In this document: piece after piece, positions 1 to 64,000 of the stretch
How positions within the stretch are numbered: the first letter of the stretch is position 1
Layout of the letters: each line of letters starts with the position of its first letter
Origin: Thermospira aquatica
GTDB taxonomy: Bacteria; Spirochaetota; Brevinematia; Brevinematales; Thermospiraceae
Direction: 5' to 3'
Length of the DNA: 64,000 nt
Assembly: GCF_023525255.1 (NCBI RefSeq)
Contig: NZ_CP073355.1
Location: forward strand, 1,674,001-1,738,000
The notes under the pieces: generated by a model
The model's database searches: none
What the model saw: only the letters and a program-made list of their open reading frames with translations
Told to the model about the DNA's origin: nothing
Position numbers and translations under genes: made by a program

Positions 1-17
1 ATAGACTTTTTTTAGAG

Positions 18-46
18 TTGAAATGTGATAGAAGAGTATATATAAT
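18..46 (+). promoter_or_regulatory. Vegetative promoter of dnaA
   Basis: TTGAAA at 18-23 and TATAAT at 41-46 are separated by exactly 17 bp, a near-consensus housekeeping promoter. Transcription would start near 53, leaving a leader of about 45 nt before the dnaA start. No 9-mer matching the usual DnaA box (TTATCCACA) is seen between this promoter and dnaA. Confidence 0.7.
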
Positions 47-98
47 AATGCTGCTATGAACTGGATAGGGGCATTTGAAAATTTTAAGGAGGATACGT

Positions 99-1457
99 AT
101 GGACTTGTGGAATGAGATTGCCAGGGAACTTTCTCAGACGTTCGACAGTGAACTTAACCGAGCGATCCTTGAGAAGATTCGCTTCAAAGAAGTCCAGAAT
201 GATAAAATTATTGTTTTGATTGCACCTGATCCTCTTACATCAGGCTGGTTTGAGGCAAATTATCGTCAACTTGCTGAGTCGATAGCGTTTCGTCTTACCC
301 AAAAGCCCTATGTTTTTCAGGTTGAGATTGCCCCTCATCAGGTTGTTTATAAAAAAGTGTCAGAGCGTTCGAGTGTTTCCGAAGCTGGTGTGACCCAGCC
401 CTATCTCAATCCAAAATATACGTTTGAAAGGTTTGTGGTGGGTTCAAATAATGATTTTGCTCATGCAGCGGCCATGCAGGTGGCGCAATGTCCGGGAACG
501 AATTACAATCCTCTTTTTATTTATGGGAATGTTGCGGTTGGGAAAACCCATCTTATTCAGGCCATAGCCCACTATATCCTGAAAAATTCTCCAGAAAAGA
601 AGGTACGATACGTCACGAGTGAGGTTTTTGCCAATGAATTTATCGAATCAATCTCTAAAAAGAATACCGAACATTTTCGTTCTCGTTATAGAACACTTGA
701 TGTTTTAATTATTGATGATGTTCAGTTTTTCCAGGGGAAAGAAAGTACCCTTGAGGAGTTTTTTCATACGTTTAATACGCTTCTTCATGAAAAGAAGCAG
801 GTTGTTTTTGCCTGCGATCGTCCCCCTCATCTTCTCAAGAATATAAGTGATCGTTTGCTTACCCGCTTTAACTCTGGCTTAACCATCAAGATTGAAAATC
901 CGGATATGGAAACACGTATGGCCATCTTAACACGCCGCGTAGAAGAGGAAAGTCTTGATATTTCGACAGAGGTTATACGTTATATAGCAGAGCATATTGA
1001 CAGTGATATCCGTAACCTCGAGGGGGCTCTTACCAAGCTGATTGCTTACGCCGATCTCCGAAAGAAAGAGATCTCTCTTGATCTCGCCAAGGAGGTTTTG
1101 AGAGATAAGATTCAGATGGAAGTACCGAAAAATCTGACGGTAACCGACATTCAGCGTGCTGTGGCTCGTTATTTCAACATCAATGTGAATGATCTTAAAT
1201 CTGAAAGGCGCCTGGAGAATATTACCTATGCACGGCATATAGCCATGTACTTGGCCAAGGAACATACTAATCTCTCTTTGACGGAGATAGGAAGTCTTTT
1301 TGGAGGGAAAGCCCATACAACGGTAATGCGATCCGCGGACAAGATTGAGAAAATGATGAAAACCCGCAAAAAAGTCCGAAAAGAAATAGAGGATATCATA
1401 GCTCTCTTTTACGAAGAAAAAACTTCTAAGAAAGAAAAAGAAACCACACTTTCTTAG
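99..1457 (+). CDS. dnaA: Chromosomal replication initiator protein DnaA
   Basis: DnaA binds origin DNA and loads the replicative helicase. The protein is 452 aa, about the usual length. The start is ATG 99, six bases after AAGGAGG (86-92); an in-frame TTG at 75 has no ribosome site. Domain III has a P-loop GNVAVGKTHL near residues 142-151, Walker B LIIDDVQFF near 202-210 and sensor-region NLEGAL. Domain IV carries the signature near 401-409 as FGGKAHTTV. The family norm is FGGRDHTTV, so the acidic residue that contacts the DnaA box is Ala here. The P-loop also lacks two of the usual glycines (GGVGLGKTH). The next gene is mcsA rather than dnaN. Function is certain; DNA specificity may differ from the norm. 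Confidence 0.97.
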   Translation: MDLWNEIARELSQTFDSELNRAILEKIRFKEVQNDKIIVLIAPDPLTSGWFEANYRQLAESIAFRLTQKPYVFQVEIAPHQVVYKKVSERSSVSEAGVTQPYLNPKYTFERFVVGSNNDFAHAAAMQVAQCPGTNYNPLFIYGNVAVGKTHLIQAIAHYILKNSPEKKVRYVTSEVFANEFIESISKKNTEHFRSRYRTLDVLIIDDVQFFQGKESTLEEFFHTFNTLLHEKKQVVFACDRPPHLLKNISDRLLTRFNSGLTIKIENPDMETRMAILTRRVEEESLDISTEVIRYIAEHIDSDIRNLEGALTKLIAYADLRKKEISLDLAKEVLRDKIQMEVPKNLTVTDIQRAVARYFNINVNDLKSERRLENITYARHIAMYLAKEHTNLSLTEIGSLFGGKAHTTVMRSADKIEKMMKTRKKVRKEIEDIIALFYEEKTSKKEKETTLS

Positions 1458-1503
1458 ATCCCTGGATGTGGTGAGATTATCTTTTACAGATGGGAAAAAG
1501 TAT

Positions 1504-1532
1504 TTGACGATCTTGCATAAATATGCTAAAAT
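1504..1532 (+). promoter_or_regulatory. Promoter of the mcsA-mcsB-clpC operon
   Basis: TTGACG at 1504-1509 and TAAAAT at 1527-1532 are 17 bp apart. No CtsR heptad tandem repeat (GGTCAAA type) and no CIRCE element is visible here, so the Firmicutes mode of mcs/clp control is not evident. Confidence 0.55.
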
Positions 1533-1560
1533 TATAGTAGAAGTATTTTAGATTTTAGTC

Positions 1561-1589
1561 CCTCCCTTACGATAATTAGGGAGGAGAGG
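1561..1589 (+). promoter_or_regulatory. Leader hairpin overlapping the mcsA ribosome binding site
   Basis: CCTCCCT (1561-1567) pairs perfectly with AGGGAGG (1578-1584) across a 10-base AT-rich loop. The right arm runs into the purine-rich GGAGAGG (1583-1589) that serves as the mcsA Shine-Dalgarno. In RNA the stem would cover part of the ribosome site, as in simple RNA thermometers. There is no following T-tract, so it is not a terminator. The regulatory role is inference. Confidence 0.4.
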
Positions 1590-1594
1590 TGATT

Positions 1595-2170
1595 ATGCAA
1601 AAAAAACGATGCGAACTGTGTGGTCGTCAGGAGAGCCTCATCGAGGTTCAGGTTTACCGTGACAATAAACCCAAAACACTTTCTCTCTGTACCTCGTGTG
1701 CTATGAAGCTTTTGGAGAATCATCCTGAGGGTCAAAAGGATGTCTCTGCTCTTCTTGAAAAAGGAGGGAAAGAGATGTTCCAGATGATTTTTGAGGTACG
1801 CTCTCTGTTGGGGGAGATTGCCTCGCAGATTCATATGATTGAAACTCAGAGGAGTCATGCCTCGCAGCTTCAGTGTTCCTGTGGTCTTACCTATGAAGAA
1901 TTCAAAGAAACGGGGTATCTGGGTTGTCCTTGGTGTTATGATACGTTTAAGACGGCTATTCATGAGATGCTGGTTGATATTGAGCGTGGCACAGTTCATC
2001 GAGGGATGATTCCCCCAAAGCATATGTATTTTATTCTCGTTCAGAAGGAAATAGCTTATCTCCAGCGAAGGTTGAAGCATCTTCTTTCTCGAGAAGCCTA
2101 TGAAGAGGCGGCAAGGGTCCAGAAACGCTTGAAGCGTATTCAGGGCAAAACTCAGTGGGATAGTCTATGA
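1595..2170 (+). CDS. mcsA: McsA-like zinc-finger/UVR-motif protein, McsB activator
   Basis: In Firmicutes McsA activates the protein-arginine kinase McsB and takes part in ClpC control. Four CxxC or CxC clusters are visible in order (CELC, CTSC, CSC, CPWC), fitting two zinc fingers. The C-terminus has a UvrB/UvrC-like helical hairpin (near residues 145-185, with EEAARVQKRLKRI). The start is ATG 1595 (191 aa), eight nt after the purine-rich site; an in-frame GTG at 1589 overlaps that site and is less likely. The stop overlaps mcsB by 4 nt (ATGA), so the genes are translationally coupled. Confidence 0.9.
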   Translation: MQKKRCELCGRQESLIEVQVYRDNKPKTLSLCTSCAMKLLENHPEGQKDVSALLEKGGKEMFQMIFEVRSLLGEIASQIHMIETQRSHASQLQCSCGLTYEEFKETGYLGCPWCYDTFKTAIHEMLVDIERGTVHRGMIPPKHMYFILVQKEIAYLQRRLKHLLSREAYEEAARVQKRLKRIQGKTQWDSL

Positions 2171-3096
2171 CATATATTACTCTTCCAGTAACCTTGACTG
2201 AACATAATCATTCACTTGATCATATGGTATGGAGCTCAAGGGTAAGATTTGCACGAAATGTTGAAGGACGTACGTTTCCATGGCGTATGTCTGAGAGGGA
2301 AGCCTTTGAGCTGGATGATAAACTGGGAACTTTGTTAAGGGAACTGTTTCCTGAAGCTCTCTTTTTCCATACAGAGGATTTTGAGTCGGAAGAGCTGCTG
2401 CGCTGGTATGCGAGAAGGGTTATTTCACAAAATTTTATCAAGCAGGGACGAACCTTTGGATTTGCAAAAGATGGTTCCTGGACGATGATGCTTCTCGAGG
2501 ATGATCATCTGCGATTGCAGTCGTGTGAGATGGGCTACCGTATTCCAGGGATGCTTGAGAGGTTGATTCTTGTGCTCCGGCAGATAGAGAAGTACGTGGA
2601 TTTTGCTTTTGATGAGGAAAAAGGGTATTTGACCAGTTCTCTTCTCAATGTGGGCACAGGACTTCGTCTTTCGGCTATGGTTAATCTCTGGGGATTGGTA
2701 AGTCAAAAAAAGATAGCCGATTTGATAGAATATGCCAACCATATGAGTTATATGGTAGTGAATCATATACGGGATGATTCTTTTGCGCCTTTATTTTATA
2801 TTTTTAATTACTATTCTCTTGGAAGTTCAGAACAGGATATGCAACATGAATTTCAGAGATTTCTTCAGCATGTGTGGAAGTTAGAACAAGAAGCTCGTCA
2901 TGAAACATTATCTGAAGAAGAGGAACGAAAGATTTGTTATCTTGAGCTGAAAGAGGTTCACGAGATGGAAATGCTTTCGTATGAGGAAATGGTATATTAT
3001 TTATGTCTTCTGGATGTCTTGATTCAACAGAATATTTTGGTCTTTTCAGAGAGAGAATCCTTGCGTCGCTTGATCTTTACCTACTCGGATGATTGA
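2167..3096 (+). CDS. mcsB: McsB-like phosphagen-kinase-fold protein (catalytic residues altered)
   Basis: McsB phosphorylates arginines on proteins and so marks them for ClpC. The phosphagen-kinase fold is recognisable: SSRVRFARN (23-31), EDDHLRLQ (111-118) and LNVGTGLR (160-167). The family's NEEDH motif reads LEDDH, so the usual catalytic Glu is Asp112. The SCPTN motif reads SSLLN, so the catalytic Cys position is Ser158. From memory, a Cys-to-Ser mutant of B. subtilis McsB is inactive, and Glu-to-Asp at this position strongly impairs arginine kinases. At 309 aa it is somewhat shorter than typical McsB (about 350). It sits between mcsA and clpC. It may be a weak kinase, a pseudokinase adaptor or a divergent enzyme. 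Confidence 0.85.
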   Translation: MTYITLPVTLTEHNHSLDHMVWSSRVRFARNVEGRTFPWRMSEREAFELDDKLGTLLRELFPEALFFHTEDFESEELLRWYARRVISQNFIKQGRTFGFAKDGSWTMMLLEDDHLRLQSCEMGYRIPGMLERLILVLRQIEKYVDFAFDEEKGYLTSSLLNVGTGLRLSAMVNLWGLVSQKKIADLIEYANHMSYMVVNHIRDDSFAPLFYIFNYYSLGSSEQDMQHEFQRFLQHVWKLEQEARHETLSEEEERKICYLELKEVHEMEMLSYEEMVYYLCLLDVLIQQNILVFSERESLRRLIFTYSDD

Positions 3097-3098
3097 TC

Positions 3099-3221
3099 TT
3101 GTATGATTATCAACTCGAGCAGGAAGAAGGAAAGCATCTGCGCTGGCAGGAACTCAATAGGCTTATTCGACGGATTTCTCTCAGACCAATACCAAGAAGA
3201 AACTCAGGAGCTATGGTATGA
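3099..3221 (+). CDS. Possible small protein between mcsB and clpC (40 aa)
   Basis: An open frame runs from TTG 3099 (or TTG 3093, overlapping the mcsB stop) to TGA 3219-3221. The stop overlaps the clpC start as ATGA, the coupling seen between the other genes of this operon. The predicted peptide is about 40 aa, begins LYDYQLEQEEGK, is very rich in Arg in its second half and ends NSGAMV. It has no ATG and no clear ribosome site. It fills the 121-bp mcsB-clpC gap without a stop. I do not recognise it. It could be a coupled small protein or simply a lost C-terminal piece of mcsB. Confidence 0.3.
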   Translation: MYDYQLEQEEGKHLRWQELNRLIRRISLRPIPRRNSGAMV

Positions 3222-5710
3222 ATGATTTCTCGGATTTTTCTTCACGGGCTCAGCGTGTGATTTCCATGTATACCCAGCAGGAGGCGCGTCGTTTTTTTAG
3301 CGACCAGCTTTTGCCGGAGCATCTTTTTTTGGCGCTTATGAGGGATAGTGATGCTGAGTCTGTCAAGGTGATAGAAGAGTTGGGATTGGATAGAGAAGAT
3401 CTTATTCGAGAGGTTTCTACAATTCTTAAGAGCAAGAGTACGAATGTGCTTACTCTTGGAGGGCTTCATTTTTCCCAGCGTTTACGGAATGTTCTGGCAT
3501 GGAGTAAGGAAGAGGCGAGAAGTCTTAGTCATCCGGTGGTGGGTACAGAGCACCTTTTGATTGGGCTTTTTTATGAGAGTGATAATCCTGAAGCGATTAT
3601 CCCTGTGATTTTTGCCAATCGTGGTATAGATATCGATGCGGTACGGCAGGCAGTGGTAAATGTTGTGGGATACGGTGAGATAACTTCGAATAGTAAAAGA
3701 CGAAGTAAGACTCCCTTCCTGGATAAATTTACCCGTAATCTCAATACGATGGCGGAACAGGGGCTTTTGGACCCGGTGATCGGGCGGGAAAAAGAGATAG
3801 AACGCTTGATTCAGGTTTTGAACCGTCGCCAGAAAAATAACCCTCTTTTATTGGGAGAGCCTGGAGTAGGAAAGACAGCTATTGTTGAGCGTGTAGCGCA
3901 ACTTATTGTCCGTCGTGAGGTTCCTCAAAAGCTTCTGGGAAAGCGAATACTTCTCCTTGATCTTGGGCTCATTGTTGCAGGGACAAAGTATCGAGGAGAA
4001 TTTGAGGAAAGGATGAAAAATATCATTAAAGAGGTCGAGGAATCAGATAACGTGATCCTCTTTATTGATGAAATTCACACGATTCTCGGAGCAGGAAATG
4101 CCGAGGGTGCACTCGATGCTTCGAATATGCTTAAGCCTGCACTTGCGAGAGGAACACTTCGCTGTATTGGTGCTACTACTTTTGATGAGTACCGAAAACA
4201 TATAGAGAAGGACAAAGCTTTTGCGCGGCGATTTCAGACACTGGTGGTATCAGAACCGACTGTTGAGGAAACCATCGAAATCCTTCAGCATCTCAAGCCA
4301 AGGTATGAAGTATTTCATCGTGTAAAATATACGGATAGAGCCATTGAAATGGCGGCGTATCTTGCCAATCGCTATCTTACAGAGAGACATCTCCCTGACA
4401 AGGCCATCGATCTTCTTGATGAGGCTGGCGCGTATTGGGGGAGTAATCTTACAGAGAAACCTGAAGAACTGATACAAATGGAAAAGCAAATAGCAGAGCT
4501 TGAGCAGGAGAAGGCACAGTATGTCCGTCAGCAAATCTATGAAAAAGCTGCCGCCACAAGAGATGCTCTCCAGAAACTCAAGGCAACTTATGAACAACGA
4601 AAATTCGAGTGGATCTCAAGGCAAACGGAACGGACAGTGGTGATAGATCAAAAAGAGATCGAATATATTGTTTCTTCGATTGCCAATATTCCAATCCATC
4701 GTCTCGATAATGACAAGGACAAACGACGTTTTCTCACCATGGAGGAAACGTTAAAAGAGACTATTCTTGGTCAGGAAGAAGCAATTGATCGTATCTCCAA
4801 AACCATCAAAAAGAATATTGCGGGTATCCGGAATCCGAGACGTCCTATAGGGAGTTTTCTCTTTTTGGGTCCGACAGGGGTGGGGAAAACAGCCCTGGCA
4901 AAAGCTTTGGCAGAGTTTTTGTTTGGATCGGAGAATGAGCTTATCCGTATTGACATGAGTGAATACGGTGAAAAGTTTAATGTTTCCAGGATGCTTGGGG
5001 CACCTCCGGGGTACATTGGTTATGAACAGGGAGGGGCTTTGACTGAACAGGTAAGGCGTAAACCGTATTCGATTGTGTTGTTTGATGAGATTGAGAAGGC
5101 GCATCCCGATGTCTACAATGTTCTTCTTCAGATTCTGGATGAGGGACAGATTACTGACAGTTTGGGAAATGTTATTAACTTTAGAAATACGGTCATTATT
5201 ATTACCTCGAATCTTGGAACACAGTTTTATACCAACCAGGAGTCGATGGGGTTTGCTAACCAATCAGGGCGTCATCAATCGTTAAAAGATAAAGTCATGA
5301 GTGAGGTAAAGCACTTTTTTAAGCCGGAGTTTCTTAATCGCATTGATGATATTGTGATTTTCCGTTCTCTGGATGATAAGGTTCTGGATCTTATTGTGCA
5401 CAAGTTTTTGCGCCAGCTGGAACATGAGCTTTTGCTGAATAATATAACCATTTCGGTGACGCCAGCAGTGGTAGAGCATATTGTGAAAACAGGCTATGAC
5501 CCAAAGTATGGTGCTCGTTCGCTTGCGAGGGCTATTTCTAACCTGATTGAGGAGCCACTGGCGGAGCAGCTTTTGTTGCAACAGGGAAGTGTGAGCGCAT
5601 CTCTACCCCTGGAGGTACATATTGATTTTATAGAAGGCCAGATCGTTATTCAGATGAAACCGAGGGCTGGAACAGCCAGTCGTCGTCGAAAACCTTCAGT
5701 GAAGCGATAG
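3218..5710 (+). CDS. clpC: ATP-dependent Clp protease ATPase subunit ClpC
   Basis: ClpC is an AAA+ unfoldase that feeds substrates to ClpP. The 830-aa protein has a double Clp-N domain (residues 1-150), P-loop 1 GEPGVGKTA near 213, a middle coiled coil with UVR-like helices (near 410-460), P-loop 2 GPTGVGKTA near 550 and a ClpB-D2-small domain. In the N-domain the two glutamates that bind phosphoarginine in B. subtilis ClpC are retained (LPEH near 32, GTEH near 109). This contrasts with the altered McsB upstream. ClpP is not in this window. ATG 3218 overlaps the upstream small frame. Confidence 0.95.
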
Positions 5711-5731
5711 ATTTTGGAGGAGGATACATCT

Positions 5732-7225
5732 ATGCATTTTCCGAGAAGTAGTGGTGTGCTCTGTCATATCACATCGTTGCCTGGTCGTTATGGGATAGGG
5801 ACGATGGGACGAGAAGCGTATCGGTTTGTTGATTTTTTGGTGAGCGCTCGTCAAAAACTCTGGCAAGTTTTTCCTCTCGGGCCAACTGGCTATGGGGATT
5901 CTCCGTATCAGTGTTTTTCTGCATTTGCCGGTAATCCACTTTTGATTGACCTTGAACTTTTGGTTGAGGATGGACTGCTCTCAAAAAAAGACCTGGAGAA
6001 TGTCCCTGATTTTCCTGAGGACAAAGTGGATTATGGAGCAGTCATTTATTTTAAGTTTCCACTTTTGCGTAAGGCGTATGAGAATTTTTTGGTGAAGGCG
6101 GAAAAACAACCCCTTCTTCGTGAGAAGTTTGATCGTTTTTGTGAGGCACACAAATCGTGGCTTGATGATTTTGCTCTTTTTATGGCTCTCAAAGAAGAAT
6201 TCGGAGGAAAGTCGTGGCTTGAGTGGGAGAAAGAGGTTCGCTTCCGGATGGAGAACACCATCAAGGCGTATCGTCTCAAGCTTGCTGACAAGATTGAGTT
6301 TCAGAAGTTTCGTCAGTATCTTTTCTTTCAACAGTGGTATGATCTTCGTGCCTATGCCAATAAGAATGGAGTGAAGATTATTGGGGATATTCCTATTTTT
6401 GTGGCGATGGATAGTGCGGATGTTTGGGCACATCCTGAGCTTTTTTATTTTGATCCTGATTTAAAGCCGCTCAAGGTGGCAGGGGTTCCACCTGATTATT
6501 TCAGTGCAACAGGGCAACTCTGGGGGAATCCTCTGTATAACTGGGAAGAGCATCAAAAAACAGGGTTTTCATGGTGGATACGTCGTATTGAATCAATGAT
6601 GGAAATGGTGGATATCATTCGTATTGATCATTTCCGTGGATTTGCAGGGTATTGGGCTATCCCTTATGGGGAGAAGACAGCAGTGAATGGTCGCTGGGAA
6701 AAAGCACCTGGCATGGAGCTTTTTAAAGCTATTGAACATGCGCTGGGCAAGCTTCCTATTATCGCAGAGGATTTGGGTGTGATTACGCCCGATGTCGTAG
6801 AGCTGAGGGATCATTTCCAGTTCCCGGGGATGAAGGTGTTACAGTTTGCCTTTGATTCGAATGAGGAAAATGATCATTTGCCTCATCAGATGGTGCCGAA
6901 TTCTGTTATTTATACGGGAACTCACGATAATGATACCTGCCGCGGGTGGTTTGAGAAAGCAAAACCTTCTGATCAACAGTATGCTCTCGAATATCTCAAG
7001 AGCAATGGAAAAGAAATCTGGTGGGATTTCATTCAGACGGCCTGGGCATCAGTGGCAAGGATTGCTATTGTTTCCATGCAGGATCTTTTGGGTCTTGGTT
7101 CTGAGACGAGGATGAATTTTCCTGGTGTGGCCTATGGAAATTGGCAGTGGCGTCTTAAAACTTCTCAAATGAAGCCAGCCATAGCCAAAAGACTCGCTCA
7201 TCTTACAAAGATTTACGCTCGGTAG
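5732..7225 (+). CDS. malQ: 4-alpha-glucanotransferase (amylomaltase)
   Basis: MalQ transfers alpha-1,4-glucan chains during maltodextrin and glycogen metabolism (GH77). The protein is 497 aa with the typical start SSGVLCHITSLPG, the region IGDIPIFV, the nucleophile segment IIRIDHFRGF, IIAEDLGVIT and YTGTHDNDT near the C-terminus. The start is ATG 5732, eight bases after GGAGGAGG; an in-frame TTG at 5714 lies before that site. It follows clpC closely and ends at a strong terminator, so it is probably the last gene of the mcs-clp operon. Confidence 0.95.
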   Translation: MHFPRSSGVLCHITSLPGRYGIGTMGREAYRFVDFLVSARQKLWQVFPLGPTGYGDSPYQCFSAFAGNPLLIDLELLVEDGLLSKKDLENVPDFPEDKVDYGAVIYFKFPLLRKAYENFLVKAEKQPLLREKFDRFCEAHKSWLDDFALFMALKEEFGGKSWLEWEKEVRFRMENTIKAYRLKLADKIEFQKFRQYLFFQQWYDLRAYANKNGVKIIGDIPIFVAMDSADVWAHPELFYFDPDLKPLKVAGVPPDYFSATGQLWGNPLYNWEEHQKTGFSWWIRRIESMMEMVDIIRIDHFRGFAGYWAIPYGEKTAVNGRWEKAPGMELFKAIEHALGKLPIIAEDLGVITPDVVELRDHFQFPGMKVLQFAFDSNEENDHLPHQMVPNSVIYTGTHDNDTCRGWFEKAKPSDQQYALEYLKSNGKEIWWDFIQTAWASVARIAIVSMQDLLGLGSETRMNFPGVAYGNWQWRLKTSQMKPAIAKRLAHLTKIYAR

Positions 7226-7230
7226 TTTTA

Positions 7231-7258
7231 ACCGCCCGGTTTTCCGGGCGGTTTTTTC
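7231..7258 (+). terminator. Rho-independent terminator after malQ
   Basis: A perfect 9-bp GC-rich stem, ACCGCCCGG (7231-7239) and CCGGGCGGT (7244-7252), has a TTTT loop and is followed by a T-run. Confidence 0.92.
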
Positions 7259-7324
7259 TTTTTGAACCTTTTTTCGAGTACGGAAAATCTCTTAAAAAAG
7301 TTTGTAAAATACATGTTTGGAAAC

Positions 7325-7351
7325 TAAACTCTTGCGGTTTTCTGTCGAAAC
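7325..7351 (+). promoter_or_regulatory. Sigma-28-type flagellar promoter of the flagellin gene
   Basis: TAAACTCT (7325-7332), 11 bp, then GTCGAAAC (7344-7351) resembles the FliA consensus TAAAGTTT-N11-GCCGATAA. It lies 49 bp before the flagellin start. No good housekeeping promoter is seen between the malQ terminator and this site. Confidence 0.6.
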
Positions 7352-7399
7352 ATATCAGTGAAGACACGGATGTCTTCAGAACATATCAAGGAGGATGGT

Positions 7400-8272
7400 A
7401 TGATCATCAACCACAACATCAGTTCCATTTTTTCTCACCGTCAGCTCACTCTCAATAACCTGGAGGCTGACAAGGATATTGAGAAGCTCTCGTCCGGTAT
7501 GAAGATTAACCGGGCAGGGGATGATGCTTCTGGGCTTGCTGTGTCTGAGAAGATGCGTTCTCAGATCCGCGGTCTGCGCCGGGCAAACCAGAACACACTC
7601 GATGCTATCTCAATGATCCAGACAGCTGAAGGTTATCTTGAAGAGACAGCCGCTATTCTTCAGCGTCTCCGCGAACTTGCTGTTCAGGCAGCAAACGGTA
7701 TCTATGATGCCCAGGATCGTATGATGATCCAGGTGGAGGTCTCCCAGATGATCGCTGAAATCGACCGTATCGCTTCTCATGCGCAGTTTAATGGGCTTAA
7801 TTTGCTCACCGGTCGTTTTGCTCGTTTCACTGGGGAGAATACGGTGGTGGCTTCAATGTGGTTCCATGTGGGAGCAAATATGGACCAGCGTATACGGGCC
7901 TATATTGGTACGATGAATTCACAGGGACTTGGCCTCAAATCGCCTGTTGGTAATGCGGCTTCTGCCTCGTTTATTAGTCTCAGTACGCCAGACAAGGCAA
8001 ACATGGCTATTGGTATGATCGATGTGGCTCTCCTGAAGGTGAACAAGCAGCGTGCCGATCTTGGTGCTTATCAAAACAGACTCGAGAAAACTTCAGCTGG
8101 TCTGATGGTTGGTTTTGAGAACCTCCAGGCTGCTGAATCGAGAATCCGTGATACTGATATGGCAGAGCAAATGGCTCTGTTTGTCAAGAACCAGATTCTC
8201 ACCCAGGCTGCCAACGCGATGCTTGCTCAAGCAAATCAGAAGCCCCAAATGGTGCTTCAACTCCTCAGATAA
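7400..8272 (+). CDS. flaB: Flagellin, FlaB-type periplasmic core filament protein
   Basis: This is the subunit of the periplasmic flagellar core filament. The 290-aa protein begins [15 protein letters not shown], with conserved N-terminal flagellin helices ([20 protein letters not shown], then [10 protein letters not shown]) and a C-terminal helix domain ([20 protein letters not shown]). The central segment is short, as in spirochaetal FlaB. The start is ATG 7400 after AAGGAGG (7388-7394); an in-frame GTG at 7358 precedes that site and is rejected. It forms its own unit between two terminators. Confidence 0.95.
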
Positions 8273-8285
8273 CCATGGGGAACTC

Positions 8286-8314
8286 AGGCCTGTCCGTATG
8301 GGCAGGCCTTTTTT
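8286..8314 (+). terminator. Rho-independent terminator after flagellin
   Basis: AGGCCTGTCC (8286-8295) pairs with GGGCAGGCCT (8300-8309), with one G-T wobble and loop GTAT, followed by a T-run. Confidence 0.9.
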
Positions 8315-8414
8315 CATATAACATATTTCTTATGTGATGAAAAAAAGTTTTTCGGAAAAGCAAAAATTGCATTTTCAAACCTTCTGCCTTATGATAAGAG
8401 CAAGGAGTATGGCT

Positions 8415-8846
8415 ATGGAGCTGATTGAGATTCGACTTGATGCGGTTATTTTTAATGAACAGGGGGAAATTCTCCTTGCCCGTCATGAGAAGCAGAAAAA
8501 ATCCTACTGGGTTCTTCCAGGGGGACATCTTCAGTTCGGGGAAACTCTGGATGGAGCTCTTCGTCGTGAGCTTCGTGAAGAACTTGGGTTTGAGGATGCC
8601 GAGGTAAGAGAGCTTGTGTTTGTAGATGAGTTTCTTTCTCCCGAAAGGCATGTGGTTCATATAGGTTTTGATGTGTCAGTGGTTGAAGAGTATCTTGCCA
8701 ATCCCGGCGTCATAGCAGAGGATGAGAGTATCCAGGAAGTCAGGTTTTTTTCACTTGCAGAGATTGTAAATGCGAGTGATACCTTCTATCCGTCAAAGGA
8801 TTTTATCATCCAGCTCATTGAAAACCGTACGGCGGTCATGCTATGA
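8415..8846 (+). CDS. Nudix hydrolase
   Basis: A 143-aa Nudix protein, expected to hydrolyse a nucleoside diphosphate linked to another group; the substrate cannot be told. The Nudix box G-x5-E-x7-REL-x-EE-x-GF is complete (it starts GGHLQFGET). The start is ATG 8415, seven bases after AAGGAG (8402-8407). ATG 8409 would be too close to that site, and the GTG at 8334 is unsupported. Its end overlaps the following TIM-barrel gene, so they are co-translated. Confidence 0.9.
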   Translation: MELIEIRLDAVIFNEQGEILLARHEKQKKSYWVLPGGHLQFGETLDGALRRELREELGFEDAEVRELVFVDEFLSPERHVVHIGFDVSVVEEYLANPGVIAEDESIQEVRFFSLAEIVNASDTFYPSKDFIIQLIENRTAVML

Positions 8847-9685
8847 TGAAAAAGCTCGCCATTTTGACACCGGGGGTTCCTTATTCTACGAAAAAACCAA
8901 AGTCTTCCTTGCACGCTCTTGAGAGGGTTGCCGCTCTTGGACTCGATGGTATAGAGTTGGAGTATGTGCAAGGGGTAAGGGTGGATTATTCTACCATGCA
9001 GCAACTGGGGACAAAAGCCAAAGAACTTGGATTGGTGCTTACGGCTCACGCACCGTATTATATCAATCTCTTTTCTCCTGAAAAGCCCAAGGTGGACAAA
9101 AGTTATCAGTATATTCTCGATACTGCCCGGGCATTGGATGCAGCGGGTGGATTTTCAGTGGTGTTCCATGCGGCATTTTACCTTCAGCAATCACCGTCCA
9201 AGGTCTATGGTGTGGTGAAGGAGCATCTTAAGCATATTGCGGATATCGCTCAGAAAGAGGCACTCAAGGTAGATATACGACCGGAACTTATGGGAAAACC
9301 TACCCAGTTTGGGAATCTTGATGAGATTCTCGATATCTGTGCCGAGGTTGGACCTCCCATCAAGCCCTGCATTGATTTTGCGCACCTACATGCCCGGACT
9401 GGGCGTTTTAACACTTACGAAGAATTTGCTAAAGTTTTCGAAAAAGTAAAAGAGAAACTCGGTGATGATGCTCTCCAGGACATGCATATTCACTATTCGG
9501 GAATCCAGTATGGCGCTAAAGGAGAGCAAAAACACCTTATTTTTCGGTTATCTGATGCAAAATACCGGGAATTTTGTCGGGCACTTATAGACTACAATGT
9601 GAAAGGGGCTCTGGTTATTGAAAGTCCGAACATCGAAGGGGATACGCTTCTTTTTAAGTTAACGTATGAAGCGATGAGTGATTAA
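8843..9685 (+). CDS. Endonuclease IV/xylose-isomerase-like TIM-barrel protein
   Basis: A 280-aa protein of the AP-endonuclease family 2 superfamily. Visible elements are GIELEYVQG, TAHAPYYIN, VVFHAAFY, RPELMGKPTQFG, PCIDFAHLHAR, MHIHYSGI and LVIESPN, which supply the His, Glu and Asp ligands of an endonuclease IV-type trinuclear metal site. The pattern fits deoxyribonuclease IV (Nfo), which nicks abasic DNA, but identity to Nfo is not proven. It overlaps the Nudix gene by 4 nt; a nucleotide-sanitising and DNA-repair pair is plausible. Confidence 0.8.
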   Translation: MMKKLAILTPGVPYSTKKPKSSLHALERVAALGLDGIELEYVQGVRVDYSTMQQLGTKAKELGLVLTAHAPYYINLFSPEKPKVDKSYQYILDTARALDAAGGFSVVFHAAFYLQQSPSKVYGVVKEHLKHIADIAQKEALKVDIRPELMGKPTQFGNLDEILDICAEVGPPIKPCIDFAHLHARTGRFNTYEEFAKVFEKVKEKLGDDALQDMHIHYSGIQYGAKGEQKHLIFRLSDAKYREFCRALIDYNVKGALVIESPNIEGDTLLFKLTYEAMSD

Positions 9686-9693
9686 GTAAAAAA

Positions 9694-9723
9694 TTGCTTT
9701 TTTTCTCTTTTCTTCGTTACAAT
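9694..9723 (+). promoter_or_regulatory. Promoter of the phosphofructokinase gene
   Basis: TTGCTT at 9694-9699 and TACAAT at 9718-9723 are separated by 18 bp. The -35 sits in a TTGCTTTTTT string that recurs at two other promoters in the window. Confidence 0.55.
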
Positions 9724-9747
9724 GAAAAAAACAAAAGGGGTCAGTTT

Positions 9748-10800
9748 ATGGGGAAAAAACGGATTGGTATCCTGACATCCGGTGGAGATTGTCCCGGGCT
9801 GAACGCGGCTATACGAAGTTTAGGGAAAACAGCGATTCTTCGTTATGATTTTGAGGTAGTTGGATTTTTGTCTGGATTTGCTGGACTTATTTCAGGAGAG
9901 TATATTATCCTTGATGAGGCAAAACTTTCTGGTATTCTTACCCTTGGTGGTACTATTCTGGGGACATCTCGAGAAAAACCCTTCAAAAACTATCAAAATG
10001 ATTCAGAGAAAGTTGAATCAAAACCCGAGGCGATTCAGCGAACCTACGAAACCCTTGGTCTTGAGTGTCTTATATGTATAGGTGGTAACGGTACTCAAAA
10101 AACAGCCCATAAACTTGCCAAGATGGGACTCAAGGTTATAGGACTACCAAAAACCATAGATAACGATATATGGGGGACGGATATAACCTTTGGTTTTGAT
10201 TCGGCAGTAAGTATTGCCACGGAGGCCATCGATCGTCTCCATACAACAGCAAACTCTCACCGGAGGATTATGGTGGTTGAGGTTATGGGGCACCATGCGG
10301 GTTGGCTTGCTTTGTATTCCGGGATGGCTTCGGGAGGTGATGTGATCCTTATCCCGGAGATTCCATACACGATTGAGACCATAGCGGCCTATCTAGAGGA
10401 TCGTTATCGGAAACAGAAACCCTATTCTATTGTTGTTGTGGCCGAGGGTATACCGATTCCTGAACCTCTACGTGAGAAGTACTACTCTCCTGCACACTAT
10501 ATTGCCGATTCTGTTCAGAAGCTTACGGGGCTTGAAAGTCGTGAAACAATTCTGGGCTATGTGCAGCGTGGAGGAACGCCAACGGCGTATGATCGTGTGC
10601 TGGCCACAAGGCTTGGTAGTTATGCTGTAGAACTCATTATGAAACGGAAGTGGAACAGGATGGTCTGTGTGCGAAATGGAGAGATAGATTCTGTGAAACT
10701 GGAAGAGGTAAGCGGTAAACTGAAACTTGTGGAACCTGATCATCCTATGATTGAAGAGGCAAGGTCGCTTGGTACCTGTTTTGGCAATGAAGGGAGGTAA
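9748..10800 (+). CDS. pfkA: 6-phosphofructokinase
   Basis: This enzyme phosphorylates fructose 6-phosphate in glycolysis. The 350-aa protein has GILTSGGDCPGLNAAIR at the start, PKTIDND (substrate-binding and catalytic loop), MGHHAGW and GYVQRGGTPTAYDR. In the phosphate-donor motif the usual GGDGS or GGDDS reads GGNGT, with Asn where the metal-binding Asp normally sits. The Lys in PKTIDND is more typical of PPi-type or mixed enzymes. ATP or PPi use cannot be decided. The start is ATG 9748 after AAAAGGGG; the frame is also open upstream to TTG 9694, within the promoter. It is followed 2 nt later by a TPR gene. Confidence 0.92.
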   Translation: MGKKRIGILTSGGDCPGLNAAIRSLGKTAILRYDFEVVGFLSGFAGLISGEYIILDEAKLSGILTLGGTILGTSREKPFKNYQNDSEKVESKPEAIQRTYETLGLECLICIGGNGTQKTAHKLAKMGLKVIGLPKTIDNDIWGTDITFGFDSAVSIATEAIDRLHTTANSHRRIMVVEVMGHHAGWLALYSGMASGGDVILIPEIPYTIETIAAYLEDRYRKQKPYSIVVVAEGIPIPEPLREKYYSPAHYIADSVQKLTGLESRETILGYVQRGGTPTAYDRVLATRLGSYAVELIMKRKWNRMVCVRNGEIDSVKLEEVSGKLKLVEPDHPMIEEARSLGTCFGNEGR

Positions 10801-10802
10801 CT

Positions 10803-12167
10803 ATGGAAATCCTGGCATGGCTTATCGCTGGGGCAGTGGTTACCGTGGGGGCACTCCTTATTTTTACAGTGATCTCTGCTTTTGGAAAGCTCAAGAATTA
10901 CAACAAGACTATTGAAAAAGCACTGGAAAAAGGTGATTATATGAAAGCCGAAAAAATCGCTCTTCGTTATGTAGATAGTTATCCTGAGGATTTTATCCTG
11001 AAATATTATCTGGGGCAGGCCTATGAAGGACAGAAAAACTATGCTAAGGCAATTTTTTATTATGAAAAGGCAGCACTTCTTGTTTCAGTAGAAACGGATG
11101 CTCATCTACGATCTCAGTTCTATCTAAGGATTGCGGATTTGTATAAGCGCCGTCAGCAGTATAAAGAAGCGATAGGGTATTATGCTCTTGTTCTGGAAAA
11201 GGATCCTCGCAATAGCAAGGCACTCTTCTCGGCAGGAGAGTGTTGTTTTCAATTGGGTTTATATAGTAAGGCATGGGAACATCTTTCTACGTATGTCACT
11301 CTTAAACCAGACAATGTTCGGGCTTTTTATCTTCTTGCCGAAACCTGTGAGAAACTTGGTAAGTTTGAGGAGGCTTTTCAAAATTATGAGCAGATTGTTG
11401 AAAACCATGCAACAACTGATGAAGTGCTTACTACAAAATCCATGTATCGGAGTGCTCTTCTTGCAAAGAAGCTTCAAAACTATCAAAAAAGTGAAAAGTA
11501 TCTCAGGCAATTACTAGAGGTGGATCAATATTATGAGGATGCTTTAAAGGAACTTGTTGGACTTCTGGTTCTCACAGAGAGAGTGGAAGAGGCTATTCAT
11601 CTTGTTCAGGATTTTGAAAAAGAAGTATCTCCCCCCACAAGGGCCGATCTGTATTTTCATATTGGTAATGGATATTTTAAAAATAAGGAATATTATACCG
11701 CCATCCAAACATGGAAAAAAGGATTTCAGGACAACCCTTCTCATCCCCAGCTTCGCGAGTTGGTTAATCGTTATGCCGACATTCTTACCCATAAAGGCAT
11801 GGAGATATATTTTGGTAGAGATCAGCACCAGTTTGAGTTATTTTTGGAGCATGGTTTTCCTTATAAGGAGATACGAGGGATGTATCATGAGGGACATCTC
11901 AGTGTTTTACAGGTTCAAGAAACAATGGTAGTTTTGTATCGTGCTCCTTTTTCTTTTAAAGAAAAAGAGATAGCGATTGTAGAGAATATCCTCAAGAGTC
12001 GATTTAATGCTGCTCCTTTTTTTACCCTCTATGCCTTGTATGGTGTTGAGGGATGGGATGAGGTTAAAATCAAGGAGCAAAATCAGATTGAACTTGTTTT
12101 TGGGAAAGGTTTTATTGAGTGGTTAGAGCAAACATATGATCGTTTTCAGAAAAAAAAGAATGAGTAA
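10803..12167 (+). CDS. Membrane-anchored TPR-repeat protein
   Basis: A 454-aa protein with one N-terminal membrane helix (residues 4-26, ILAWLIAGAVVTVGALLIF) and then a series of TPR-like helical pairs from about 40 to 320 (for example YLGQAYEGQKNYAKAIFYY and AGECCFQLGLYSKAWEHL). The last 120 residues have no repeat I recognise. TPR proteins are scaffolds for protein complexes; the partner is unknown. It starts 2 nt after pfk, so the two are co-transcribed. Confidence 0.8.
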   Translation: MEILAWLIAGAVVTVGALLIFTVISAFGKLKNYNKTIEKALEKGDYMKAEKIALRYVDSYPEDFILKYYLGQAYEGQKNYAKAIFYYEKAALLVSVETDAHLRSQFYLRIADLYKRRQQYKEAIGYYALVLEKDPRNSKALFSAGECCFQLGLYSKAWEHLSTYVTLKPDNVRAFYLLAETCEKLGKFEEAFQNYEQIVENHATTDEVLTTKSMYRSALLAKKLQNYQKSEKYLRQLLEVDQYYEDALKELVGLLVLTERVEEAIHLVQDFEKEVSPPTRADLYFHIGNGYFKNKEYYTAIQTWKKGFQDNPSHPQLRELVNRYADILTHKGMEIYFGRDQHQFELFLEHGFPYKEIRGMYHEGHLSVLQVQETMVVLYRAPFSFKEKEIAIVENILKSRFNAAPFFTLYALYGVEGWDEVKIKEQNQIELVFGKGFIEWLEQTYDRFQKKKNE

Positions 12168-12280
12168 TTTTTCAGAAAGAACTTCTGTGACGCATCTTTA
12201 TTGAGAAGATATTAAATATTTCTGCTATAGTTAACCGATATATAAGTATATTTTGAGTGCAAGAATTCCACGGAGGCGCT

Positions 12281-13498
12281 ATGGCTTTATCAAAACGTCG
12301 CATAGAAGAGTTGCTTTCTATTACAGAGAAACTAAATCGTATTAGAGATATTGATGCGCTTCTGGATCATATTCTCTATGAGGCTCGTTCTTTTACTGGG
12401 GCGGAGGCAGGTTCAATCTTTTTGCGGGAGGGAAAATACCTAAAATTTAGTTATGTGCAAAATGATGCTCTTGCCAAAATCGATGAAACGAATAATAAAT
12501 ATATTTACTCAATTTTTGAGATAGAGATCAATAAATATTCCCTTGCAGGCTATGTAGCCCAGACGGGAGAATCCCTGAATATTCCCGATGTGTATCGATT
12601 GAAGGATACCGATTACACTTTCAACCGGGATTTCGATCAGATTGCGCATTACAGGACCAAATCAGTGCTTGCCGTTCCTCTAGTGACGTCTCAAGGAACG
12701 GTGATCGGTGTTATGCAGATCATCAATAAGAAAAACCGTGATGGAAAAGTTGTCTCGTTTACCAGAGATGATATCCAACTGGTAAATTTTTTTGCTAACA
12801 ATGCATCGGTGGCGATTGAGCGGGCGATTATGACTCGCGAGATCATTTTGCGGATGATCAAGATGACAGAGCTTCGTGATCCCAAGGAAACGGGGAACCA
12901 CGTGAACCGTGTGGGGTCATACGCGATTGAGATCTATGACCGTTGGGCGAAGAAACGAGGAATTTCGGATAAAGAGATTCGTCTGTATAAGGATACCCTC
13001 CGGATTGCTGCCATGCTTCACGATGTTGGTAAGGTGGCTGTCTCTGATGTGATCCTCAAAAAGCCTGGAAAACTTACAGAGAGCGAGTTCGCTGTTATTA
13101 AAGCCCACCCTGTGTATGGGGCACGGTTGTTTGCGGATAGCGTCTCAGATTGGGACAAACTTGCAGCCGAGGTGTCACTTAATCATCATGAGAAATGGGA
13201 TGGAACGGGTTATCCAGGCTATGTGAAGGATATTTTTGCCGATCCTGTGGAGTTTGGACCCGGCAAAAAGGGGGAGGAGATTCCTATTTCAGGGCGTATT
13301 GTGGCGCTTGCCGATGTGTATGATGCTCTCATTTCTCGTCGTGTATATAAAGATCCCTGGGACGAGGAAAAAGTGCTGGCATATATACGTTCAGAGAGTG
13401 GAAAACAATTTGATCCCGAGGTGGTAGAGGCTTTTTTTGAAATATATGATGTGATTAAGGCTATTCGGGCAAAATACAGCGATAAGGAAAATGTATGA
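12281..13498 (+). CDS. GAF-HD-GYP domain protein, probable cyclic-di-GMP phosphodiesterase
   Basis: HD-GYP proteins usually hydrolyse cyclic di-GMP. This 405-aa cytoplasmic protein has a GAF sensor (residues 20-190; SLAGYVAQTGESLNIPD, SVLAVPL) and an HD-GYP domain (200-395). The HD motif is HDVGK near 246-250, followed by KKPGKLTESE and the signature HHEKWDGTGYP near 302-312, so the metal-binding and GYP residues are intact. The start is ATG 12281 after CGGAGG; GTG 12257 lies upstream of that site. The stop overlaps the next gene by 4 nt, which ties it to an MBL/cyclic-nucleotide-binding protein. The GAF ligand is unknown. Confidence 0.9.
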   Translation: MALSKRRIEELLSITEKLNRIRDIDALLDHILYEARSFTGAEAGSIFLREGKYLKFSYVQNDALAKIDETNNKYIYSIFEIEINKYSLAGYVAQTGESLNIPDVYRLKDTDYTFNRDFDQIAHYRTKSVLAVPLVTSQGTVIGVMQIINKKNRDGKVVSFTRDDIQLVNFFANNASVAIERAIMTREIILRMIKMTELRDPKETGNHVNRVGSYAIEIYDRWAKKRGISDKEIRLYKDTLRIAAMLHDVGKVAVSDVILKKPGKLTESEFAVIKAHPVYGARLFADSVSDWDKLAAEVSLNHHEKWDGTGYPGYVKDIFADPVEFGPGKKGEEIPISGRIVALADVYDALISRRVYKDPWDEEKVLAYIRSESGKQFDPEVVEAFFEIYDVIKAIRAKYSDKENV

Positions 13499-15639
13499 CT
13501 TTTAAACCTCTGACAGAGCTTACTTTGCCTGTGACATCGCTTCCTCGGGGAGGATATCTTGTTGATACGAACGCGGGGTATATCCAGTTTGGATCTCCTC
13601 CAGAAACCTTGAAGGATACAATTTTTCTTCCGAAGGGAGTACCCTATTATTTTGTATTACCAATGGAACATTTTCACCCTTCAGTGGGGATGAGTGTCGC
13701 AGAGATTGAGTTTCCGATTTATTATAACTTTTTCCTCAAAAAGAAGAAGACCACGATCTATGTGCAACCAGATCATATCGAAAATCTCAAGATAGTTTTA
13801 CAAGAAGCGATTTTTGGTCCTCAGCAGCTAAATATAGCCCCGGAAATTGTTGATCCTGAAGTTCATGGAATACCTCCCATTCACAATGAGATAGCATATT
13901 TTCGTGCCGGGAGAACCCTCGATGATATGGTGGATCTTAAACCTATTATTTCAGAGGGATTCTGGATAGAAAAGGTTTTTGTTAAGCCTCAGAGTGGTGG
14001 TGGATTTTTGGTTCAGGAAGAGGGAAGAGAAACGCTTGCTATTCCTGCGGAGATGAATTTTCAGGCGGTGTTTGAATTGGGGGATACCCAGGCAGAACCG
14101 TTTAAACCTCCGCTGTTGGGGATTACGTGTTTGGGTCCTTCACACGGATTTGATCCTTACCAGAACACCTCGGGATTTATTCTCTGGATCAACAAAATTG
14201 GTATCATGGTTGATCCGCCGGTGAATTCCACTTTTTGGCTAAGCCAGTCGAACGTCAATCCAAAACTTATTGATAGTGTGATACTCACCCATTGTCATGC
14301 TGATCATGATGCGGGAACGTTTCAGAAGATTTTGGAAGAATTTCGGATAAAGATCTACACTACCCCTACCGTGATGCAGAGTTTTTTGCGAAAATATTCG
14401 GCTCTCACGAGGATTCCGGCAAGTCGGCTGATGGAGATGTTTGATTTTTGTCCAGTGATGATCCACAGTCCGGTGAATATCCATGGAGCGATTTTTCATT
14501 TCTTTTATACGCTCCATTCGATTCCTACCGTGGGATTTCGTTTTGTCTATAGAAATCGAACCTTTGTGTATTCCTCGGATCATCTCAATCATCCTCCAAC
14601 AATCGAGAAACTCTACCAGGATGGTGTTATCGATGAAAAACGAAGGGAAGAGCTTCTGAATTTCCCCTGGGAGAGTGATATCATCTACCATGAAGCAGGA
14701 ATACCTCCTCTTCATACGCCGGTAAGTTATCTGAATTCTCTTCCCGTGGAGCTTCAAAAAAAGATTACCGTTTACCATATTGCAGAAAAAGATTTTCCTA
14801 AAGAGACGTATCTTACGCTGGCAAGGTTTGGGATTGCCAGTACCCTGTATCCTCAGGTTGATACCTACCGTTTTGAGGAGGCGTATGAGATTCTTGATGC
14901 GTTTAGTAGAATTGAGGTATTTCGAGGACTTCCTTTTGAGCGGGTCAAAGATCTTTTGCTTGTGGTGAAAAAGGAACACTTTTCTCGTGGGGATATCATC
15001 ATCCAGAAAGGGACAAAGGGGGATAAGTTTTATCTGATTCTCTCGGGAAATGTGGTGATTGAGGATGAGGATGATGAGAAGAACCGTAAAGTTTATGGAA
15101 ACTATGAGTATTTTGGAGAGATTTCTCTGGTGGAAGATACCCCACGGAAGGCAACAGTGAAGGCACTTACAAATGTGGATGCTTTTGTGATTGAGAAGGA
15201 GGCTTTTCTCCGGTTGGTGGAGGGAACCTCGATTTTAGAGAAAATCAGGCATATTGCTCGTTTGCGCAATGGTGAAACCTGGGCAGTTATCAGGGCAAAT
15301 CCGTATTTTAAGAAGTTGACATCTGCTCAGATTACTGATCTGGAGGAGATACTTCATCGTGTAGAACTTCAAAAGGGTGCTGTGCTTGTTGAGGGTGGAA
15401 AATCCTGTGAATGGGTGTATATTCTGGCTCGTGGAGAGGTGGAAGGGGATAACGGTGAAAAGATTTCTCAAATGGGGGCTTTTGTGGGGGATCCTGTGTG
15501 TGTTCGAGAGAAGGGAATATCGGAGGTAACCTATCGGGTTAAGACGTTAGCTATCCTTTATCGGATGCTAGCAAGGGATTTTATCCGTTTTCTTGATCAT
15601 AACCCCGGGGTGTGGATGCATATGGTGTTTGGGGGATAG
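13495..15639 (+). CDS. Metallo-beta-lactamase-fold protein fused to two cyclic-nucleotide-binding domains
   Basis: A 714-aa protein. Residues 1-200 have no clear family. The MBL-fold region (about 200-440) holds THCHADHD near 263-270, plus YSSDH and YHEAG, which look like the metal ligands of a hydrolase or phosphodiesterase. The first cNMP domain (about 475-595) has an intact phosphate-binding cassette, FGEISLVEDTPRKATVKA, with the Glu and Arg that bind cAMP or cGMP. The second (about 600-700) lacks that Glu/Arg pair and is probably non-binding. It is coupled by a 4-nt overlap to the GAF-HD-GYP gene. A ligand-gated hydrolase in second-messenger signalling is inference; the substrate is unknown. 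Confidence 0.82.
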   Translation: MTFKPLTELTLPVTSLPRGGYLVDTNAGYIQFGSPPETLKDTIFLPKGVPYYFVLPMEHFHPSVGMSVAEIEFPIYYNFFLKKKKTTIYVQPDHIENLKIVLQEAIFGPQQLNIAPEIVDPEVHGIPPIHNEIAYFRAGRTLDDMVDLKPIISEGFWIEKVFVKPQSGGGFLVQEEGRETLAIPAEMNFQAVFELGDTQAEPFKPPLLGITCLGPSHGFDPYQNTSGFILWINKIGIMVDPPVNSTFWLSQSNVNPKLIDSVILTHCHADHDAGTFQKILEEFRIKIYTTPTVMQSFLRKYSALTRIPASRLMEMFDFCPVMIHSPVNIHGAIFHFFYTLHSIPTVGFRFVYRNRTFVYSSDHLNHPPTIEKLYQDGVIDEKRREELLNFPWESDIIYHEAGIPPLHTPVSYLNSLPVELQKKITVYHIAEKDFPKETYLTLARFGIASTLYPQVDTYRFEEAYEILDAFSRIEVFRGLPFERVKDLLLVVKKEHFSRGDIIIQKGTKGDKFYLILSGNVVIEDEDDEKNRKVYGNYEYFGEISLVEDTPRKATVKALTNVDAFVIEKEAFLRLVEGTSILEKIRHIARLRNGETWAVIRANPYFKKLTSAQITDLEEILHRVELQKGAVLVEGGKSCEWVYILARGEVEGDNGEKISQMGAFVGDPVCVREKGISEVTYRVKTLAILYRMLARDFIRFLDHNPGVWMHMVFGG

Positions 15640-15822
15640 TTTTTGATTATAGTTAATATCCGGGATAGGGATGGTAGAGAAGATTCTGGTACCCCATATA
15701 TCGGGGAAAAGACGGTTAATGGTATGCTGGGAGACGAAGGTGTTGGCCTTTTGTTTTTTTGGAAGAGGGGATTATTTTCAGTGTGAGTAGTTTTTGGGAT
15801 TTTTTTTAGTTTTAGAAGAGTT
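15640..15822. other. Intergenic leader of island 1
   Basis: This 183-bp stretch between the MBL gene and the first repeat unit is T- and G-rich. I see no open frame with a ribosome site, no strong terminator and no repeat unit. It is the left edge of an accessory island that runs to about 17.8 kb. Confidence 0.4.
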
Positions 15823-16169
15823 GCTATTACCCTGTTGCAGTGGAAAGTTGAGTGTTGGGAGCTATTACCTTGTTGCAGTGAATATGTGGGTTTTCATAGC
15901 TATTGCCTTGTTTCAGGGGAAAAGCTCTTGCTATTACCGTGTTGCAGTGGACTGAGGGGGCTTGAAAGCTATTCCCTTGTTGCAGTATAGGGGGAAGAAA
16001 AGTTTTTTTGCTTTTACCATATCACAGTGAGGGGGAAACCCCTAAGCTATTCCCTTATTGCAGTATGGGCTATAGGAGAAAGGCTATTACCTTATCGCAG
16101 TGAGCAAACTTGCTGTTTCCTTGTTGCAGTGAGTGTGAAAAATTCCCCTGCTCTTCCTTTCTTGCAGGA
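15823..16169 (+). repeat. Array of ten about 20-bp interspaced repeats (array 1a)
   Basis: Direct copies close to GCTATTACCYTGTTGCAGTG begin at 15823, 15861, 15899, 15930, 15968, 16010, 16046, 16083, 16112 and 16150. Start-to-start distances are 38, 38, 31, 38, 42, 36, 37, 29 and 38 bp. The intervals are mostly 16-18 bp and unrelated in sequence. Copies vary mainly at position 4 (A/C), position 7 (A/C) and in the Y/R positions, while TTGCAGT is best kept. Units are too short and degenerate for a CRISPR array. One inverted copy follows at 16403-16422. Confidence 0.85.
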
Positions 16170-16204
16170 GAACAAGTTTCCGGTTGCCAGGTAAAGAAAT
16201 GTCT

Positions 16205-16370
16205 CGAGACGAGGGGGTCATCTCGATACGCTCCTGCGGAGCTACTCGATGACCGCCCTCGATACGCCCCGTTGGGGCTACTCGGTGACCGGGTAATGTC
16301 GCTCGTCGAGTAACGGAGTGTATCGAGACGAGCGGGTTGCTTCGATACGCTGCGCTACTCGGTGACCAAA
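16205..16370. repeat. Cluster of REP-like palindromes (TCGATACGC...GCTACTCG type)
   Basis: Three units of TCGATACGC, a short centre, then GCTACTCGRTGACC lie at about 16223-16254, 16260-16292 and 16342-16367, with an inverted unit at about 16298-16331. The first forms a long imperfect hairpin from GGTCAT (16216-16221) to ATGACC (16249-16254) with GCTCC/GGAGC at its tip. GC content is well above the surroundings. Such palindromes are widespread intergenic elements in many bacteria; the mobilising enzyme here is unknown. Confidence 0.75.
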
Positions 16371-16402
16371 AAGCCCTATCGCAGGAAATCTCTTGTCCCA
16401 CA

Positions 16403-16422
16403 CACTGCAAAAAGGTAAGAGC
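16403..16422 (-). repeat. Inverted copy of the 20-bp repeat, between array 1a and the IS1595-like gene
   Basis: CACTGCAAAAAGGTAAGAGC is the reverse complement of the array unit (GCTCTTACC...TGCAGTG). A 14-bp partial direct unit, GCCCTATCGCAGGA, lies at 16373-16386. Similar inverted copies occur in the other two arrays. Confidence 0.7.
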
Positions 16423-16550
16423 ATTTTTCTCAACCCCCAAAATCTCCCCATCGATCTTACTTTTAAAATATATAAAACATCTTTTTTAACAAATATAACA
16501 AAAAATTTTCGATATATATAGTATGAAAAAATTTTTTCAAGGAGAAAACC

Positions 16551-17402
16551 ATGGAAAAGGATTTTTTCACACTCTCAGAAAACGGGGCCTACCAGATCCT
16601 CGAAAAAGCCCTCTGGCCAGAGGGGGCAATTTGCCCACGGTGTAAAGAAAAAGCGCATCTTCTCTCGTGCCGGCTCGTGTATCAGTGCCCCAAGTGCGGA
16701 AGACAATTTTCCTTAAAAAGCCAGTCCATCATGCGAAAAAGTCACCTCTCGCCAAAAATCTGGCTTTCTGCCATGTTTCTTGTCTGCCAGGATGGTGGCA
16801 TAAACGCCGTCAAACTCTCGAAACTTCTTCATATCAGCTACAAGGCAAGCTGGCTTCTTCTTCAGAAGCTGCGAAGCCTTATGCGGCTTACCACTCGCCA
16901 TCACACGAAATCCCTCCGAAAGCTTGTCAAAACCTTTTTCTTTCTTTCTGGCATCAAACGCCGCCAAAGAAAAAACTTTTCCCCCATGCAGGTTGTCGAA
17001 ATTGATGCGGATGATACCCCTTCTAAACTTCACATCCATCTTGTAGATGATGTAAGTCATCACTGGATTTCAGACTTTTTTGGCAAGTTTTTCCGCCACA
17101 CCTCGGTGGAAAAAAGAACGCCTTGGCTTTCCCACCTTAACGATGGGTTGAAAAACCTTCTTGAAGACGTCTATCACTATGGTTGTCGAAAGCACATGCA
17201 GCGCTATCTTGATGAGTTTTGCTTTCGGTTTAACATCGAGGGGGTTTCTTCCAGGCTTGAGGAGCTTTTAAGAAGGCTTGGCAAACGTCGCCAGCTTCTC
17301 CCGTGGAAAAAACTCGTCACCGAGCCGCTTATTCTTCCCATCTGGGGGTTTTCTTTTTCTTTTTCTCAAAACATTTCCTGTGCCTGTCAAATAGAAAACT
17401 AA
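16551..17402 (+). CDS. IS1595-like transposase relative with a shortened catalytic domain
   Basis: The 283-aa protein opens with a zinc-ribbon transposase domain (Cys28, 31, 46, 49; YQCPKCGRQFSLKSQSIM) and a helical segment (KIWLSAMFLVCQDGGINAVK) typical of ISXO2/IS1595 enzymes. The first catalytic Asp can be seen in VVEIDADD (near 152). Only about 55 residues then separate it from YHYGCRKHMQRYLDEFCFRF (209-228), where about 100 are usual, and the final catalytic Asn/Glu segment reads SHLNDGLKNLL. It is therefore probably inactive: decayed or domesticated. ATG 16551 follows AAGGAG. The coding strand is C-rich, unlike its G-rich neighbours. No terminal inverted repeats were seen. Repeat arrays lie on both sides. 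Confidence 0.7.
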   Translation: MEKDFFTLSENGAYQILEKALWPEGAICPRCKEKAHLLSCRLVYQCPKCGRQFSLKSQSIMRKSHLSPKIWLSAMFLVCQDGGINAVKLSKLLHISYKASWLLLQKLRSLMRLTTRHHTKSLRKLVKTFFFLSGIKRRQRKNFSPMQVVEIDADDTPSKLHIHLVDDVSHHWISDFFGKFFRHTSVEKRTPWLSHLNDGLKNLLEDVYHYGCRKHMQRYLDEFCFRFNIEGVSSRLEELLRRLGKRRQLLPWKKLVTEPLILPIWGFSFSFSQNISCACQIEN

Positions 17403-17509
17403 AAGTTTTTGTTTTTTTTTTTGGAAAACTTTTCGTTGTCCTCTACGAAAAAGGCAAAAAAGCGTTTTTCCTTACAAAAAAGAAGTGGAAAAAGGGATAA
17501 AAACCCCAT

Positions 17510-17788
17510 GCTCTTCCCTTGTTGCAGTAAGGGACAAGGGGATTTGGGTGGTAGCTATTACTTTGTCGCAGGAAAAGAGAACTGCTCTTACTTTTTCGCA
17601 GCAGAAATGTGAAAGAAAAAACTGTGATAAGGTAAGAGCTTTTGTTTTTTTAGATTCCTTTTTTGTAAAAGGTTTCATCCAGAGGGGAATTTTTTATGAA
17701 AGGGAAGAAATCGAGGCGTACTGCTCTTACCCTGTTTCAGTCCTTCTGGGGTTTGTGAAAGGTTTTTTTACTGCAACAAGGGAAGAGC
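17510..17788. repeat. Interspaced 20-bp repeats, array 1b (direct and inverted copies)
   Basis: Direct copies begin at 17510, 17554, 17584 and 17723; inverted copies lie at about 17621-17640 and 17769-17788. They share the consensus of the array at 15823-16169, for example GCTCTTCCCTTGTTGCAGTA. Together the two arrays bracket the IS1595-like gene. No protein-coding frame with a ribosome site is evident in 17403-17800. Confidence 0.75.
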
Positions 17789-18086
17789 TATTCTTAATCC
17801 TCCCTACCACAATAAAAAAACAACTGTCTCCTCTTTTTTAAAAAGATATGATCAAGAGTATATTTCCGAAAAAGAGAATATCCTTTGAATGCAAGATACT
17901 TTTATTTCCATATATAAAATATTTTTATATTAAAATATTACAATGAAGAAGATAATGTCTAAAAAACAATTGTCAAAATCCGTGCTTTTTCTAACATGGT
18001 TTGGCCATCGGATTGTTCATAACATTTTCGCTTTTTATTCTTTTTTGTAGTATAATAAGAAAGAAAAATTGCGAGGGAGGAAAACA
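17789..18086. other. AT-rich intergenic region before the alkaline phosphatase gene
   Basis: About 300 bp, very AT-rich, with no open frame I would support. A TATAAT at 18051-18056, 31 bp before the phosphatase start, is a likely -10 element; no convincing -35 is found at the proper distance. I see no Pho-box-like direct repeats. Confidence 0.4.
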
Positions 18087-19214
18087 ATGCGAAAGATTTG
18101 TGTTTTGTGGTTTATGACGATGGTAGTCCTGGGACACGCTCAGGGTGCAAACAAAACAGGATCATCTCAAGTTTCTATGAAGCCCAAAAATATCATTTTG
18201 CTCATTGGTGATGGGTTTGGTGTCTCCCATCTCTCAAGTCGTCTACTCATAGAGAAGAATATCTGGAAGCATTTTCCCCGATTGGCTCTCATGACAACTT
18301 TTGCGGAAAACAATCTGGTAACGGATTCAGCAGCAGGAGGTACGGCTCTTGCTACTGGTTTTAAAACGAAAAATGGCTTTATTGCAGTTTCTCCGACAGG
18401 AGAGTCACTGCCTACGCTGATGGAGTATGCCAAAAAGAAGGGGAAAGCCACAGGGCTTGTAGTTACTTGTACAGTGACGCATGCTACCCCAGCCGTTTTT
18501 TATGCCCATGAGAGTTCCAGGGCGAATGAAAACGCGATTGCTTTGTGGGTAACTAACGAGACCATAGACCTCATGATAGGTGGGGGTTTATCATATTTTG
18601 GGTATCGGTTCACCAATGAGGCGATGGTCACTCACTACAATCAATGGGCAGGCGAGGGAACGAATTTTGTTTCTCTGGCTAACTGGATGACCTACCGTGG
18701 ATGGAAAGTGGTTTCAAATGTTTCAGATCTTTCTCAGGTGAAGGGGACCACAAAAGTGTTAGGGCTTTTAGCTTATGGACATTTACCGTATGTTGCTCAG
18801 GGGCGTACTAATAGTCTGGGAGAACTTACCGCAAAGGCTTTAGAACTTCTTTCTCGTGAAAAGAACGGTTTTGTTCTCATGGTGGAGGGTTCTCAGATTG
18901 ATTGGGCATCTCATGATAATAATGTGACCAACCTGATTCCCGAAATGGAGGATTTTGAACAGGCTGTTGAAGTTGCTTTAGCGTTTGCAGAAAAAGACAA
19001 AAATACCCTGGTTGTTGTGACAGCCGATCATGAGACAGGGGGAGTGTCTCTTCCTGGTGGGATAAAAGGGAAGTTTGTGCGTTTGAACTTTTCAAGCAAA
19101 GACCATACGGCAGCTATGGTGCCCGTGCTCACCTATGGACCGGGTATGGAAGAGTTTTCCGGCATCCTCGATAACACGGAGGTAGGCCAGAAACTTATCC
19201 AGTTTGTAAAATAG
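18087..19214 (+). CDS. phoA: Alkaline phosphatase, exported
   Basis: Alkaline phosphatase releases phosphate from monoesters outside the cytoplasm. The 375-aa protein begins with a signal peptide (MRKICVLWFMTMVVLGHAQG, probable cut after AQG). It shows the metal motif IILLIGDGFG, the Ser nucleophile in TDSAAGGTALATG, CTVTHATPA, EGSQIDWASHDN and VVVTADHETGG. The start is ATG 18087 after GGGAGG. It converges with a minus-strand peptidase gene 2 bp away. It resembles compact bacterial PhoA enzymes. Confidence 0.93.
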   Translation: MRKICVLWFMTMVVLGHAQGANKTGSSQVSMKPKNIILLIGDGFGVSHLSSRLLIEKNIWKHFPRLALMTTFAENNLVTDSAAGGTALATGFKTKNGFIAVSPTGESLPTLMEYAKKKGKATGLVVTCTVTHATPAVFYAHESSRANENAIALWVTNETIDLMIGGGLSYFGYRFTNEAMVTHYNQWAGEGTNFVSLANWMTYRGWKVVSNVSDLSQVKGTTKVLGLLAYGHLPYVAQGRTNSLGELTAKALELLSREKNGFVLMVEGSQIDWASHDNNVTNLIPEMEDFEQAVEVALAFAEKDKNTLVVVTADHETGGVSLPGGIKGKFVRLNFSSKDHTAAMVPVLTYGPGMEEFSGILDNTEVGQKLIQFVK

Positions 19215-19216
19215 CT

Positions 19217-20287
19217 TTAGTACCATCGGCGACTTGCTTTTCCGAGACCTTGCAACCGAGTTGGATTGATGGGTTTATTGTAACGGCGCACCTCAAAATG
19301 GAGGTGAGTGCCGGTTGATCGGCCGGTGTTTCCCATTTTTCCGATGATTTGTCCCTGGTTGACGTATTGTCCTTCTTTTACGGTGGTACTTGCCAGGTGA
19401 CCATAGACGGTTTCATATCCCATTTGATGTTTGATGATGACACAGAGTCCATAGCCACCCTTCCACCCCACAAAGGTGACACGACCTTCCTTTGCTGCTC
19501 GAATAGGGGTGTTGTAGCGAGCCGCGATATCAATACCAGCATGGTATCCCCGTCTCCTAGTGAATGGATCAATACGGATGCCAAATCCCGAGGTAAACCT
19601 CCCTCGGACAGGTTTTGCAAAGAGGTAGCCAAGAGCTTTAGCGCGTTCTTCTGTAGTGAGGGATGCTCCAGGAAGGAAGAGAATATCTCCTGGCATAAGA
19701 GCATCAGCTTCTTCTATATCGTTGTAATCCAGGATATCTTCAATTTCTACCTTGTATTTTTTGGCTATTTTTTCGAGGGTATCGTCTTTTTTGACAGTAT
19801 AGAGAACCCCATCCAGATTGGGAACAAGAATTTTATTGCCGGGTCTGAGAAAATGAGCATTATCAAGACTATTGAGACTTATAAGACTATCCATGGATGT
19901 GCCAAGTTTTTTTGCGATAGAGGTAAGGGATTCTCCTGGTTGTACCTCATAGAAATAAAAGTGAAGATCTTTTGTGGCGTTTGAGGAGATAGGTTCACTT
20001 CCACCAACACCGCGAGGGATGAGATACTCGTTAATCTGTTTTTGAAGGGAAAGTTCTCCGATGGAAGAGGTTTTTTGATGGTTTTGTCTTTTTTCTAGAC
20101 CTTCGAAGGCGAAGAAGAGGCTAAGGCATCCAATGACTCCCCCAATTATAAGGAGAAGGGGGGTGAAGGAGGAAAAAAGTTTCGGTTGATCATCGTGGGT
20201 CTTTCGAGTTTTTCTGGAAATATGTTTTTCATCGGTTTGATGAGAAAAAAGACGTTTTCCTGAGAAGTAGTTTTTGTAGTCTCGCAT
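19217..20287 (-). CDS. LysM/M23 family peptidoglycan metallopeptidase
   Basis: The 356-aa protein probably trims peptidoglycan. It has a basic N-terminal tail, one membrane helix (about 42-64, TPLLLIIGGVIGCLSLFF), two LysM modules (about 112-155 and 161-205) and a C-terminal M23 domain (about 225-340) with the zinc ligands in GYHAGIDIA and GTHLHFEV. It would be anchored in the inner membrane facing the periplasm. AGGAGT precedes the start. It is the last gene of a minus-strand group with folP and an exported protein. Confidence 0.92.
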   Translation of the reverse strand: MRDYKNYFSGKRLFSHQTDEKHISRKTRKTHDDQPKLFSSFTPLLLIIGGVIGCLSLFFAFEGLEKRQNHQKTSSIGELSLQKQINEYLIPRGVGGSEPISSNATKDLHFYFYEVQPGESLTSIAKKLGTSMDSLISLNSLDNAHFLRPGNKILVPNLDGVLYTVKKDDTLEKIAKKYKVEIEDILDYNDIEEADALMPGDILFLPGASLTTEERAKALGYLFAKPVRGRFTSGFGIRIDPFTRRRGYHAGIDIAARYNTPIRAAKEGRVTFVGWKGGYGLCVIIKHQMGYETVYGHLASTTVKEGQYVNQGQIIGKMGNTGRSTGTHLHFEVRRYNKPINPTRLQGLGKASRRWY

Positions 20288-20312
20288 CCCGAACTCCTAT
20301 TGCATCTCTCTT

Positions 20313-21539
20313 TCAATTATCGGTAGATAGGCTTTCATTCTTTATGGCTAAAAGGGTTTTTCGGAGATCATTGTGTGCTCGAACGTCGTGAACGCGAACG
20401 ATGGCCGCTCCCTCTAACCAGGTGTACATATGGGCTCCCAGGGTGCTAAAGAGTCTTTCTTCAGGAGGAAGGGGGTTGTGTGGGGAGAGAATCTTTCCGA
20501 GCGTGGATTTTCGTGATGCTCCAACAAGGACGGGCAGTCCAAAACTTCGGAATGCAGCTGTGTGTTTGAGGATGGTGAGGTTGTGTTTTGCGGTTTTCCC
20601 AAAGCCGATACAGGGATCGACTATGAGGAGTTCTTTTTTAACTCCCTGTTTGGTGAGGGAGAGGATTCTTTCTTCAAAATATTCCACAAGTTCCTTGATA
20701 ACATTCTCGTATGTTGGGTTGACTTGCATATTCTTTGGAGTACCCTTGATGTGTCCTATGATACCAATAGCTTGAGTTTTTACCAGCACATCGGTCATAG
20801 CGGGATCAAATGTAAAACCACTGATATCATTGATGATATCAGCTCCGGCCTCTACAGCTCTTTGCGCAACAAGAGCTTTGGTAGTGTCAATAGAGATAGG
20901 TATATCGAGCTTTTTTGTGAGAGATTGAATGATGGGTATAGTTCGGGAGAGTTCTTCTTCGACAGGTATGGGATCAGAACCGGGACGTGTTGATTCGCCA
21001 CCGATGTCGATAATATCAGCCCCTTCTTCGCGCATCTGTTCAGCACGGCGGATGGCATCCTCTACAGAGAGGTATCGTCCCCCGTCAAAAAAAGAATCGG
21101 GGGTGATATTGAGGATTCCCATAATGAGTGGTTGGGTATATGAGATGGTTTTTCCGTGGGGAGATGTCTGAGTCGTTATCGGACGCTGGAGGTTATTGAG
21201 AAGGATTTCTAGTTTTTCATTGAGAGAGACAAGGGTAGGGTAGGGATGAATTTTGAGTTTCTGAACAAAGTTTCTCAGCACAGACATAGTTCCGAGGAGG
21301 ATAACATCAGTTTTTTCAATCTCACAGCTGACGCTTTTTTCGTGGACGATGGCGTCTCCTTTGAGAGAGAGCATCTCCTGTTTGATGATGTTGGCCATGG
21401 CTGGTTTGATGCTATGGATATAGATGGGAATGATATGGGTTTTTTGGCTAAAAATGCTTACAGCACGGGGATCACATCCCACGCGGAGAATGTCGTCTTT
21501 GATAGTTTCTTGTGGATACCAGAGGGGGTAGAGGGTCAT
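20313..21539 (-). CDS. folP: Dihydropteroate synthase with an N-terminal extension
   Basis: FolP joins p-aminobenzoate to dihydropterin pyrophosphate in folate synthesis. The catalytic barrel starts near residue 138 (IMGILNITPDSFFDGG) and continues with IDIGGESTRPGS, SIDTTKA, DISGF, VDPCIGFGKT, GASRKS and VRVHDV. The 408-aa protein has about 135 extra residues at the N-terminus, beginning MTLYPLWYPQETI, which I cannot assign; ordinary FolP is about 280 aa. Its start overlaps the stop of the upstream gene (TAATG). Confidence 0.93.
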   Translation of the reverse strand: MTLYPLWYPQETIKDDILRVGCDPRAVSIFSQKTHIIPIYIHSIKPAMANIIKQEMLSLKGDAIVHEKSVSCEIEKTDVILLGTMSVLRNFVQKLKIHPYPTLVSLNEKLEILLNNLQRPITTQTSPHGKTISYTQPLIMGILNITPDSFFDGGRYLSVEDAIRRAEQMREEGADIIDIGGESTRPGSDPIPVEEELSRTIPIIQSLTKKLDIPISIDTTKALVAQRAVEAGADIINDISGFTFDPAMTDVLVKTQAIGIIGHIKGTPKNMQVNPTYENVIKELVEYFEERILSLTKQGVKKELLIVDPCIGFGKTAKHNLTILKHTAAFRSFGLPVLVGASRKSTLGKILSPHNPLPPEERLFSTLGAHMYTWLEGAAIVRVHDVRAHNDLRKTLLAIKNESLSTDN

Positions 21540-22450
21540 TATTTTATCCTTAATACACTGTAATCATATATCAGCCACTGGCCGTTGACGTTTTGGTAGA
21601 GTTTAAAGGTATACCGGAGGATATAACTCTGGCTACGGACACCAAACTCTACATCAGAGACAACCTCTGCTTCTTTTCCTTTAATGATGGCTTCTTTCAC
21701 AGAATAGGAGATGATTCTATCCTGCCAGTGAACGGTAAGGTATTTTTTGAAGTCTTCCACGATCTGGAGGCGATTTCTGCCTGTTCTTGCTGAGAGATAG
21801 GCCCCTTTAAAGTCATCAAATGCCAACAAAAGCTTTTCGGCGTCTATGTGAAAAAGAAATCTCTCCCAGTCTTTTTTACTTTTTGCATCCCAGAGATTGG
21901 CGATAACCTCATAAGGAGGAAGTTTTTGAAGAGCGATAAAATTTTCCTGGCGTTTAATATCCTCTTGAACCACAGCTTCTTCCACAACCTGTGGTGGTTT
22001 AATAAGGATTTTGTATGTAAACGAACGCTGAACTTCGTTGGTGAGATCTGGTCTCCGGTAAAAAAGCCCATTGATGGAATAATATCCTACCTCAGAGAGT
22101 TGAAACCACTCATTAATGTTAATGTCTTTTGAGAAGGATTCTCCTGGCATGAGGATAATTTGCCTTGCACTGGCAAGGTCAGAAGCAAGCAAAGCCTTTT
22201 CCACGCGAAAATCATCTCGTAATTCGACGGGGGTATTTTTTGTAGTTCTTATATCGAAAAAGAATGTTTCATAGATAAGGGGAGAGACAAAAATTTCTTG
22301 AGGTTTATCGGAAAGATTATACACCAGGATCTGGACGGGTATATCCTCGTTGATTCGGTAGGCTTGTTGGTAGAATTTAAGCTCTACCTGTAAATCGTCT
22401 GTCGCATAAAGTGCCCCGGCCATGCAGCAAAGAAGAAGACAACGCTTCAT
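21539..22450 (-). CDS. Exported protein of unknown function
   Basis: The 303-aa protein has a short signal peptide (MKRCLLLCCMAGALYA). The first half (about 20-150) looks like a beta-sandwich with alternating hydrophobic strands (QVELKFYQQAYRINEDIPVQ). The second half is helical and then ends in a strand-rich segment (FGVRSQSYILRYTFKLYQ) that could be an NTF2-like fold. No family is recognised. It is the first gene of the operon running into folP and the M23 peptidase. Expected location is the periplasm. Confidence 0.7.
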   Translation of the reverse strand: MKRCLLLCCMAGALYATDDLQVELKFYQQAYRINEDIPVQILVYNLSDKPQEIFVSPLIYETFFFDIRTTKNTPVELRDDFRVEKALLASDLASARQIILMPGESFSKDININEWFQLSEVGYYSINGLFYRRPDLTNEVQRSFTYKILIKPPQVVEEAVVQEDIKRQENFIALQKLPPYEVIANLWDAKSKKDWERFLFHIDAEKLLLAFDDFKGAYLSARTGRNRLQIVEDFKKYLTVHWQDRIISYSVKEAIIKGKEAEVVSDVEFGVRSQSYILRYTFKLYQNVNGQWLIYDYSVLRIK

Positions 22451-22522
22451 GTCTACTCCTCGATTCTTGTTCTTTTTTATGGTATCGGATTTTTTTTCTT
22501 CAAGCTTGAATTTACGAGATAC

Positions 22523-22552
22523 TTGACGATTACGAGGTTCTTTGAGTATATT
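22523..22552 (+). promoter_or_regulatory. Promoter of groL
   Basis: TTGACG (22523-22528) and TATATT (22547-22552) are 18 bp apart. A CIRCE inverted repeat (TTAGCACTC-N9-GAGTGCTAA) was looked for and not found. Confidence 0.5.
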
Positions 22553-22584
22553 TTAATCAAAAATTCGAGAAAAGGAGTGAAGCT

Positions 22585-24207
22585 ATGGCAAAAGATCTAT
22601 TGTTTTCGAGTGAAGCACATCAAAAGATTCTCTCAGGTGTTGAGAAATTGGCCCGTGCGGTGGGTGCAACTCTTGGTCCCCGCGGTCGAAACGTGGTGAT
22701 CGACAAGAAGTTTGGAGCACCTACGATCACCAAAGATGGTGTAACGGTAGCCAAGGAAATCGAACTCGAAGACAAGTTCGAAAACATGGGTGCTCAGCTG
22801 GTAAAAGAAGTGGCAACCAAAACCAACGATATTGCGGGTGATGGTACCACGACGGCCACGGTGCTGGCTCACGCGATTATTCGCGAGGGTTTCAAAAATG
22901 TCACTGCTGGAAGCAACCCCACCTTGATTAAGAAGGGGATTGACAAAGCTGTTGAGGCAGTGGTTGCTGAGCTTAAGAAGCTTTCTAAAAAAGTGGATGA
23001 TCGTGAAGAGATCCGCGATGTGGCAGCTATCTCTTCGAACAATGACAAAACTATCGGAGAATTTATCGCTGAGGCTATGGACAAGGTTGGAAAAGACGGT
23101 GTGATTACTGTTGAAGAGTCCAAGTCTCTCGATACATATGTGGATGTTGTGGAGGGTATGCAGTTTGATCGTGGCTATCTTTCTCCCTATATGGTAACCA
23201 ATGCAGAGACGATGGTCGCAGAGCTCGAAGATCCTTTCATTCTTCTCTATGATAAGAAAATTGCCTCTATTAAAGAGATTGTTCCTCTTCTTGAAAAGAT
23301 TGCTCAGTCCGGGCGACCTCTCTTGATTGTAGCCGAGGATGTAGAGGGTGAGGCTCTTGCTACATTGATCGTGAACAAGCTGCGTGGTACGTTGAACTGT
23401 GTGGCTGTAAAGGCTCCTGCGTTTGGCGATCGCCGCAAGGCAATGCTTGAGGATATTGCTATTCTCACTGGTGGCCAGGTGATTTCTGAAGAAAAGGGTA
23501 TGAAGCTTGAAAATGCTACTCTGGCTGACCTCGGTCGTGCAAAGAAAGTGAAAGTTGACAAGGAAAATACCACCATCGTCAGTGGTGCCGGAAAGAAAGA
23601 AGCTATCGAGGCTCGTATCAAACAGATCAAGAAACAGATTGAGGATACGACTTCTGATTATGATCGCGAAAAACTTCAGGAGAGACTTGCAAAGCTTGCC
23701 GGTGGTGTTGCTGTGATCCGTGTTGGTGCTGCCACTGAGGTTGAGCTCAAAGAGAAGAAAGCCCGCGTTGAAGATGCTCTCTCTGCTACCAAAGCAGCCG
23801 TAGAAGAGGGTATCGTTCCTGGAGGTGGTCTCTCCTTGATTCTTGCCCAGAAAGCTCTTGAGGGACTCAAAGGTGCCAATGAAGAGGAACAGGTAGGTAT
23901 TGAGATTGTTCGTCGTGCCCTTGAGGCTCCTATGCGCATGATTGCTGACAATTCCGGTATCGACGGTTCTGTGGTGGTGCACCGTGCAAAAGAGTCCAAG
24001 AATGGGATGGGGTATAACGCTCTTACCAACGAATGGGTAGATATGATGAAGGCAGGTATTATTGATCCTGTGAAGGTTGAACGCACTGCTCTTCAGAATG
24101 CTGCTTCTATTGCAGGGCTTCTCCTTACCACTGAGGTGATGATTACGGATAAGCCTGAGAAGGAAAAAGCTCCTGCTCCTGCTGCTGGTATGGGAGATAT
24201 GTATTAA
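22585..24207 (+). CDS. groL: Chaperonin GroEL
   Basis: GroEL is the 60-kDa chaperonin that folds proteins in the cytoplasm. The protein is 540 aa and keeps the usual motifs: [28 protein letters not shown], the ATP-site region and [12 protein letters not shown]. The C-terminus is short ([12 protein letters not shown]) rather than a long GGM repeat. ATG 22585 follows AAAGGAG. The usual partner groES is not adjacent and is not in the window, so the gene stands alone between its promoter and a terminator. Confidence 0.98.
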
Positions 24208-24216
24208 GCAAAATGT

Positions 24217-24242
24217 AGGCGCCCCTTGTGGGCGCCTTTTTT
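24217..24242 (+). terminator. Rho-independent terminator after groL
   Basis: AGGCGCCC (24217-24224) pairs perfectly with GGGCGCCT (24230-24237), followed by a T-run. The remaining 260 bp up to secA are AT-rich, with a TATACT at 24477-24482 as a possible -10 and nothing else recognised. Confidence 0.92.
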
Positions 24243-24509
24243 GTTCTCGTATGGAAATGTCTTGTGGTGAAGTGGGTACCATGAGGATAAAGTACGAAAC
24301 ATTTGAATTCTTTCATACTATGAGAGATACGTTTTCTTTGGTTCGGCGAAAGCCAGTATTGTTGGTGAAAAGAAAATGTTTTTGGTTAAAAGTGTTCTTT
24401 CCTTTTTCAATAAAAGCATGAAATCGTTTCAAGAGAAAATTTTTTATAAAAATTTTTCTTTTCCTGGATTTTGTGTTATACTAATGGAGAAGTTTTTTAA
24501 GGAGTGAAT

Positions 24510-27161
24510 ATGGGGATTTTTACCTCTCTTCTTTATGCTATTATCGGGACGAAACAGCAACGGGATATTAAAAAGCTTCGTCCCTTTGTAGAAAAGGTGA
24601 ATGCCTTTGAACCGGTCATATCGACTCTTTCGAATGATGCTCTGGCACACAAGACCGAAGAGTTTAAACAGAGGCTTGCAGGGGGAGAAACCCTGGATGA
24701 TATCTTGCCTGAAGCCTACGCGGTGGTACGAGAAGTGGCCAAACGTACTTTGAATATGCGTCATTTTGATGTGCAAATCATGGGTGGCGTGGTTCTTCAT
24801 CAGGGCAAGATTGCGGAGATGAAAACAGGGGAGGGAAAAACCCTTGTAGCCACTCTTCCGCTTTATCTGAATGCCCTGACAGGCAAAGGTGCTCATCTTG
24901 TGACGGTAAATGATTATCTGGCTCGACGTGATGCGGTCTGGATGGGACCAATTTACAGATTTTTGGGGCTTTCTGTGGGCATTATCAACCACGAAAAGAG
25001 CTACTATGTTGACTGGGAAGACATCAGCCAGTATAAAACAACCTACCGGGAATGTAGTAGGCAGGAAGCTTACCGATGTGATATCACTTACGGTACCAAC
25101 AATGAGTTCGGGTTTGACTATCTCCGGGATAACATGGTTTTTGCCAGAGAACAAAAGGTTCAACGAGGGCATTATTATGCTATCGTGGATGAGGTGGATT
25201 CGATTCTTATCGATGAGGCGCGGACACCCTTGATTATTTCAGGCCCTACGGAAGAAACCACTGATCTCTACTACCGGGTGGATAAGATTGTTCCCCGTCT
25301 CACCGAAGCTCAGGTTAATGAGAAAAATGAACCTATCGAGGGAACAGGGGACTATGCTGTTGACGAAAAAGACAAAACAGTTGTTCTTACGGAACAGGGT
25401 ATAGAGAAAATAGAACAGCTTTTGGGGATTAAAGAGCTTTATTCTCCGAAAAATAGCAAGCTTGTGCATCATATTATCCAGGCTATACGGGCCCATCGTT
25501 TGTACCATAGGGATGTGGATTATGTGGTGGAAAATGGTGAGGTGGTGATTGTCGATGAGTTTACAGGGCGAAAGATGCCAGGTCGCCGATGGTCTGATGG
25601 TCTTCACCAGGCGATTGAGGCTAAAGAGCGTGTTTCTATCCGGCAGGAGTTTCAGACACTTGCGACGATTACTTTTCAGAATTATTTCCGTATGTATGAA
25701 AAGCTTGCTGGTATGACAGGAACGGCTGAGACGGAGGCTCAGGAGTTTTACTCTATCTATCACCTTGATGTGGTTGTGATTCCACCCAACGTTCCAGTTC
25801 AGCGTATCGATGCCCCGGATAAAATCTACATCAATGAGAATGCCAAGTTTAAAGCGATTGTTCGTGATGTAGAGGAACATCATAAGAAGGGGCAACCTAT
25901 CCTGATAGGAACTATTTCCGTAGAAAAGTCTGAGAGGCTTTCCAAACTTTTGCAGCAGCGGCGTATTCCCCATAATGTCCTCAATGCAAAATACCATGAA
26001 AAGGAAGCAGAGATCATTGCTCAGGCTGGACAGGCTTATGCGGTAACGATTGCTACCAATATGGCAGGTCGTGGAACAGATATTAAACTTGCTCCTGGTG
26101 TCAAGGAGTTGGGTGGACTCCTCGTGATTGGAAGTGAACGGCATGAGTCTCGGCGTATTGACAACCAGCTGCGAGGGCGTTCGGGTCGTCAGGGAGATCC
26201 AGGGTATTCCCAGTTTTATGTTTCACTTGAAGATGATCTCATGAGACTTTTTGGTATGGATAGTCGTATCCAGATGATGAAAAGCCTTGGTTTTAGTGAG
26301 GATGAGGAGATTCAGAGTAAACTTATCTCGAATGCGATCGAAAACGCTCAGAAGCGGGTTGAGAACCGTAACTTTGAAATACGAAAACATCTCCTTGAGT
26401 ATGATAATGTGATGAACGAACAAAGGACCTATATCTACCGTTTAAGAGATGAGATTTTAGATATCCATCATCATCCGGAGGTTATCGACACGATCATCGA
26501 TCGAGTGATAGAAGATAAGGTTTCAACCTTTTCTCAACCCACACGTCCTCATATGTGGCCCAAGGATGAGCTTGAGAAGTGGCTTAAACTTCAGTTTATG
26601 GTAGATCTTGGCCAGTGGCAGCCGGCAGACTATAATACAACAAAACAAACACTTACCCGGCTCATCAAAACAAGGGTTTGGGATAGGTTTCAGGGTATTC
26701 CTGAGCAGGTGCGTTATGATGCGATAAAGTATGTGCTTTTGAGTACGCTGGATGCTCGCTGGAAGGAGCATCTCAGGGCTATAGATTATATTCAGGAGAG
26801 TATTGGTCTTCGTCAGTACGCGAGTAAAAATCCCATTGTGGAATATAAGGTGGAAGCTTTTGACCTCTTTGCCAGGATGCGGTCAAACTTTATGGCAGAT
26901 GCCCTGGCCATGCTGGCTCATCTTGAGATTCAGATGCAGGTAGCTGAAGAGTTGCCTGTCGAAACTGGACCGCAGAGGATAGAGGCACAGCATACCGAGT
27001 TTGGCCAGTTTGGCACGATGAAGGCAGCTTCCCCGATGGAAAAACCAAAACCCGTACAACGGGGGCAGAAGTTAGGGAGAAATGATCCCTGCTGGTGTGG
27101 AAGCGGCAAAAAGTATAAGTATTGTCACTATGATGCTGATCACAGACAACAGCGTGTTTAG
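24510..27161 (+). CDS. secA: Preprotein translocase ATPase SecA
   Basis: SecA drives protein export through SecYEG. The 883-aa protein has the Walker A region MKTGEGKTLVATLP, DEVDSILIDEARTPL, GMTGTAETEA, TNMAGRGTDIKL, the LRGRSGRQGDPG motor motif and a C-terminal SEC-C zinc motif (NDPCWCGSGKKYKYCH). The start is ATG 24510 after AAGGAG; the in-frame GTG at 24504 overlaps the ribosome site. It is probably co-transcribed with rnr, 35 bp downstream. Confidence 0.97.
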   Translation: MGIFTSLLYAIIGTKQQRDIKKLRPFVEKVNAFEPVISTLSNDALAHKTEEFKQRLAGGETLDDILPEAYAVVREVAKRTLNMRHFDVQIMGGVVLHQGKIAEMKTGEGKTLVATLPLYLNALTGKGAHLVTVNDYLARRDAVWMGPIYRFLGLSVGIINHEKSYYVDWEDISQYKTTYRECSRQEAYRCDITYGTNNEFGFDYLRDNMVFAREQKVQRGHYYAIVDEVDSILIDEARTPLIISGPTEETTDLYYRVDKIVPRLTEAQVNEKNEPIEGTGDYAVDEKDKTVVLTEQGIEKIEQLLGIKELYSPKNSKLVHHIIQAIRAHRLYHRDVDYVVENGEVVIVDEFTGRKMPGRRWSDGLHQAIEAKERVSIRQEFQTLATITFQNYFRMYEKLAGMTGTAETEAQEFYSIYHLDVVVIPPNVPVQRIDAPDKIYINENAKFKAIVRDVEEHHKKGQPILIGTISVEKSERLSKLLQQRRIPHNVLNAKYHEKEAEIIAQAGQAYAVTIATNMAGRGTDIKLAPGVKELGGLLVIGSERHESRRIDNQLRGRSGRQGDPGYSQFYVSLEDDLMRLFGMDSRIQMMKSLGFSEDEEIQSKLISNAIENAQKRVENRNFEIRKHLLEYDNVMNEQRTYIYRLRDEILDIHHHPEVIDTIIDRVIEDKVSTFSQPTRPHMWPKDELEKWLKLQFMVDLGQWQPADYNTTKQTLTRLIKTRVWDRFQGIPEQVRYDAIKYVLLSTLDARWKEHLRAIDYIQESIGLRQYASKNPIVEYKVEAFDLFARMRSNFMADALAMLAHLEIQMQVAEELPVETGPQRIEAQHTEFGQFGTMKAASPMEKPKPVQRGQKLGRNDPCWCGSGKKYKYCHYDADHRQQRV

Positions 27162-27196
27162 GACAAGTGTGACAGAAAAGGAGTTATTATAGTATT

Positions 27197-28978
27197 ATGA
27201 AACGAAAAGATGTGCTTAAATATGTACAGGAAAAAAGAGAAACGAGTTTAGATGAATTGCGTAGAGAGTTTCATCTTCACTCCAAAAGTGATCAGAAACG
27301 ACTTTTTCATATTCTTGATGATCTTATCATGGAGAATAAGGTGGTGCTTTCTGGAGAGAGATTGATTTTTCAAGATTCTTCCTCCAAGAAACAAGACAGG
27401 GTTCGATCCCGCAAAGAAAAGACGGATGAGAAATCCAAAAAACATCAGCGTTCACCATTGAGAGAGAACGGGAGACGAAAGAATTTTGATGCCAGTGAGG
27501 ATTTTGAGTATATTCTGGCCGTGCATCATATTCGAAACGAGTTTCCACCAAAGGCACTGGCTCAGGCGGAGGCCATTCCTCTGGAGATCTCTCAAAAGGA
27601 GTTGGCTTTACGTGAAGACTTAAGAGAGAAAATGGTTTTTACAATTGATGGACCAGATGCCAAGGATCTGGATGATGCAGTGTCTATCGAGCCAATGGAA
27701 AATGGCTGGCGGCTTGGGGTTCATATTGCTGACGTGTCGTACTATGTTCCCAGGCATACCCCCCTTGATAAAGAGGCTTTGAAACGTGGGAATAGCTTTT
27801 ACTTTATTAACCGTGTGGTACCGATGTTTCCAGAGAGGCTGTCCAATGGCATCTGTAGCCTTAATCCAGGTGAGGACAGGCTTACCATGTCTGTTTTTAT
27901 GGATGTTGACAGACAGGGAAATGTTAAAAGCTATCGTATTGTTCCTTCTGTTATTCATTCTCAGTATCGCCTTACCTATCCTGAGGTAGAAAAGATTCTT
28001 CAGGGCAAGACTGTAGCAGAAGATCCCCTTCTCCAGAAAAGTCTTTTGGAAATGAAGGAGCTTTTTCGTATCCTTTATGAGAAACGGCTGAGAGAAGGAA
28101 GTATTGATTTTGATTTTCGAGAACAGAAATGCGAACTCAATGAATGGGATGAACCGGTGAAATTCTGGTTAAAAGATCGTCTGGATGCGGAACGTCTCAT
28201 TGAGGAGTTTATGTTACTGGCCAATCAGAGTGTGGCAAGGTTTCTCTCAGAGAAAACGGAGTATGCCATGTATCGGGTCCATGAAGAACCCTCTGAGGAA
28301 AAGATGCGTTCCTTTTTGGCGATGGCTCTTCGTTTTGGCCACAAGTTTCGAACACATACACTCCCCCCTCCCCAGGAACTTCAGAGGCTTCTCGAGGAAG
28401 TTAAGGATAAACCGTATAAGGAACTTCTCAACCAGATGCTTCTGCGTTCCATGCAGCAGGCCCGGTATCAAAACGAAAATCTGGGCCATTATGGGCTTGG
28501 GTTTGAGTATTATACCCATTTTACCTCGCCGATTCGAAGGTATGCCGATCTTACCGTTCATCGTCTGGTGAAAACACATCTCGGTATTGCGAAGATCTCT
28601 TATACAGAAAAGGAGTTGGCAACGATTGCGAATCATATTTCTTCACAGGAAAGGATAGCGATGGATGCTGAAAGGGAGTTCTACAAGCTTAAAGCTGTTC
28701 GTTATATGCAGGGTAAGGAAGGGATGGTGTTTGATGGGGTGATCAGCGGGGTGACTTCTTTTGGAATTTTTGTGTCGGTGCGAGATACGGGTATTGAAGG
28801 GATGGTTCGTCTTGCGGATTTGCCTGAGTATTTTATCTACCGGGCGGAGAGTCACAGTGTCGTAGGAGCAAAAAGCAAAAAGATCTACCAGATGGGGCAG
28901 AGTGTTCGTGTTCGTCTGGTACGTGCAAATGTGAAAAAACAGCATCTGGATTTTGAGATCGTGGAGGATGAGGTATGA
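27197..28978 (+). CDS. rnr: Ribonuclease R family 3'-5' exoribonuclease
   Basis: RNase R degrades structured RNA. The 593-aa protein is shorter than E. coli RNase R (813). It has a helical N-terminal winged-helix-like region (1-60), a basic linker (70-100) and a reduced cold-shock part. The RNB catalytic domain has DGPDAKDLDDAV near 150-162, carrying the active-site aspartates, and FTSPIRRYADL, followed by an S1 domain (about 510-592). The stop overlaps the next start by 4 nt. Confidence 0.93.
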   Translation: MKRKDVLKYVQEKRETSLDELRREFHLHSKSDQKRLFHILDDLIMENKVVLSGERLIFQDSSSKKQDRVRSRKEKTDEKSKKHQRSPLRENGRRKNFDASEDFEYILAVHHIRNEFPPKALAQAEAIPLEISQKELALREDLREKMVFTIDGPDAKDLDDAVSIEPMENGWRLGVHIADVSYYVPRHTPLDKEALKRGNSFYFINRVVPMFPERLSNGICSLNPGEDRLTMSVFMDVDRQGNVKSYRIVPSVIHSQYRLTYPEVEKILQGKTVAEDPLLQKSLLEMKELFRILYEKRLREGSIDFDFREQKCELNEWDEPVKFWLKDRLDAERLIEEFMLLANQSVARFLSEKTEYAMYRVHEEPSEEKMRSFLAMALRFGHKFRTHTLPPPQELQRLLEEVKDKPYKELLNQMLLRSMQQARYQNENLGHYGLGFEYYTHFTSPIRRYADLTVHRLVKTHLGIAKISYTEKELATIANHISSQERIAMDAEREFYKLKAVRYMQGKEGMVFDGVISGVTSFGIFVSVRDTGIEGMVRLADLPEYFIYRAESHSVVGAKSKKIYQMGQSVRVRLVRANVKKQHLDFEIVEDEV

Positions 28979-29838
28979 AACGCTTTATGATGATGATCCT
29001 TCTCGTTTTGGGTTTGTCGGCGTGTACGAACATAAAAGAAGAGCTAAAGGACAATGTTTTGTCTTTTCAAATGGGGAAAGAGAGGCTTGTTCTTGTTTTC
29101 CCGGTATCACCTTCCCCTGAAGATGTGGCTTTTTACAGGGAGGCGTGTCGACGTTTTTTAAAAATAGAGAAAAAAGCCTTTTCAGGTGAGGTGGTTCTTG
29201 GTGGGGAGAGGTATCAGGATTTTTTTCGTGTGGGAAATCAGATGCTTCGTGGGTGGAAAAATCTCACCCTTCGCTGGGCACAGATTCAACAGGTTTGGGA
29301 AAACATGCGCTGGGAAGCGGAAAGATCAAAGGCTTCTTGGGCACTCCCTCTTAGAGGTGAAATGCTTTCCTTTTCTCGGATCAGGGATTTTGAGAATTTT
29401 TTTCAGAAGTATCAACTAAAGCCCGATCAGCTTCGAGAGGCAAGGGCATATTTGATTCAGTTTCTTGATGTGGAAGTTTACTTTGTTTCTCTCCAGGAAC
29501 TTATGGAAAGGTATGCTCGTTATTATACCTTGAATGATTTGCCCACGGTATTTTTTCAGTTGGTGGTGCTACCGGAAAGTGTGGAATGGATCGAGTTTCT
29601 CCAGAGACGGTATGGTCGTACGCTGGTGAGAGAGCTTGGGCTCGTGTCGTACGATAAATCAACCTGGGAGAAAAAACTTGGAAAACCTGTTTCTGATCTG
29701 GAGAGTGAGTTTGTGAAAAGGTTTCAGAGGATGAAGTTTTCTCATGGTGTATGGAAAAATCTGGATTTTGTCCATGAGTATCAGCAGCTTCTGACGCTGT
29801 ATAATTCATCGACAAAATCAACGCTTTTCAAAAAATGA
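28975..29838 (+). CDS. Predicted lipoprotein of unknown function
   Basis: The 287-aa protein starts with a lipoprotein signal (MKRFMMMILLVLGLSAC, lipobox LSAC, lipidated Cys17). The rest is mainly helical and rich in Arg, Phe and Trp, with ERYARYYTLNDLPTVFFQL and a C-terminal helical part. No zinc or catalytic motif is clear and no family is recognised. It is translationally coupled to rnr upstream and to a TIM-barrel gene downstream by 4-nt overlaps. Confidence 0.75.
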   Translation: MKRFMMMILLVLGLSACTNIKEELKDNVLSFQMGKERLVLVFPVSPSPEDVAFYREACRRFLKIEKKAFSGEVVLGGERYQDFFRVGNQMLRGWKNLTLRWAQIQQVWENMRWEAERSKASWALPLRGEMLSFSRIRDFENFFQKYQLKPDQLREARAYLIQFLDVEVYFVSLQELMERYARYYTLNDLPTVFFQLVVLPESVEWIEFLQRRYGRTLVRELGLVSYDKSTWEKKLGKPVSDLESEFVKRFQRMKFSHGVWKNLDFVHEYQQLLTLYNSSTKSTLFKK

Positions 29839-30659
29839 CAGGGAAACATCCTCCTTTTGGCCTGAAGGTCTGGTCTACCAATAGGCAGTACAAGAATGCT
29901 ATTGTAAAGCTCTGGGAAGAGCAACGGATGCAGTTTATAGAGGTGTATGTGGTGCCAGATACAGGAGAGGAGACGGCTGAATTCTGGGCGACGTTAGGGC
30001 GCGATCTTGGCATCCCATTTTTTGTTCATGCGCCTCACTATAGCCATGGTCTTTGTCTTGCCTGTGCCCAGCGAGAGGAAAGTAATAGAAAGCTTATTGA
30101 AGAAAGTTTGCGTTTTGCTGACAGACTAGGGGCGCAAAAGGTGGTGATTCATCCCGGGGTGAATGGGATGATAGAGGAGACAGCGCGTCAGATTGCGCTT
30201 TTGTTTGATGAGAGGCTTGTCCTTGAAAATAAACCCCGCCATGGTCATGGGGAAAATCTTATGTGTAATGGAGCGCTTCCCGAAGAGATTGATTTTGTGA
30301 TGAGGGAAACCGGCGTGGGGTTTTGTCTGGATATAGGGCATGCTATTACCGCCGCCAATGGTTTTGGAGTGTCTCGTTGGGATTTTTTGAGGCGTTTTTT
30401 TGCTTTAAAACCGTCCCTTTTACACATTACGGATGGACATTGGGATTCTTTTCTGGATGAGCATCTGCATTTTGGTGAGGGGGATTTTCCTCTTGAAGAG
30501 ATAGTGGGTGAGATCATAAGGGTTGGCCTGGGAGATGTTTTTGTCACCAATGAGGCTTACAAAAAGTCTTCTGAAGAGCTTGATGATTTTCGGCAGGATA
30601 TGGAGTATCTGGAAAGACTCTATACTAAGGTATACCGTACTTGCGAAGAATCTCGTTAA
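29835..30659 (+). CDS. Xylose-isomerase/endonuclease-IV-like TIM-barrel protein
   Basis: The 274-aa protein belongs to the sugar isomerase/AP-endonuclease superfamily: FIEVYVVPD, PFFVHAPHYSHG, KVVIHPGV, LVLENKPRHG, GFCLDIGHA, LLHITDGHWDSFLDEH and EGDFPLEEIV. His, Glu and Asp ligands for a divalent metal are visible. It lacks several residues of classic endonuclease IV, so an isomerase or epimerase is also possible. Its final 35 bases overlap the end of thiE on the other strand. Confidence 0.75.
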   Translation: MTGKHPPFGLKVWSTNRQYKNAIVKLWEEQRMQFIEVYVVPDTGEETAEFWATLGRDLGIPFFVHAPHYSHGLCLACAQREESNRKLIEESLRFADRLGAQKVVIHPGVNGMIEETARQIALLFDERLVLENKPRHGHGENLMCNGALPEEIDFVMRETGVGFCLDIGHAITAANGFGVSRWDFLRRFFALKPSLLHITDGHWDSFLDEHLHFGEGDFPLEEIVGEIIRVGLGDVFVTNEAYKKSSEELDDFRQDMEYLERLYTKVYRTCEESR

Positions 30660-31269
30660 GAGCACGAAGTTTTTCAAAAATATTGTCTGCTTCGGTGATT
30701 TCTGTCACAAGACAGACGGTCTTTGCGCTGTGTTTTAAGACCTCTTCGAGATTGTGTTCTTTGATGCCTCCTATGGCAACGAAGGGAAGGGTAATGTGTT
30801 TGGTCACATAATCGAGATAGGCAAGTCCCACTGGTCCTTCGGGGTGGACTTTGGTTTGGGTGGGGAAGAGTGGTCCTACGCCGATATAGTCCACGATCCC
30901 TTCTTGCTGGGCACGCTGGGCCTGTTCGGGAGAGTGGGTAGAGAGTCCTATGATTTTCGAGGGACCGACAAGCTTTCGGACAACCGCCGGGGGCAGATCT
31001 TCCTGTCCGATATGCACACCGTCAGCCTCACAGGCAAGGGCAAGATCAATGAAATCGTTGATGAGAAAAAGAACACCTGCTTCTTTTGTCATCTTGCGGA
31101 GGGTGAGACATTCTTGGTACTGGATGTTTTTAGGTTTGTCCTCTTTTTCTCGGTATTGGATAATACGGACGCCACCAGCGATCATTGCCTCTGCGACCTC
31201 TATCACGCTTCTTCCTTTGCAGAGTTTTTCGGTAACGATGCCGTAAAGACCTGCAGGGAGATGTTTCAT
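30625..31269 (-). CDS. thiE: Thiamine-phosphate synthase
   Basis: ThiE joins the pyrimidine and thiazole phosphates to give thiamine phosphate. The 214-aa protein has IQYREKE (pyrophosphate-binding region), LINDFIDLALACEADGVHIG, GLSTHSPEQAQRA, DYIGVGPLFPTQTK and FVAIGGI, all standard. No other thi gene and no TPP riboswitch is seen. Its start overlaps the upstream membrane gene by 4 nt. Its 3' end runs 35 bases into the TIM-barrel gene on the + strand. Confidence 0.93.
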   Translation of the reverse strand: MKHLPAGLYGIVTEKLCKGRSVIEVAEAMIAGGVRIIQYREKEDKPKNIQYQECLTLRKMTKEAGVLFLINDFIDLALACEADGVHIGQEDLPPAVVRKLVGPSKIIGLSTHSPEQAQRAQQEGIVDYIGVGPLFPTQTKVHPEGPVGLAYLDYVTKHITLPFVAIGGIKEHNLEEVLKHSAKTVCLVTEITEADNIFEKLRALNEILRKYGIP

Positions 31270-31715
31270 TGTTTTACCTCCAGAGGAATGTGATAATGGT
31301 TTGCCAGGGATTGGATAACGTCGATTTCTTTGGCATTGAGAAATCCGATGACATAGCTATCGACGGGATCTCTTAGGGTAAGAAGATAGTATACAGAGAG
31401 GCGGTTTTGCCAGTCTTTGTGTTCTATCAACAAAAACGTAAGCTGAATTTCCTGGAAATCCCATCTGCGGGTTTGAAAAAAATGAAGGCGGGTGATGGTT
31501 TTGGTTCTGGGCGAGAATATCCAGAGAGGGGTACTAAAAACGCTCCAAAGACCAAGAAAGAGAATAATCCCCCATACAAAAAGAATAAAGAAAGAGGGAA
31601 CGCTTACCGCGAGAGAATACCATATTCCTAAAAAAACGATAAAACCACTCAATCCCAACCATAACACCCGCTTGTGAAGAAGAAAAGAAGGATAGAGGAA
31701 GGGTTTTAAGAGCAT
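31266..31715 (-). CDS. Small membrane protein of unknown function
   Basis: The 149-aa protein has two hydrophobic helices (about 17-37 and 40-62), then a soluble tail with beta-strand character (TRLHFFQTRRWDFQEIQLTF) and a final helix. The layout resembles bacterial PH-like membrane proteins, but no signature is present. It overlaps the STAS gene upstream by 10 nt and thiE downstream by 4 nt. Confidence 0.65.
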   Translation of the reverse strand: MLLKPFLYPSFLLHKRVLWLGLSGFIVFLGIWYSLAVSVPSFFILFVWGIILFLGLWSVFSTPLWIFSPRTKTITRLHFFQTRRWDFQEIQLTFLLIEHKDWQNRLSVYYLLTLRDPVDSYVIGFLNAKEIDVIQSLANHYHIPLEVKQ

Positions 31716-32041
31716 TTTTGGAGAGCCTCATCCTCCGAAGAATAGACTTCAAAGAAAGCACGCAGTCTACTAATGTCGAGTACCTTGAGAATGGTTTCTT
31801 GGGGGTTAACCAGGCTCATTTTACCCCCTTTTTTGGTGACGGTTGTTTTGGCATAGACTAAGACACCTATTCCGGAACTGTCTATGTAAGGCATTTTTTC
31901 GATATTAAAAATAAGATGATATATTCCATTGTTGAAGATGTTATCAAGTGTTTTGCGGAGTTCGCCGGCATGGTAGAGGTCGAGGTCTCCCCATACGCGG
32001 ATAATCATGGCTTTTCCTTTTTGTTCGACGCCAATTTGCAT
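31706..32041 (-). CDS. STAS-domain anti-sigma factor antagonist
   Basis: The 111-aa protein is a single STAS domain of the SpoIIAA/RsbV type, which binds and inhibits an anti-sigma kinase when unphosphorylated. The phosphorylation loop reads MPYIDSSGIGVLV (Ser near 59-60), with the conserved N-terminal strand GDLDLYHAGELR. GGAGG (32047-32051) precedes the start. No partner kinase or phosphatase is in this operon; a second STAS protein lies at 50025-50330. Confidence 0.9.
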   Translation of the reverse strand: MQIGVEQKGKAMIIRVWGDLDLYHAGELRKTLDNIFNNGIYHLIFNIEKMPYIDSSGIGVLVYAKTTVTKKGGKMSLVNPQETILKVLDISRLRAFFEVYSSEDEALQKCS

Positions 32042-32065
32042 GATAATCCTCCATTTTACAAATAT

Positions 32066-32094
32066 ATTTTAGCTTTTTTTTATTTTTTTGTCAA
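32066..32094 (-). promoter_or_regulatory. Promoter of the STAS-thiE minus-strand operon
   Basis: On the minus strand TTGACA (32094-32089) and TAAAAT (32071-32066) are separated by 17 bp of A-rich sequence, a near-consensus housekeeping promoter just upstream of the STAS gene. Confidence 0.75.
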
Positions 32095-32188
32095 GAAAAC
32101 GAATTGCTTCATAATAAAAGTACTCGAAAAGGGAACGCTATTGCAAAATAAAAAAGTACTTTAAATTTGTGTAAAATAATCCAGTTCA

Positions 32189-32303
32189 TGGCTCGACAAG
32201 CTCGCCAACCGTGGCTCGACAGGCTCGCCAACCGTGGCTCGACAGGCTCGCCAACCGTGGCTCGACAAGCTCGCCAACCGTGGCTCGACAAGCTCGCCAA
32301 CCG
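32189..32303. repeat. Five tandem 23-bp units (TGGCTCGACARGCTCGCCAACCG-type)
   Basis: Five head-to-tail copies of exactly 23 bp begin at 32189, 32212, 32235, 32258 and 32281. They differ only at one A/G position. GC content is much higher than the flanks. A related GAGCTTGTCGAAGCA word lies at about 32366-32380. These belong to the GAGCTTGTCGA-type intergenic repeats seen in many bacteria. The copies are nearly identical, so expansion looks recent. Confidence 0.9.
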
Positions 32304-32359
32304 GAATTGGGGTGGCGATGTTTGAAAGGAGACCTATTTACAGGGAAACGGCGAAATGA

Positions 32360-32941
32360 TATGCTGAGCTTGTCGAAGCAGAGTATCAAAAAGCCAGCAA
32401 AAAGGAGAAAAAGGAGATACTGGATTATTTTGTGAGGATAACAGGCCTAAAAAATCGAAACTATGCCGCCAGGCTCTTGAGGCAGCACGGAAAAACCATA
32501 TATGTAGGCAAGAAAAATTACCTTAAAGCCGACATAGCCAAAAAGGGCAAAAGACCTGGCAGAAAGAAAAAATTCGGCGAAGAAGAACTAAAAATGCTAA
32601 AACAGGTCTGGGAAATTGAAAACTACATGTTTGGCAAACGTTTAAAGCCAATTTTAAATGAAGTTTTAGATAATCTCTTAGCAAACGGACATCTCCACGG
32701 TTCTCCACAGGCTATAGAAAACTTGCGCCATATAAGTGCCTCAAGTATTGACCGACTTTTGAAACAAGAGCGTAAAAAGCTTGAGATAAAAGGACGAAAA
32801 GGTACAAAGCCTGGAACGCTATTAAAGCAACAAATAGCTATACGCACGTGGGCAGAGTGGGATGAAAATTGCCCTGGGTTCATGGAGATTGATCTGGTTG
32901 CCCATGAGGGAGGAAATAGCCGGGGATCCAGGAGTTTTTAG
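32360..32941 (+). pseudogene. Truncated integrase-catalytic-type transposase fragment
   Basis: The frame is open from 32360 and reads YAELVEAEYQKASKKEKKE, then LDYFVRITGLKNRNYAARLL, a normal N-terminus for this transposase family, so translation from the GTG at 32432 would miss real sequence. The 5' end is lost in the GAGCTTGTCGA repeat. The product continues through an HTH-like helical region to GFMEIDLVAHEGGNSRG, the start of the DDE core with its first Asp, and then breaks into SRSF-stop at 32941. The remaining catalytic domain is missing, and repeat array 2 begins 22 bp later. It is a dead fragment. Confidence 0.8.
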
Positions 32942-32963
32942 CAAGGGTTGAGAAGAGGTTTTT

Positions 32964-33556
32964 GCTCTTCCCTTGTTGCAGTTGGGTTCGGAGGATAAAA
33001 GCTATTACCTTATTGCAGGTAGAAAACCCTTGCTCTTATCTTGTGTGGGTCTGGAAATAATTCTAGCTCTTACCCTATTGCAGTTAAAGCTTGAGAGATA
33101 AAAGCGATTTTCTTATTCAAGTGGAAACCGAGTATATAGCTCTTCCCTTATCGCGGGTAAGAGAAACCATAAAAGAAGATCACAAGAACTGAAACATGGG
33201 AAGAGCATTTTCTTTTCCTTTGGAAAAATGAACTCTTACCCTACCACAGTGAGGGGGAAGCTAGTAAGCTTTTCCTTTATCCCAGGAGATTGACACTCCA
33301 AAACTGCAAAATGGTAATAGCATATGTCAAAAATTTGAGGTTAAAAGTTTAACCATTCTCTTTTCTCTTACACGCTCAAGCGCTTTGAGTATGCTCTTAC
33401 CCTGTTGCAGTAAAAAATAGGGTATTGTTGACAGTTTCCCTGTCACAGTGAAAGTGAAAAACTCAGAGCTATTCCCATATTGCAGTAAGAAAAAACCCTT
33501 GCTCTTGCCGTATCCCGGAAAAGCCTCTTGCCTACCCACTGCAACAAGGGAATAGC
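32964..33556. repeat. Interspaced 20-bp repeats, array 2 (about 12 direct, 3 inverted copies)
   Basis: Direct copies begin at about 32964, 33001, 33032, 33066, 33104, 33139, 33232, 33268, 33393, 33431, 33468 and 33501. Inverted copies lie at about 33187-33206, 33302-33321 and 33537-33556. Spacing between neighbours is mostly 31-38 bp. The consensus is GCTMTTMCCYTRTTGCAGTG, the same as array 1. Some units are well decayed (33104). Each direct cluster is followed by an inverted copy. No supported gene lies in 32942-33739. Confidence 0.85.
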
Positions 33557-33670
33557 ATCCCTTCTGTCGAAAAAATTTTTTATTTTTTATTAAAACACCA
33601 TGTGTGTTTTTTCTAGAAGAGGTGTAATTATCTTTATTTTTAGTGGCAGAGAAAGTAATGCTTTGAAAAA

Positions 33671-33699
33671 TTGCTTTTTTTCTTCATTTTCTTTATACT
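33671..33699 (+). promoter_or_regulatory. Promoter of the CoA-dehydratase activase gene
   Basis: TTGCTT (33671-33676) and TATACT (33694-33699) are 17 bp apart, 41 bp before the start codon. The -35 lies in a TTGCTTTTTT string like those of the pfk and dnaX promoters. Confidence 0.55.
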
Positions 33700-33739
33700 C
33701 ATCAGATGGATCTTTTTCATACACAAGGAGCATCTATCT

Positions 33740-36700
33740 ATGAAAAATGAACGTTCACTTGGTATTTGTCTTGGAGCCTCTACCATCAGTGTTGTTGAGC
33801 TGGATGTAACTCACGAGCCAAGACTTATTCGATTCGAGCGGTTACCACACGAAGGTGATCCTAAGGCGAAACTTCAGGAAATATTGAAGTATTTCTCCCT
33901 GGATCATACCTATGTAGCTCTTACAGGACGTAAGTTCCGGCGGATTACACGTCTTCCCTCTATTACGGAACCTGAAGCCACAGAGATTGCCTACCGTTAT
34001 CTGCGTAAAAAGCTGGGAGGTAAGCATTATGATGCGATTATCTCGGCTGGTGGAGAGACCTTCATGGTGTATGGTCTGGATCAGAAGGGGAGAATTTCCA
34101 GCATCAGTTCAGGGAACAAGTGTGCTTCTGGTACAGGGGAGTTTTTTCTCCAGCAAATTCGGCGTATGAATCTCACGGTGGAAGATGCTATTAAGTATGC
34201 CCGTGAGTCAAAGCATCCCCACAACCTCTCCAGTCGTTGTTCGGTGTTTGCCAAGTCCGATTGTACGCATGCGTTAAATATTGGGGTGCCTATTCCTGAT
34301 GTTGCTGCAGGGCTTTCTCGTATGATGGCCAAAAAGATCGAAGAGCTTTTGGTAAAAATCAATGCGAATAAGGCGATTATTGTTGGTGGGACAGCCAAGA
34401 ATGAGGTAATGATTGAAGTCCTTCGCGAAGGGTATGAGGATATCTATGTACCTGAGGAAGCCCCCTATTTTGAGGCTTATGGAACGGCTCTCTGGGCATG
34501 GGAGAATAAAGCAGTCTTTAATGAGGGTGTGGATCGCGTGTTCAAAGATCATCACTCCTCGTTTACTTTTCTTAGCCCACTCTCGGAGTACCAATCAATG
34601 GTGGAATTCAAAACCATGGAACGAGGAAATCCAAAGGATGGTGATGAATGTATTCTCGGTCTGGATGTGGGCTCTACGACGACGAAAGCAGTGTTACTTC
34701 GTACGAGCGATGATAAGATTCTTGCATCGGTTTATCTCCGTACCAATGGTAACCCCATCGAGGCTTCGAGAAACTGTTACCGTGGTCTTTTAGAACAACT
34801 TGGTGGGAAAAAGCTCAATATTATCGGGCTTGGTGTCACAGGGAGTGGACGACATATTGCTGGACTCCATGCTGAAACAGACGGGATTATTAACGAGATT
34901 ATCGCCCATGCTCGAGCGGCGGCTCATTTTGATCCCGAGGTGGATACGATATTTGAGATTGGTGGTCAGGACGCAAAATACACCTATCTTGTGAATGGAG
35001 TTGCCTCAGATTACGCGATGAATGAAGCCTGTTCAGCCGGAACAGGGAGTTTTCTTGAAGAGTCTGCCTATGAGTCTATGGGTGTAAGGACAGAGGAGAT
35101 AGCTGATATAGCTTTGCGTTCCAAACGCCCACCCAACTTTTCTGATCAATGTGCGGCTTTTATCTCCTCTGATATTAAAATTGCTACGCAAGAGGGTATT
35201 GCAAAAGAGGATATTATTGCAGGGCTAGTGTACTCTATCTGTATGAATTATGTCAATCGTGTGAAAGGTGCCCGGCAAGTAGGCAACAAGATCTTCATGC
35301 AGGGAGGGGTTTGTTACAACCGTGCTGTGCCTCTCGCTATGGCAAGCCTCACAGGCAAGAAGATCATTGTTCCTCCTGAACCAGGTCTTATGGGGGCCTA
35401 TGGTGTGGCCCTCGAGGTAAAAGAGATGCTTGCCCTCGGTTTTCTTGAAAAAGGATCGTATGATCTTGCAGATCTTGGAAGTCGTGAGATCGAGTATGGC
35501 AAGACCTTTATCTGTGCTGGTAAACCCGAAAACTGTGATCGTAAGTGCGAGATCGCTATTATCAAGGTGAAGGGAAAGCAATTCCCGTTTGGTGGAGCGT
35601 GTAACAAGTACTACAATCAGATTCACCATATTCATGTGGATACTAGGTCTTACGATTATGTGCTCAAGAGAAGACAACTCCTTTTTGAGACCTTTTGTGA
35701 ACCGAAAGAGTTGCCTGAAAACGCTCCTGTGGTAGGGATAAACAAATCTTTTCACACCCATACCCTTTATCCTTTCTACTACAACTTCTTTACTGAATTG
35801 GGGTGCAAGGTGGTGTTGCCGGAGGAGGTTCGTCAGAGTGGTATTGATAAAGGAATGACGAGCTTTTGTCTTTCCGGTCAGATTGCACTGGGGATGTTTG
35901 AGGATCTCCTCGAGAAAAAGCCGGATTACATCTTTCTTCCGCAGATTATGGAAATGCATGTCACGGAACAGCCTGAGTATCGCAAAGAATACCAGACGGT
36001 CTGTATGTTTGTACAAGGAGAGCCATACTACCAAAAGGCAACATTTCTCAAGGATCATCCCAATCCACCGAAGCTTCTCTCTCCTGTGCTGAATTTCATG
36101 AAAGGTTTCCATACGGAGGAGGAACAGTTTGTAAAGCTTGCTGAGGAGATGGGATTCTCTGCTGCTGAGGGGGTACGTGCTCACAGGATTGCCTATAAAA
36201 AACAAAAGGCGTTTTTCCAGGCTATGAAAGAAGAGGGAAGAAAGGTATTAAAAGAACTTGAAAAAGATCCAAACAAAATAGCCATCGTCCTCTTTGGACA
36301 TCCTTACAATGCTTTTGCGGAAGAGGCAAACAAGGGAATTCCTTTTAAATTTGCTTCTCGTGGAATTTATATTCTTCCCTATGACTTTTTGGAATATGAA
36401 CAGGAAGAAAATTACCGTAATACCTATTGGGAGATGGGGCAAAGGATCATTCGTGCTGCCAGGATTGTCAAGAATCATCCTCAGCTTTTCGGTGTGTATT
36501 TTACCAACTTCCTTTGTGCTATTGATTCGATGATGGTGACCCATTTCCGCGATCTCATGGGGACAAAGCCCTCACTAACCCTTGAGGTTGACACCCATAC
36601 GGCTGATGCAGGGGTAAACACGCGAGTAGAGGCGTTTCTCGATGTCGTAAGGAACTATATAAAATTGAGAGACAAAATTCTGGATGCCGAACCTCCCTTC

Positions 36701-38083
36701 CGTCGAGCTGAGGTCAGGATCAATGAGTGGGGGCATGTGGAGTATGTTGATTCAACGGGTCAGGTATTCCCTTACAGAGATGCCTCCATCAAGGCGGTGG
36801 TGCCCTCCATGGGAGAAAACTTTGCTGCCGGTGCGGCTGCTGCTCTTCGTCGAGTAGGGTGGAAGGCAGAACCTCTCACTGTTTGTGATCGTGAGGCGTT
36901 GAATCTTGGTCGTTCAGTGACGACGAGTAAAGAGTGTTTGCCGATTATTAATATTCTTGGAGAGGTGTTGAAGTACCTGAAATATCGAGAGAATCCTGAA
37001 GAAAGGCTCGTCGTGTTTATTGTTGAGGCTGGAGGGTGTTGTCGGGTGGGACAGTACAAGACACTCCTTGAACGGATGATAGACAAGCTCCAGTTACGCA
37101 ATGTGGCTGTTCTCGGTCTCAGTAACGATAATGGGTATGCGGGGCTTGGTATTCCTTTCCGGTTGAATATTGCCAAGGCAGTGTATTTGATGGATGTGAT
37201 GGATGATATCAAGGCAGCCATTAAAGCCATGGCTGTGGATAAAGAAAAGGCCCTCCAGATCTATCAGGAAGAAATGGAGAAGCTTATTAAGGTACTTGAT
37301 GGGACCAACCGAAAGCCTTTTTATAGTCAGGTAAAAGAGAGTGCCAAAAGACTCTCAGAGATCAAGCTGGTAAGGCCTATTTCTGAGGCAAAATATATTG
37401 GTGTTGTGGGAGAGATCTTTGTGAGAAGAGATCACTTTTCCCTCATGGGGATTCCAGATAAACTGGCCGAACATGGTTTTGTGATGCTGGATGCGCCGGT
37501 AACAGAGTGGGTGAGGTACACTGATTTTCTCCGTGATATTAACATGTTTGAACTCAAAACAAACCTGGTTGGTCGTATTGAGGCGGCAATCAGTGATTTT
37601 ATTCAGGACTATCACGAGAAAAAGCTTAAAAAGATTTTTGCTAAAACGGGTCTCTATGAGTATGAGCTTATAAACATTCGTGAGTATATGAAACGCTCAA
37701 AACACTTCTTCCGCTGGGAACTTACGGGTGAACCGGGGCTTTCTTCGGGTGCGGCTCTGGCTAAACTTGTTGATAAATACTGTGGGGTGATTAATGTGGG
37801 ACCTTTTGGTTGTATGAATTCTCGTATGACAGAGGCAGTGGCGACCCGGGAGATGACGGTGGAAGGAAAACGTGAGGCTGAATGGCAAGCAGGGAATAAA
37901 CAGGATTATGAGGACCTGGCTGAGTTTATGGATAGGTTGCCCTTTCTGAGTATTGAACTTGATGGAAATCCTTTCTCCCAGATTATCGAGGCGCGTTTTG
38001 AAACGTTTCTTTTACAGGCAGAGCGACTCTATCAGTGGATGCAGGAAAAGAAAAAACAACGTCCCCAGAACAAAAAAATGTAA
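33740..38083 (+). CDS. Multidomain acyl-CoA dehydratase activase (2-hydroxyacyl-CoA dehydratase activator type)
   Basis: This giant 1447-aa protein is of the BadF/BadG/BcrA/BcrD family. Two ASKHA ATPase modules are visible: residues 1-275 (SGNKCASGTGEFFLQQI) and about 310-570 (ILGLDVGSTTTKAVLL, IFEIGGQDAKYT, NEACSAGTGSFLEESA). Each has a Cys that in activases helps hold a 4Fe-4S cluster. A DUF2229-like region follows (VGINKSFHTHTLYPFYYNFF), then a dehydratase-subunit-like region with further Cys (EAGGCCRVGQYKT, NVGPFGCMNSR). The enzyme would use ATP to inject electrons; the substrate of such fused proteins is not established. The start is ATG 33740 after AAGGAG. It has its own promoter and terminator. 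Confidence 0.85.
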   Translation: MKNERSLGICLGASTISVVELDVTHEPRLIRFERLPHEGDPKAKLQEILKYFSLDHTYVALTGRKFRRITRLPSITEPEATEIAYRYLRKKLGGKHYDAIISAGGETFMVYGLDQKGRISSISSGNKCASGTGEFFLQQIRRMNLTVEDAIKYARESKHPHNLSSRCSVFAKSDCTHALNIGVPIPDVAAGLSRMMAKKIEELLVKINANKAIIVGGTAKNEVMIEVLREGYEDIYVPEEAPYFEAYGTALWAWENKAVFNEGVDRVFKDHHSSFTFLSPLSEYQSMVEFKTMERGNPKDGDECILGLDVGSTTTKAVLLRTSDDKILASVYLRTNGNPIEASRNCYRGLLEQLGGKKLNIIGLGVTGSGRHIAGLHAETDGIINEIIAHARAAAHFDPEVDTIFEIGGQDAKYTYLVNGVASDYAMNEACSAGTGSFLEESAYESMGVRTEEIADIALRSKRPPNFSDQCAAFISSDIKIATQEGIAKEDIIAGLVYSICMNYVNRVKGARQVGNKIFMQGGVCYNRAVPLAMASLTGKKIIVPPEPGLMGAYGVALEVKEMLALGFLEKGSYDLADLGSREIEYGKTFICAGKPENCDRKCEIAIIKVKGKQFPFGGACNKYYNQIHHIHVDTRSYDYVLKRRQLLFETFCEPKELPENAPVVGINKSFHTHTLYPFYYNFFTELGCKVVLPEEVRQSGIDKGMTSFCLSGQIALGMFEDLLEKKPDYIFLPQIMEMHVTEQPEYRKEYQTVCMFVQGEPYYQKATFLKDHPNPPKLLSPVLNFMKGFHTEEEQFVKLAEEMGFSAAEGVRAHRIAYKKQKAFFQAMKEEGRKVLKELEKDPNKIAIVLFGHPYNAFAEEANKGIPFKFASRGIYILPYDFLEYEQEENYRNTYWEMGQRIIRAARIVKNHPQLFGVYFTNFLCAIDSMMVTHFRDLMGTKPSLTLEVDTHTADAGVNTRVEAFLDVVRNYIKLRDKILDAEPPFRRAEVRINEWGHVEYVDSTGQVFPYRDASIKAVVPSMGENFAAGAAAALRRVGWKAEPLTVCDREALNLGRSVTTSKECLPIINILGEVLKYLKYRENPEERLVVFIVEAGGCCRVGQYKTLLERMIDKLQLRNVAVLGLSNDNGYAGLGIPFRLNIAKAVYLMDVMDDIKAAIKAMAVDKEKALQIYQEEMEKLIKVLDGTNRKPFYSQVKESAKRLSEIKLVRPISEAKYIGVVGEIFVRRDHFSLMGIPDKLAEHGFVMLDAPVTEWVRYTDFLRDINMFELKTNLVGRIEAAISDFIQDYHEKKLKKIFAKTGLYEYELINIREYMKRSKHFFRWELTGEPGLSSGAALAKLVDKYCGVINVGPFGCMNSRMTEAVATREMTVEGKREAEWQAGNKQDYEDLAEFMDRLPFLSIELDGNPFSQIIEARFETFLLQAERLYQWMQEKKKQRPQNKKM

Positions 38084-38088
38084 AATAA

Positions 38089-38116
38089 AAAAGCCCCCAA
38101 TAGGGGGCTTTTTTAT
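38089..38116. terminator. Terminator after the activase gene
   Basis: AAAAGCCCCC (38089-38098) pairs with GGGGGCTTTT (38103-38112) with loop AATA. A-runs and T-runs flank the stem on both sides, so it could act in both directions. Confidence 0.9.
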
Positions 38117-38198
38117 TTTGGAAAAAGCATTGTGATTTTATTTGTAAGCTTGTTTTGGAAGAATGAGGCATTTTTTGTTGTTTTTTCTCTTTTAACTC

Positions 38199-38226
38199 TT
38201 GACAAAAATTTTTTTTGCGTTACAAT
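38199..38226 (+). promoter_or_regulatory. Promoter of the solute-binding lipoprotein gene
   Basis: TTGACA (38199-38204) and TACAAT (38221-38226) are 16 bp apart. Transcription would give a leader of about 75 nt. A second TATAAT at 38282-38287 has no -35 at the right distance. Confidence 0.7.
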
Positions 38227-38307
38227 AAATTTTAGATGAATTTTTTTTTCTTGAAGAGTAAAATATTTCTGTGAAAATCATTATAATAAGATAAAGAGGA
38301 GGTTCAA

Positions 38308-39672
38308 ATGAAAGAGTTCAAATGGGCTGTGCTGAGTCTCATTGTCATGGGGCTTTTTCTTTCCGCATGTGGAAAGAAAACCGAAGGAGACGTCAGTTTA
38401 AAGCTCAAAGAGACCGGTGATGTTGTGTTGACCTTTGCTATGTGGGGGACTCCGGAGGAAAAACTCGCTGTTTACAAGGTTTTGCAGGAGTTCCAGAAAA
38501 AGTTTCCTAACATTGGCTTAAAGGTCATCCACACAGATTCTCTCTCGTTTGGAGATAAGCTTCAGACGATGTATGCGGGCGGTACGCCACCTGATGTGCA
38601 CTATCTTCATGTAGAGAGTTTCTACGATTATGCAAGTAAGGGATTGCTCTATCCGTTAGATGAGTTTGTTTCAGATCCTGAATTCCAGTTTGAGGATCTC
38701 TATCCTTCTCTTGTAGATGCTTTCCGCTTTGGTGGTCAGCTCTACGGTATTCCCAAAGATTGGACGACCTTTGCTATATACTACAATATGGATATGTTCG
38801 ATAAAGAAGGTGTTGCCTATCCCAATGAGAAGTGGACATGGGATGACCTTATCAAGGCAGCACAGAAGCTCACCAAAGATTTTAATGGTGATGGGGTGCC
38901 TGATCAGTATGGGTGGTTAAACGAAACCTGGGCAAACTGGTACTACAATTTTATCCTCCAGAATGGTGGAGAGATCTTTGATGCAAAAGGTAACTGGGTT
39001 CTTGCTGATCCAAAGTATCTGAATGCGAATGCTGAAGCTGTTCAGTTTGTTGCTGATACGATGAATAAGTATAAGGTAGCTCCTTCGGTTACCGCATCTC
39101 GAGAGATAGGTGGAGATGCAAGCTTTGTGGCTGGTCAGACGGCTATGTGTATGTATGGTCGCTGGGTACAGCTTCGTTTCAAGAATATCGACAAGTTTAA
39201 ATGGAATCTTTCCCAGCTTCCTCGCAAAAAGAACAAGATCTCTGTGGTTGTGACCGTGTCTCTTTCCATTAACGCAAATACCAAATATCCTCAAGAAGCA
39301 TGGGAACTGGTGAAGTTCCTCACAAGCTATGAAGGTCAGATCTTTACAGCTGAAGCAGGACTTGCCGTACCTGCTCGCAAGTCTCTTGTAGGTTCAGATC
39401 ATTATCTCAAACCTCAAGAAGTTCTTGTGAATCAGCCCCATCTTGCTCGTAACAAGCCAGAAGAAGATCCTTTCATTGCTCAGCTTCCTGGTGCAAAACT
39501 TCCTCCTCTTGTTCCAAGCTGGATCGAAGTACGCCAGAAGCTTGATGAGCAGTTTGAAGATGTCTTCTTTGGCCGAAAAGACGCGAAGTCTGTGATTCTA
39601 GCACTCGACTCTATTGTGAAAGACATCATGGCTCTGAAGAGTCAGGCTGCTGTGACTGGTGCCGAAGAATAA
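38308..39672 (+). CDS. Sugar ABC transporter substrate-binding lipoprotein
   Basis: The 454-aa lipoprotein has the signal VMGLFLSAC (lipidated Cys21), then a family 1 solute-binding fold: LTFAMWGTPEEKLAVYK, AGGTPPDVHYLH, GGQLYGIPKDWTTFAIYYN, WTWDDLIKAAQKLT, FVAGQTAMCMYGRW and NTKYPQEAWELVKFLTS. It probably captures a sugar or oligosaccharide for an ABC importer. No permease or ATPase gene is adjacent; it sits alone between promoter and terminator, so its transporter must be elsewhere. GAGGAGG precedes ATG 38308. Confidence 0.92.
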   Translation: MKEFKWAVLSLIVMGLFLSACGKKTEGDVSLKLKETGDVVLTFAMWGTPEEKLAVYKVLQEFQKKFPNIGLKVIHTDSLSFGDKLQTMYAGGTPPDVHYLHVESFYDYASKGLLYPLDEFVSDPEFQFEDLYPSLVDAFRFGGQLYGIPKDWTTFAIYYNMDMFDKEGVAYPNEKWTWDDLIKAAQKLTKDFNGDGVPDQYGWLNETWANWYYNFILQNGGEIFDAKGNWVLADPKYLNANAEAVQFVADTMNKYKVAPSVTASREIGGDASFVAGQTAMCMYGRWVQLRFKNIDKFKWNLSQLPRKKNKISVVVTVSLSINANTKYPQEAWELVKFLTSYEGQIFTAEAGLAVPARKSLVGSDHYLKPQEVLVNQPHLARNKPEEDPFIAQLPGAKLPPLVPSWIEVRQKLDEQFEDVFFGRKDAKSVILALDSIVKDIMALKSQAAVTGAEE

Positions 39673-39704
39673 TTTTTCTTTAGTCTCCAATGGCTCATAG
39701 AGGC

Positions 39705-39735
39705 AGGCTGTCCGGATTTCCGGGCAGCCTTTTTA
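39705..39735 (+). terminator. Terminator after the solute-binding protein gene
   Basis: AGGCTGTCCGG (39705-39715) pairs with CCGGGCAGCCT (39720-39730), with one G-T wobble and loop ATTT, followed by a T-run. Confidence 0.92.
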
Positions 39736-39763
39736 TTGGATTTTTGAGATTCACGGAAGAAAG

Positions 39764-39792
39764 TTGAAAAATCCTCTTTTCTATGGTATAGT
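39764..39792 (+). promoter_or_regulatory. Promoter of uvrA
   Basis: TTGAAA (39764-39769) and TATAGT (39787-39792) are 17 bp apart, 28 bp before the uvrA start. No LexA-like palindrome is evident. Confidence 0.65.
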
Positions 39793-39819
39793 AATATTTC
39801 AAAAAGAAAAGGGGTTTTA

Positions 39820-42660
39820 ATGCTGGACAAAATTATCGTAAAAGGGGCGCAGGAGCACAATCTTAAGAATATTGATGTGGAGATTCCTCGTGATAAACTT
39901 GTTGTGATTACCGGTGTTTCGGGAAGTGGAAAGTCTTCTCTTGCTTTTGATACGATTTATGCCGAGGGGGAAAGGAGATATCTTGAATCTCTCTCGACCT
40001 ATGCCAGACAATTCTTAGGCGAAATGAAAAAACCAAAAGTGGAATCCATAGAAGGACTTTCTCCCGCGATTTCTATCCAGCAACAGTCAGTGCATGCGAA
40101 CCCGCGTTCGATCGTGGGGACAGTGACCGAAATTTATGATTATTTTCGTCTGTTATGGGGGACAATAGGAACACCAACCTGTCCCGAGTGTGGGAAGGAG
40201 CTTACGGCTACCACGGTGGACGAGATTGTCAATGGGATTCTCGGCATGCCTGAAGGGGAAAAAATCATGATCCTCTCGCCTGTAGTTCAGGGCAAGAAGG
40301 GAACACATCAGGAGCTTTTTGAGGAGTTGAAATCGGAGGGTTTTGTTCGTGTTCGGGTAAATGGTGAAGTGAAAATGCTCGATGAACCCATAGATTTAGA
40401 TAAAAACCGTAAGCACAATATTGATATCGTGATAGATAGGGCTATAGTATCTTCTGAAAAGCGAACGAGAATTGCGGATTCCGTTGAGCTTGCCCTGAAA
40501 AAAAGTGGGGGGCTTGTTATTATTCTCTCGGTAGAAAGTGGGAACGAAAAACTTTTTTCGGAAAACTTTTATTGTCCTGTCCATCAGGTGAGTTTTGGTA
40601 AGATTGAGCCAAGGATGTTCTCGTTTAATGCTCCGTACGGGGCATGTCCTGAGTGTAGCGGGCTGGGTGAAAAAATGGAGTTTGATCCCGAGCTTCTTGT
40701 GATCTCGACGAGGTCACTTGCTGATGGGGCGATTAAAACGCATCCTCCCACCCAGCAAACATGGTGGAGTATGTGGGAAGCTCTGGCACAGAAGTATCAT
40801 TTTGATCTTTATACACCTTTTCAGGAATTGCCGGAACATGTTCGTCAGATTATCCTCTATGGGGATGAAGGGGAGGTGGAGTTTCATTACCGTTCGAGTC
40901 GGATGGATGTACGGAGTACTTCGGTTTATGAAGGTGTGATTCCAAACTTGAAGCGGCGCTATTTTGAAACGACCTCTCCCGAAATGCGGGAATGGTTTGA
41001 GTCGTATATGAAGTCTATTCCCTGTCCTCTGTGTGGGGGAAAACGGCTGAGAAAAGAGAGTCTTGCTGTCAAGGTGGCGGGTCATAGTATTATGGATGTC
41101 ACAGAGATGACGATAGCAAAAGCCTGGGAGTTTTTTCAGAGGTTGCCTGAGAAACTTACTCCGCATCAGCTCATGATAGTGGAACGAGTTCTCAAAGAGA
41201 TTGATAAGCGGCTCTCTTTTCTCGTGGATGTGGGGGTGGATTATCTTTCGCTTGATAGAAAGGTGAGTACCCTTTCAGGGGGTGAGTTTCAGCGTACCAG
41301 GCTTGCTACCCAGATTGGATCGGGACTCATGGGGGTGTTGTATGTTCTTGATGAGCCTACGATAGGGCTCCACTCACGGGATACTGATAAACTTATCCGC
41401 ACGCTGGAAAAGTTGCGGGATACAGGAAATACCGTTATCGTGGTTGAACATGATGAAGAGATGATTGCACGAGCTGATTGGGTGATAGATATCGGACCAG
41501 GAGCGGGTATCTATGGAGGAGAAGTGATAGCCGAAGGTGCGCCGGCTCATATTCGTCGTCATCCAACCTCGCTTACCGGTCAATACCTTTCCGGACGAAA
41601 ATGCGTCCCTGTGAGAGAAAAACCAAGGGAGGGTAATGGAAACTTTATAACCGTAAAAGGGGCCAGGGAGCATAATCTCAAAAATATCACCGTTTCCTTT
41701 CCTCTTGGCAAGTTTGTTGTGGTGACAGGGGTGAGTGGATCTGGAAAGTCCACCCTGGTGAACGATATTCTTTTTAAAGCGCTTGACAAGAAATTAAATG
41801 GAAGTCGGGAGGAACCGGGGGATCATGATGAGGTGATAGGACTTGCGCATATTGACAAGGTGATTGATATTGATCAGAGTCCTATTGGACGTACACCAAG
41901 AAGTAATCCAGCAACCTATACGGGGGTTTTTACCCTTATACGGGATTTGTTTGCTGCGCTTCCTGAATCCAGGATGCGAGGGTATGCCCCGGGGAGGTTT
42001 AGTTTTAATGTTAAAGGGGGACGATGTGAGGCCTGTCAGGGCGATGGGGTAAAAAGGATTGAAATGCACTTTTTGCCGGATGTGTATGTCCCCTGTGAGG
42101 TGTGTCAGGGGAAACGTTACAACCGGGAGACGCTTCAGGTGTTGTACAAAGGCAAAAGTATTGCCGATGTGCTGGATATGACGGTGGATGAAGCTTTTGA
42201 ATTCTTTGAGGCTATTCCTCCTCTTAAGCGTAAACTCGGTATTTTGCGGGATGTGGGTTTGGGGTACATCCATCTGGGACAGCCAGCGACTACCCTTTCT
42301 GGTGGTGAAGCGCAGCGTATTAAGCTTTCCAAGGAGCTTTCCAGGGTCAGTACAGGGAGAACACTCTATATTCTCGATGAGCCCACGGTAGGGCTTCATT
42401 TTGATGATGTGAGAAAACTTCTCGAGGTTCTTCAGACCCTCGTTGATAGGGGAAATACCGTCGTAGTAATAGAGCACAACATGGATGTGATCAAGGTAGC
42501 AGATTGGATTATCGATCTTGGACCAGAAGGGGGAAGTGGGGGAGGAGAGGTGGTATTTGAGGGAACGCCTGAGGAGATCCAGATGTGTTCAGCGAGTTAC
42601 ACGGGTAGATATTTAAAAAAGTATCTTGAGGATATGAAGCGATGCGTCGATGGGGAATAA
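39820..42660 (+). CDS. uvrA: Excinuclease ABC subunit A (UvrA)
   Basis: UvrA recognises DNA damage for nucleotide excision repair. The 946-aa protein has two ABC ATPase halves: Walker [15 protein letters not shown] near 31-44 and [13 protein letters not shown] near 637-649, signatures [12 protein letters not shown] and [12 protein letters not shown], and zinc modules [14 protein letters not shown] and [12 protein letters not shown] 39820 follows AAAGGGG. Its last 19 bases overlap the next gene. Confidence 0.98.
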
Positions 42661-43853
42661 TCGTGTTTTTCCCCTTCATCCTTCCCATTTTTTTCTGGAG
42701 TGTGGTAATAAAGAGTGATCCAGTTGGAGCTGAAGTAAGGGTAGGGGGAATATGTGTTGGAAAAACGCCTCTTGTTCTTTCCAATGGGACAGGGTTAGTG
42801 GAGGTTTCTCTCCCTGGCTATAAAGCGGTCACACAGGTGGTACACGAGCAAAAGCAAATTTTTGTTAGATTGCTACCGACAAACTCATTGCTTACCTTTA
42901 TAAAACAAGAGTATGTTGGATCGATGCCAAAGGATCTTATTTTTACTCCCGATGGACGGTATCTTGTGATTACCTTTATGGGGGAACAGGGTATAGGTTA
43001 CTACGATATGAAAGAAGCAAAACTCTCTATGGTACGGATACCGCAGTACCATCGTTACGTAGGGTATGTGGAGGGGGTTTTTTCTCCCGATGGGAAGGAG
43101 TTTTGGTTTACCCAGGTGGACAAAAAAGGAAAGGTGTTTGTAGTGTCTCTGTCAAACTGGAGTATAGTAAAAGAAATTGATGTTCAGGGAAGTATGCCAA
43201 AAGTTGGGGAGTTTACTCCGGATGGGAGGTATTACTATGTCACATGCTGGGATTCTGCTACGGTAACCGTGATAGAACGAGAGACGTATCAAGTGCGAGA
43301 AATTCTCCGTACGACGGGATACCAACCGAGAGGGTTGGGTTTTTCTCAGGATGGACATTATCTCTATGTTTTGTTTTATGGTTCGGGAGAAATTATCAAG
43401 TATGATAGAACACAGGGACATAAGGTGGTGAAAACCATCAAAACAGGGGGGTCAAACGGTCGATTTAGACTTCATCCCCATCGGAATTGGGTGTATATCA
43501 ATAATCTGAGAAGATCTCGTTTTTATATCCTGGATCTCTCTACGGATACGCTTTCAGCACCCTATGCTTGCGGGATACATCCCTCCAATCTCAAGCTTTC
43601 CCCGGACTATCGTTATATGGTCATCACCTGCCGGGGTAAAGATAATTCCAAGGGATTTGCGTATCGGAGTCCTGAGGATGGAACGGTGGAATTGTATGAT
43701 ATAAAGGAGAGTGTTCCTCGTTTGCTTGAGGTGATCAAAGGGGGAAATCAGCCCATAGGGATTGCTATTTCTTCCGATGGGAAAATTCTTGCTATTTCAA
43801 ATTTTATGGATGGTACGGTGGATTTTTATCTCGTGGATACGGAGCGGTTGTGA
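42642..43853 (+). CDS. Exported PEGA-domain and beta-propeller protein
   Basis: The 403-aa protein starts with a hydrophobic signal or anchor ([17 protein letters not shown]), then a PEGA-type module ([20 protein letters not shown] to about 80). The rest is a seven-bladed YVTN/WD-like propeller with repeated blade cores ([60 protein letters not shown]). Such proteins bind partners at the cell surface; the ligand is unknown. The start lies inside the end of uvrA, so the genes form one operon. Confidence 0.82.
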
Positions 43854-44578
43854 TGCGTATTGTGGTGATGAGTGATATCCATGGCAATCTTGCTGCTCTT
43901 CAGAGTTTTGAAAAACTTCAAGAAAAATACGATGAACTTTACTGTCTGGGAGATGTGGTAGGATATGGACCGTATCCTGAGGAGTGTGTTCAGTGGACAA
44001 AAGAACACGCTTCAGTGGTCATTCAGGGGAATCATGAGAGAGCACTTTTTGATCCTCATGAAAGACATGTGATGAATCCGTTAGCGGCGGAACAGATACG
44101 ATGGACAAGAAGAGTACTTTCACCGGAGTCTCTTGCCACAATTCAGATGTGGCCTGCGGATGCCAAAAAACATGGGCTTTGGTTCTGTCATGGGAGTCCG
44201 GACGATCCGGATAGGTATATATTTGGTCCCAAGGAAGTGGCTTTAGCGTTGTATGCTTTAGAAGAGGCAGGGATATTTATAGCCCTTTTTGGTCATACCC
44301 ACTATCCTGGCTTGATTACGGAGGAAGGGGAGTATTGGTACGAGATAGGAAAAGACAAAATACTTGAAAAAGGCAAAAGGTATCTCATAAATCCAGGGAG
44401 TATTGGTCAGCCACGGGATGGGGACCCGCGAGCTTCTTGTTGTATTCTTTCGCATGGGCGAGATGGCTGGAAAGTACGTTTTCTCCGGTTTACGTATGAT
44501 ATTCAGTCTACGGTAGAGGGAATCATGTCGAAAGGTTTACCTGTTGAACTGGCTTACCGTTTGGGTATGGGGAGGTGA
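43853..44578 (+). CDS. YfcE/MJ0936-type metallophosphoesterase
   Basis: The 241-aa protein has the calcineurin-like phosphoesterase motifs in order: SDIHGN (7-12), GDVVGYGPYP, GNHER, CHGSP and GHTHYPG, which hold a dinuclear metal centre, followed by INPGSIGQPR. It probably hydrolyses a small phosphomonoester or diester; the substrate is unknown. ATG 43853 overlaps the stop of the propeller gene by one base (TGATG). Confidence 0.88.
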   Translation: MRIVVMSDIHGNLAALQSFEKLQEKYDELYCLGDVVGYGPYPEECVQWTKEHASVVIQGNHERALFDPHERHVMNPLAAEQIRWTRRVLSPESLATIQMWPADAKKHGLWFCHGSPDDPDRYIFGPKEVALALYALEEAGIFIALFGHTHYPGLITEEGEYWYEIGKDKILEKGKRYLINPGSIGQPRDGDPRASCCILSHGRDGWKVRFLRFTYDIQSTVEGIMSKGLPVELAYRLGMGR

Positions 44579-44657
44579 GGGAGCATCGTGGGGAAAGAGA
44601 GAAAAAAGAGAACCGAGTTTTAGGCATGTAAATGGATACTCCCCTTTTTTTCTCTTT

Positions 44658-44686
44658 TTGACAATTTTTTTTTCTTTCTCTATAAT
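44658..44686 (+). promoter_or_regulatory. Consensus promoter of the coiled-coil gene
   Basis: TTGACA (44658-44663) and TATAAT (44681-44686) are exactly 17 bp apart, a perfect match to the housekeeping consensus. A second TATAAT lies at 44695-44700. Strong expression is inferred. Confidence 0.85.
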
Positions 44687-44733
44687 CATAGAAGTATAAT
44701 TTTCAATGAAAAAGCTCCATAAGGAGGAGTGGG

Positions 44734-47700
44734 ATGGATACACTATTGAGTTTTCTATTTCCGACAATGGTGTCTTTGTTTCTTATTTTTTATTTCCGGA
44801 AAATAGATAAAAAAAATGTCCAACTTCAGACGCTCAAAAACTTTGTTCAGCATTCTATGCAGGAGATACAGCGTCTTTTCGATGCTAAACAAAAGGAACT
44901 CTATGACAAAACAATAGGACTCGATGTTTCTCTGCAAAAACTTGACAAGGCTTCTCAGTTTATCAACCAGAAAATTGCTGAATTTAAAGATTTCATGGAT
45001 CGGACAAAGCAGCTTGAGAAAAGCCTCGAGATTCAGCTCAAGGCTGCTCAGGGATACGAAAAGGATCTCCAGGCAATGGAAGCACGTATGGCACAACTTG
45101 TGGCCCTGGAGCGTGAGATGGCTGAGATCAAGCAGGATCTTGCCGAGACAAAGAAGTTTGCCCAGACGGTTCGAAGTGATATCGAACAATCTCGTGTTTG
45201 GGCTCAGGACAATGTGAAAGATCGAAAAGTACGAAGTACGGCCAAGCCTCGAAACCTTCAGATGCAACAATTGTGCCAGCTTTCCAACAGCGCATTGAAC
45301 CAGATGGAGAGTCAACTCCGTGAACAGGAAGCAAATGCTCAAAAAGAAGGAGAGAAGATTTTTGCTCAGAACAAGGCACTTTTTGCCAAACAGCTTGAAA
45401 CCTTTCGGCAGAGTGCAGAGAGCCAGTTGCTTGAAAAAACCAAAAACCTTGAAAATCAGTTTCTGGAGGGACTCAAGCGCCTCGAACAGCAGTTTAATAC
45501 CTCTGTTAAAATTCTTAATCAGAGGCTGGCAGAAAATGACCAGCTTATAAAAGATAAAAAATCTGAAACCCAGAAGGAGTTTCAGGATCTTCGTCAATCG
45601 ATCAACATTGAGATCCAGAGTTTGGGTCAGCTGATTCAGATGCAGAAGCAGGCATTAGAGCGTATGGTACAGGAGTATCAGGCATCTGTTGAGTCGAAGA
45701 CGTCGCAGGTAGATGATTATCTTGAGAGTTTTTCTCATCGTTTAAAAGAGCAGTATGAAGAGGCACTGGAGAAGGGCAAAGAAGAGCTTATTTCTCTCCA
45801 GAAGTATATTGATGAGGTAAAGGCGAGGGTTGAAGGGATAGACAAGGATCTTAAGGGTGAATTTAGTTCATATAAGGATACGTGGCTTCGACAGGTAACG
45901 GAGACGGGCAAGGAATTAGAGTCGCGTGTTATTATGTTGAAGCAGGAACATGAACAGCTGGTGAAGGGGACGACGCAGGAGACGAAGGCGGTATGGGACA
46001 AGATATCAAAGGAGTTACAGGAGAAGCTTCAGGAGATAAGGGTTTTTGTGCAGCGAGAGAGTCAACAGCTTTCGCAGTCGATTCAGACGCAGAAGCAGGC
46101 ATTAGAGCGTATGGTACAGGAGTATCAGGCATCTATTGAGTCAAAGACGTCGCAGGTAGATGATTATCTTGAGAGTTTTTCGAATCGTTTAACGCAGCAG
46201 TATGAAGAGGCACTGGAGAAGGGTAAAGAAGAGCTTATCTCTCTCCGTAATGAAGTAGACGAGATGCAAGCTATGATTGAAAAGGTAAATAAAGAGGTTG
46301 TGGATGAACTTACTGATAACAAAGATGAATGGCTTAACAAATTGGAGCAGACAGCGGAAGAGATGAAATCAAAGATCTCTACCACACGCCATGATGTAGA
46401 AAAAGCCATCGAAGGTGTAGCCAAAGAGTGGTATATGACGTGGAAAAACTCCTCAGAGGATTTTGCAAAGAAACTTGAAGAACTTCATCGTCAGCTTGAG
46501 AATACAAGGAATCGTCTGGAAAGCTTTACGGCTTCGAGTGAGCAGAAGATTCAGCAGACAGCAGAAAATCTCCTTGCACAACTGATGAACAAGATAGAAG
46601 AAAAAGAAAAAGAAATGATCTCTGTTACCGAGGCATCGTCTGGTAAGGTAAGTCAGTATCTCCGTTCTCTTGAAGAAAATGTTAAGCTCTACCAGCAGCA
46701 GATCCAGCAGGTTATTGATACCACCAATAAAGCGCTAAAAGAGGATATTGCCTCGATGGAGAGTCGTGTAAACAGTCTTACCAATCAAAGTAATCAGATT
46801 GAGAATATGCTTCGGGAGATTCTCAACAAGCGAACACGTGAGATTGATAGTTACCTTGATAAGGTAAGGCAAACGTATTTGGATGATTATCAGGAGCTTT
46901 TTGATAAAAGTAAAGGAGAAATCATCGAACTTGAAGATACAATTCGTGAATTTAAACAGGAACTTGCAGCACAGCAAAAGAGTATGACAGAAAAACTCAA
47001 GTCAGCCTTGGAAGAGGAGCAAAAGGAGTTTCAACAATCCCTAGCCAAGATTGAAGAAGCCATAGCCGTGTTGAAGAAAAAAAGTGACCAGGTGGCCATC
47101 GAAGTTGATCAGGATATTGCTCAAAAGATCCAGGGATTTCAGACAGAGCTTGAGCAAACCCTGAAATCGTATCTTGAGAAGGCATCCCAGGATTTTCTCA
47201 AACGACGTGATGAGTACATGCTTGCTTTTGAGAACCTTGAGAAGAGGCTTTCTGAACAGAGTAAAATCTTTTCAGATATGGATAAACAACTTCGAATCCA
47301 GCAGAGTCGTCTTGGTGAACTTCCCCAACAGGTAGATGAGGAAGTAAAAAAGCTTCTCAAGCAACTCTCTGAACAGGTTGAGAGTAGTATAGCCGTTTAC
47401 CGTTCTGATATGGAGGGCAAGATTCAATCTTTCTTTACCCATGTGGACAAAGATCTCAGTGCCTACTCAAAGCGGGCGGACGCGTTGAGGGATGATCTCC
47501 TCACTCTGGAGCAAAATGCTGTAGAAAAATACCAGCAAGACATGGCCGAACTTGAAAATACCTTGAATCGCAAAGTAAACCTTCTTTCTACAAGTATTGA
47601 AAATCTTCTAAAAAAATCAAAAGAAGATGCAGAGTCCACTGTTTCTATGACGCGACTAACCATTCAAAGATTTTCCGAAGAACTGAAAGCTATCCGTGAG

Positions 47701-48663
47701 GAGTACAAAGGCAATATTCAGGATGATTATAAAGAACTTTTGAAAAAGTTAAAAGACATTGAATCAAAATATGATGCGTTTATGAAGAAGACGCAACTTC
47801 TCGAACGTGCTGAGGTGGTGGCAGAGAAATCAGAAGCTACCCTTGAGACAATACGTTCGAGTTATCAGGAGATAGAGGAGAAACGCCGATTACTTGCCGA
47901 TGCTTTACGAACACTCGAAGGAGTGCAAAAAGAACGTAGAGAACTTGATGATATTCTCAACAATCTCCTTCTTCACAAAAAAGAATCGCTTCAGATGAAG
48001 GAAACAGTGGAACGGGCAATGGAAAAGGCAAAGGAAACCCAGGCACTTCTTGCATTTGCCGAACAGCAGAATAAAAAGGCAGAAGACATGAAAAATACGC
48101 TGGAAGAGGCTATTAAGCTGTATGGTGATCTTCAGGCGAAGTTTGCCGATCTCGAAAAGAAGCGTGACGTGGTGGTGAAGATCCTCAGTGAAATCGAAGA
48201 GACAAAAGAATCTTTTGCTTCTGTTCAGGCAAAGCTTCAGGACGCTGAGCAGCGCATCAGTCTTTTGAACAAACTCTCGCGAAAGTTAGAAGAGGATCTC
48301 AAAAACTTTCAGGGGCAGATCATGGAAGTCCTGGGAAATCAGGACAAGTTTTTTGAGGCCGCAGACAAGATAGAGAACCTGGAAGAGATGCTTATCCAGA
48401 TCGAAGAAGAAGGGAAAAGACTACAGAAAATGCGGTCCTGGGTGGCAGAGCTTCAGAATCAACTGGAACGTATTCGTGCTTCCCAGGAGGATGCTGTAAG
48501 ACCAAGTCGCGGAGAACCAATTTCTAAATCGCAATCGGATCAGGATACCGTGAAAGCCATCCTTCGCTTACGAAAAGAGGGATGGAATGTGGATGAGATA
48601 GCCTCAACCCTCAAGGTATCTGTCAGCTACGTTGAACTTGTTCTGGAACGTTACGGGAAATAA
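44734..48663 (+). CDS. SpiroCoCo-like giant membrane-anchored coiled-coil protein
   Basis: The 1309-aa protein has one N-terminal membrane helix (about 4-21, LLSFLFPTMVSLFLIFYF) and then nearly 1200 residues of Glu/Gln/Lys-rich heptad coiled coil. A 149-residue repeat is visible from about 301 and 450, sharing a near-identical 55-residue core (KQALERMVQEYQAS and EEALEKGKEELISL). The C-terminus is a small helix-turn-helix module (AILRLRKEGWNVDEIASTLK, then VSVSYVELVLERYG). The layout matches the spirochaete-specific 'SpiroCoCo' coiled-coil family, whose function is not settled; a cytoskeletal or cell-shape role is inference. AAGGAGG precedes ATG 44734. serS follows after 15 bp. Confidence 0.82.
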   Translation: MDTLLSFLFPTMVSLFLIFYFRKIDKKNVQLQTLKNFVQHSMQEIQRLFDAKQKELYDKTIGLDVSLQKLDKASQFINQKIAEFKDFMDRTKQLEKSLEIQLKAAQGYEKDLQAMEARMAQLVALEREMAEIKQDLAETKKFAQTVRSDIEQSRVWAQDNVKDRKVRSTAKPRNLQMQQLCQLSNSALNQMESQLREQEANAQKEGEKIFAQNKALFAKQLETFRQSAESQLLEKTKNLENQFLEGLKRLEQQFNTSVKILNQRLAENDQLIKDKKSETQKEFQDLRQSINIEIQSLGQLIQMQKQALERMVQEYQASVESKTSQVDDYLESFSHRLKEQYEEALEKGKEELISLQKYIDEVKARVEGIDKDLKGEFSSYKDTWLRQVTETGKELESRVIMLKQEHEQLVKGTTQETKAVWDKISKELQEKLQEIRVFVQRESQQLSQSIQTQKQALERMVQEYQASIESKTSQVDDYLESFSNRLTQQYEEALEKGKEELISLRNEVDEMQAMIEKVNKEVVDELTDNKDEWLNKLEQTAEEMKSKISTTRHDVEKAIEGVAKEWYMTWKNSSEDFAKKLEELHRQLENTRNRLESFTASSEQKIQQTAENLLAQLMNKIEEKEKEMISVTEASSGKVSQYLRSLEENVKLYQQQIQQVIDTTNKALKEDIASMESRVNSLTNQSNQIENMLREILNKRTREIDSYLDKVRQTYLDDYQELFDKSKGEIIELEDTIREFKQELAAQQKSMTEKLKSALEEEQKEFQQSLAKIEEAIAVLKKKSDQVAIEVDQDIAQKIQGFQTELEQTLKSYLEKASQDFLKRRDEYMLAFENLEKRLSEQSKIFSDMDKQLRIQQSRLGELPQQVDEEVKKLLKQLSEQVESSIAVYRSDMEGKIQSFFTHVDKDLSAYSKRADALRDDLLTLEQNAVEKYQQDMAELENTLNRKVNLLSTSIENLLKKSKEDAESTVSMTRLTIQRFSEELKAIREEYKGNIQDDYKELLKKLKDIESKYDAFMKKTQLLERAEVVAEKSEATLETIRSSYQEIEEKRRLLADALRTLEGVQKERRELDDILNNLLLHKKESLQMKETVERAMEKAKETQALLAFAEQQNKKAEDMKNTLEEAIKLYGDLQAKFADLEKKRDVVVKILSEIEETKESFASVQAKLQDAEQRISLLNKLSRKLEEDLKNFQGQIMEVLGNQDKFFEAADKIENLEEMLIQIEEEGKRLQKMRSWVAELQNQLERIRASQEDAVRPSRGEPISKSQSDQDTVKAILRLRKEGWNVDEIASTLKVSVSYVELVLERYGK
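45634..45799 (+). repeat. Internal 166-bp direct repeat, copy 1, in the coiled-coil gene
   Basis: This segment is nearly identical to 46081-46246, at an offset of 447 bp (149 codons, in frame). The sequence after each copy still aligns at protein level but has diverged strongly at DNA level. The 166 bp therefore look recently duplicated or gene-converted within an older repeat. Confidence 0.85.
46081..46246 (+). repeat. Internal 166-bp direct repeat, copy 2, in the coiled-coil gene
   Basis: Second copy of the in-frame repeat starting at 45634. Differences are few and mostly synonymous or conservative (Val to Ile, His to Asn, Lys-Glu to Thr-Gln). Confidence 0.85.
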
Positions 48664-48678
48664 TCTCAAGGAGACTCT

Positions 48679-49962
48679 ATGCTTGATATTCGTTTTATTG
48701 TTGAGAATGAAACTCTGGTGAGGGAAAAACTTCGCTATAGGCTCAAGGATCCTTCACTTCTTGACGAGGTGGTAGCTCTTGATCAGAAACGGCGAGCTCT
48801 CCAAAAAGAAGGTGATGTTCTCCGCCAGGAGAAAAATCAAAAATCAAAAGAGATAGGGGTTATCAAATCGAGAGGTGGTGATGCTTCAGCAGTGATGAGT
48901 GAAGTGGCCAAACTGGGAGAGAAGCTCTCCGATCTTGAGCGTCAGGAACGAGAGGTTTCAGAGACACTTACAGGGAAACTCATGATGATTCCTAATCTCC
49001 CGATGGATGATGTGCCAGTAGGTGAGGATGAGACCTCTAATCAGGAGATTCGTCGCTGGGGGGATGTTCCTTCTTTTTCATTTTCTCCCAGAACACACGA
49101 CGAAATTGCAGAAACTCTCGGAATTCTTGATTTTGAACGTGGTGCCAAGATTGCCGGGAGTGGTTTTACGCTCTATCGAGGTTTAGGGGCTCGTCTGGAA
49201 CGCGCTCTTATAAACTTTATGCTTGACACACATCGGGAAGATGGGTATGAGGAGTATTTTGTACCCTTTCTCATCAAAGGCAGCAGTCTGGAGGGTACAG
49301 GACAACTTCCCAAGTTTAAAGAGGATCTTTATCATATAGAAGGCGAGGATCTCTACCTCAACCCAACTGCTGAGGTACCGCTTACCAACATTTATCAGAA
49401 CGAGATTCTCACTGAAAAGGATCTTCCAAGGTGGATTACAGCGTACGCGCCGAGTTTTCGTAAAGAGGCAGGAAGCTATGGTAAAGATACCAAGGGCATT
49501 ATTCGTCAGCATCAATTCAATAAGGTAGAGCTGGTGAAGATCTGTCGACCGGAGGATTCGGAGAAGGAACACCAACAGATGGTTGAGCAGGCACAGAAGA
49601 TTCTTAAGAGGTTAGGTCTTGCTCATCGGGTGGTGGTGCTTTCGCAAGGAGATATGGGTTTCTCTGCTGCCAAGTGTTACGACGTTGAGGTATGGTTGCC
49701 TGGACAAAACCGATACAGGGAAATTTCCTCTGTTTCCAATTGTCTTGATTTTCAGGCTCGCAGAGCTCAGATCCGCTTCCGTCGTGAATCTACGGGCAAG
49801 CTTGAGTTTGTTCATACCTTAAATGGTTCAGGACTGGCTGTAGGGCGTACCGTTGTGGCTATCCTAGAGAACTATCAACAACCAGATGGAAGTGTTGTTA
49901 TACCTGAGGTTTTGCGTCCGTATATGGGTGGCGTAGAGAGTATCACAAAAATTTCTCTCTAA
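48679..49962 (+). CDS. serS: Seryl-tRNA synthetase
   Basis: SerS charges tRNA-Ser. The 427-aa protein has the long N-terminal tRNA-binding coiled coil (about 30-105) and a class II catalytic domain with motif 2 (APSFRKEAGSYGKDTKG), HQFNKVELVKI, EISSVSNCLDFQARR and motif 3 (LNGSGLAVGRTVVAILENYQ). ATG 48679 follows AAGGAG. It lies 15 bp after the coiled-coil gene and is probably co-transcribed with it. Confidence 0.97.
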   Translation: MLDIRFIVENETLVREKLRYRLKDPSLLDEVVALDQKRRALQKEGDVLRQEKNQKSKEIGVIKSRGGDASAVMSEVAKLGEKLSDLERQEREVSETLTGKLMMIPNLPMDDVPVGEDETSNQEIRRWGDVPSFSFSPRTHDEIAETLGILDFERGAKIAGSGFTLYRGLGARLERALINFMLDTHREDGYEEYFVPFLIKGSSLEGTGQLPKFKEDLYHIEGEDLYLNPTAEVPLTNIYQNEILTEKDLPRWITAYAPSFRKEAGSYGKDTKGIIRQHQFNKVELVKICRPEDSEKEHQQMVEQAQKILKRLGLAHRVVVLSQGDMGFSAAKCYDVEVWLPGQNRYREISSVSNCLDFQARRAQIRFRRESTGKLEFVHTLNGSGLAVGRTVVAILENYQQPDGSVVIPEVLRPYMGGVESITKISL

Positions 49963-49966
49963 AATA

Positions 49967-49994
49967 TTGCTAAAAAAAATTTTTGTCGTATAAT
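49967..49994 (+). promoter_or_regulatory. Promoter of the second STAS gene and argG
   Basis: TTGCTA (49967-49972) and TATAAT (49989-49994) are 16 bp apart, just after serS and 31 bp before the STAS start. Confidence 0.55.
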
Positions 49995-50024
49995 ATGAGT
50001 TGAAAAGACTGTGGGAGGTAATGT

Positions 50025-50330
50025 ATGCAGTATGAACGCAGAGTTGAAAATAATGCCGCCATTTATAGCGTTCATGGCGATTTTACGATTTTTTTCCTGA
50101 ATAATATTAAGGGAGATATCGAGAAGGATGTATCTGCCGGGAAGATTTCCTATTTTGTATTTGATTTTAGTGATGTGCACTATATCGATTCGGCAGCCAT
50201 CAGTCTCCTGATTATGACAGGAAAGTATAACGATTCACATGGTCATAAGCTTTATATTCGTTTACCCAAAGATGTGGTCAAGCGGATTATCGACAATGCT
50301 GAATTGACGTTTGTAGAGTATCAATATTAA
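50025..50330 (+). CDS. STAS-domain protein, anti-sigma factor antagonist type
   Basis: The 101-aa single-domain protein has the phosphorylation loop VHYIDSAAISLLI (Ser near 63) and the strand pattern of SpoIIAA-like antagonists. It differs clearly from the STAS protein at 31706-32041, so two distinct switches are likely. ATG 50025 follows GGGAGG; an out-of-frame ATG at 50021 is ignored. argG begins 9 bp downstream, an odd partner. Confidence 0.87.
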   Translation: MQYERRVENNAAIYSVHGDFTIFFLNNIKGDIEKDVSAGKISYFVFDFSDVHYIDSAAISLLIMTGKYNDSHGHKLYIRLPKDVVKRIIDNAELTFVEYQY

Positions 50331-50339
50331 GAGGTGACT

Positions 50340-51542
50340 ATGAAGATTGTATTGGCGTATTCTGGAGGGCTGGATACTTCTGTTATTCTTGCCTGGCTCA
50401 AGGAACAGTATAATGCGGAGATTATTGCGTATGTTGCGGATGTGGGTCAGCAAGAAGATTGGGCCGTTATCAAAGAAAAGGCTCTTCGTACTGGCGCATC
50501 GAAAGTATATGTTGAGGATCTCAAGAGGGAGTTTGTTGAAGAGGCGGTTTTTCCTGCTATAAAAGCCAATGCAACCTACGAGTATAAATATCTTTTGGGT
50601 ACCTCGCTTGCCCGTCCTATTATTGCCAAAAAGCAGGTGGAGATTGCCCTCAAAGAGGGTGCTGATGCCGTGGCTCATGGTGCGACAGGCAAGGGAAATG
50701 ATCAGGTGCGTTTTGAACTTACCTATCGTGCGCTTGCACCGCATCTCAAGATTATTGCTCCATGGAAAGAAGACAACTTTTTTACCTCTCGCAGTGATTT
50801 GATTGATTTTGCTGAGAAACATGGGATACCGGTTCCGGTAACAAAATCAAAGCCATACAGTATGGATCCGAACCTTTATCATATTTCGTATGAAGGTGGG
50901 GTTTTAGAAGATATTACTCGCTCGTATGATAGTTCGATGTTTTTGATGGGTAAGGATCCCTTTGAACTGGATGATCAGGTAGAGATGGTTTCTGTAAGCT
51001 TTGAAAAGGGTATTCCCGTGGCTCTGAACGGGAAGCGTATGGATCCGGTGAAGCTTCTTCAGGAAGCGAATACCATAGCAGGCCGGCATGGTATTGGGAT
51101 CGTGGATATCGTGGAAAACCGTCTTGTAGGGATGAAATCTCGCGGTGTGTATGAAACCCCAGGGGGTACTCTTCTTATAGAGGCACACAAGGCACTGGAA
51201 TCGATTACTCTGGAACGGGATACGATGCACTACAAGCAGATGGTGGAGATCAAATTCGCAGAGATGATTTACTACGGGCAGTGGTTCCATCCACTCCGTG
51301 TCGCTCTTCAGAGTTTTATTGATAGTACTCAGGAAGTGGTTTCTGGAACGGTCGAATTGAAGCTTTATAGGGGGAACTGTGTGGTGGTTGGGCGAGCTTC
51401 TGAGCAGTCGTTGTACGATACAAATCTCTCGACTTTTGAGGCTGGCAGTAACTATGACCAGAAGGATGCCAAGGGTTTTATCAAGCTTTTTGGGCTTCCG
51501 ATGGAGGTTTTTGCGCGCAAGAACCCCTGGTTCAAGAAATAG
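50340..51542 (+). CDS. argG: Argininosuccinate synthase
   Basis: ArgG condenses citrulline and aspartate in arginine synthesis. The 400-aa protein starts [15 protein letters not shown] (PP-loop ATP site) and has [47 protein letters not shown] and a C-terminal tetramer helix. The start is ATG 50340 rather than the in-frame GTG at 50334, which lies in the ribosome site. argH is not in the window. It ends at a clear terminator. Confidence 0.97.
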
Positions 51543-51553
51543 AAAGCAAAAGA

Positions 51554-51581
51554 GGTCGTCTGGAAAAGACGGCCTTTTTTT
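51554..51581 (+). terminator. Terminator after argG
   Basis: GGTCGTCT (51554-51561) pairs with AGACGGCC (51567-51574), with one wobble and loop GGAAA, followed by seven T. Confidence 0.88.
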
Positions 51582-51601
51582 ATGGGGAAGTGGGGAGCTT
51601 T

Positions 51602-51630
51602 TTGCTTTTTTGCGATCTTTCTCTTATAAT
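51602..51630 (+). promoter_or_regulatory. dnaX promoter, placed for a leaderless transcript
   Basis: TTGCTT (51602-51607) and TATAAT (51625-51630) are 17 bp apart. The dnaX ATG is at 51639, only 8 bp after the -10, so transcription would start at or within 2-3 bases of the start codon. No Shine-Dalgarno lies before the ATG. Confidence 0.7.
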
Positions 51631-51638
51631 TTTTAGGT

Positions 51639-53453
51639 ATGGAAAAGCAAGAGAAGTTTTTGGTAACAGCGAGAAAATGGCGACCACAACGGTTTGATGC
51701 CCTGGTGGGGCAGGAAGCGCTTGCTCAGGCGTTAAAACACGCACTGCAAACGGGAAAGATTGCGCACGCATATCTGTTTTCTGGTATCCGTGGAGTGGGT
51801 AAGACTTCTACAGCACGGCTTTTGGCCAAGGCGCTGAATTGTCTGAATTTGAAGGATGGAGAACCTTGTAATATTTGTGAGAGCTGTGTTTCTATCAACG
51901 AAGGTTCTGCAATTGATGTGATTGAAATAGACGGTGCTTCGAATCGGGGTATCGATGCTATTCGTGATCTTCGGGATACAGTAAATTATATGCCTATAAA
52001 GCTCCAGTATAAGGTGTACATTATCGATGAAGTGCATATGTTGACCACCGAGGCTTCGAATGCTCTTCTCAAAACGCTGGAGGAACCACCCCCCCATGTT
52101 GTGTTTATTCTTGCCACAACGGAAGTGCAAAAACTTCTTCCAACGATTCGTTCCCGTTGTCAGCATTATGTTTTTAAAAAGATCCCTGTGACCAAGATAA
52201 CCCACCAGTTGATGCATATCTGTGAGCAAGAAGGTATAAGCTATGAAAAGGAAGCACTCTACGAGATTGCCCAGGCCGGGGCAGGATCTATGAGAGATGC
52301 TGAGAGTATCTTCGATCAGGTAGTGATCTATACAGAAGGGAGATTGTCTCTTTCTGCTGTTCGAGAGGTGCTTGGCAGCTCTCCGGAAAGTTTTTACCAG
52401 GCTTTATGGAATGGGATTGTGAATCAAGATATGGTAGCTATCCTGCGATCTATAGATGACTATCTTCAGAATTTTGGGGATGTGAAGGATCTTATCTGGG
52501 GAATGGTCGGTTTTCTTAAAAAGGGACTTCTCGTAAAACGTTTAGCAGCGGATGATGATCTCCTTGATATCACACAGGAACATTACTTTCAACTGAAGCA
52601 GTTGTTTGCCTCTGTGGATGAAAAGGATATGGTGCGTCTCATGCAAGTTATGGCGGATTTTTTACGAGGGTTTCGATCCGATCAATACGATAGGCTTGCA
52701 GCTGAGCTTCTCTTTGTACAGATGATGGATTTTAGAAATATGATTCCTCTGGCTGAGATTCGGGATGAGCTTTTGAAACGAGTGGGAACAGGATCCCTGT
52801 CAGTTGTTTCTCAGGGAGTGTCCTCCAGGCAAACTGCCTCTCAAAAACCCTCTGTTTCTCAGATATCTTCTGCTACGGTTTCGAAACCCAAAGAATCTTC
52901 ATCTCAGGAGAAATTTTCAGCTTCTCCAGCAGAAGAAAAAGCCTTTTCACCTGCTGTTGAGGAGAAAAATGAGGGATTGGTTTTGCAAAGGCAGGATTTT
53001 CCTGCAGAGGGGGAACCACAGCAGGCATTGTATGCTTTGCTGGAATCTTCGCTTCTCACAAAAAAAATGCCCCAGGATATTGAGTCTGTGGCATGGGATG
53101 GAACCACTCTGGCTGTTATTGTGAAGTCTCGATATGTTTTTGATTATCTTTCAAAAACAGCAGCGAAGATATCGGAGATCTTGAGTAAAAAACTTCACAT
53201 CCCTGTACATGTCGCTGTTTCTATGAAGGGAGAAAAACCTGTTTCCTTTTCGTCTGGTGACAAAGCCGGAGAAAAAAAGCAGATGGCTTCCCCTCCTGGA
53301 GAAAAAGTTCAACAAGAAAAAGTTCAAGAAAAACAAGAGGAAAAAAACCTTGCTCAAAGAGAGCATGGGGAGGTTTCAGTTTCTGAGTATGCTTTAAAGC
53401 TTTTTGAAGGGAAAATGTTTCACAAAGAGAAAGAAAACAATACAAGGAGATAG
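51639..53453 (+). CDS. dnaX: DNA polymerase III clamp-loader subunit gamma/tau
   Basis: DnaX is the clamp-loader ATPase. The 604-aa protein has the P-loop GIRGVGKTSTARLLAKALNC near 47-66, a zinc module with CNICESC, the Walker B region VYIIDEVHML and sensor TTEVQKLLPTIRSRC. A low-complexity Ser/Glu/Lys linker (about 385-455) leads to a tau-type C-terminal domain (about 462-540) that in other bacteria binds the polymerase. Codons 475-477 contain an A8 run (53060-53067) followed in the -1 frame by a stop at 53081-53083. This could yield a gamma-like form of about 481 aa. The start ATG 51639 has no ribosome site. Confidence 0.95.
   Translation: MEKQEKFLVTARKWRPQRFDALVGQEALAQALKHALQTGKIAHAYLFSGIRGVGKTSTARLLAKALNCLNLKDGEPCNICESCVSINEGSAIDVIEIDGASNRGIDAIRDLRDTVNYMPIKLQYKVYIIDEVHMLTTEASNALLKTLEEPPPHVVFILATTEVQKLLPTIRSRCQHYVFKKIPVTKITHQLMHICEQEGISYEKEALYEIAQAGAGSMRDAESIFDQVVIYTEGRLSLSAVREVLGSSPESFYQALWNGIVNQDMVAILRSIDDYLQNFGDVKDLIWGMVGFLKKGLLVKRLAADDDLLDITQEHYFQLKQLFASVDEKDMVRLMQVMADFLRGFRSDQYDRLAAELLFVQMMDFRNMIPLAEIRDELLKRVGTGSLSVVSQGVSSRQTASQKPSVSQISSATVSKPKESSSQEKFSASPAEEKAFSPAVEEKNEGLVLQRQDFPAEGEPQQALYALLESSLLTKKMPQDIESVAWDGTTLAVIVKSRYVFDYLSKTAAKISEILSKKLHIPVHVAVSMKGEKPVSFSSGDKAGEKKQMASPPGEKVQQEKVQEKQEEKNLAQREHGEVSVSEYALKLFEGKMFHKEKENNTRR
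53060..53083 (+). promoter_or_regulatory. Candidate frameshift or slippage site for a short DnaX form
   Basis: Eight A (53060-53067) are read as ACA AAA AAA ATG in frame. Slipping back one base gives Asn-Ala-Pro-Gly-Tyr and then TGA at 53081-53083. The site lies between the linker and the tau-specific domain, where E. coli and Thermus dnaX carry their gamma-making slippery runs. Use of the site here is inference. Confidence 0.45.
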
Positions 53454-53456
53454 AGT

Positions 53457-53756
53457 ATGGGTGCTTTTGATCAGTTGAAGGATCTGGCAAAAATGCAACA
53501 GGCTGCGAAAGAGGCTGAAAAAATCATGGAAGAGCTTCGAGCAACAGGGGTATCTCGTAAGGGATATGTTAAGGTGACCCTCGATGGCAAAAAGGGGCTC
53601 AAGAATATTGAATTTTCTGATGATGCTATGAAGATTACCCCCGATGAGCTGGCAAAATGTGTGAAGGAAGCTCACAAGGCTGCCGGCAAGGAGATAGACA
53701 AACTTGTCAAGCAAAAGATGAAGAATAGTGGGTTTGCTGATTTCTTCAAGGAATAG
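53457..53756 (+). CDS. ybaB: YbaB/EbfC nucleoid-associated protein
   Basis: The 99-aa protein is of the YbaB/EbfC DNA-binding family. It starts with a coiled helix (KDLAKMQQAAKEAEKIMEEL), has the central strands (VKVTLDGKKGLKNIEFSDDAM) and ends in a helix. In Borrelia, EbfC binds DNA as a dimer. AAGGAG precedes ATG 53457. The dnaX-ybaB-recR order is conserved in many bacteria. Confidence 0.93.
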   Translation: MGAFDQLKDLAKMQQAAKEAEKIMEELRATGVSRKGYVKVTLDGKKGLKNIEFSDDAMKITPDELAKCVKEAHKAAGKEIDKLVKQKMKNSGFADFFKE

Positions 53757-53759
53757 AAC

Positions 53760-54353
53760 ATGAACGACCCCCTTCACCGTTTTGTTGAGGCGTGGAGCCG
53801 TGTTCCCGGGATAGGAACACGGCTGGCTGAACGGATGGGACTTTTTTTTCTGGGGCAATCTGTGGAGTATTGTCGAAGGCTGGCTGATGCTTTGATACAT
53901 CTTCGAGAACAGACGCATATTTGTCAGGTGTGTGGGAATTTTTCCGATGGTGAGGTGTGTGCCATCTGTGAAGATGAAACAAGGGATCGTTCGGTTATAT
54001 GTGTAGTTGAAACACCTCTCGACATTACCTATATCGAAGCGACAAAAAAGTTCCATGGTCTTTACCATGTTCTTGGGGGTGTGATTTCTCCTCTTCATGG
54101 GATAACTCCTTCCAAGCTACGAATTGAGGAACTGGTAGCTCGAGTTGAGCAAGGAAAAGTAGAAGAGATTTTTTTTGCCACGAGTCCGACAACGGAGGGG
54201 GATGCAACAGCGCAGTATGTACGGGAGAGACTTGCTGGCTATGGTCTTCGTTTTACTGTTTTGGCTCGTGGTGTTCCGATTGGGGTGTTCTTGCCTCAAA
54301 CGGGGACACAGAGTCTCTCTGAGGCTATTGTTTCCCGGGAGGAGATGAAGTAA
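53760..54353 (+). CDS. recR: Recombination protein RecR
   Basis: RecR acts with RecO (and RecF) in loading RecA at gaps. The 197-aa protein has the N-terminal HhH region (WSRVPGIGTRLAERM), the zinc finger CQVCGNFSDGEVCAIC, and a Toprim domain (VICVVETPLDITYIE, HVLGGVISPLHGI, then EIFFATSPTTEGDATA). ATG 53760 starts 3 bp after ybaB stops, so the genes are co-transcribed with dnaX. Confidence 0.96.
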   Translation: MNDPLHRFVEAWSRVPGIGTRLAERMGLFFLGQSVEYCRRLADALIHLREQTHICQVCGNFSDGEVCAICEDETRDRSVICVVETPLDITYIEATKKFHGLYHVLGGVISPLHGITPSKLRIEELVARVEQGKVEEIFFATSPTTEGDATAQYVRERLAGYGLRFTVLARGVPIGVFLPQTGTQSLSEAIVSREEMK

Positions 54354-54547
54354 AAAATAGGGTGTGATCATGGGAAGTCTTTTAGAGAAAGGTCTTTTCT
54401 TGAAGATAAAACATGAAAGTTTACTTCTTTTGCGCGATGGTGTGTATATGATGTGTTGAAAAAAGAGAAAGTTCTTACGTTTTTTTGGCTGGAGAAAAAT
54501 GAAAACCCTTCTCTGTGCAAAAAAAATTGAAAAAAAAGCAAAAAAAT

Positions 54548-54575
54548 TTGATTTTTTAAAAAAAGGGGGTACAAT
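54548..54575 (+). promoter_or_regulatory. Promoter of the beta-helix lipoprotein gene
   Basis: TTGATT (54548-54553) and TACAAT (54570-54575) are 16 bp apart. The -10 context TACAATAAATT is the same as at the solute-binding protein promoter (38221). Confidence 0.6.
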
Positions 54576-54631
54576 AAATTGAAATAATCTGAAAAAGAAA
54601 GTGAGCTTAAAAAATTGTAAGGAGGTTTTTT

Positions 54632-55890
54632 ATGAAGGGAATGTTTGGGAGTTATGGGTGTTTATGGGTAATTGTGGGGACGTTTCTTTTTTCTTGTTCG
54701 GTGTCCAAGTCCACGGAGCAAGGACAAACGAATCCAACACCTCAGCGCCTGCAAGTACCAATTTTACGACGGCTTATGATGAGCTTTTGTTTCAAGGTAC
54801 CGCATCCGTTGGAGCCACATATAGTATCACAGCGGTCAAGTTTCGTACCAATGGTGGGGAATGGGAAAACGCCTCTGGCACAACAACATGGTCATTTACG
54901 GCGGTTTTACCACTTCTAACCAACCTGGTAGATGTTATCGCCATTGCAAGTAGTGGGAAAACCAATATGATAAGTGTGAAAGCTGTTCGAGATATTGCCA
55001 TCTTTGTGAGCAAGGGGGGAGATGATGCGAACGACGGAATCAGTGCCAACAAATCGGTAAAAACCATTCAGGTAGGGATTAGCCGAGCCGTCCAGTACAA
55101 TATTCCTCGTGTGAAGGTGGCTTCCGGGGTTTATGAACCAGGGGATGGACTTGAAAGTAGTGAAGCAGGGGTATATATTACGAACATTTCCGGATTTATC
55201 CTGGAAGGAGGGTATGATCCTGATTTTACTATGACCAACATGGCAACTTCTCTTGATGGCAAAGATACTCTTAAGCATGTGATGGTTGTGTCTAATGCGC
55301 GTAATATTTTGGTAAACAACTTTGTTGTAAGAAATGGAAAAGCTAATGGTTCAGGAATTCATGCCTGTGGTGGTGGTCTCCTTCTCTATGAGACGACGAA
55401 TACCATACTTACCAACATGATCATCTCCAACAACAAGGCAAATTTTAATGGGGGAGGGGTTTACGTAGCAAGTTCTCATACGAATGTTATCCTTGGTGAT
55501 CTGTATGCAAATAGTGCAACAAATGTGGGAGGGGGTATGGGGAATATTAGTAGCAATGGTCTTGGAGGGGGGGTATATTTGACGATCTCTCTTTCAAATC
55601 GTATAGGCGGAGAAATTTTTAGTAACGAGGCGGGAAGTGGTGGTGGTATCTACTTCAACTCTTCTCCTACAAATACCTTGTCCGCAGATGTGCATCATAA
55701 TAGGGCAATGTCAGGTGCATATGGGGGAGGAGTCTATTTCAAAAACTCTGTGATTTTCTTTGACAATACGACCAACAGGGGAAATATAGGGTATGGGATT
55801 TATACCAACAATAGTGTCTTTGAGAATTTTGATGGGGTGATCTGGGGAACAGGAAGTGATGCCAATACCCCTGATAATGTTGGACCGTAG
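54632..55890 (+). CDS. Parallel beta-helix (pectin-lyase-like) surface lipoprotein, frameshifted near its start
   Basis: ATG 54632, after a strong AAGGAGG, encodes a lipoprotein signal (MKGMFGSYGCLWVIVG, then TFLFSCSVSKSTEQG). About 30 codons in, this frame turns to nonsense and stops at 54919. The sensible reading continues in the -1 frame from about 54714-54735 (TNESNTSAPASTNF) to 55890. That body has an Ig-like part (about 54740-54990), the DUF1565-like motif DDANDGISANKSVKTIQ and Gly-rich beta-helix turns (GGGVYVASS, GGGVYLTIS, GGGIYFNSS, GGGVYFKNS). No ribosome site serves the second frame alone. It is a pseudogene, a recoded gene or a sequence error. No slippery run is seen at the junction. 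Confidence 0.7.
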
Positions 55891-55892
55891 CG

Positions 55893-55976
55893 GTTTTCTG
55901 TTCATCCCTGGGGCTTCACGTGTGGCGCTCCAGGGATGATGGTCCAGGGAGATGGGGAGAAAACAGAAAATAAAAA
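55893..55976. other. Large nested hairpin after the beta-helix gene
   Basis: Outer arms TTTTCTGTT (55894-55902) and AACAGAAAA (near 55962-55970) enclose the inner stem TCATCCCTGG (55902-55911) and CCAGGGATGA (55930-55939). The 3' flank is an A-run, so on the + strand it lacks the T-tract of a terminator; read on the minus strand it has one. It could be a terminator for antisense transcription or a decayed mobile-element end. Confidence 0.45.
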
Positions 55977-56027
55977 AAAATATCGAGCTCACGAGAGTTT
56001 TGGCGATGATGGTGTGGGATACGGTGT

Positions 56028-56173
56028 AAGCGGATAATTGTCAATAAAAAAAGGGAAAAAGGGAATCTAGGGGCAGGGTTGAAGAGGAAACGAGATCTTG
56101 AAAAACTGTGAAAGTGTCATGGCTTTTTTCATGATAGATTAAACGTTTAACCACTTTTGGGTATTATCCGCTT
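56028..56173. promoter_or_regulatory. Inverted repeat enclosing a LacI/PurR-like palindrome, upstream of carB
   Basis: AAGCGGATAAT (56028-56038) is matched in inverse by ATTATCCGCTT (56163-56173), with 124 bp between. Inside lies the perfect 12-bp palindrome TTAAACGTTTAA (56139-56150), with the AAACGTTT core typical of LacI-family operators such as PurR. carB begins 266 bp downstream. Control of pyrimidine or arginine supply by a LacI-family repressor is inference; the regulator is not in the window. Confidence 0.4.
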
Positions 56174-56189
56174 GAGGGTGTGGATATGT

Positions 56190-56270
56190 CTTCTTACCAT
56201 GTCGCGATACCAAGAGAGCTCCAGGACTATTACCATGTTGTGAGAGAAAAGCTTTTACTTTGCTATAGCC
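56190..56270 (+). repeat. Relic of the 20-bp interspaced repeat, three degenerate copies
   Basis: Copies at 56190-56209, 56226-56245 (ACTATTACCATGTTGTGAGA) and 56251-56270 (GCTTTTACTTTGCTATAGCC) resemble the array consensus. The first two are 36 bp apart, the usual array period. Matches are weaker than in the main arrays, and no transposase gene is nearby. Confidence 0.4.
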
Positions 56271-56352
56271 TTTTCACGGTTAGTATCAGAGAGTGCCTCA
56301 TGATTTTGTTTTTTTATTTCGGTTTTTTCAAAATAAAAATTGATCTCAAACA

Positions 56353-56383
56353 TTCGACTTTTTCTTTTTTTTGCCTTATAATA
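56353..56383 (+). promoter_or_regulatory. Possible promoter of carB
   Basis: TATAAT at 56378-56383 is a good -10. The best -35 is TTCGAC (56353-56358) with a long 19-bp spacer. The leader would be about 25 nt. Confidence 0.45.
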
Positions 56384-56415
56384 CTGGAGTTTTGGATTTT
56401 TTTGGAGGGATAGGG

Positions 56416-59400
56416 ATGCCGAAAAGAACGGATATCCATAAAATTCTTATCATAGGTTCTGGTCCGATTGTTATTGGTCAGGCGTGTGAATTTGATTATT
56501 CTGGAACTCAGGCGTGTAAAGCTCTGCGAGAGGAAGGGTACGAGGTTATTCTGGTAAACTCAAACCCGGCGACTATCATGACCGATCCTGAGATTGCTGA
56601 TAGGACGTATATTGAACCTATAGACCCTGAGATTATCGAAAAGATCATTGCCAGGGAACGACCGGATGCTCTTTTGCCTACCCTGGGTGGACAAACGGCT
56701 CTGAATACGGCAGTTATACTCTATGAGAGTGGCGTTCTGCAAAAGTATGGGGTTGAGATGATTGGTGCTCAATACCATGCGATCAAAAAGGGTGAAGACC
56801 GTGCCGAGTTTAACAAAGCCATGGAACGTATTGGACTCAAAGTGCCAGTCAGTCGTGTGGTGCATTCGCTGGAAGAGGCTCTCGAGGTGATGCATTATAT
56901 TGGTTTTCCTGCTATCATTCGCCCTGCCTATACCCTGGGAGGAACAGGTGGTGGTATTGCCTATAACCAGGAAGAATTTGTTGATATTGTGAAAAAGGGA
57001 CTTGAACTTTCGTTGAAAAGCGAAGTCCAGATCGATCGTTCGCTCATAGGCTGGAAGGAATATGAGCTTGAGGTGATGCGAGATAAAAATGATAATGTGG
57101 TTGTTATCTGTTCGATTGAGAACTTTGATCCCATGGGAGTACATACGGGGGATTCGATTACGGTAGCGCCAGCACAAACACTTACCGATCAAGAGTATCA
57201 ACGGCTCCGAGATTATGCTATAGCTATTATACGTGAGATTGGTGTGGAGACAGGGGGATCAAATATTCAGTTTGCGGTAAACCCAAAAGATGGGGAAGTT
57301 GTGGTGATCGAGATGAATCCCCGTGTCTCGAGAAGTTCTGCGCTGGCATCGAAAGCGACTGGATTTCCTATAGCCAAGATTGCTGCCAAACTTTCGGTAG
57401 GCTATACCCTCGATGAGATCCAGAATGATATCACCAAAGAGACACCTGCGTCCTTTGAACCAACCCTTGACTATGTAGTGGTGAAAGTGCCCCGTTTTAA
57501 TTTTGAGAAGTTTAAGGGAACGATTCCGGTGTTGGGAACTCAAATGCAATCGGTGGGTGAGGTGATGTCTATCGGTCGTACCTTTAAAGAAGCCTTTCAA
57601 AAGGCACTTCGCTCTCTCGAGAAGGGATGGAGAGGCTGGGAAAAAAGTGGTATGGTTAATTTTGACGCTGATATGCTTATAGAAGAAAAACTCAGAATCC
57701 CCAGCCCTGATAGGGTTTTATATATCAAGGATGCTTTCCTTCGTGGGTGGTCTATTGAGCGAGTCTATGAACTTTCTGGTATTGATCCCTGGTTTTTGAA
57801 ACAACTTGTTGAGATCCTTGAAGTTGAGAAGGTTTATTCTCAGAGGACGCTCGATTCCCTTACGTTAGAAGATTTTAAAGAAATAAAACAGTACGGCTTT
57901 TCCGACGCCCAGATAGCGGAGTGGTATGGTGTTGGAGAAGTGGATGTTCGTCAGAAGCGTCAGTCTCTTGGGGTATTGCCCACTTACAAGCTGGTGGACA
58001 CCTGTGCTGCAGAGTTTGAAGCAAGAACCCCTTACTATTATTCCACGTACGAAGATGAAGATGAAGTGCGCTTTTCTCCTAAAGAGAAGGTGATGATTCT
58101 CGGGAGTGGACCCAATCGTATCGGTCAGGGGGTCGAATTTGATTATGCCTGTGTGCATGCGGCCTTTGCTCTTCGGGACATGGGCTACGAGAGCATCATG
58201 GTGAATTCCAATCCAGAAACAGTCTCCACAGACTATGATACCTCAGACAGGCTTTACTTTGAGCCGTTAACCTTTGAGGATGTGATGAATATCTATGAAA
58301 AAGAAAAACCTCTTGGGGTTATCCTTCAGTTTGGTGGACAAACCCCGCTTAAGCTCGCAAAATCTTTAGAGGCGGCTGGTGTTCCTATTCTGGGGACCTC
58401 AAGTGAAGCCATTGATATAGCTGAGGATAGAGATCGTTTTCGTGATCTCGTGGAAAGGCTGGGATTTAAACAACCGCCTTCTGCCATTGCGCGAAATATT
58501 CACGAAGTGGCTGATCTTGCCGAGAAGGTGGGATATCCTATTCTTGCGCGTCCTTCGTATGTGCTTGGAGGCCGGGCTATGGTGATCCTTTACAACCGTG
58601 AGGATCTGGAACGCTACCTTCAGGAAGAGATAGAGGCGCTTAAAGATGGGCCTGTTCTTATCGATAAATTTCTCGATGATGCCCAGGAAGTGGATGTGGA
58701 TGCCTTGGGGGATGGTGAAGATATCGTGATAGCGGGAATCATGCAACATATCGAGGAGGCAGGTATCCATTCGGGAGATTCTGCGATGGTTCTCCCACCC
58801 GTCTCTCTTTCAAAGGAGATGGTGGATACGATTATTCATCAGACGATTGCCATGGGCAAGGCACTGAAGGTGAAGGGGCTTATGAATGTACAGTATGCTA
58901 TCAAGGATAATGAGCTCTACTTTATTGAGGTGAATCCCCGTGCTTCCCGTACCGTGCCTTTTGTAAGCAAGGCTACAGGGAGACCGTGGGCAAAATTGGC
59001 TACTCAGATAGTGATGGGAAGGGCTACGATTAAAAGCCTTGGTCTTCCTCTGTATGAAAAACCCCATTTTGTTTCCGTGAAAGAAGTGGTGATTCCTTTT
59101 CAGAAATTTCCTAAGGCGGATGTTATTTTGGGACCGGAGATGAAATCTACCGGTGAAGTTATGGGGATTGATAGAAACTTTGCTCGTGCCTTTATCAAGG
59201 CTGAGATGGCGGCAGGAGATACCTATCCTACAAGTGGCAATGTCCTGATTACTGTGAATGATAGAGATAAACCTAAGATTGTTGATGCAGCTCGCAGACT
59301 TGTTGAGATGGGATACCATATTCTTGCAACAGAGAATACAGCTAAATATCTCAAGGAAAACCAAATCCCCTGCGAGATGGTATTTAAGTTGGGACAGGGT

Positions 59401-59637
59401 AGGCCAGATATTCTTGACTTGTTAAAAAATCATCAGATACATATGATTCTCAATACCCCCGCAAGTTCGAAGGCGCACCACGATGATGCGTATATCCGCC
59501 GGCAGGCAATCCAGAATCATATCCCATTGATTACAACTGTTTCGGCGATTTATGCAGCGGTAGAGGCACTTGCCGAAAGAGGGAAAAGTCTTGATGTTCA
59601 AGCGATCCAGGAGTACTACAAGGAGAAGATGAAATAA
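56416..59637 (+). CDS. carB: Carbamoyl-phosphate synthase large subunit
   Basis: CarB makes carbamoyl phosphate for pyrimidine and arginine synthesis. The 1073-aa protein has the two homologous ATP-grasp halves ([21 protein letters not shown] and [20 protein letters not shown] starts; [12 protein letters not shown] and [11 protein letters not shown] loops) and a C-terminal MGS-like allosteric domain (about 930-1073). The start is ATG 56416, seven bases after GGAGG; an in-frame TTG at 56371 lies in the promoter. The glutaminase subunit carA is not adjacent nor in the window. Confidence 0.97.
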
Positions 59638-59667
59638 GGGATAAAAAAACAATAAGAGGAGGATAGA

Positions 59668-62328
59668 ATGAAGGTGATGAAAAAAATGTGGATTGTATTG
59701 GGGTTGTTTCCAGCTTTAGCAGGGGCTATTGTTGATGGAAGTCAGTGGATTTATCTTGGGGTGACTCCAGCAGGTTCGGGAAATGGGTATGCAGGTGTTA
59801 CTTCGGATGAGAGGAGTAGTTATCTCTTTTTGAATCCTGCCGCTCCAGCCTATGTTCAAAGACTTAATCTTTCTCTTCAGGTGGGTATTTCTCCCTGGCA
59901 GTCGCTTGTGAATGGGAGTTTTTCTATGCCTATTCCAACTGGTGTGCTCTCTGTGGGGGGAAAACTCCTGAATGGACCGGAGAGTCTTGGTGGAGTGAAT
60001 GGTTTTTTTGTTGGTTTTAGCAAGGCTATTGATCGTTATCTTTCTTTTGGTTTTGATGGGTATATGATGGTTCATGGTGCCGGTTCTAATCAGATGGATA
60101 TTGCTGTTGGAGGGGATATTGGTGCTATTGTGCGTCTGCGGAAAAGCTTTGCTCCTTTTGATAAAGGGATAGGTTTTAAGGATAACGTGGTTGGGATTAC
60201 CCTCAAGGGATTGGGGAAGCCAGCGCAGGTTCTTGCTGATACCCCGGTTCCCGCTATTGGAATACGGGGTGGTATATCAGGCACATGGATGGACTATGGA
60301 TGGTTGAAGGCTCAGACAGGGACAGAACTCAATCTGGATGTATGGCCATTTCAAGTTTATGGAATTGGCTATACCACCTTTTCGATTGTTGATCATCTTT
60401 ATCTGCGAGGGGGACTGGTGCTTGGAAACAACGGGTTGGGGTGGTTCGGAAATGGCGTGAATTTTTATACTCTGGGTGCGTCGTTTGCCTACAAGATCAA
60501 CGAGGTGCCTTTTGAGGTTTTTTACTCTTATAACCCTGTAACACTCAATAACACTTCTTCAGCTATGCATATGGCAGGTGTTCAGGTAGCGTTTGGTTAT
60601 ATTGATGAAAAGCCTCCTGTTGTAGATTTCAAGGTAGCCTCCTCTGATCTGGTTGATGGAGTATACTACTTTTCTCCAAATTATGATGGCAATAAAGATG
60701 TTGTTGAGCTTGCGGTCAATATAAAAGACGAAAGCCTTGTACAAAAGTGGGAAGTCAAGATCTACAATGAGAACAATGAGGTAGTTCGCAGCTTCCGTTC
60801 TGAAGAGGAGCGCGATATAGGTCTTGATTTTGTTCGGTTCTGGAAAAAGCTCTGGGCGAAAAAAGCAGCCGTTCCGGTTCCTGAAAAGATTGTCTGGGAT
60901 GGGACCTCGGATAAGGGGACACTTGTACCGGAAGGGAAGTACTTTGTGGTCATGACAGCCCGGGATGAGATCAATAACCAGGGAACATCTTCAACGAATG
61001 CTCTTGTTTTGGATGTCACAGCTCCATCGGGAAGTATAGCCCTGTATGATAGGATCTTTTCTCCTGATGGGGATGGCAACAAAGATGTTTTAAAACTTGA
61101 TCAGCAGGTATCTTCTTCGGATCGATGGAGAGCAGAGCTCCGTAACGCAAGTGGCGATGTGGTGCTCTCCTGGACTTGGCAGACGAATATTCCTTCTTCT
61201 CTTACCTGGGATGGGACGGATGCCAAAGGACAACTTCTTTCGGATGGTGTGTATGATTATTTGTTGTATGGTGAGGATCTTGCGGGGAATAAGACTATCC
61301 TTTCAGCGAAGGGAATTGTGCTTACCACACAGAAACAGTCTCTCTTTGTGAATTTAGACAAACAATCTTTTTCTGCGCTCAAAGGACAGACAGTAAGCTT
61401 CCAGCCAATGGTTTCTGAGCGACAGGGGATCGAGAAATGGTCGGCTGAGATAGGAAATGACCTCGGTGAAGTGGTTTACCGTTGGGAAGGGAAGGCTGAT
61501 TTGCCTACCAACTTCACATGGGACGGAAAAGATGAACAAAAGAAAGTGGTAAAGGATGGTCCTTATACCTTCAAGATGAAGGTAGTGTATGAGAGCGGCC
61601 ATATGCCAGAGGCAGAATCAAGGGTGATTCTGGATAACACACCTCCTGCTTTCACTTTTGAGTTTGACCCGCCCCTTTTCTCCCCTGATAATGATGGTGA
61701 AAATGACACTCTTTATATTCATCTTTTAACAGAAGATCCTCAGAATGTGAAACAGTGGGAGATGGTGATTCTCGATCCGGACAAAAAGCCCTTTAAGATA
61801 TTTAAAGGTGAGGGGAATCCTGCACCCACGATCCGCTGGGATGGCCGCTCTGACAATGGAGAATTGGTAGAGTCTGCTCAGGATTATACTGTGAGACTCA
61901 CTGTTGAGGATACCGTGGGGAACACTCTAACGACGAATGCGGGTGTGATTCCTGTGGATATCCTTGTGGAACAAACGGAGCTTGGTTTACGTATTCGTAT
62001 CAATAGTATTGAGTTCGAGTTTGGCAAAGCAAACCTGAGGAGTGCCAAGATGCCAATCCTTGATCGTTTGGCCCAGATTCTCAAAAAATACAGTGCCTAT
62101 GAGATCGAAGTTCATGGACATACGGATAATATTGGAAGTGAACAGAGAAATCTCGAGCTTTCTCTCCAGCGTGCACAGGCTGTAAAAGATTATCTTGTGA
62201 AGAAGGGTATTCCGGCTCGTCGTATGACGACAAAAGGTTTTGGTTTCCAGTATCCAGTTGCAGATAATGCAACCGAAGAGGGCCGACGAAAGAATCGCCG
62301 TGTGGAGTTCATCCTTATTAAGAAGTAA
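59668..62328 (+). CDS. Outer-membrane protein: barrel-like N-terminus, FlgD/Ig-like repeats and OmpA C-terminal domain
   Basis: The 886-aa protein has a signal peptide (MWIVLGLFPALAGA). Residues about 25-310 look like a transmembrane beta-barrel of the PorV/UPF0164 kind seen in spirochaetes (YLFLNPAAPAYVQRLNLSLQ). Four FlgD-like Ig modules follow (about 330-760), each with a FSPDGDGNKD-type motif or a W-DG-D-KG turn. The end is an OmpA peptidoglycan-binding domain (VHGHTDNIGSEQRNLELSLQ to RRKNRRVEFI). It would link the outer membrane to the cell wall. GAGGAGG precedes ATG 59668. Confidence 0.85.
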   Translation: MKVMKKMWIVLGLFPALAGAIVDGSQWIYLGVTPAGSGNGYAGVTSDERSSYLFLNPAAPAYVQRLNLSLQVGISPWQSLVNGSFSMPIPTGVLSVGGKLLNGPESLGGVNGFFVGFSKAIDRYLSFGFDGYMMVHGAGSNQMDIAVGGDIGAIVRLRKSFAPFDKGIGFKDNVVGITLKGLGKPAQVLADTPVPAIGIRGGISGTWMDYGWLKAQTGTELNLDVWPFQVYGIGYTTFSIVDHLYLRGGLVLGNNGLGWFGNGVNFYTLGASFAYKINEVPFEVFYSYNPVTLNNTSSAMHMAGVQVAFGYIDEKPPVVDFKVASSDLVDGVYYFSPNYDGNKDVVELAVNIKDESLVQKWEVKIYNENNEVVRSFRSEEERDIGLDFVRFWKKLWAKKAAVPVPEKIVWDGTSDKGTLVPEGKYFVVMTARDEINNQGTSSTNALVLDVTAPSGSIALYDRIFSPDGDGNKDVLKLDQQVSSSDRWRAELRNASGDVVLSWTWQTNIPSSLTWDGTDAKGQLLSDGVYDYLLYGEDLAGNKTILSAKGIVLTTQKQSLFVNLDKQSFSALKGQTVSFQPMVSERQGIEKWSAEIGNDLGEVVYRWEGKADLPTNFTWDGKDEQKKVVKDGPYTFKMKVVYESGHMPEAESRVILDNTPPAFTFEFDPPLFSPDNDGENDTLYIHLLTEDPQNVKQWEMVILDPDKKPFKIFKGEGNPAPTIRWDGRSDNGELVESAQDYTVRLTVEDTVGNTLTTNAGVIPVDILVEQTELGLRIRINSIEFEFGKANLRSAKMPILDRLAQILKKYSAYEIEVHGHTDNIGSEQRNLELSLQRAQAVKDYLVKKGIPARRMTTKGFGFQYPVADNATEEGRRKNRRVEFILIKK

Positions 62329-62340
62329 GGAGAAATACCT

Positions 62341-62685
62341 ATGGTGTATCGCTTTGCAGATCATAAAAGAGAAACACGAGAGAAGATGCGAGGAGGTGAG
62401 GGAGTTATCTCCCTCACCCATCTTATTCCTGAGGAGAGGCTTCATCATGCCCGCCTGGTGGCACGAATTGAGGTTCCTGTAGGGGCAAGTATTGGTTATC
62501 ATTATCATGAGTCAGAGGTGGAGTACTATATCATCCTTGAGGGTCATGGTGAGGTTATCGAGGGGGAAAAAGTGACATCAGTAGACGTGGGGGATGTGGT
62601 GGTCACAGGTCCACAAGAAGGACATGCTATTCGCAACGTGGGTTCTGAGCCTCTGGTGTTTTTGGCCATTATTCAAAAGCTTTGA
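62341..62685 (+). CDS. Cupin-domain protein
   Basis: The 114-aa single cupin has motif 1 GYHYHESEVEYYIILEGHGE (His, His, Glu, with a further His) and motif 2 GDVVVTGPQEGHAIRN, so a metal site is likely. Stand-alone cupins of this size bind or isomerise small molecules; the ligand is unknown. AAGGAG precedes ATG 62341, 12 bp after the OmpA fusion gene. The alcohol dehydrogenase gene follows 13 bp later. Confidence 0.88.
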   Translation: MVYRFADHKRETREKMRGGEGVISLTHLIPEERLHHARLVARIEVPVGASIGYHYHESEVEYYIILEGHGEVIEGEKVTSVDVGDVVVTGPQEGHAIRNVGSEPLVFLAIIQKL

Positions 62686-62698
62686 TGAAGGAGGGATT

Positions 62699-63820
62699 AT
62701 GGATAACTGGCAGTGGCGGACCCCTCCTGTGTTTTTTGGATGGGGGTGTACACACAGTGAGCTTCTCTCATTTCTTTCTTTTCGAGGAAAACGGTGGGCT
62801 GTGTGTATGGGCTCTCACTTTCTCCAAAGGGAGTGGTCGCACTGGCAAGAGGTGGCTCATGATTATGGATTAGAGGTTGAGGCTTTTGTAGTGAGGGGTG
62901 GTGAACCAACGGTTCCCCAGGTGGATGAGCTTACCATGAGGGTGAAAGCGTATCAACCGGATGGGATAGTAGGTATTGGGGGTGGAACTGTCCTTGATAC
63001 AGCCAAGGCTGTAGCTGCTATGGTGGTTCATCCTGGGAGTGTGGGAGACTACCTCGAAGAGGTAGGAACGAAAAAGCTTTTTTCTCAACCTCTTCCCTGG
63101 GTTGGAGTTCCGACGACAGCAGGAACAGGATCAGAATCTACCAAGAATTCGGTCATAATTGTTCCTGAAAAAAGGGTAAAACGTTCCTTGCGCCATGATA
63201 TGCTCTGGTCTCAGGGTGTCTTTCTTGATCCAGCTCTTACCCTTTCGCAGCCCTGGGAAGTAACGGTAAATGCCGGACTTGATGCCTTTACCCATCTGTT
63301 GGAGGCTGCGGTAAGCAAGAAATTTCACCCTTTTGCTCTTGCTTTAGCTGATCGATTTCTTGGAGATATTATTGAGGGACTTTCTTGTTTGAAAGAACAT
63401 CCTGAGGATAGAGAAGCACGAGAGAAGCTTCTTGTCGCAAGTAACGCGGGAGGGATGGCATTGGCAAATGGAGGGCTGGGATCGGTACACGGCTTTGCTG
63501 CGACACTAGGAGGTATGACAGATATTCCCCATGGAAGGGTGTGCGGGATAATTCTTGATCATGTGGTAGAGGTAAATAGACGCTATACTGAGAGATATGA
63601 GATGCTTGCGCTAGTAAAACACCACGGAGGAAGTGAAGGGTTTGTCCATTTTCTTTCTCAGTGGAAAAAGATGCTCGGTGTAGATACAGATTTTCGGCGC
63701 TGGAATCTTGCCCTCGACCCGGTGGAGATTGTGAGGCTTTCTACCAGTTCGAGTATGAAGGCTAACCCTGCTGACGTGCCGGCTTCCGATTGGATAGCTA
63801 TGTGGAAAAATCTCTTGTGA
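62699..63820 (+). CDS. Iron-containing alcohol dehydrogenase family protein
   Basis: The 373-aa protein is of the group III (Fe-dependent) alcohol dehydrogenase family. The nucleotide loop GIGGGTVLDTAKAVAA is present, as are TTAGTGSE, metal ligands in NAGLDAFTHLLEA (Asp, His), GSVHGFAATLGG (His) and IPHGRVCG (His). The start is ATG 62699 after GGAGGG; an in-frame frame extends into the cupin gene but has no ribosome site. The substrate is not evident. Confidence 0.9.
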   Translation: MDNWQWRTPPVFFGWGCTHSELLSFLSFRGKRWAVCMGSHFLQREWSHWQEVAHDYGLEVEAFVVRGGEPTVPQVDELTMRVKAYQPDGIVGIGGGTVLDTAKAVAAMVVHPGSVGDYLEEVGTKKLFSQPLPWVGVPTTAGTGSESTKNSVIIVPEKRVKRSLRHDMLWSQGVFLDPALTLSQPWEVTVNAGLDAFTHLLEAAVSKKFHPFALALADRFLGDIIEGLSCLKEHPEDREAREKLLVASNAGGMALANGGLGSVHGFAATLGGMTDIPHGRVCGIILDHVVEVNRRYTERYEMLALVKHHGGSEGFVHFLSQWKKMLGVDTDFRRWNLALDPVEIVRLSTSSSMKANPADVPASDWIAMWKNLL

Positions 63821-64000
63821 TGGGGATGGGTATGGATCTTTTGATTTTAGGTGTACCTCTCTGGAGGTATCTTTTTCTCGGGGGACTGTTTTTGTTGGGT
63901 CTTGTTTTAAGTCTTGGTTTTGATTGGCTTTTGAAGGTGTGGATCCTGCGCAGGTGGAAACTTCATGATAAAGGCAAACTTCGCAAGCAGGGATTTCGTA
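63820..64000 (+). CDS. Membrane protein, partial (runs off the window)
   Basis: The frame is open from ATG 63820 (overlapping the previous stop; also ATG 63826 and 63832) to the window end. About 60 residues are visible: a hydrophobic helix (LWRYLFLGGLFLLGLVLSLG) followed by a basic stretch (KVWILRRWKLHDKGKLRKQG). The pattern would suit the first helix of an MscS-like channel or another membrane enzyme, but no signature is present. Confidence 0.55.
   Translation, partial: MGMGMDLLILGVPLWRYLFLGGLFLLGLVLSLGFDWLLKVWILRRWKLHDKGKLRKQGFR

Follow-up and report, generated by a model that had tools for sequence, protein, structure and literature searches.

A degenerate active site beside mcsA and clpC

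What does an McsB do once the residues of its catalytic centre have been replaced? This question is raised by the mcsB homologue of Thermospira aquatica, which we analysed in a 64,000-nucleotide stretch of the genome, here called the window (contig NZ_CP073355.1, positions 1,674,001 to 1,738,000). The features discussed below are given with their positions in the window.

75..1457, + strand: dnaA (TIGR00362 above cut-off), upstream of mcsA
1589..2170, + strand: mcsA homologue, 193 aa (NF053706, E 2e-21), with two Cys-pair zinc fingers, the second of the form CxC...CxxC, and a UvrB-like tail
2167..3096, + strand: mcsB homologue of 309 aa in which the catalytic Glu and Cys are substituted and a frameshift shortens the C-terminus
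2239..2247, + strand: codons of R25-V26-R27, with both phosphate-binding arginines present (Arg29 and Arg31 in B. subtilis McsB)
2494..2514, + strand: LEDDHLR (L110-R116), counterpart of NEEDHxR; Asn119 to Leu, Glu121 to Asp112, Arg125 kept as R116
2635..2667, + strand: SSLLNVGTGLR (S157-R167), counterpart of SCPTN; Cys167 to Ser158, Pro to Leu, Thr to Leu, Arg176 kept as R167
2755..2787, + strand: lid loop VVNHIRDDSFA replacing RGxYGEGxE; Arg207 and Glu212 lost
3091..3221, + strand: 1-nt deletion, with the former mcsB C-terminus surviving in another frame at 56-59% identity to the tails of the congeners
3218..5710, + strand: clpC, 830 aa; N-domain Glu32 and Glu106 of the phospho-arginine (pArg) pockets present

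The homologue matched PF00217 with 98.5 bits against a cut-off of 22.4, missed the NCBIfam equivalog cut-offs (NF002194, 126.9 versus 385 bits; NF053707, 118.2 versus 500), and had the neighbours expected of an McsB, being flanked by mcsA and clpC. AlphaFold2, run with 44 homologues, predicted an McsB fold, made up of the phosphagen-kinase catalytic domain and the dimerisation domain (pLDDT 88.1, pTM 0.87; TM 0.86 to B. subtilis McsB, 6tv6), a result favoured by an input alignment that consisted mostly of canonical McsBs. An earlier note on this DNA had placed the gene in its conserved operon; the order mcsA-mcsB-clpC agreed with this, but ctsR is missing, since no CtsR match was found in the 60 genomes tested (that of the window and 59 relatives). 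No second PF00217 gene was present across the 2.515-Mb single-contig genome, ruling out a second, active McsB elsewhere in it.

In the translation, D112 and S158 lie in the segments ...LLEDDHLRLQ... and ...GYLTSSLLNVGTGLRLS..., and alignment to B. subtilis McsB placed them opposite Glu121 and Cys167, respectively. Reference residues are numbered as in B. subtilis McsB, with the offset taken from chains 6tv6 and 8wtb; the check residues agreed. The replacement of Glu by Asp112 and of Cys by Ser158, on which the earlier note had built its case, was thus borne out. Its description of the gene as otherwise intact did not hold: the lid motif RGxYGEG reads VNHIRDD, and a 1-nt deletion removes the last ~42 aa. 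The note had missed the loss of Arg207 and Glu212 from the lid and the frameshift, and had drawn too strong a conclusion from two residues alone. Four of the five phosphate-binding arginines remain, Arg29, Arg31, Arg125 and Arg176 being present as R25, R27, R116 and R167, suggesting that ATP binding is plausible; the equivalents of Glu120, Asp122 and His123 (E111, D113 and H114) were unchanged. The pArg-receptor motif RDxxRA was absent from the window McsB, which ends before that point, and from its congeners.

Distribution of the substitutions

We compared the site with a control set of the 80 best-matching McsBs, drawn from Bacillota, Verrucomicrobiota and others and including one spirochaete, G029, with no relative from the window's class among the 80 loci. 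Cys167 and Arg207 were present in 80/80 and Glu121 and Glu212 in 79/80; the search pattern favoured NE[DE]DH, so that the count for Glu121, and not those for the other three, is partly by construction. Because Glu and Cys are this constant in the reference McsBs, the Asp112 and Ser158 substitutions are not due to chance. The sole exception among the controls was the McsB of Pectinatus brassicae (L231), which reads NEDDH, has GNTAH in place of GEG in the lid and retains the Cys.

A different pattern emerged when McsB was taken from 86 spirochaete genomes of more than 30 families. Both Glu121 and Cys167 were kept in 14 of the 86, Glu without Cys was found in 13 and Cys without Glu in none. All seven active-site residues checked were kept in two, G029 (family f17) and G051 (f26). 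The RDxxRA motif, found in 73/80 reference McsBs, occurred in 3 of the 87 spirochaete-side rows of the alignment. None of the McsBs examined from the window's order and class has Cys167. Within the order, families f1 and f2 had the Asp/Ser pair and f3 either Asp/Ser or Glu/Ser, while in f4 the Glu, the Cys and most of the arginines were gone. In f5, of the same class, the entire site was replaced by new conserved motifs, YDHF and SDISTIGHG. Three f5 homologues (L097-L099), in which the replaced motifs are conserved inside the family, had neither mcsA nor clpC adjacent. The alignment of many spirochaete McsBs that the earlier note had proposed therefore revealed a loss that is class-wide and, in addition, recurrent across the phylum. 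The substitutions cannot be put down to sequencing error, since congeners and other families have them too. The same note had named another Cys or Glu filling the active site as a finding that would overturn its reading. For a Cys this was rejected: the McsBs of f2 and f5 contain no cysteine at all, and Cys120 of the window McsB is confined to the genus, so that no other Cys can occupy the site.

A ClpC tree, rooted by means of 12 outgroups, served to count the losses. Treating loss as irreversible, we obtained six for the Glu/Cys pair, and five after branches with support below 95 were collapsed. The tree thus indicates that the pair was lost independently at least five times in spirochaetes, once in the window's class and at least four times more. 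In the unrooted tree the canonical G029 grouped as sister of the window's class (~98% SH-aLRT), and in the rooted tree it likewise stood between this class and the remaining losses. Single placements are provisional, because the tree came from a quick search with no mixture model.

One family, f31, had appeared degenerate from its low scores, but inspection of its ORFs revealed McsA fused to McsB with the site retained, and f31 was excluded from the losses. In this fusion (L110, L112, L113 and L125), which lies directly upstream of clpC, a McsA-type double zinc finger is joined to a short domain of phosphagen-kinase type with the Glu, Cys and GGEGS residues but no dimerisation domain. In L120 (G279, f48) and L119 (G276, f41), mcsA and mcsB also form one open frame, and there the active site is degenerate.

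Selection and the frameshift

Close pairs of Cys-less McsBs gave dN/dS values of about 0.03-0.06 (0.009/0.264, 0.052/1.234 and 0.087/1.464); the ratio was taken from these closer pairs only, the window and its congeners being saturated at synonymous sites. Cys-less McsBs are under purifying selection.

Two congeners, 70-71% identical, encode an McsB of 351 aa, with the mcsB stop and the clpC start overlapping as ATGA. Compared with them, the window mcsB lacks one base near 3091-3101 and its reading frame ends at 3096, 42 aa before the congeners' end. The missing tail is legible in another frame at 3099-3221, where the old stop (3219-3221) overlaps the clpC ATG; the frameshift thus also abolishes the mcsB-clpC stop/start overlap. 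The ratio of dN between window and congener to dN between the congeners was 2.7 for mcsB, 2.3 for mcsA and 2.4 for clpC. These similar ratios, together with the identity retained in the tail, indicate that the window mcsB was constrained like its neighbours until recently, and that the frameshift is a recent event or a sequencing error.

We give slightly less than even weight to a sequencing or assembly error, in which case the true McsB would have ~351 aa as in the congeners and the active site would be unaffected. The tail, conserved out of frame as far as the stop expected at the clpC start, is what such an error would leave; against it, the indel lies outside any homopolymer run, and the genome was assembled into one contig with 99.8% completeness. 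The loss of 42 aa and of the overlap with clpC could also be taken to mean that the window copy is a non-functional, decaying pseudogene and that the active-site changes are part of its decay. This we consider very improbable. The Glu and Cys changes are common to intact homologues of 342-351 aa throughout the order, dN/dS in Cys-less relatives is low, the divergence of the window mcsB is proportionate to that of mcsA and clpC, and the out-of-frame tail is conserved, so that the frameshift is the sole sign of decay.

Partner genes of the degenerate McsBs

Almost every locus had the order mcsA-mcsB-clpC, even where McsB is very degenerate; in f4, f5, f14 and f42, clpC is not adjacent to mcsB and is found elsewhere in the genome. 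The double Cys-pair zinc fingers of McsA persist beside degenerate McsBs. In Staphylococcus aureus the second of these fingers orients the catalytic Cys of McsB (PMC12467219), and in spirochaetes it outlives that Cys. In all three genomes of the window's genus (window 1589-2170; L072 and L073) this second finger has CxC, not CxxC.

We then considered the phosphatase. The mere presence of a low-molecular-weight phosphatase was discarded as a marker of pArg, most PF01451 matches being of the arsenate-reductase or tyrosine-phosphatase type, and only the P-loop CTGNTCRS was accepted as YwlE-type. It was found in 2 of the 71 genomes scanned for PF01451, namely G029 and G051, the pair with a fully canonical McsB. 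The window genome has no YwlE-type phospho-arginine phosphatase; its sole PF01451 protein is of the arsenate-reductase type, with CVHNSARS.

The glutamates of the ClpC pArg pockets, Glu32 and Glu106, were kept almost everywhere and have not eroded together with the McsB site. Since these pockets also stabilise the resting state of ClpC (PMC12583610), the co-erosion test does not discriminate, and the kept glutamates fit either retained pArg binding or the resting-state role. In f43 (L082 and L115), the clpC beside mcsB has ~670 codons and the N-terminal domain that binds pArg and adaptors is seemingly missing.

A probable McsB-fold pseudokinase

Collectively, catalytic residues have been lost while the protein remains under purifying selection, the combination by which we recognise a pseudokinase. 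We consider it probable that the window gene encodes an McsB-fold pseudokinase, a partner of McsA and likely also of ClpC that does not phosphorylate arginine. The same loss at least five times in related spirochaetes suggests that McsB has probably been retained for a job other than attaching phosphate to arginines. Binding of the window McsB to McsA and ClpC is putative and follows from the kept neighbourhood and the McsA zinc fingers; the f5 McsBs that lack an adjacent mcsA or clpC count against a partnership of this kind. The earlier note had left a choice between a pseudokinase adaptor and a kinase with altered chemistry. The pseudokinase now appears broader than was thought, class-wide and recurrent, and altered chemistry less likely.

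Phosphagen kinases such as arginine kinase retain partial activity when the equivalent Glu is changed to Asp or the Cys is replaced. Structures of such arginine-kinase mutants include 1sd0 (C271A), 1p50 and 1p52. The case for a pseudokinase must hence rest on the pattern of the whole site and the whole clade, and a weak or re-specialised kinase has to be weighed, one that binds ATP and phosphorylates arginine or another group, or hydrolyses ATP, with no Cys, with Asp for Glu and with a different lid. This tolerance in related enzymes makes such a kinase conceivable, and the retention of R25, R27, R116, R167 and E111/D113/H114 in the genus and in f2 would suit it. However, the fifth phosphate arginine (Arg207) and the second catalytic Glu (Glu212) have also disappeared; the sister families f4 and f5 have lost the arginines too, yet retain the gene; the clade has no YwlE-type phosphatase; and nothing, neither a newly conserved Cys nor another catalytic motif, has taken the place of the old. 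We therefore regard a residual or altered kinase as unlikely.

Under the preferred pseudokinase reading, the ancestor would have been a protein-arginine kinase of the McsA-McsB-ClpC system whose active site eroded in the window's class and at least four further times in the phylum, selection retaining McsB for a structural partnership with McsA and, probably, ClpC. McsB may then deliver or gate substrates, or control ClpC, through binding and not through arginine phosphorylation, perhaps with ATP still bound. The analysis shows the sequence changes and their distribution, the kept neighbourhood and McsA zinc fingers, purifying selection, the predicted fold and the lack of a YwlE-type phosphatase; that kinase activity is absent and that McsB acts by binding is what we infer. 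That spirochaetes repeatedly made McsB a kinase-dead partner of McsA and ClpC, with McsA-McsB-ClpC quality control operating without phospho-arginine, strikes us as an evenly balanced proposition.

If true, nature would here have uncoupled what McsB does as an adaptor from what it does as a kinase. In B. subtilis the two are hard to dissect, because both the adaptor function of McsB and its stimulation of ClpC need kinase activity (PMC5506225); for the same reason a spirochaete McsB that still acts on ClpC must be rewired. Spirochaetes offer natural kinase-dead candidates, several missing only the Cys or part of the site, in which non-phosphorylating roles could be studied. In most spirochaetes, the products of genes annotated as 'protein arginine kinase' probably make no phospho-arginine.

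Relation to known systems

The window McsB resembles those of Bacillus subtilis, Geobacillus and Staphylococcus aureus (6tv6, 6fh1-3 and 8gqd) in predicted fold and in its mcsA and clpC neighbours, and shares with canonical McsBs arginines 29, 31, 125 and 176, E120, D122, H123, N170 and GTGLR. It differs from them in Glu121, Cys167, Arg207, Glu212, RDxxRA and the shortened C-terminus, and its genome differs in lacking ctsR and a YwlE-type phosphatase. The nearest canonical counterparts are of the same phylum: G029, whose family is sister to the window's class, also shares the gene order, but both G029 and G051 have all seven residues and the phosphatase. Metazoan arginine and creatine kinases (PF00217) share the catalytic-domain fold and the phosphate-binding arginines; they are small-molecule enzymes with another N-terminal domain and with Glu, Cys and lid intact. 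Eukaryotic and bacterial Ser/Thr pseudokinases offer a parallel, with the kinase fold kept, catalytic residues repeatedly lost and a role by binding, although their fold is unrelated. In the open-access literature we found no description of McsB pseudokinases, of bacterial pseudokinases with the phosphagen-kinase fold or of spirochaete McsB; what is new here is that a known fold in a known gene setting lacks the chemistry by which McsB is defined.

Elsewhere in the window, two ORFs of ~540 aa, at 22585-24207 (+ strand) and 22633-24282 (- strand), overlap almost completely on opposite strands.
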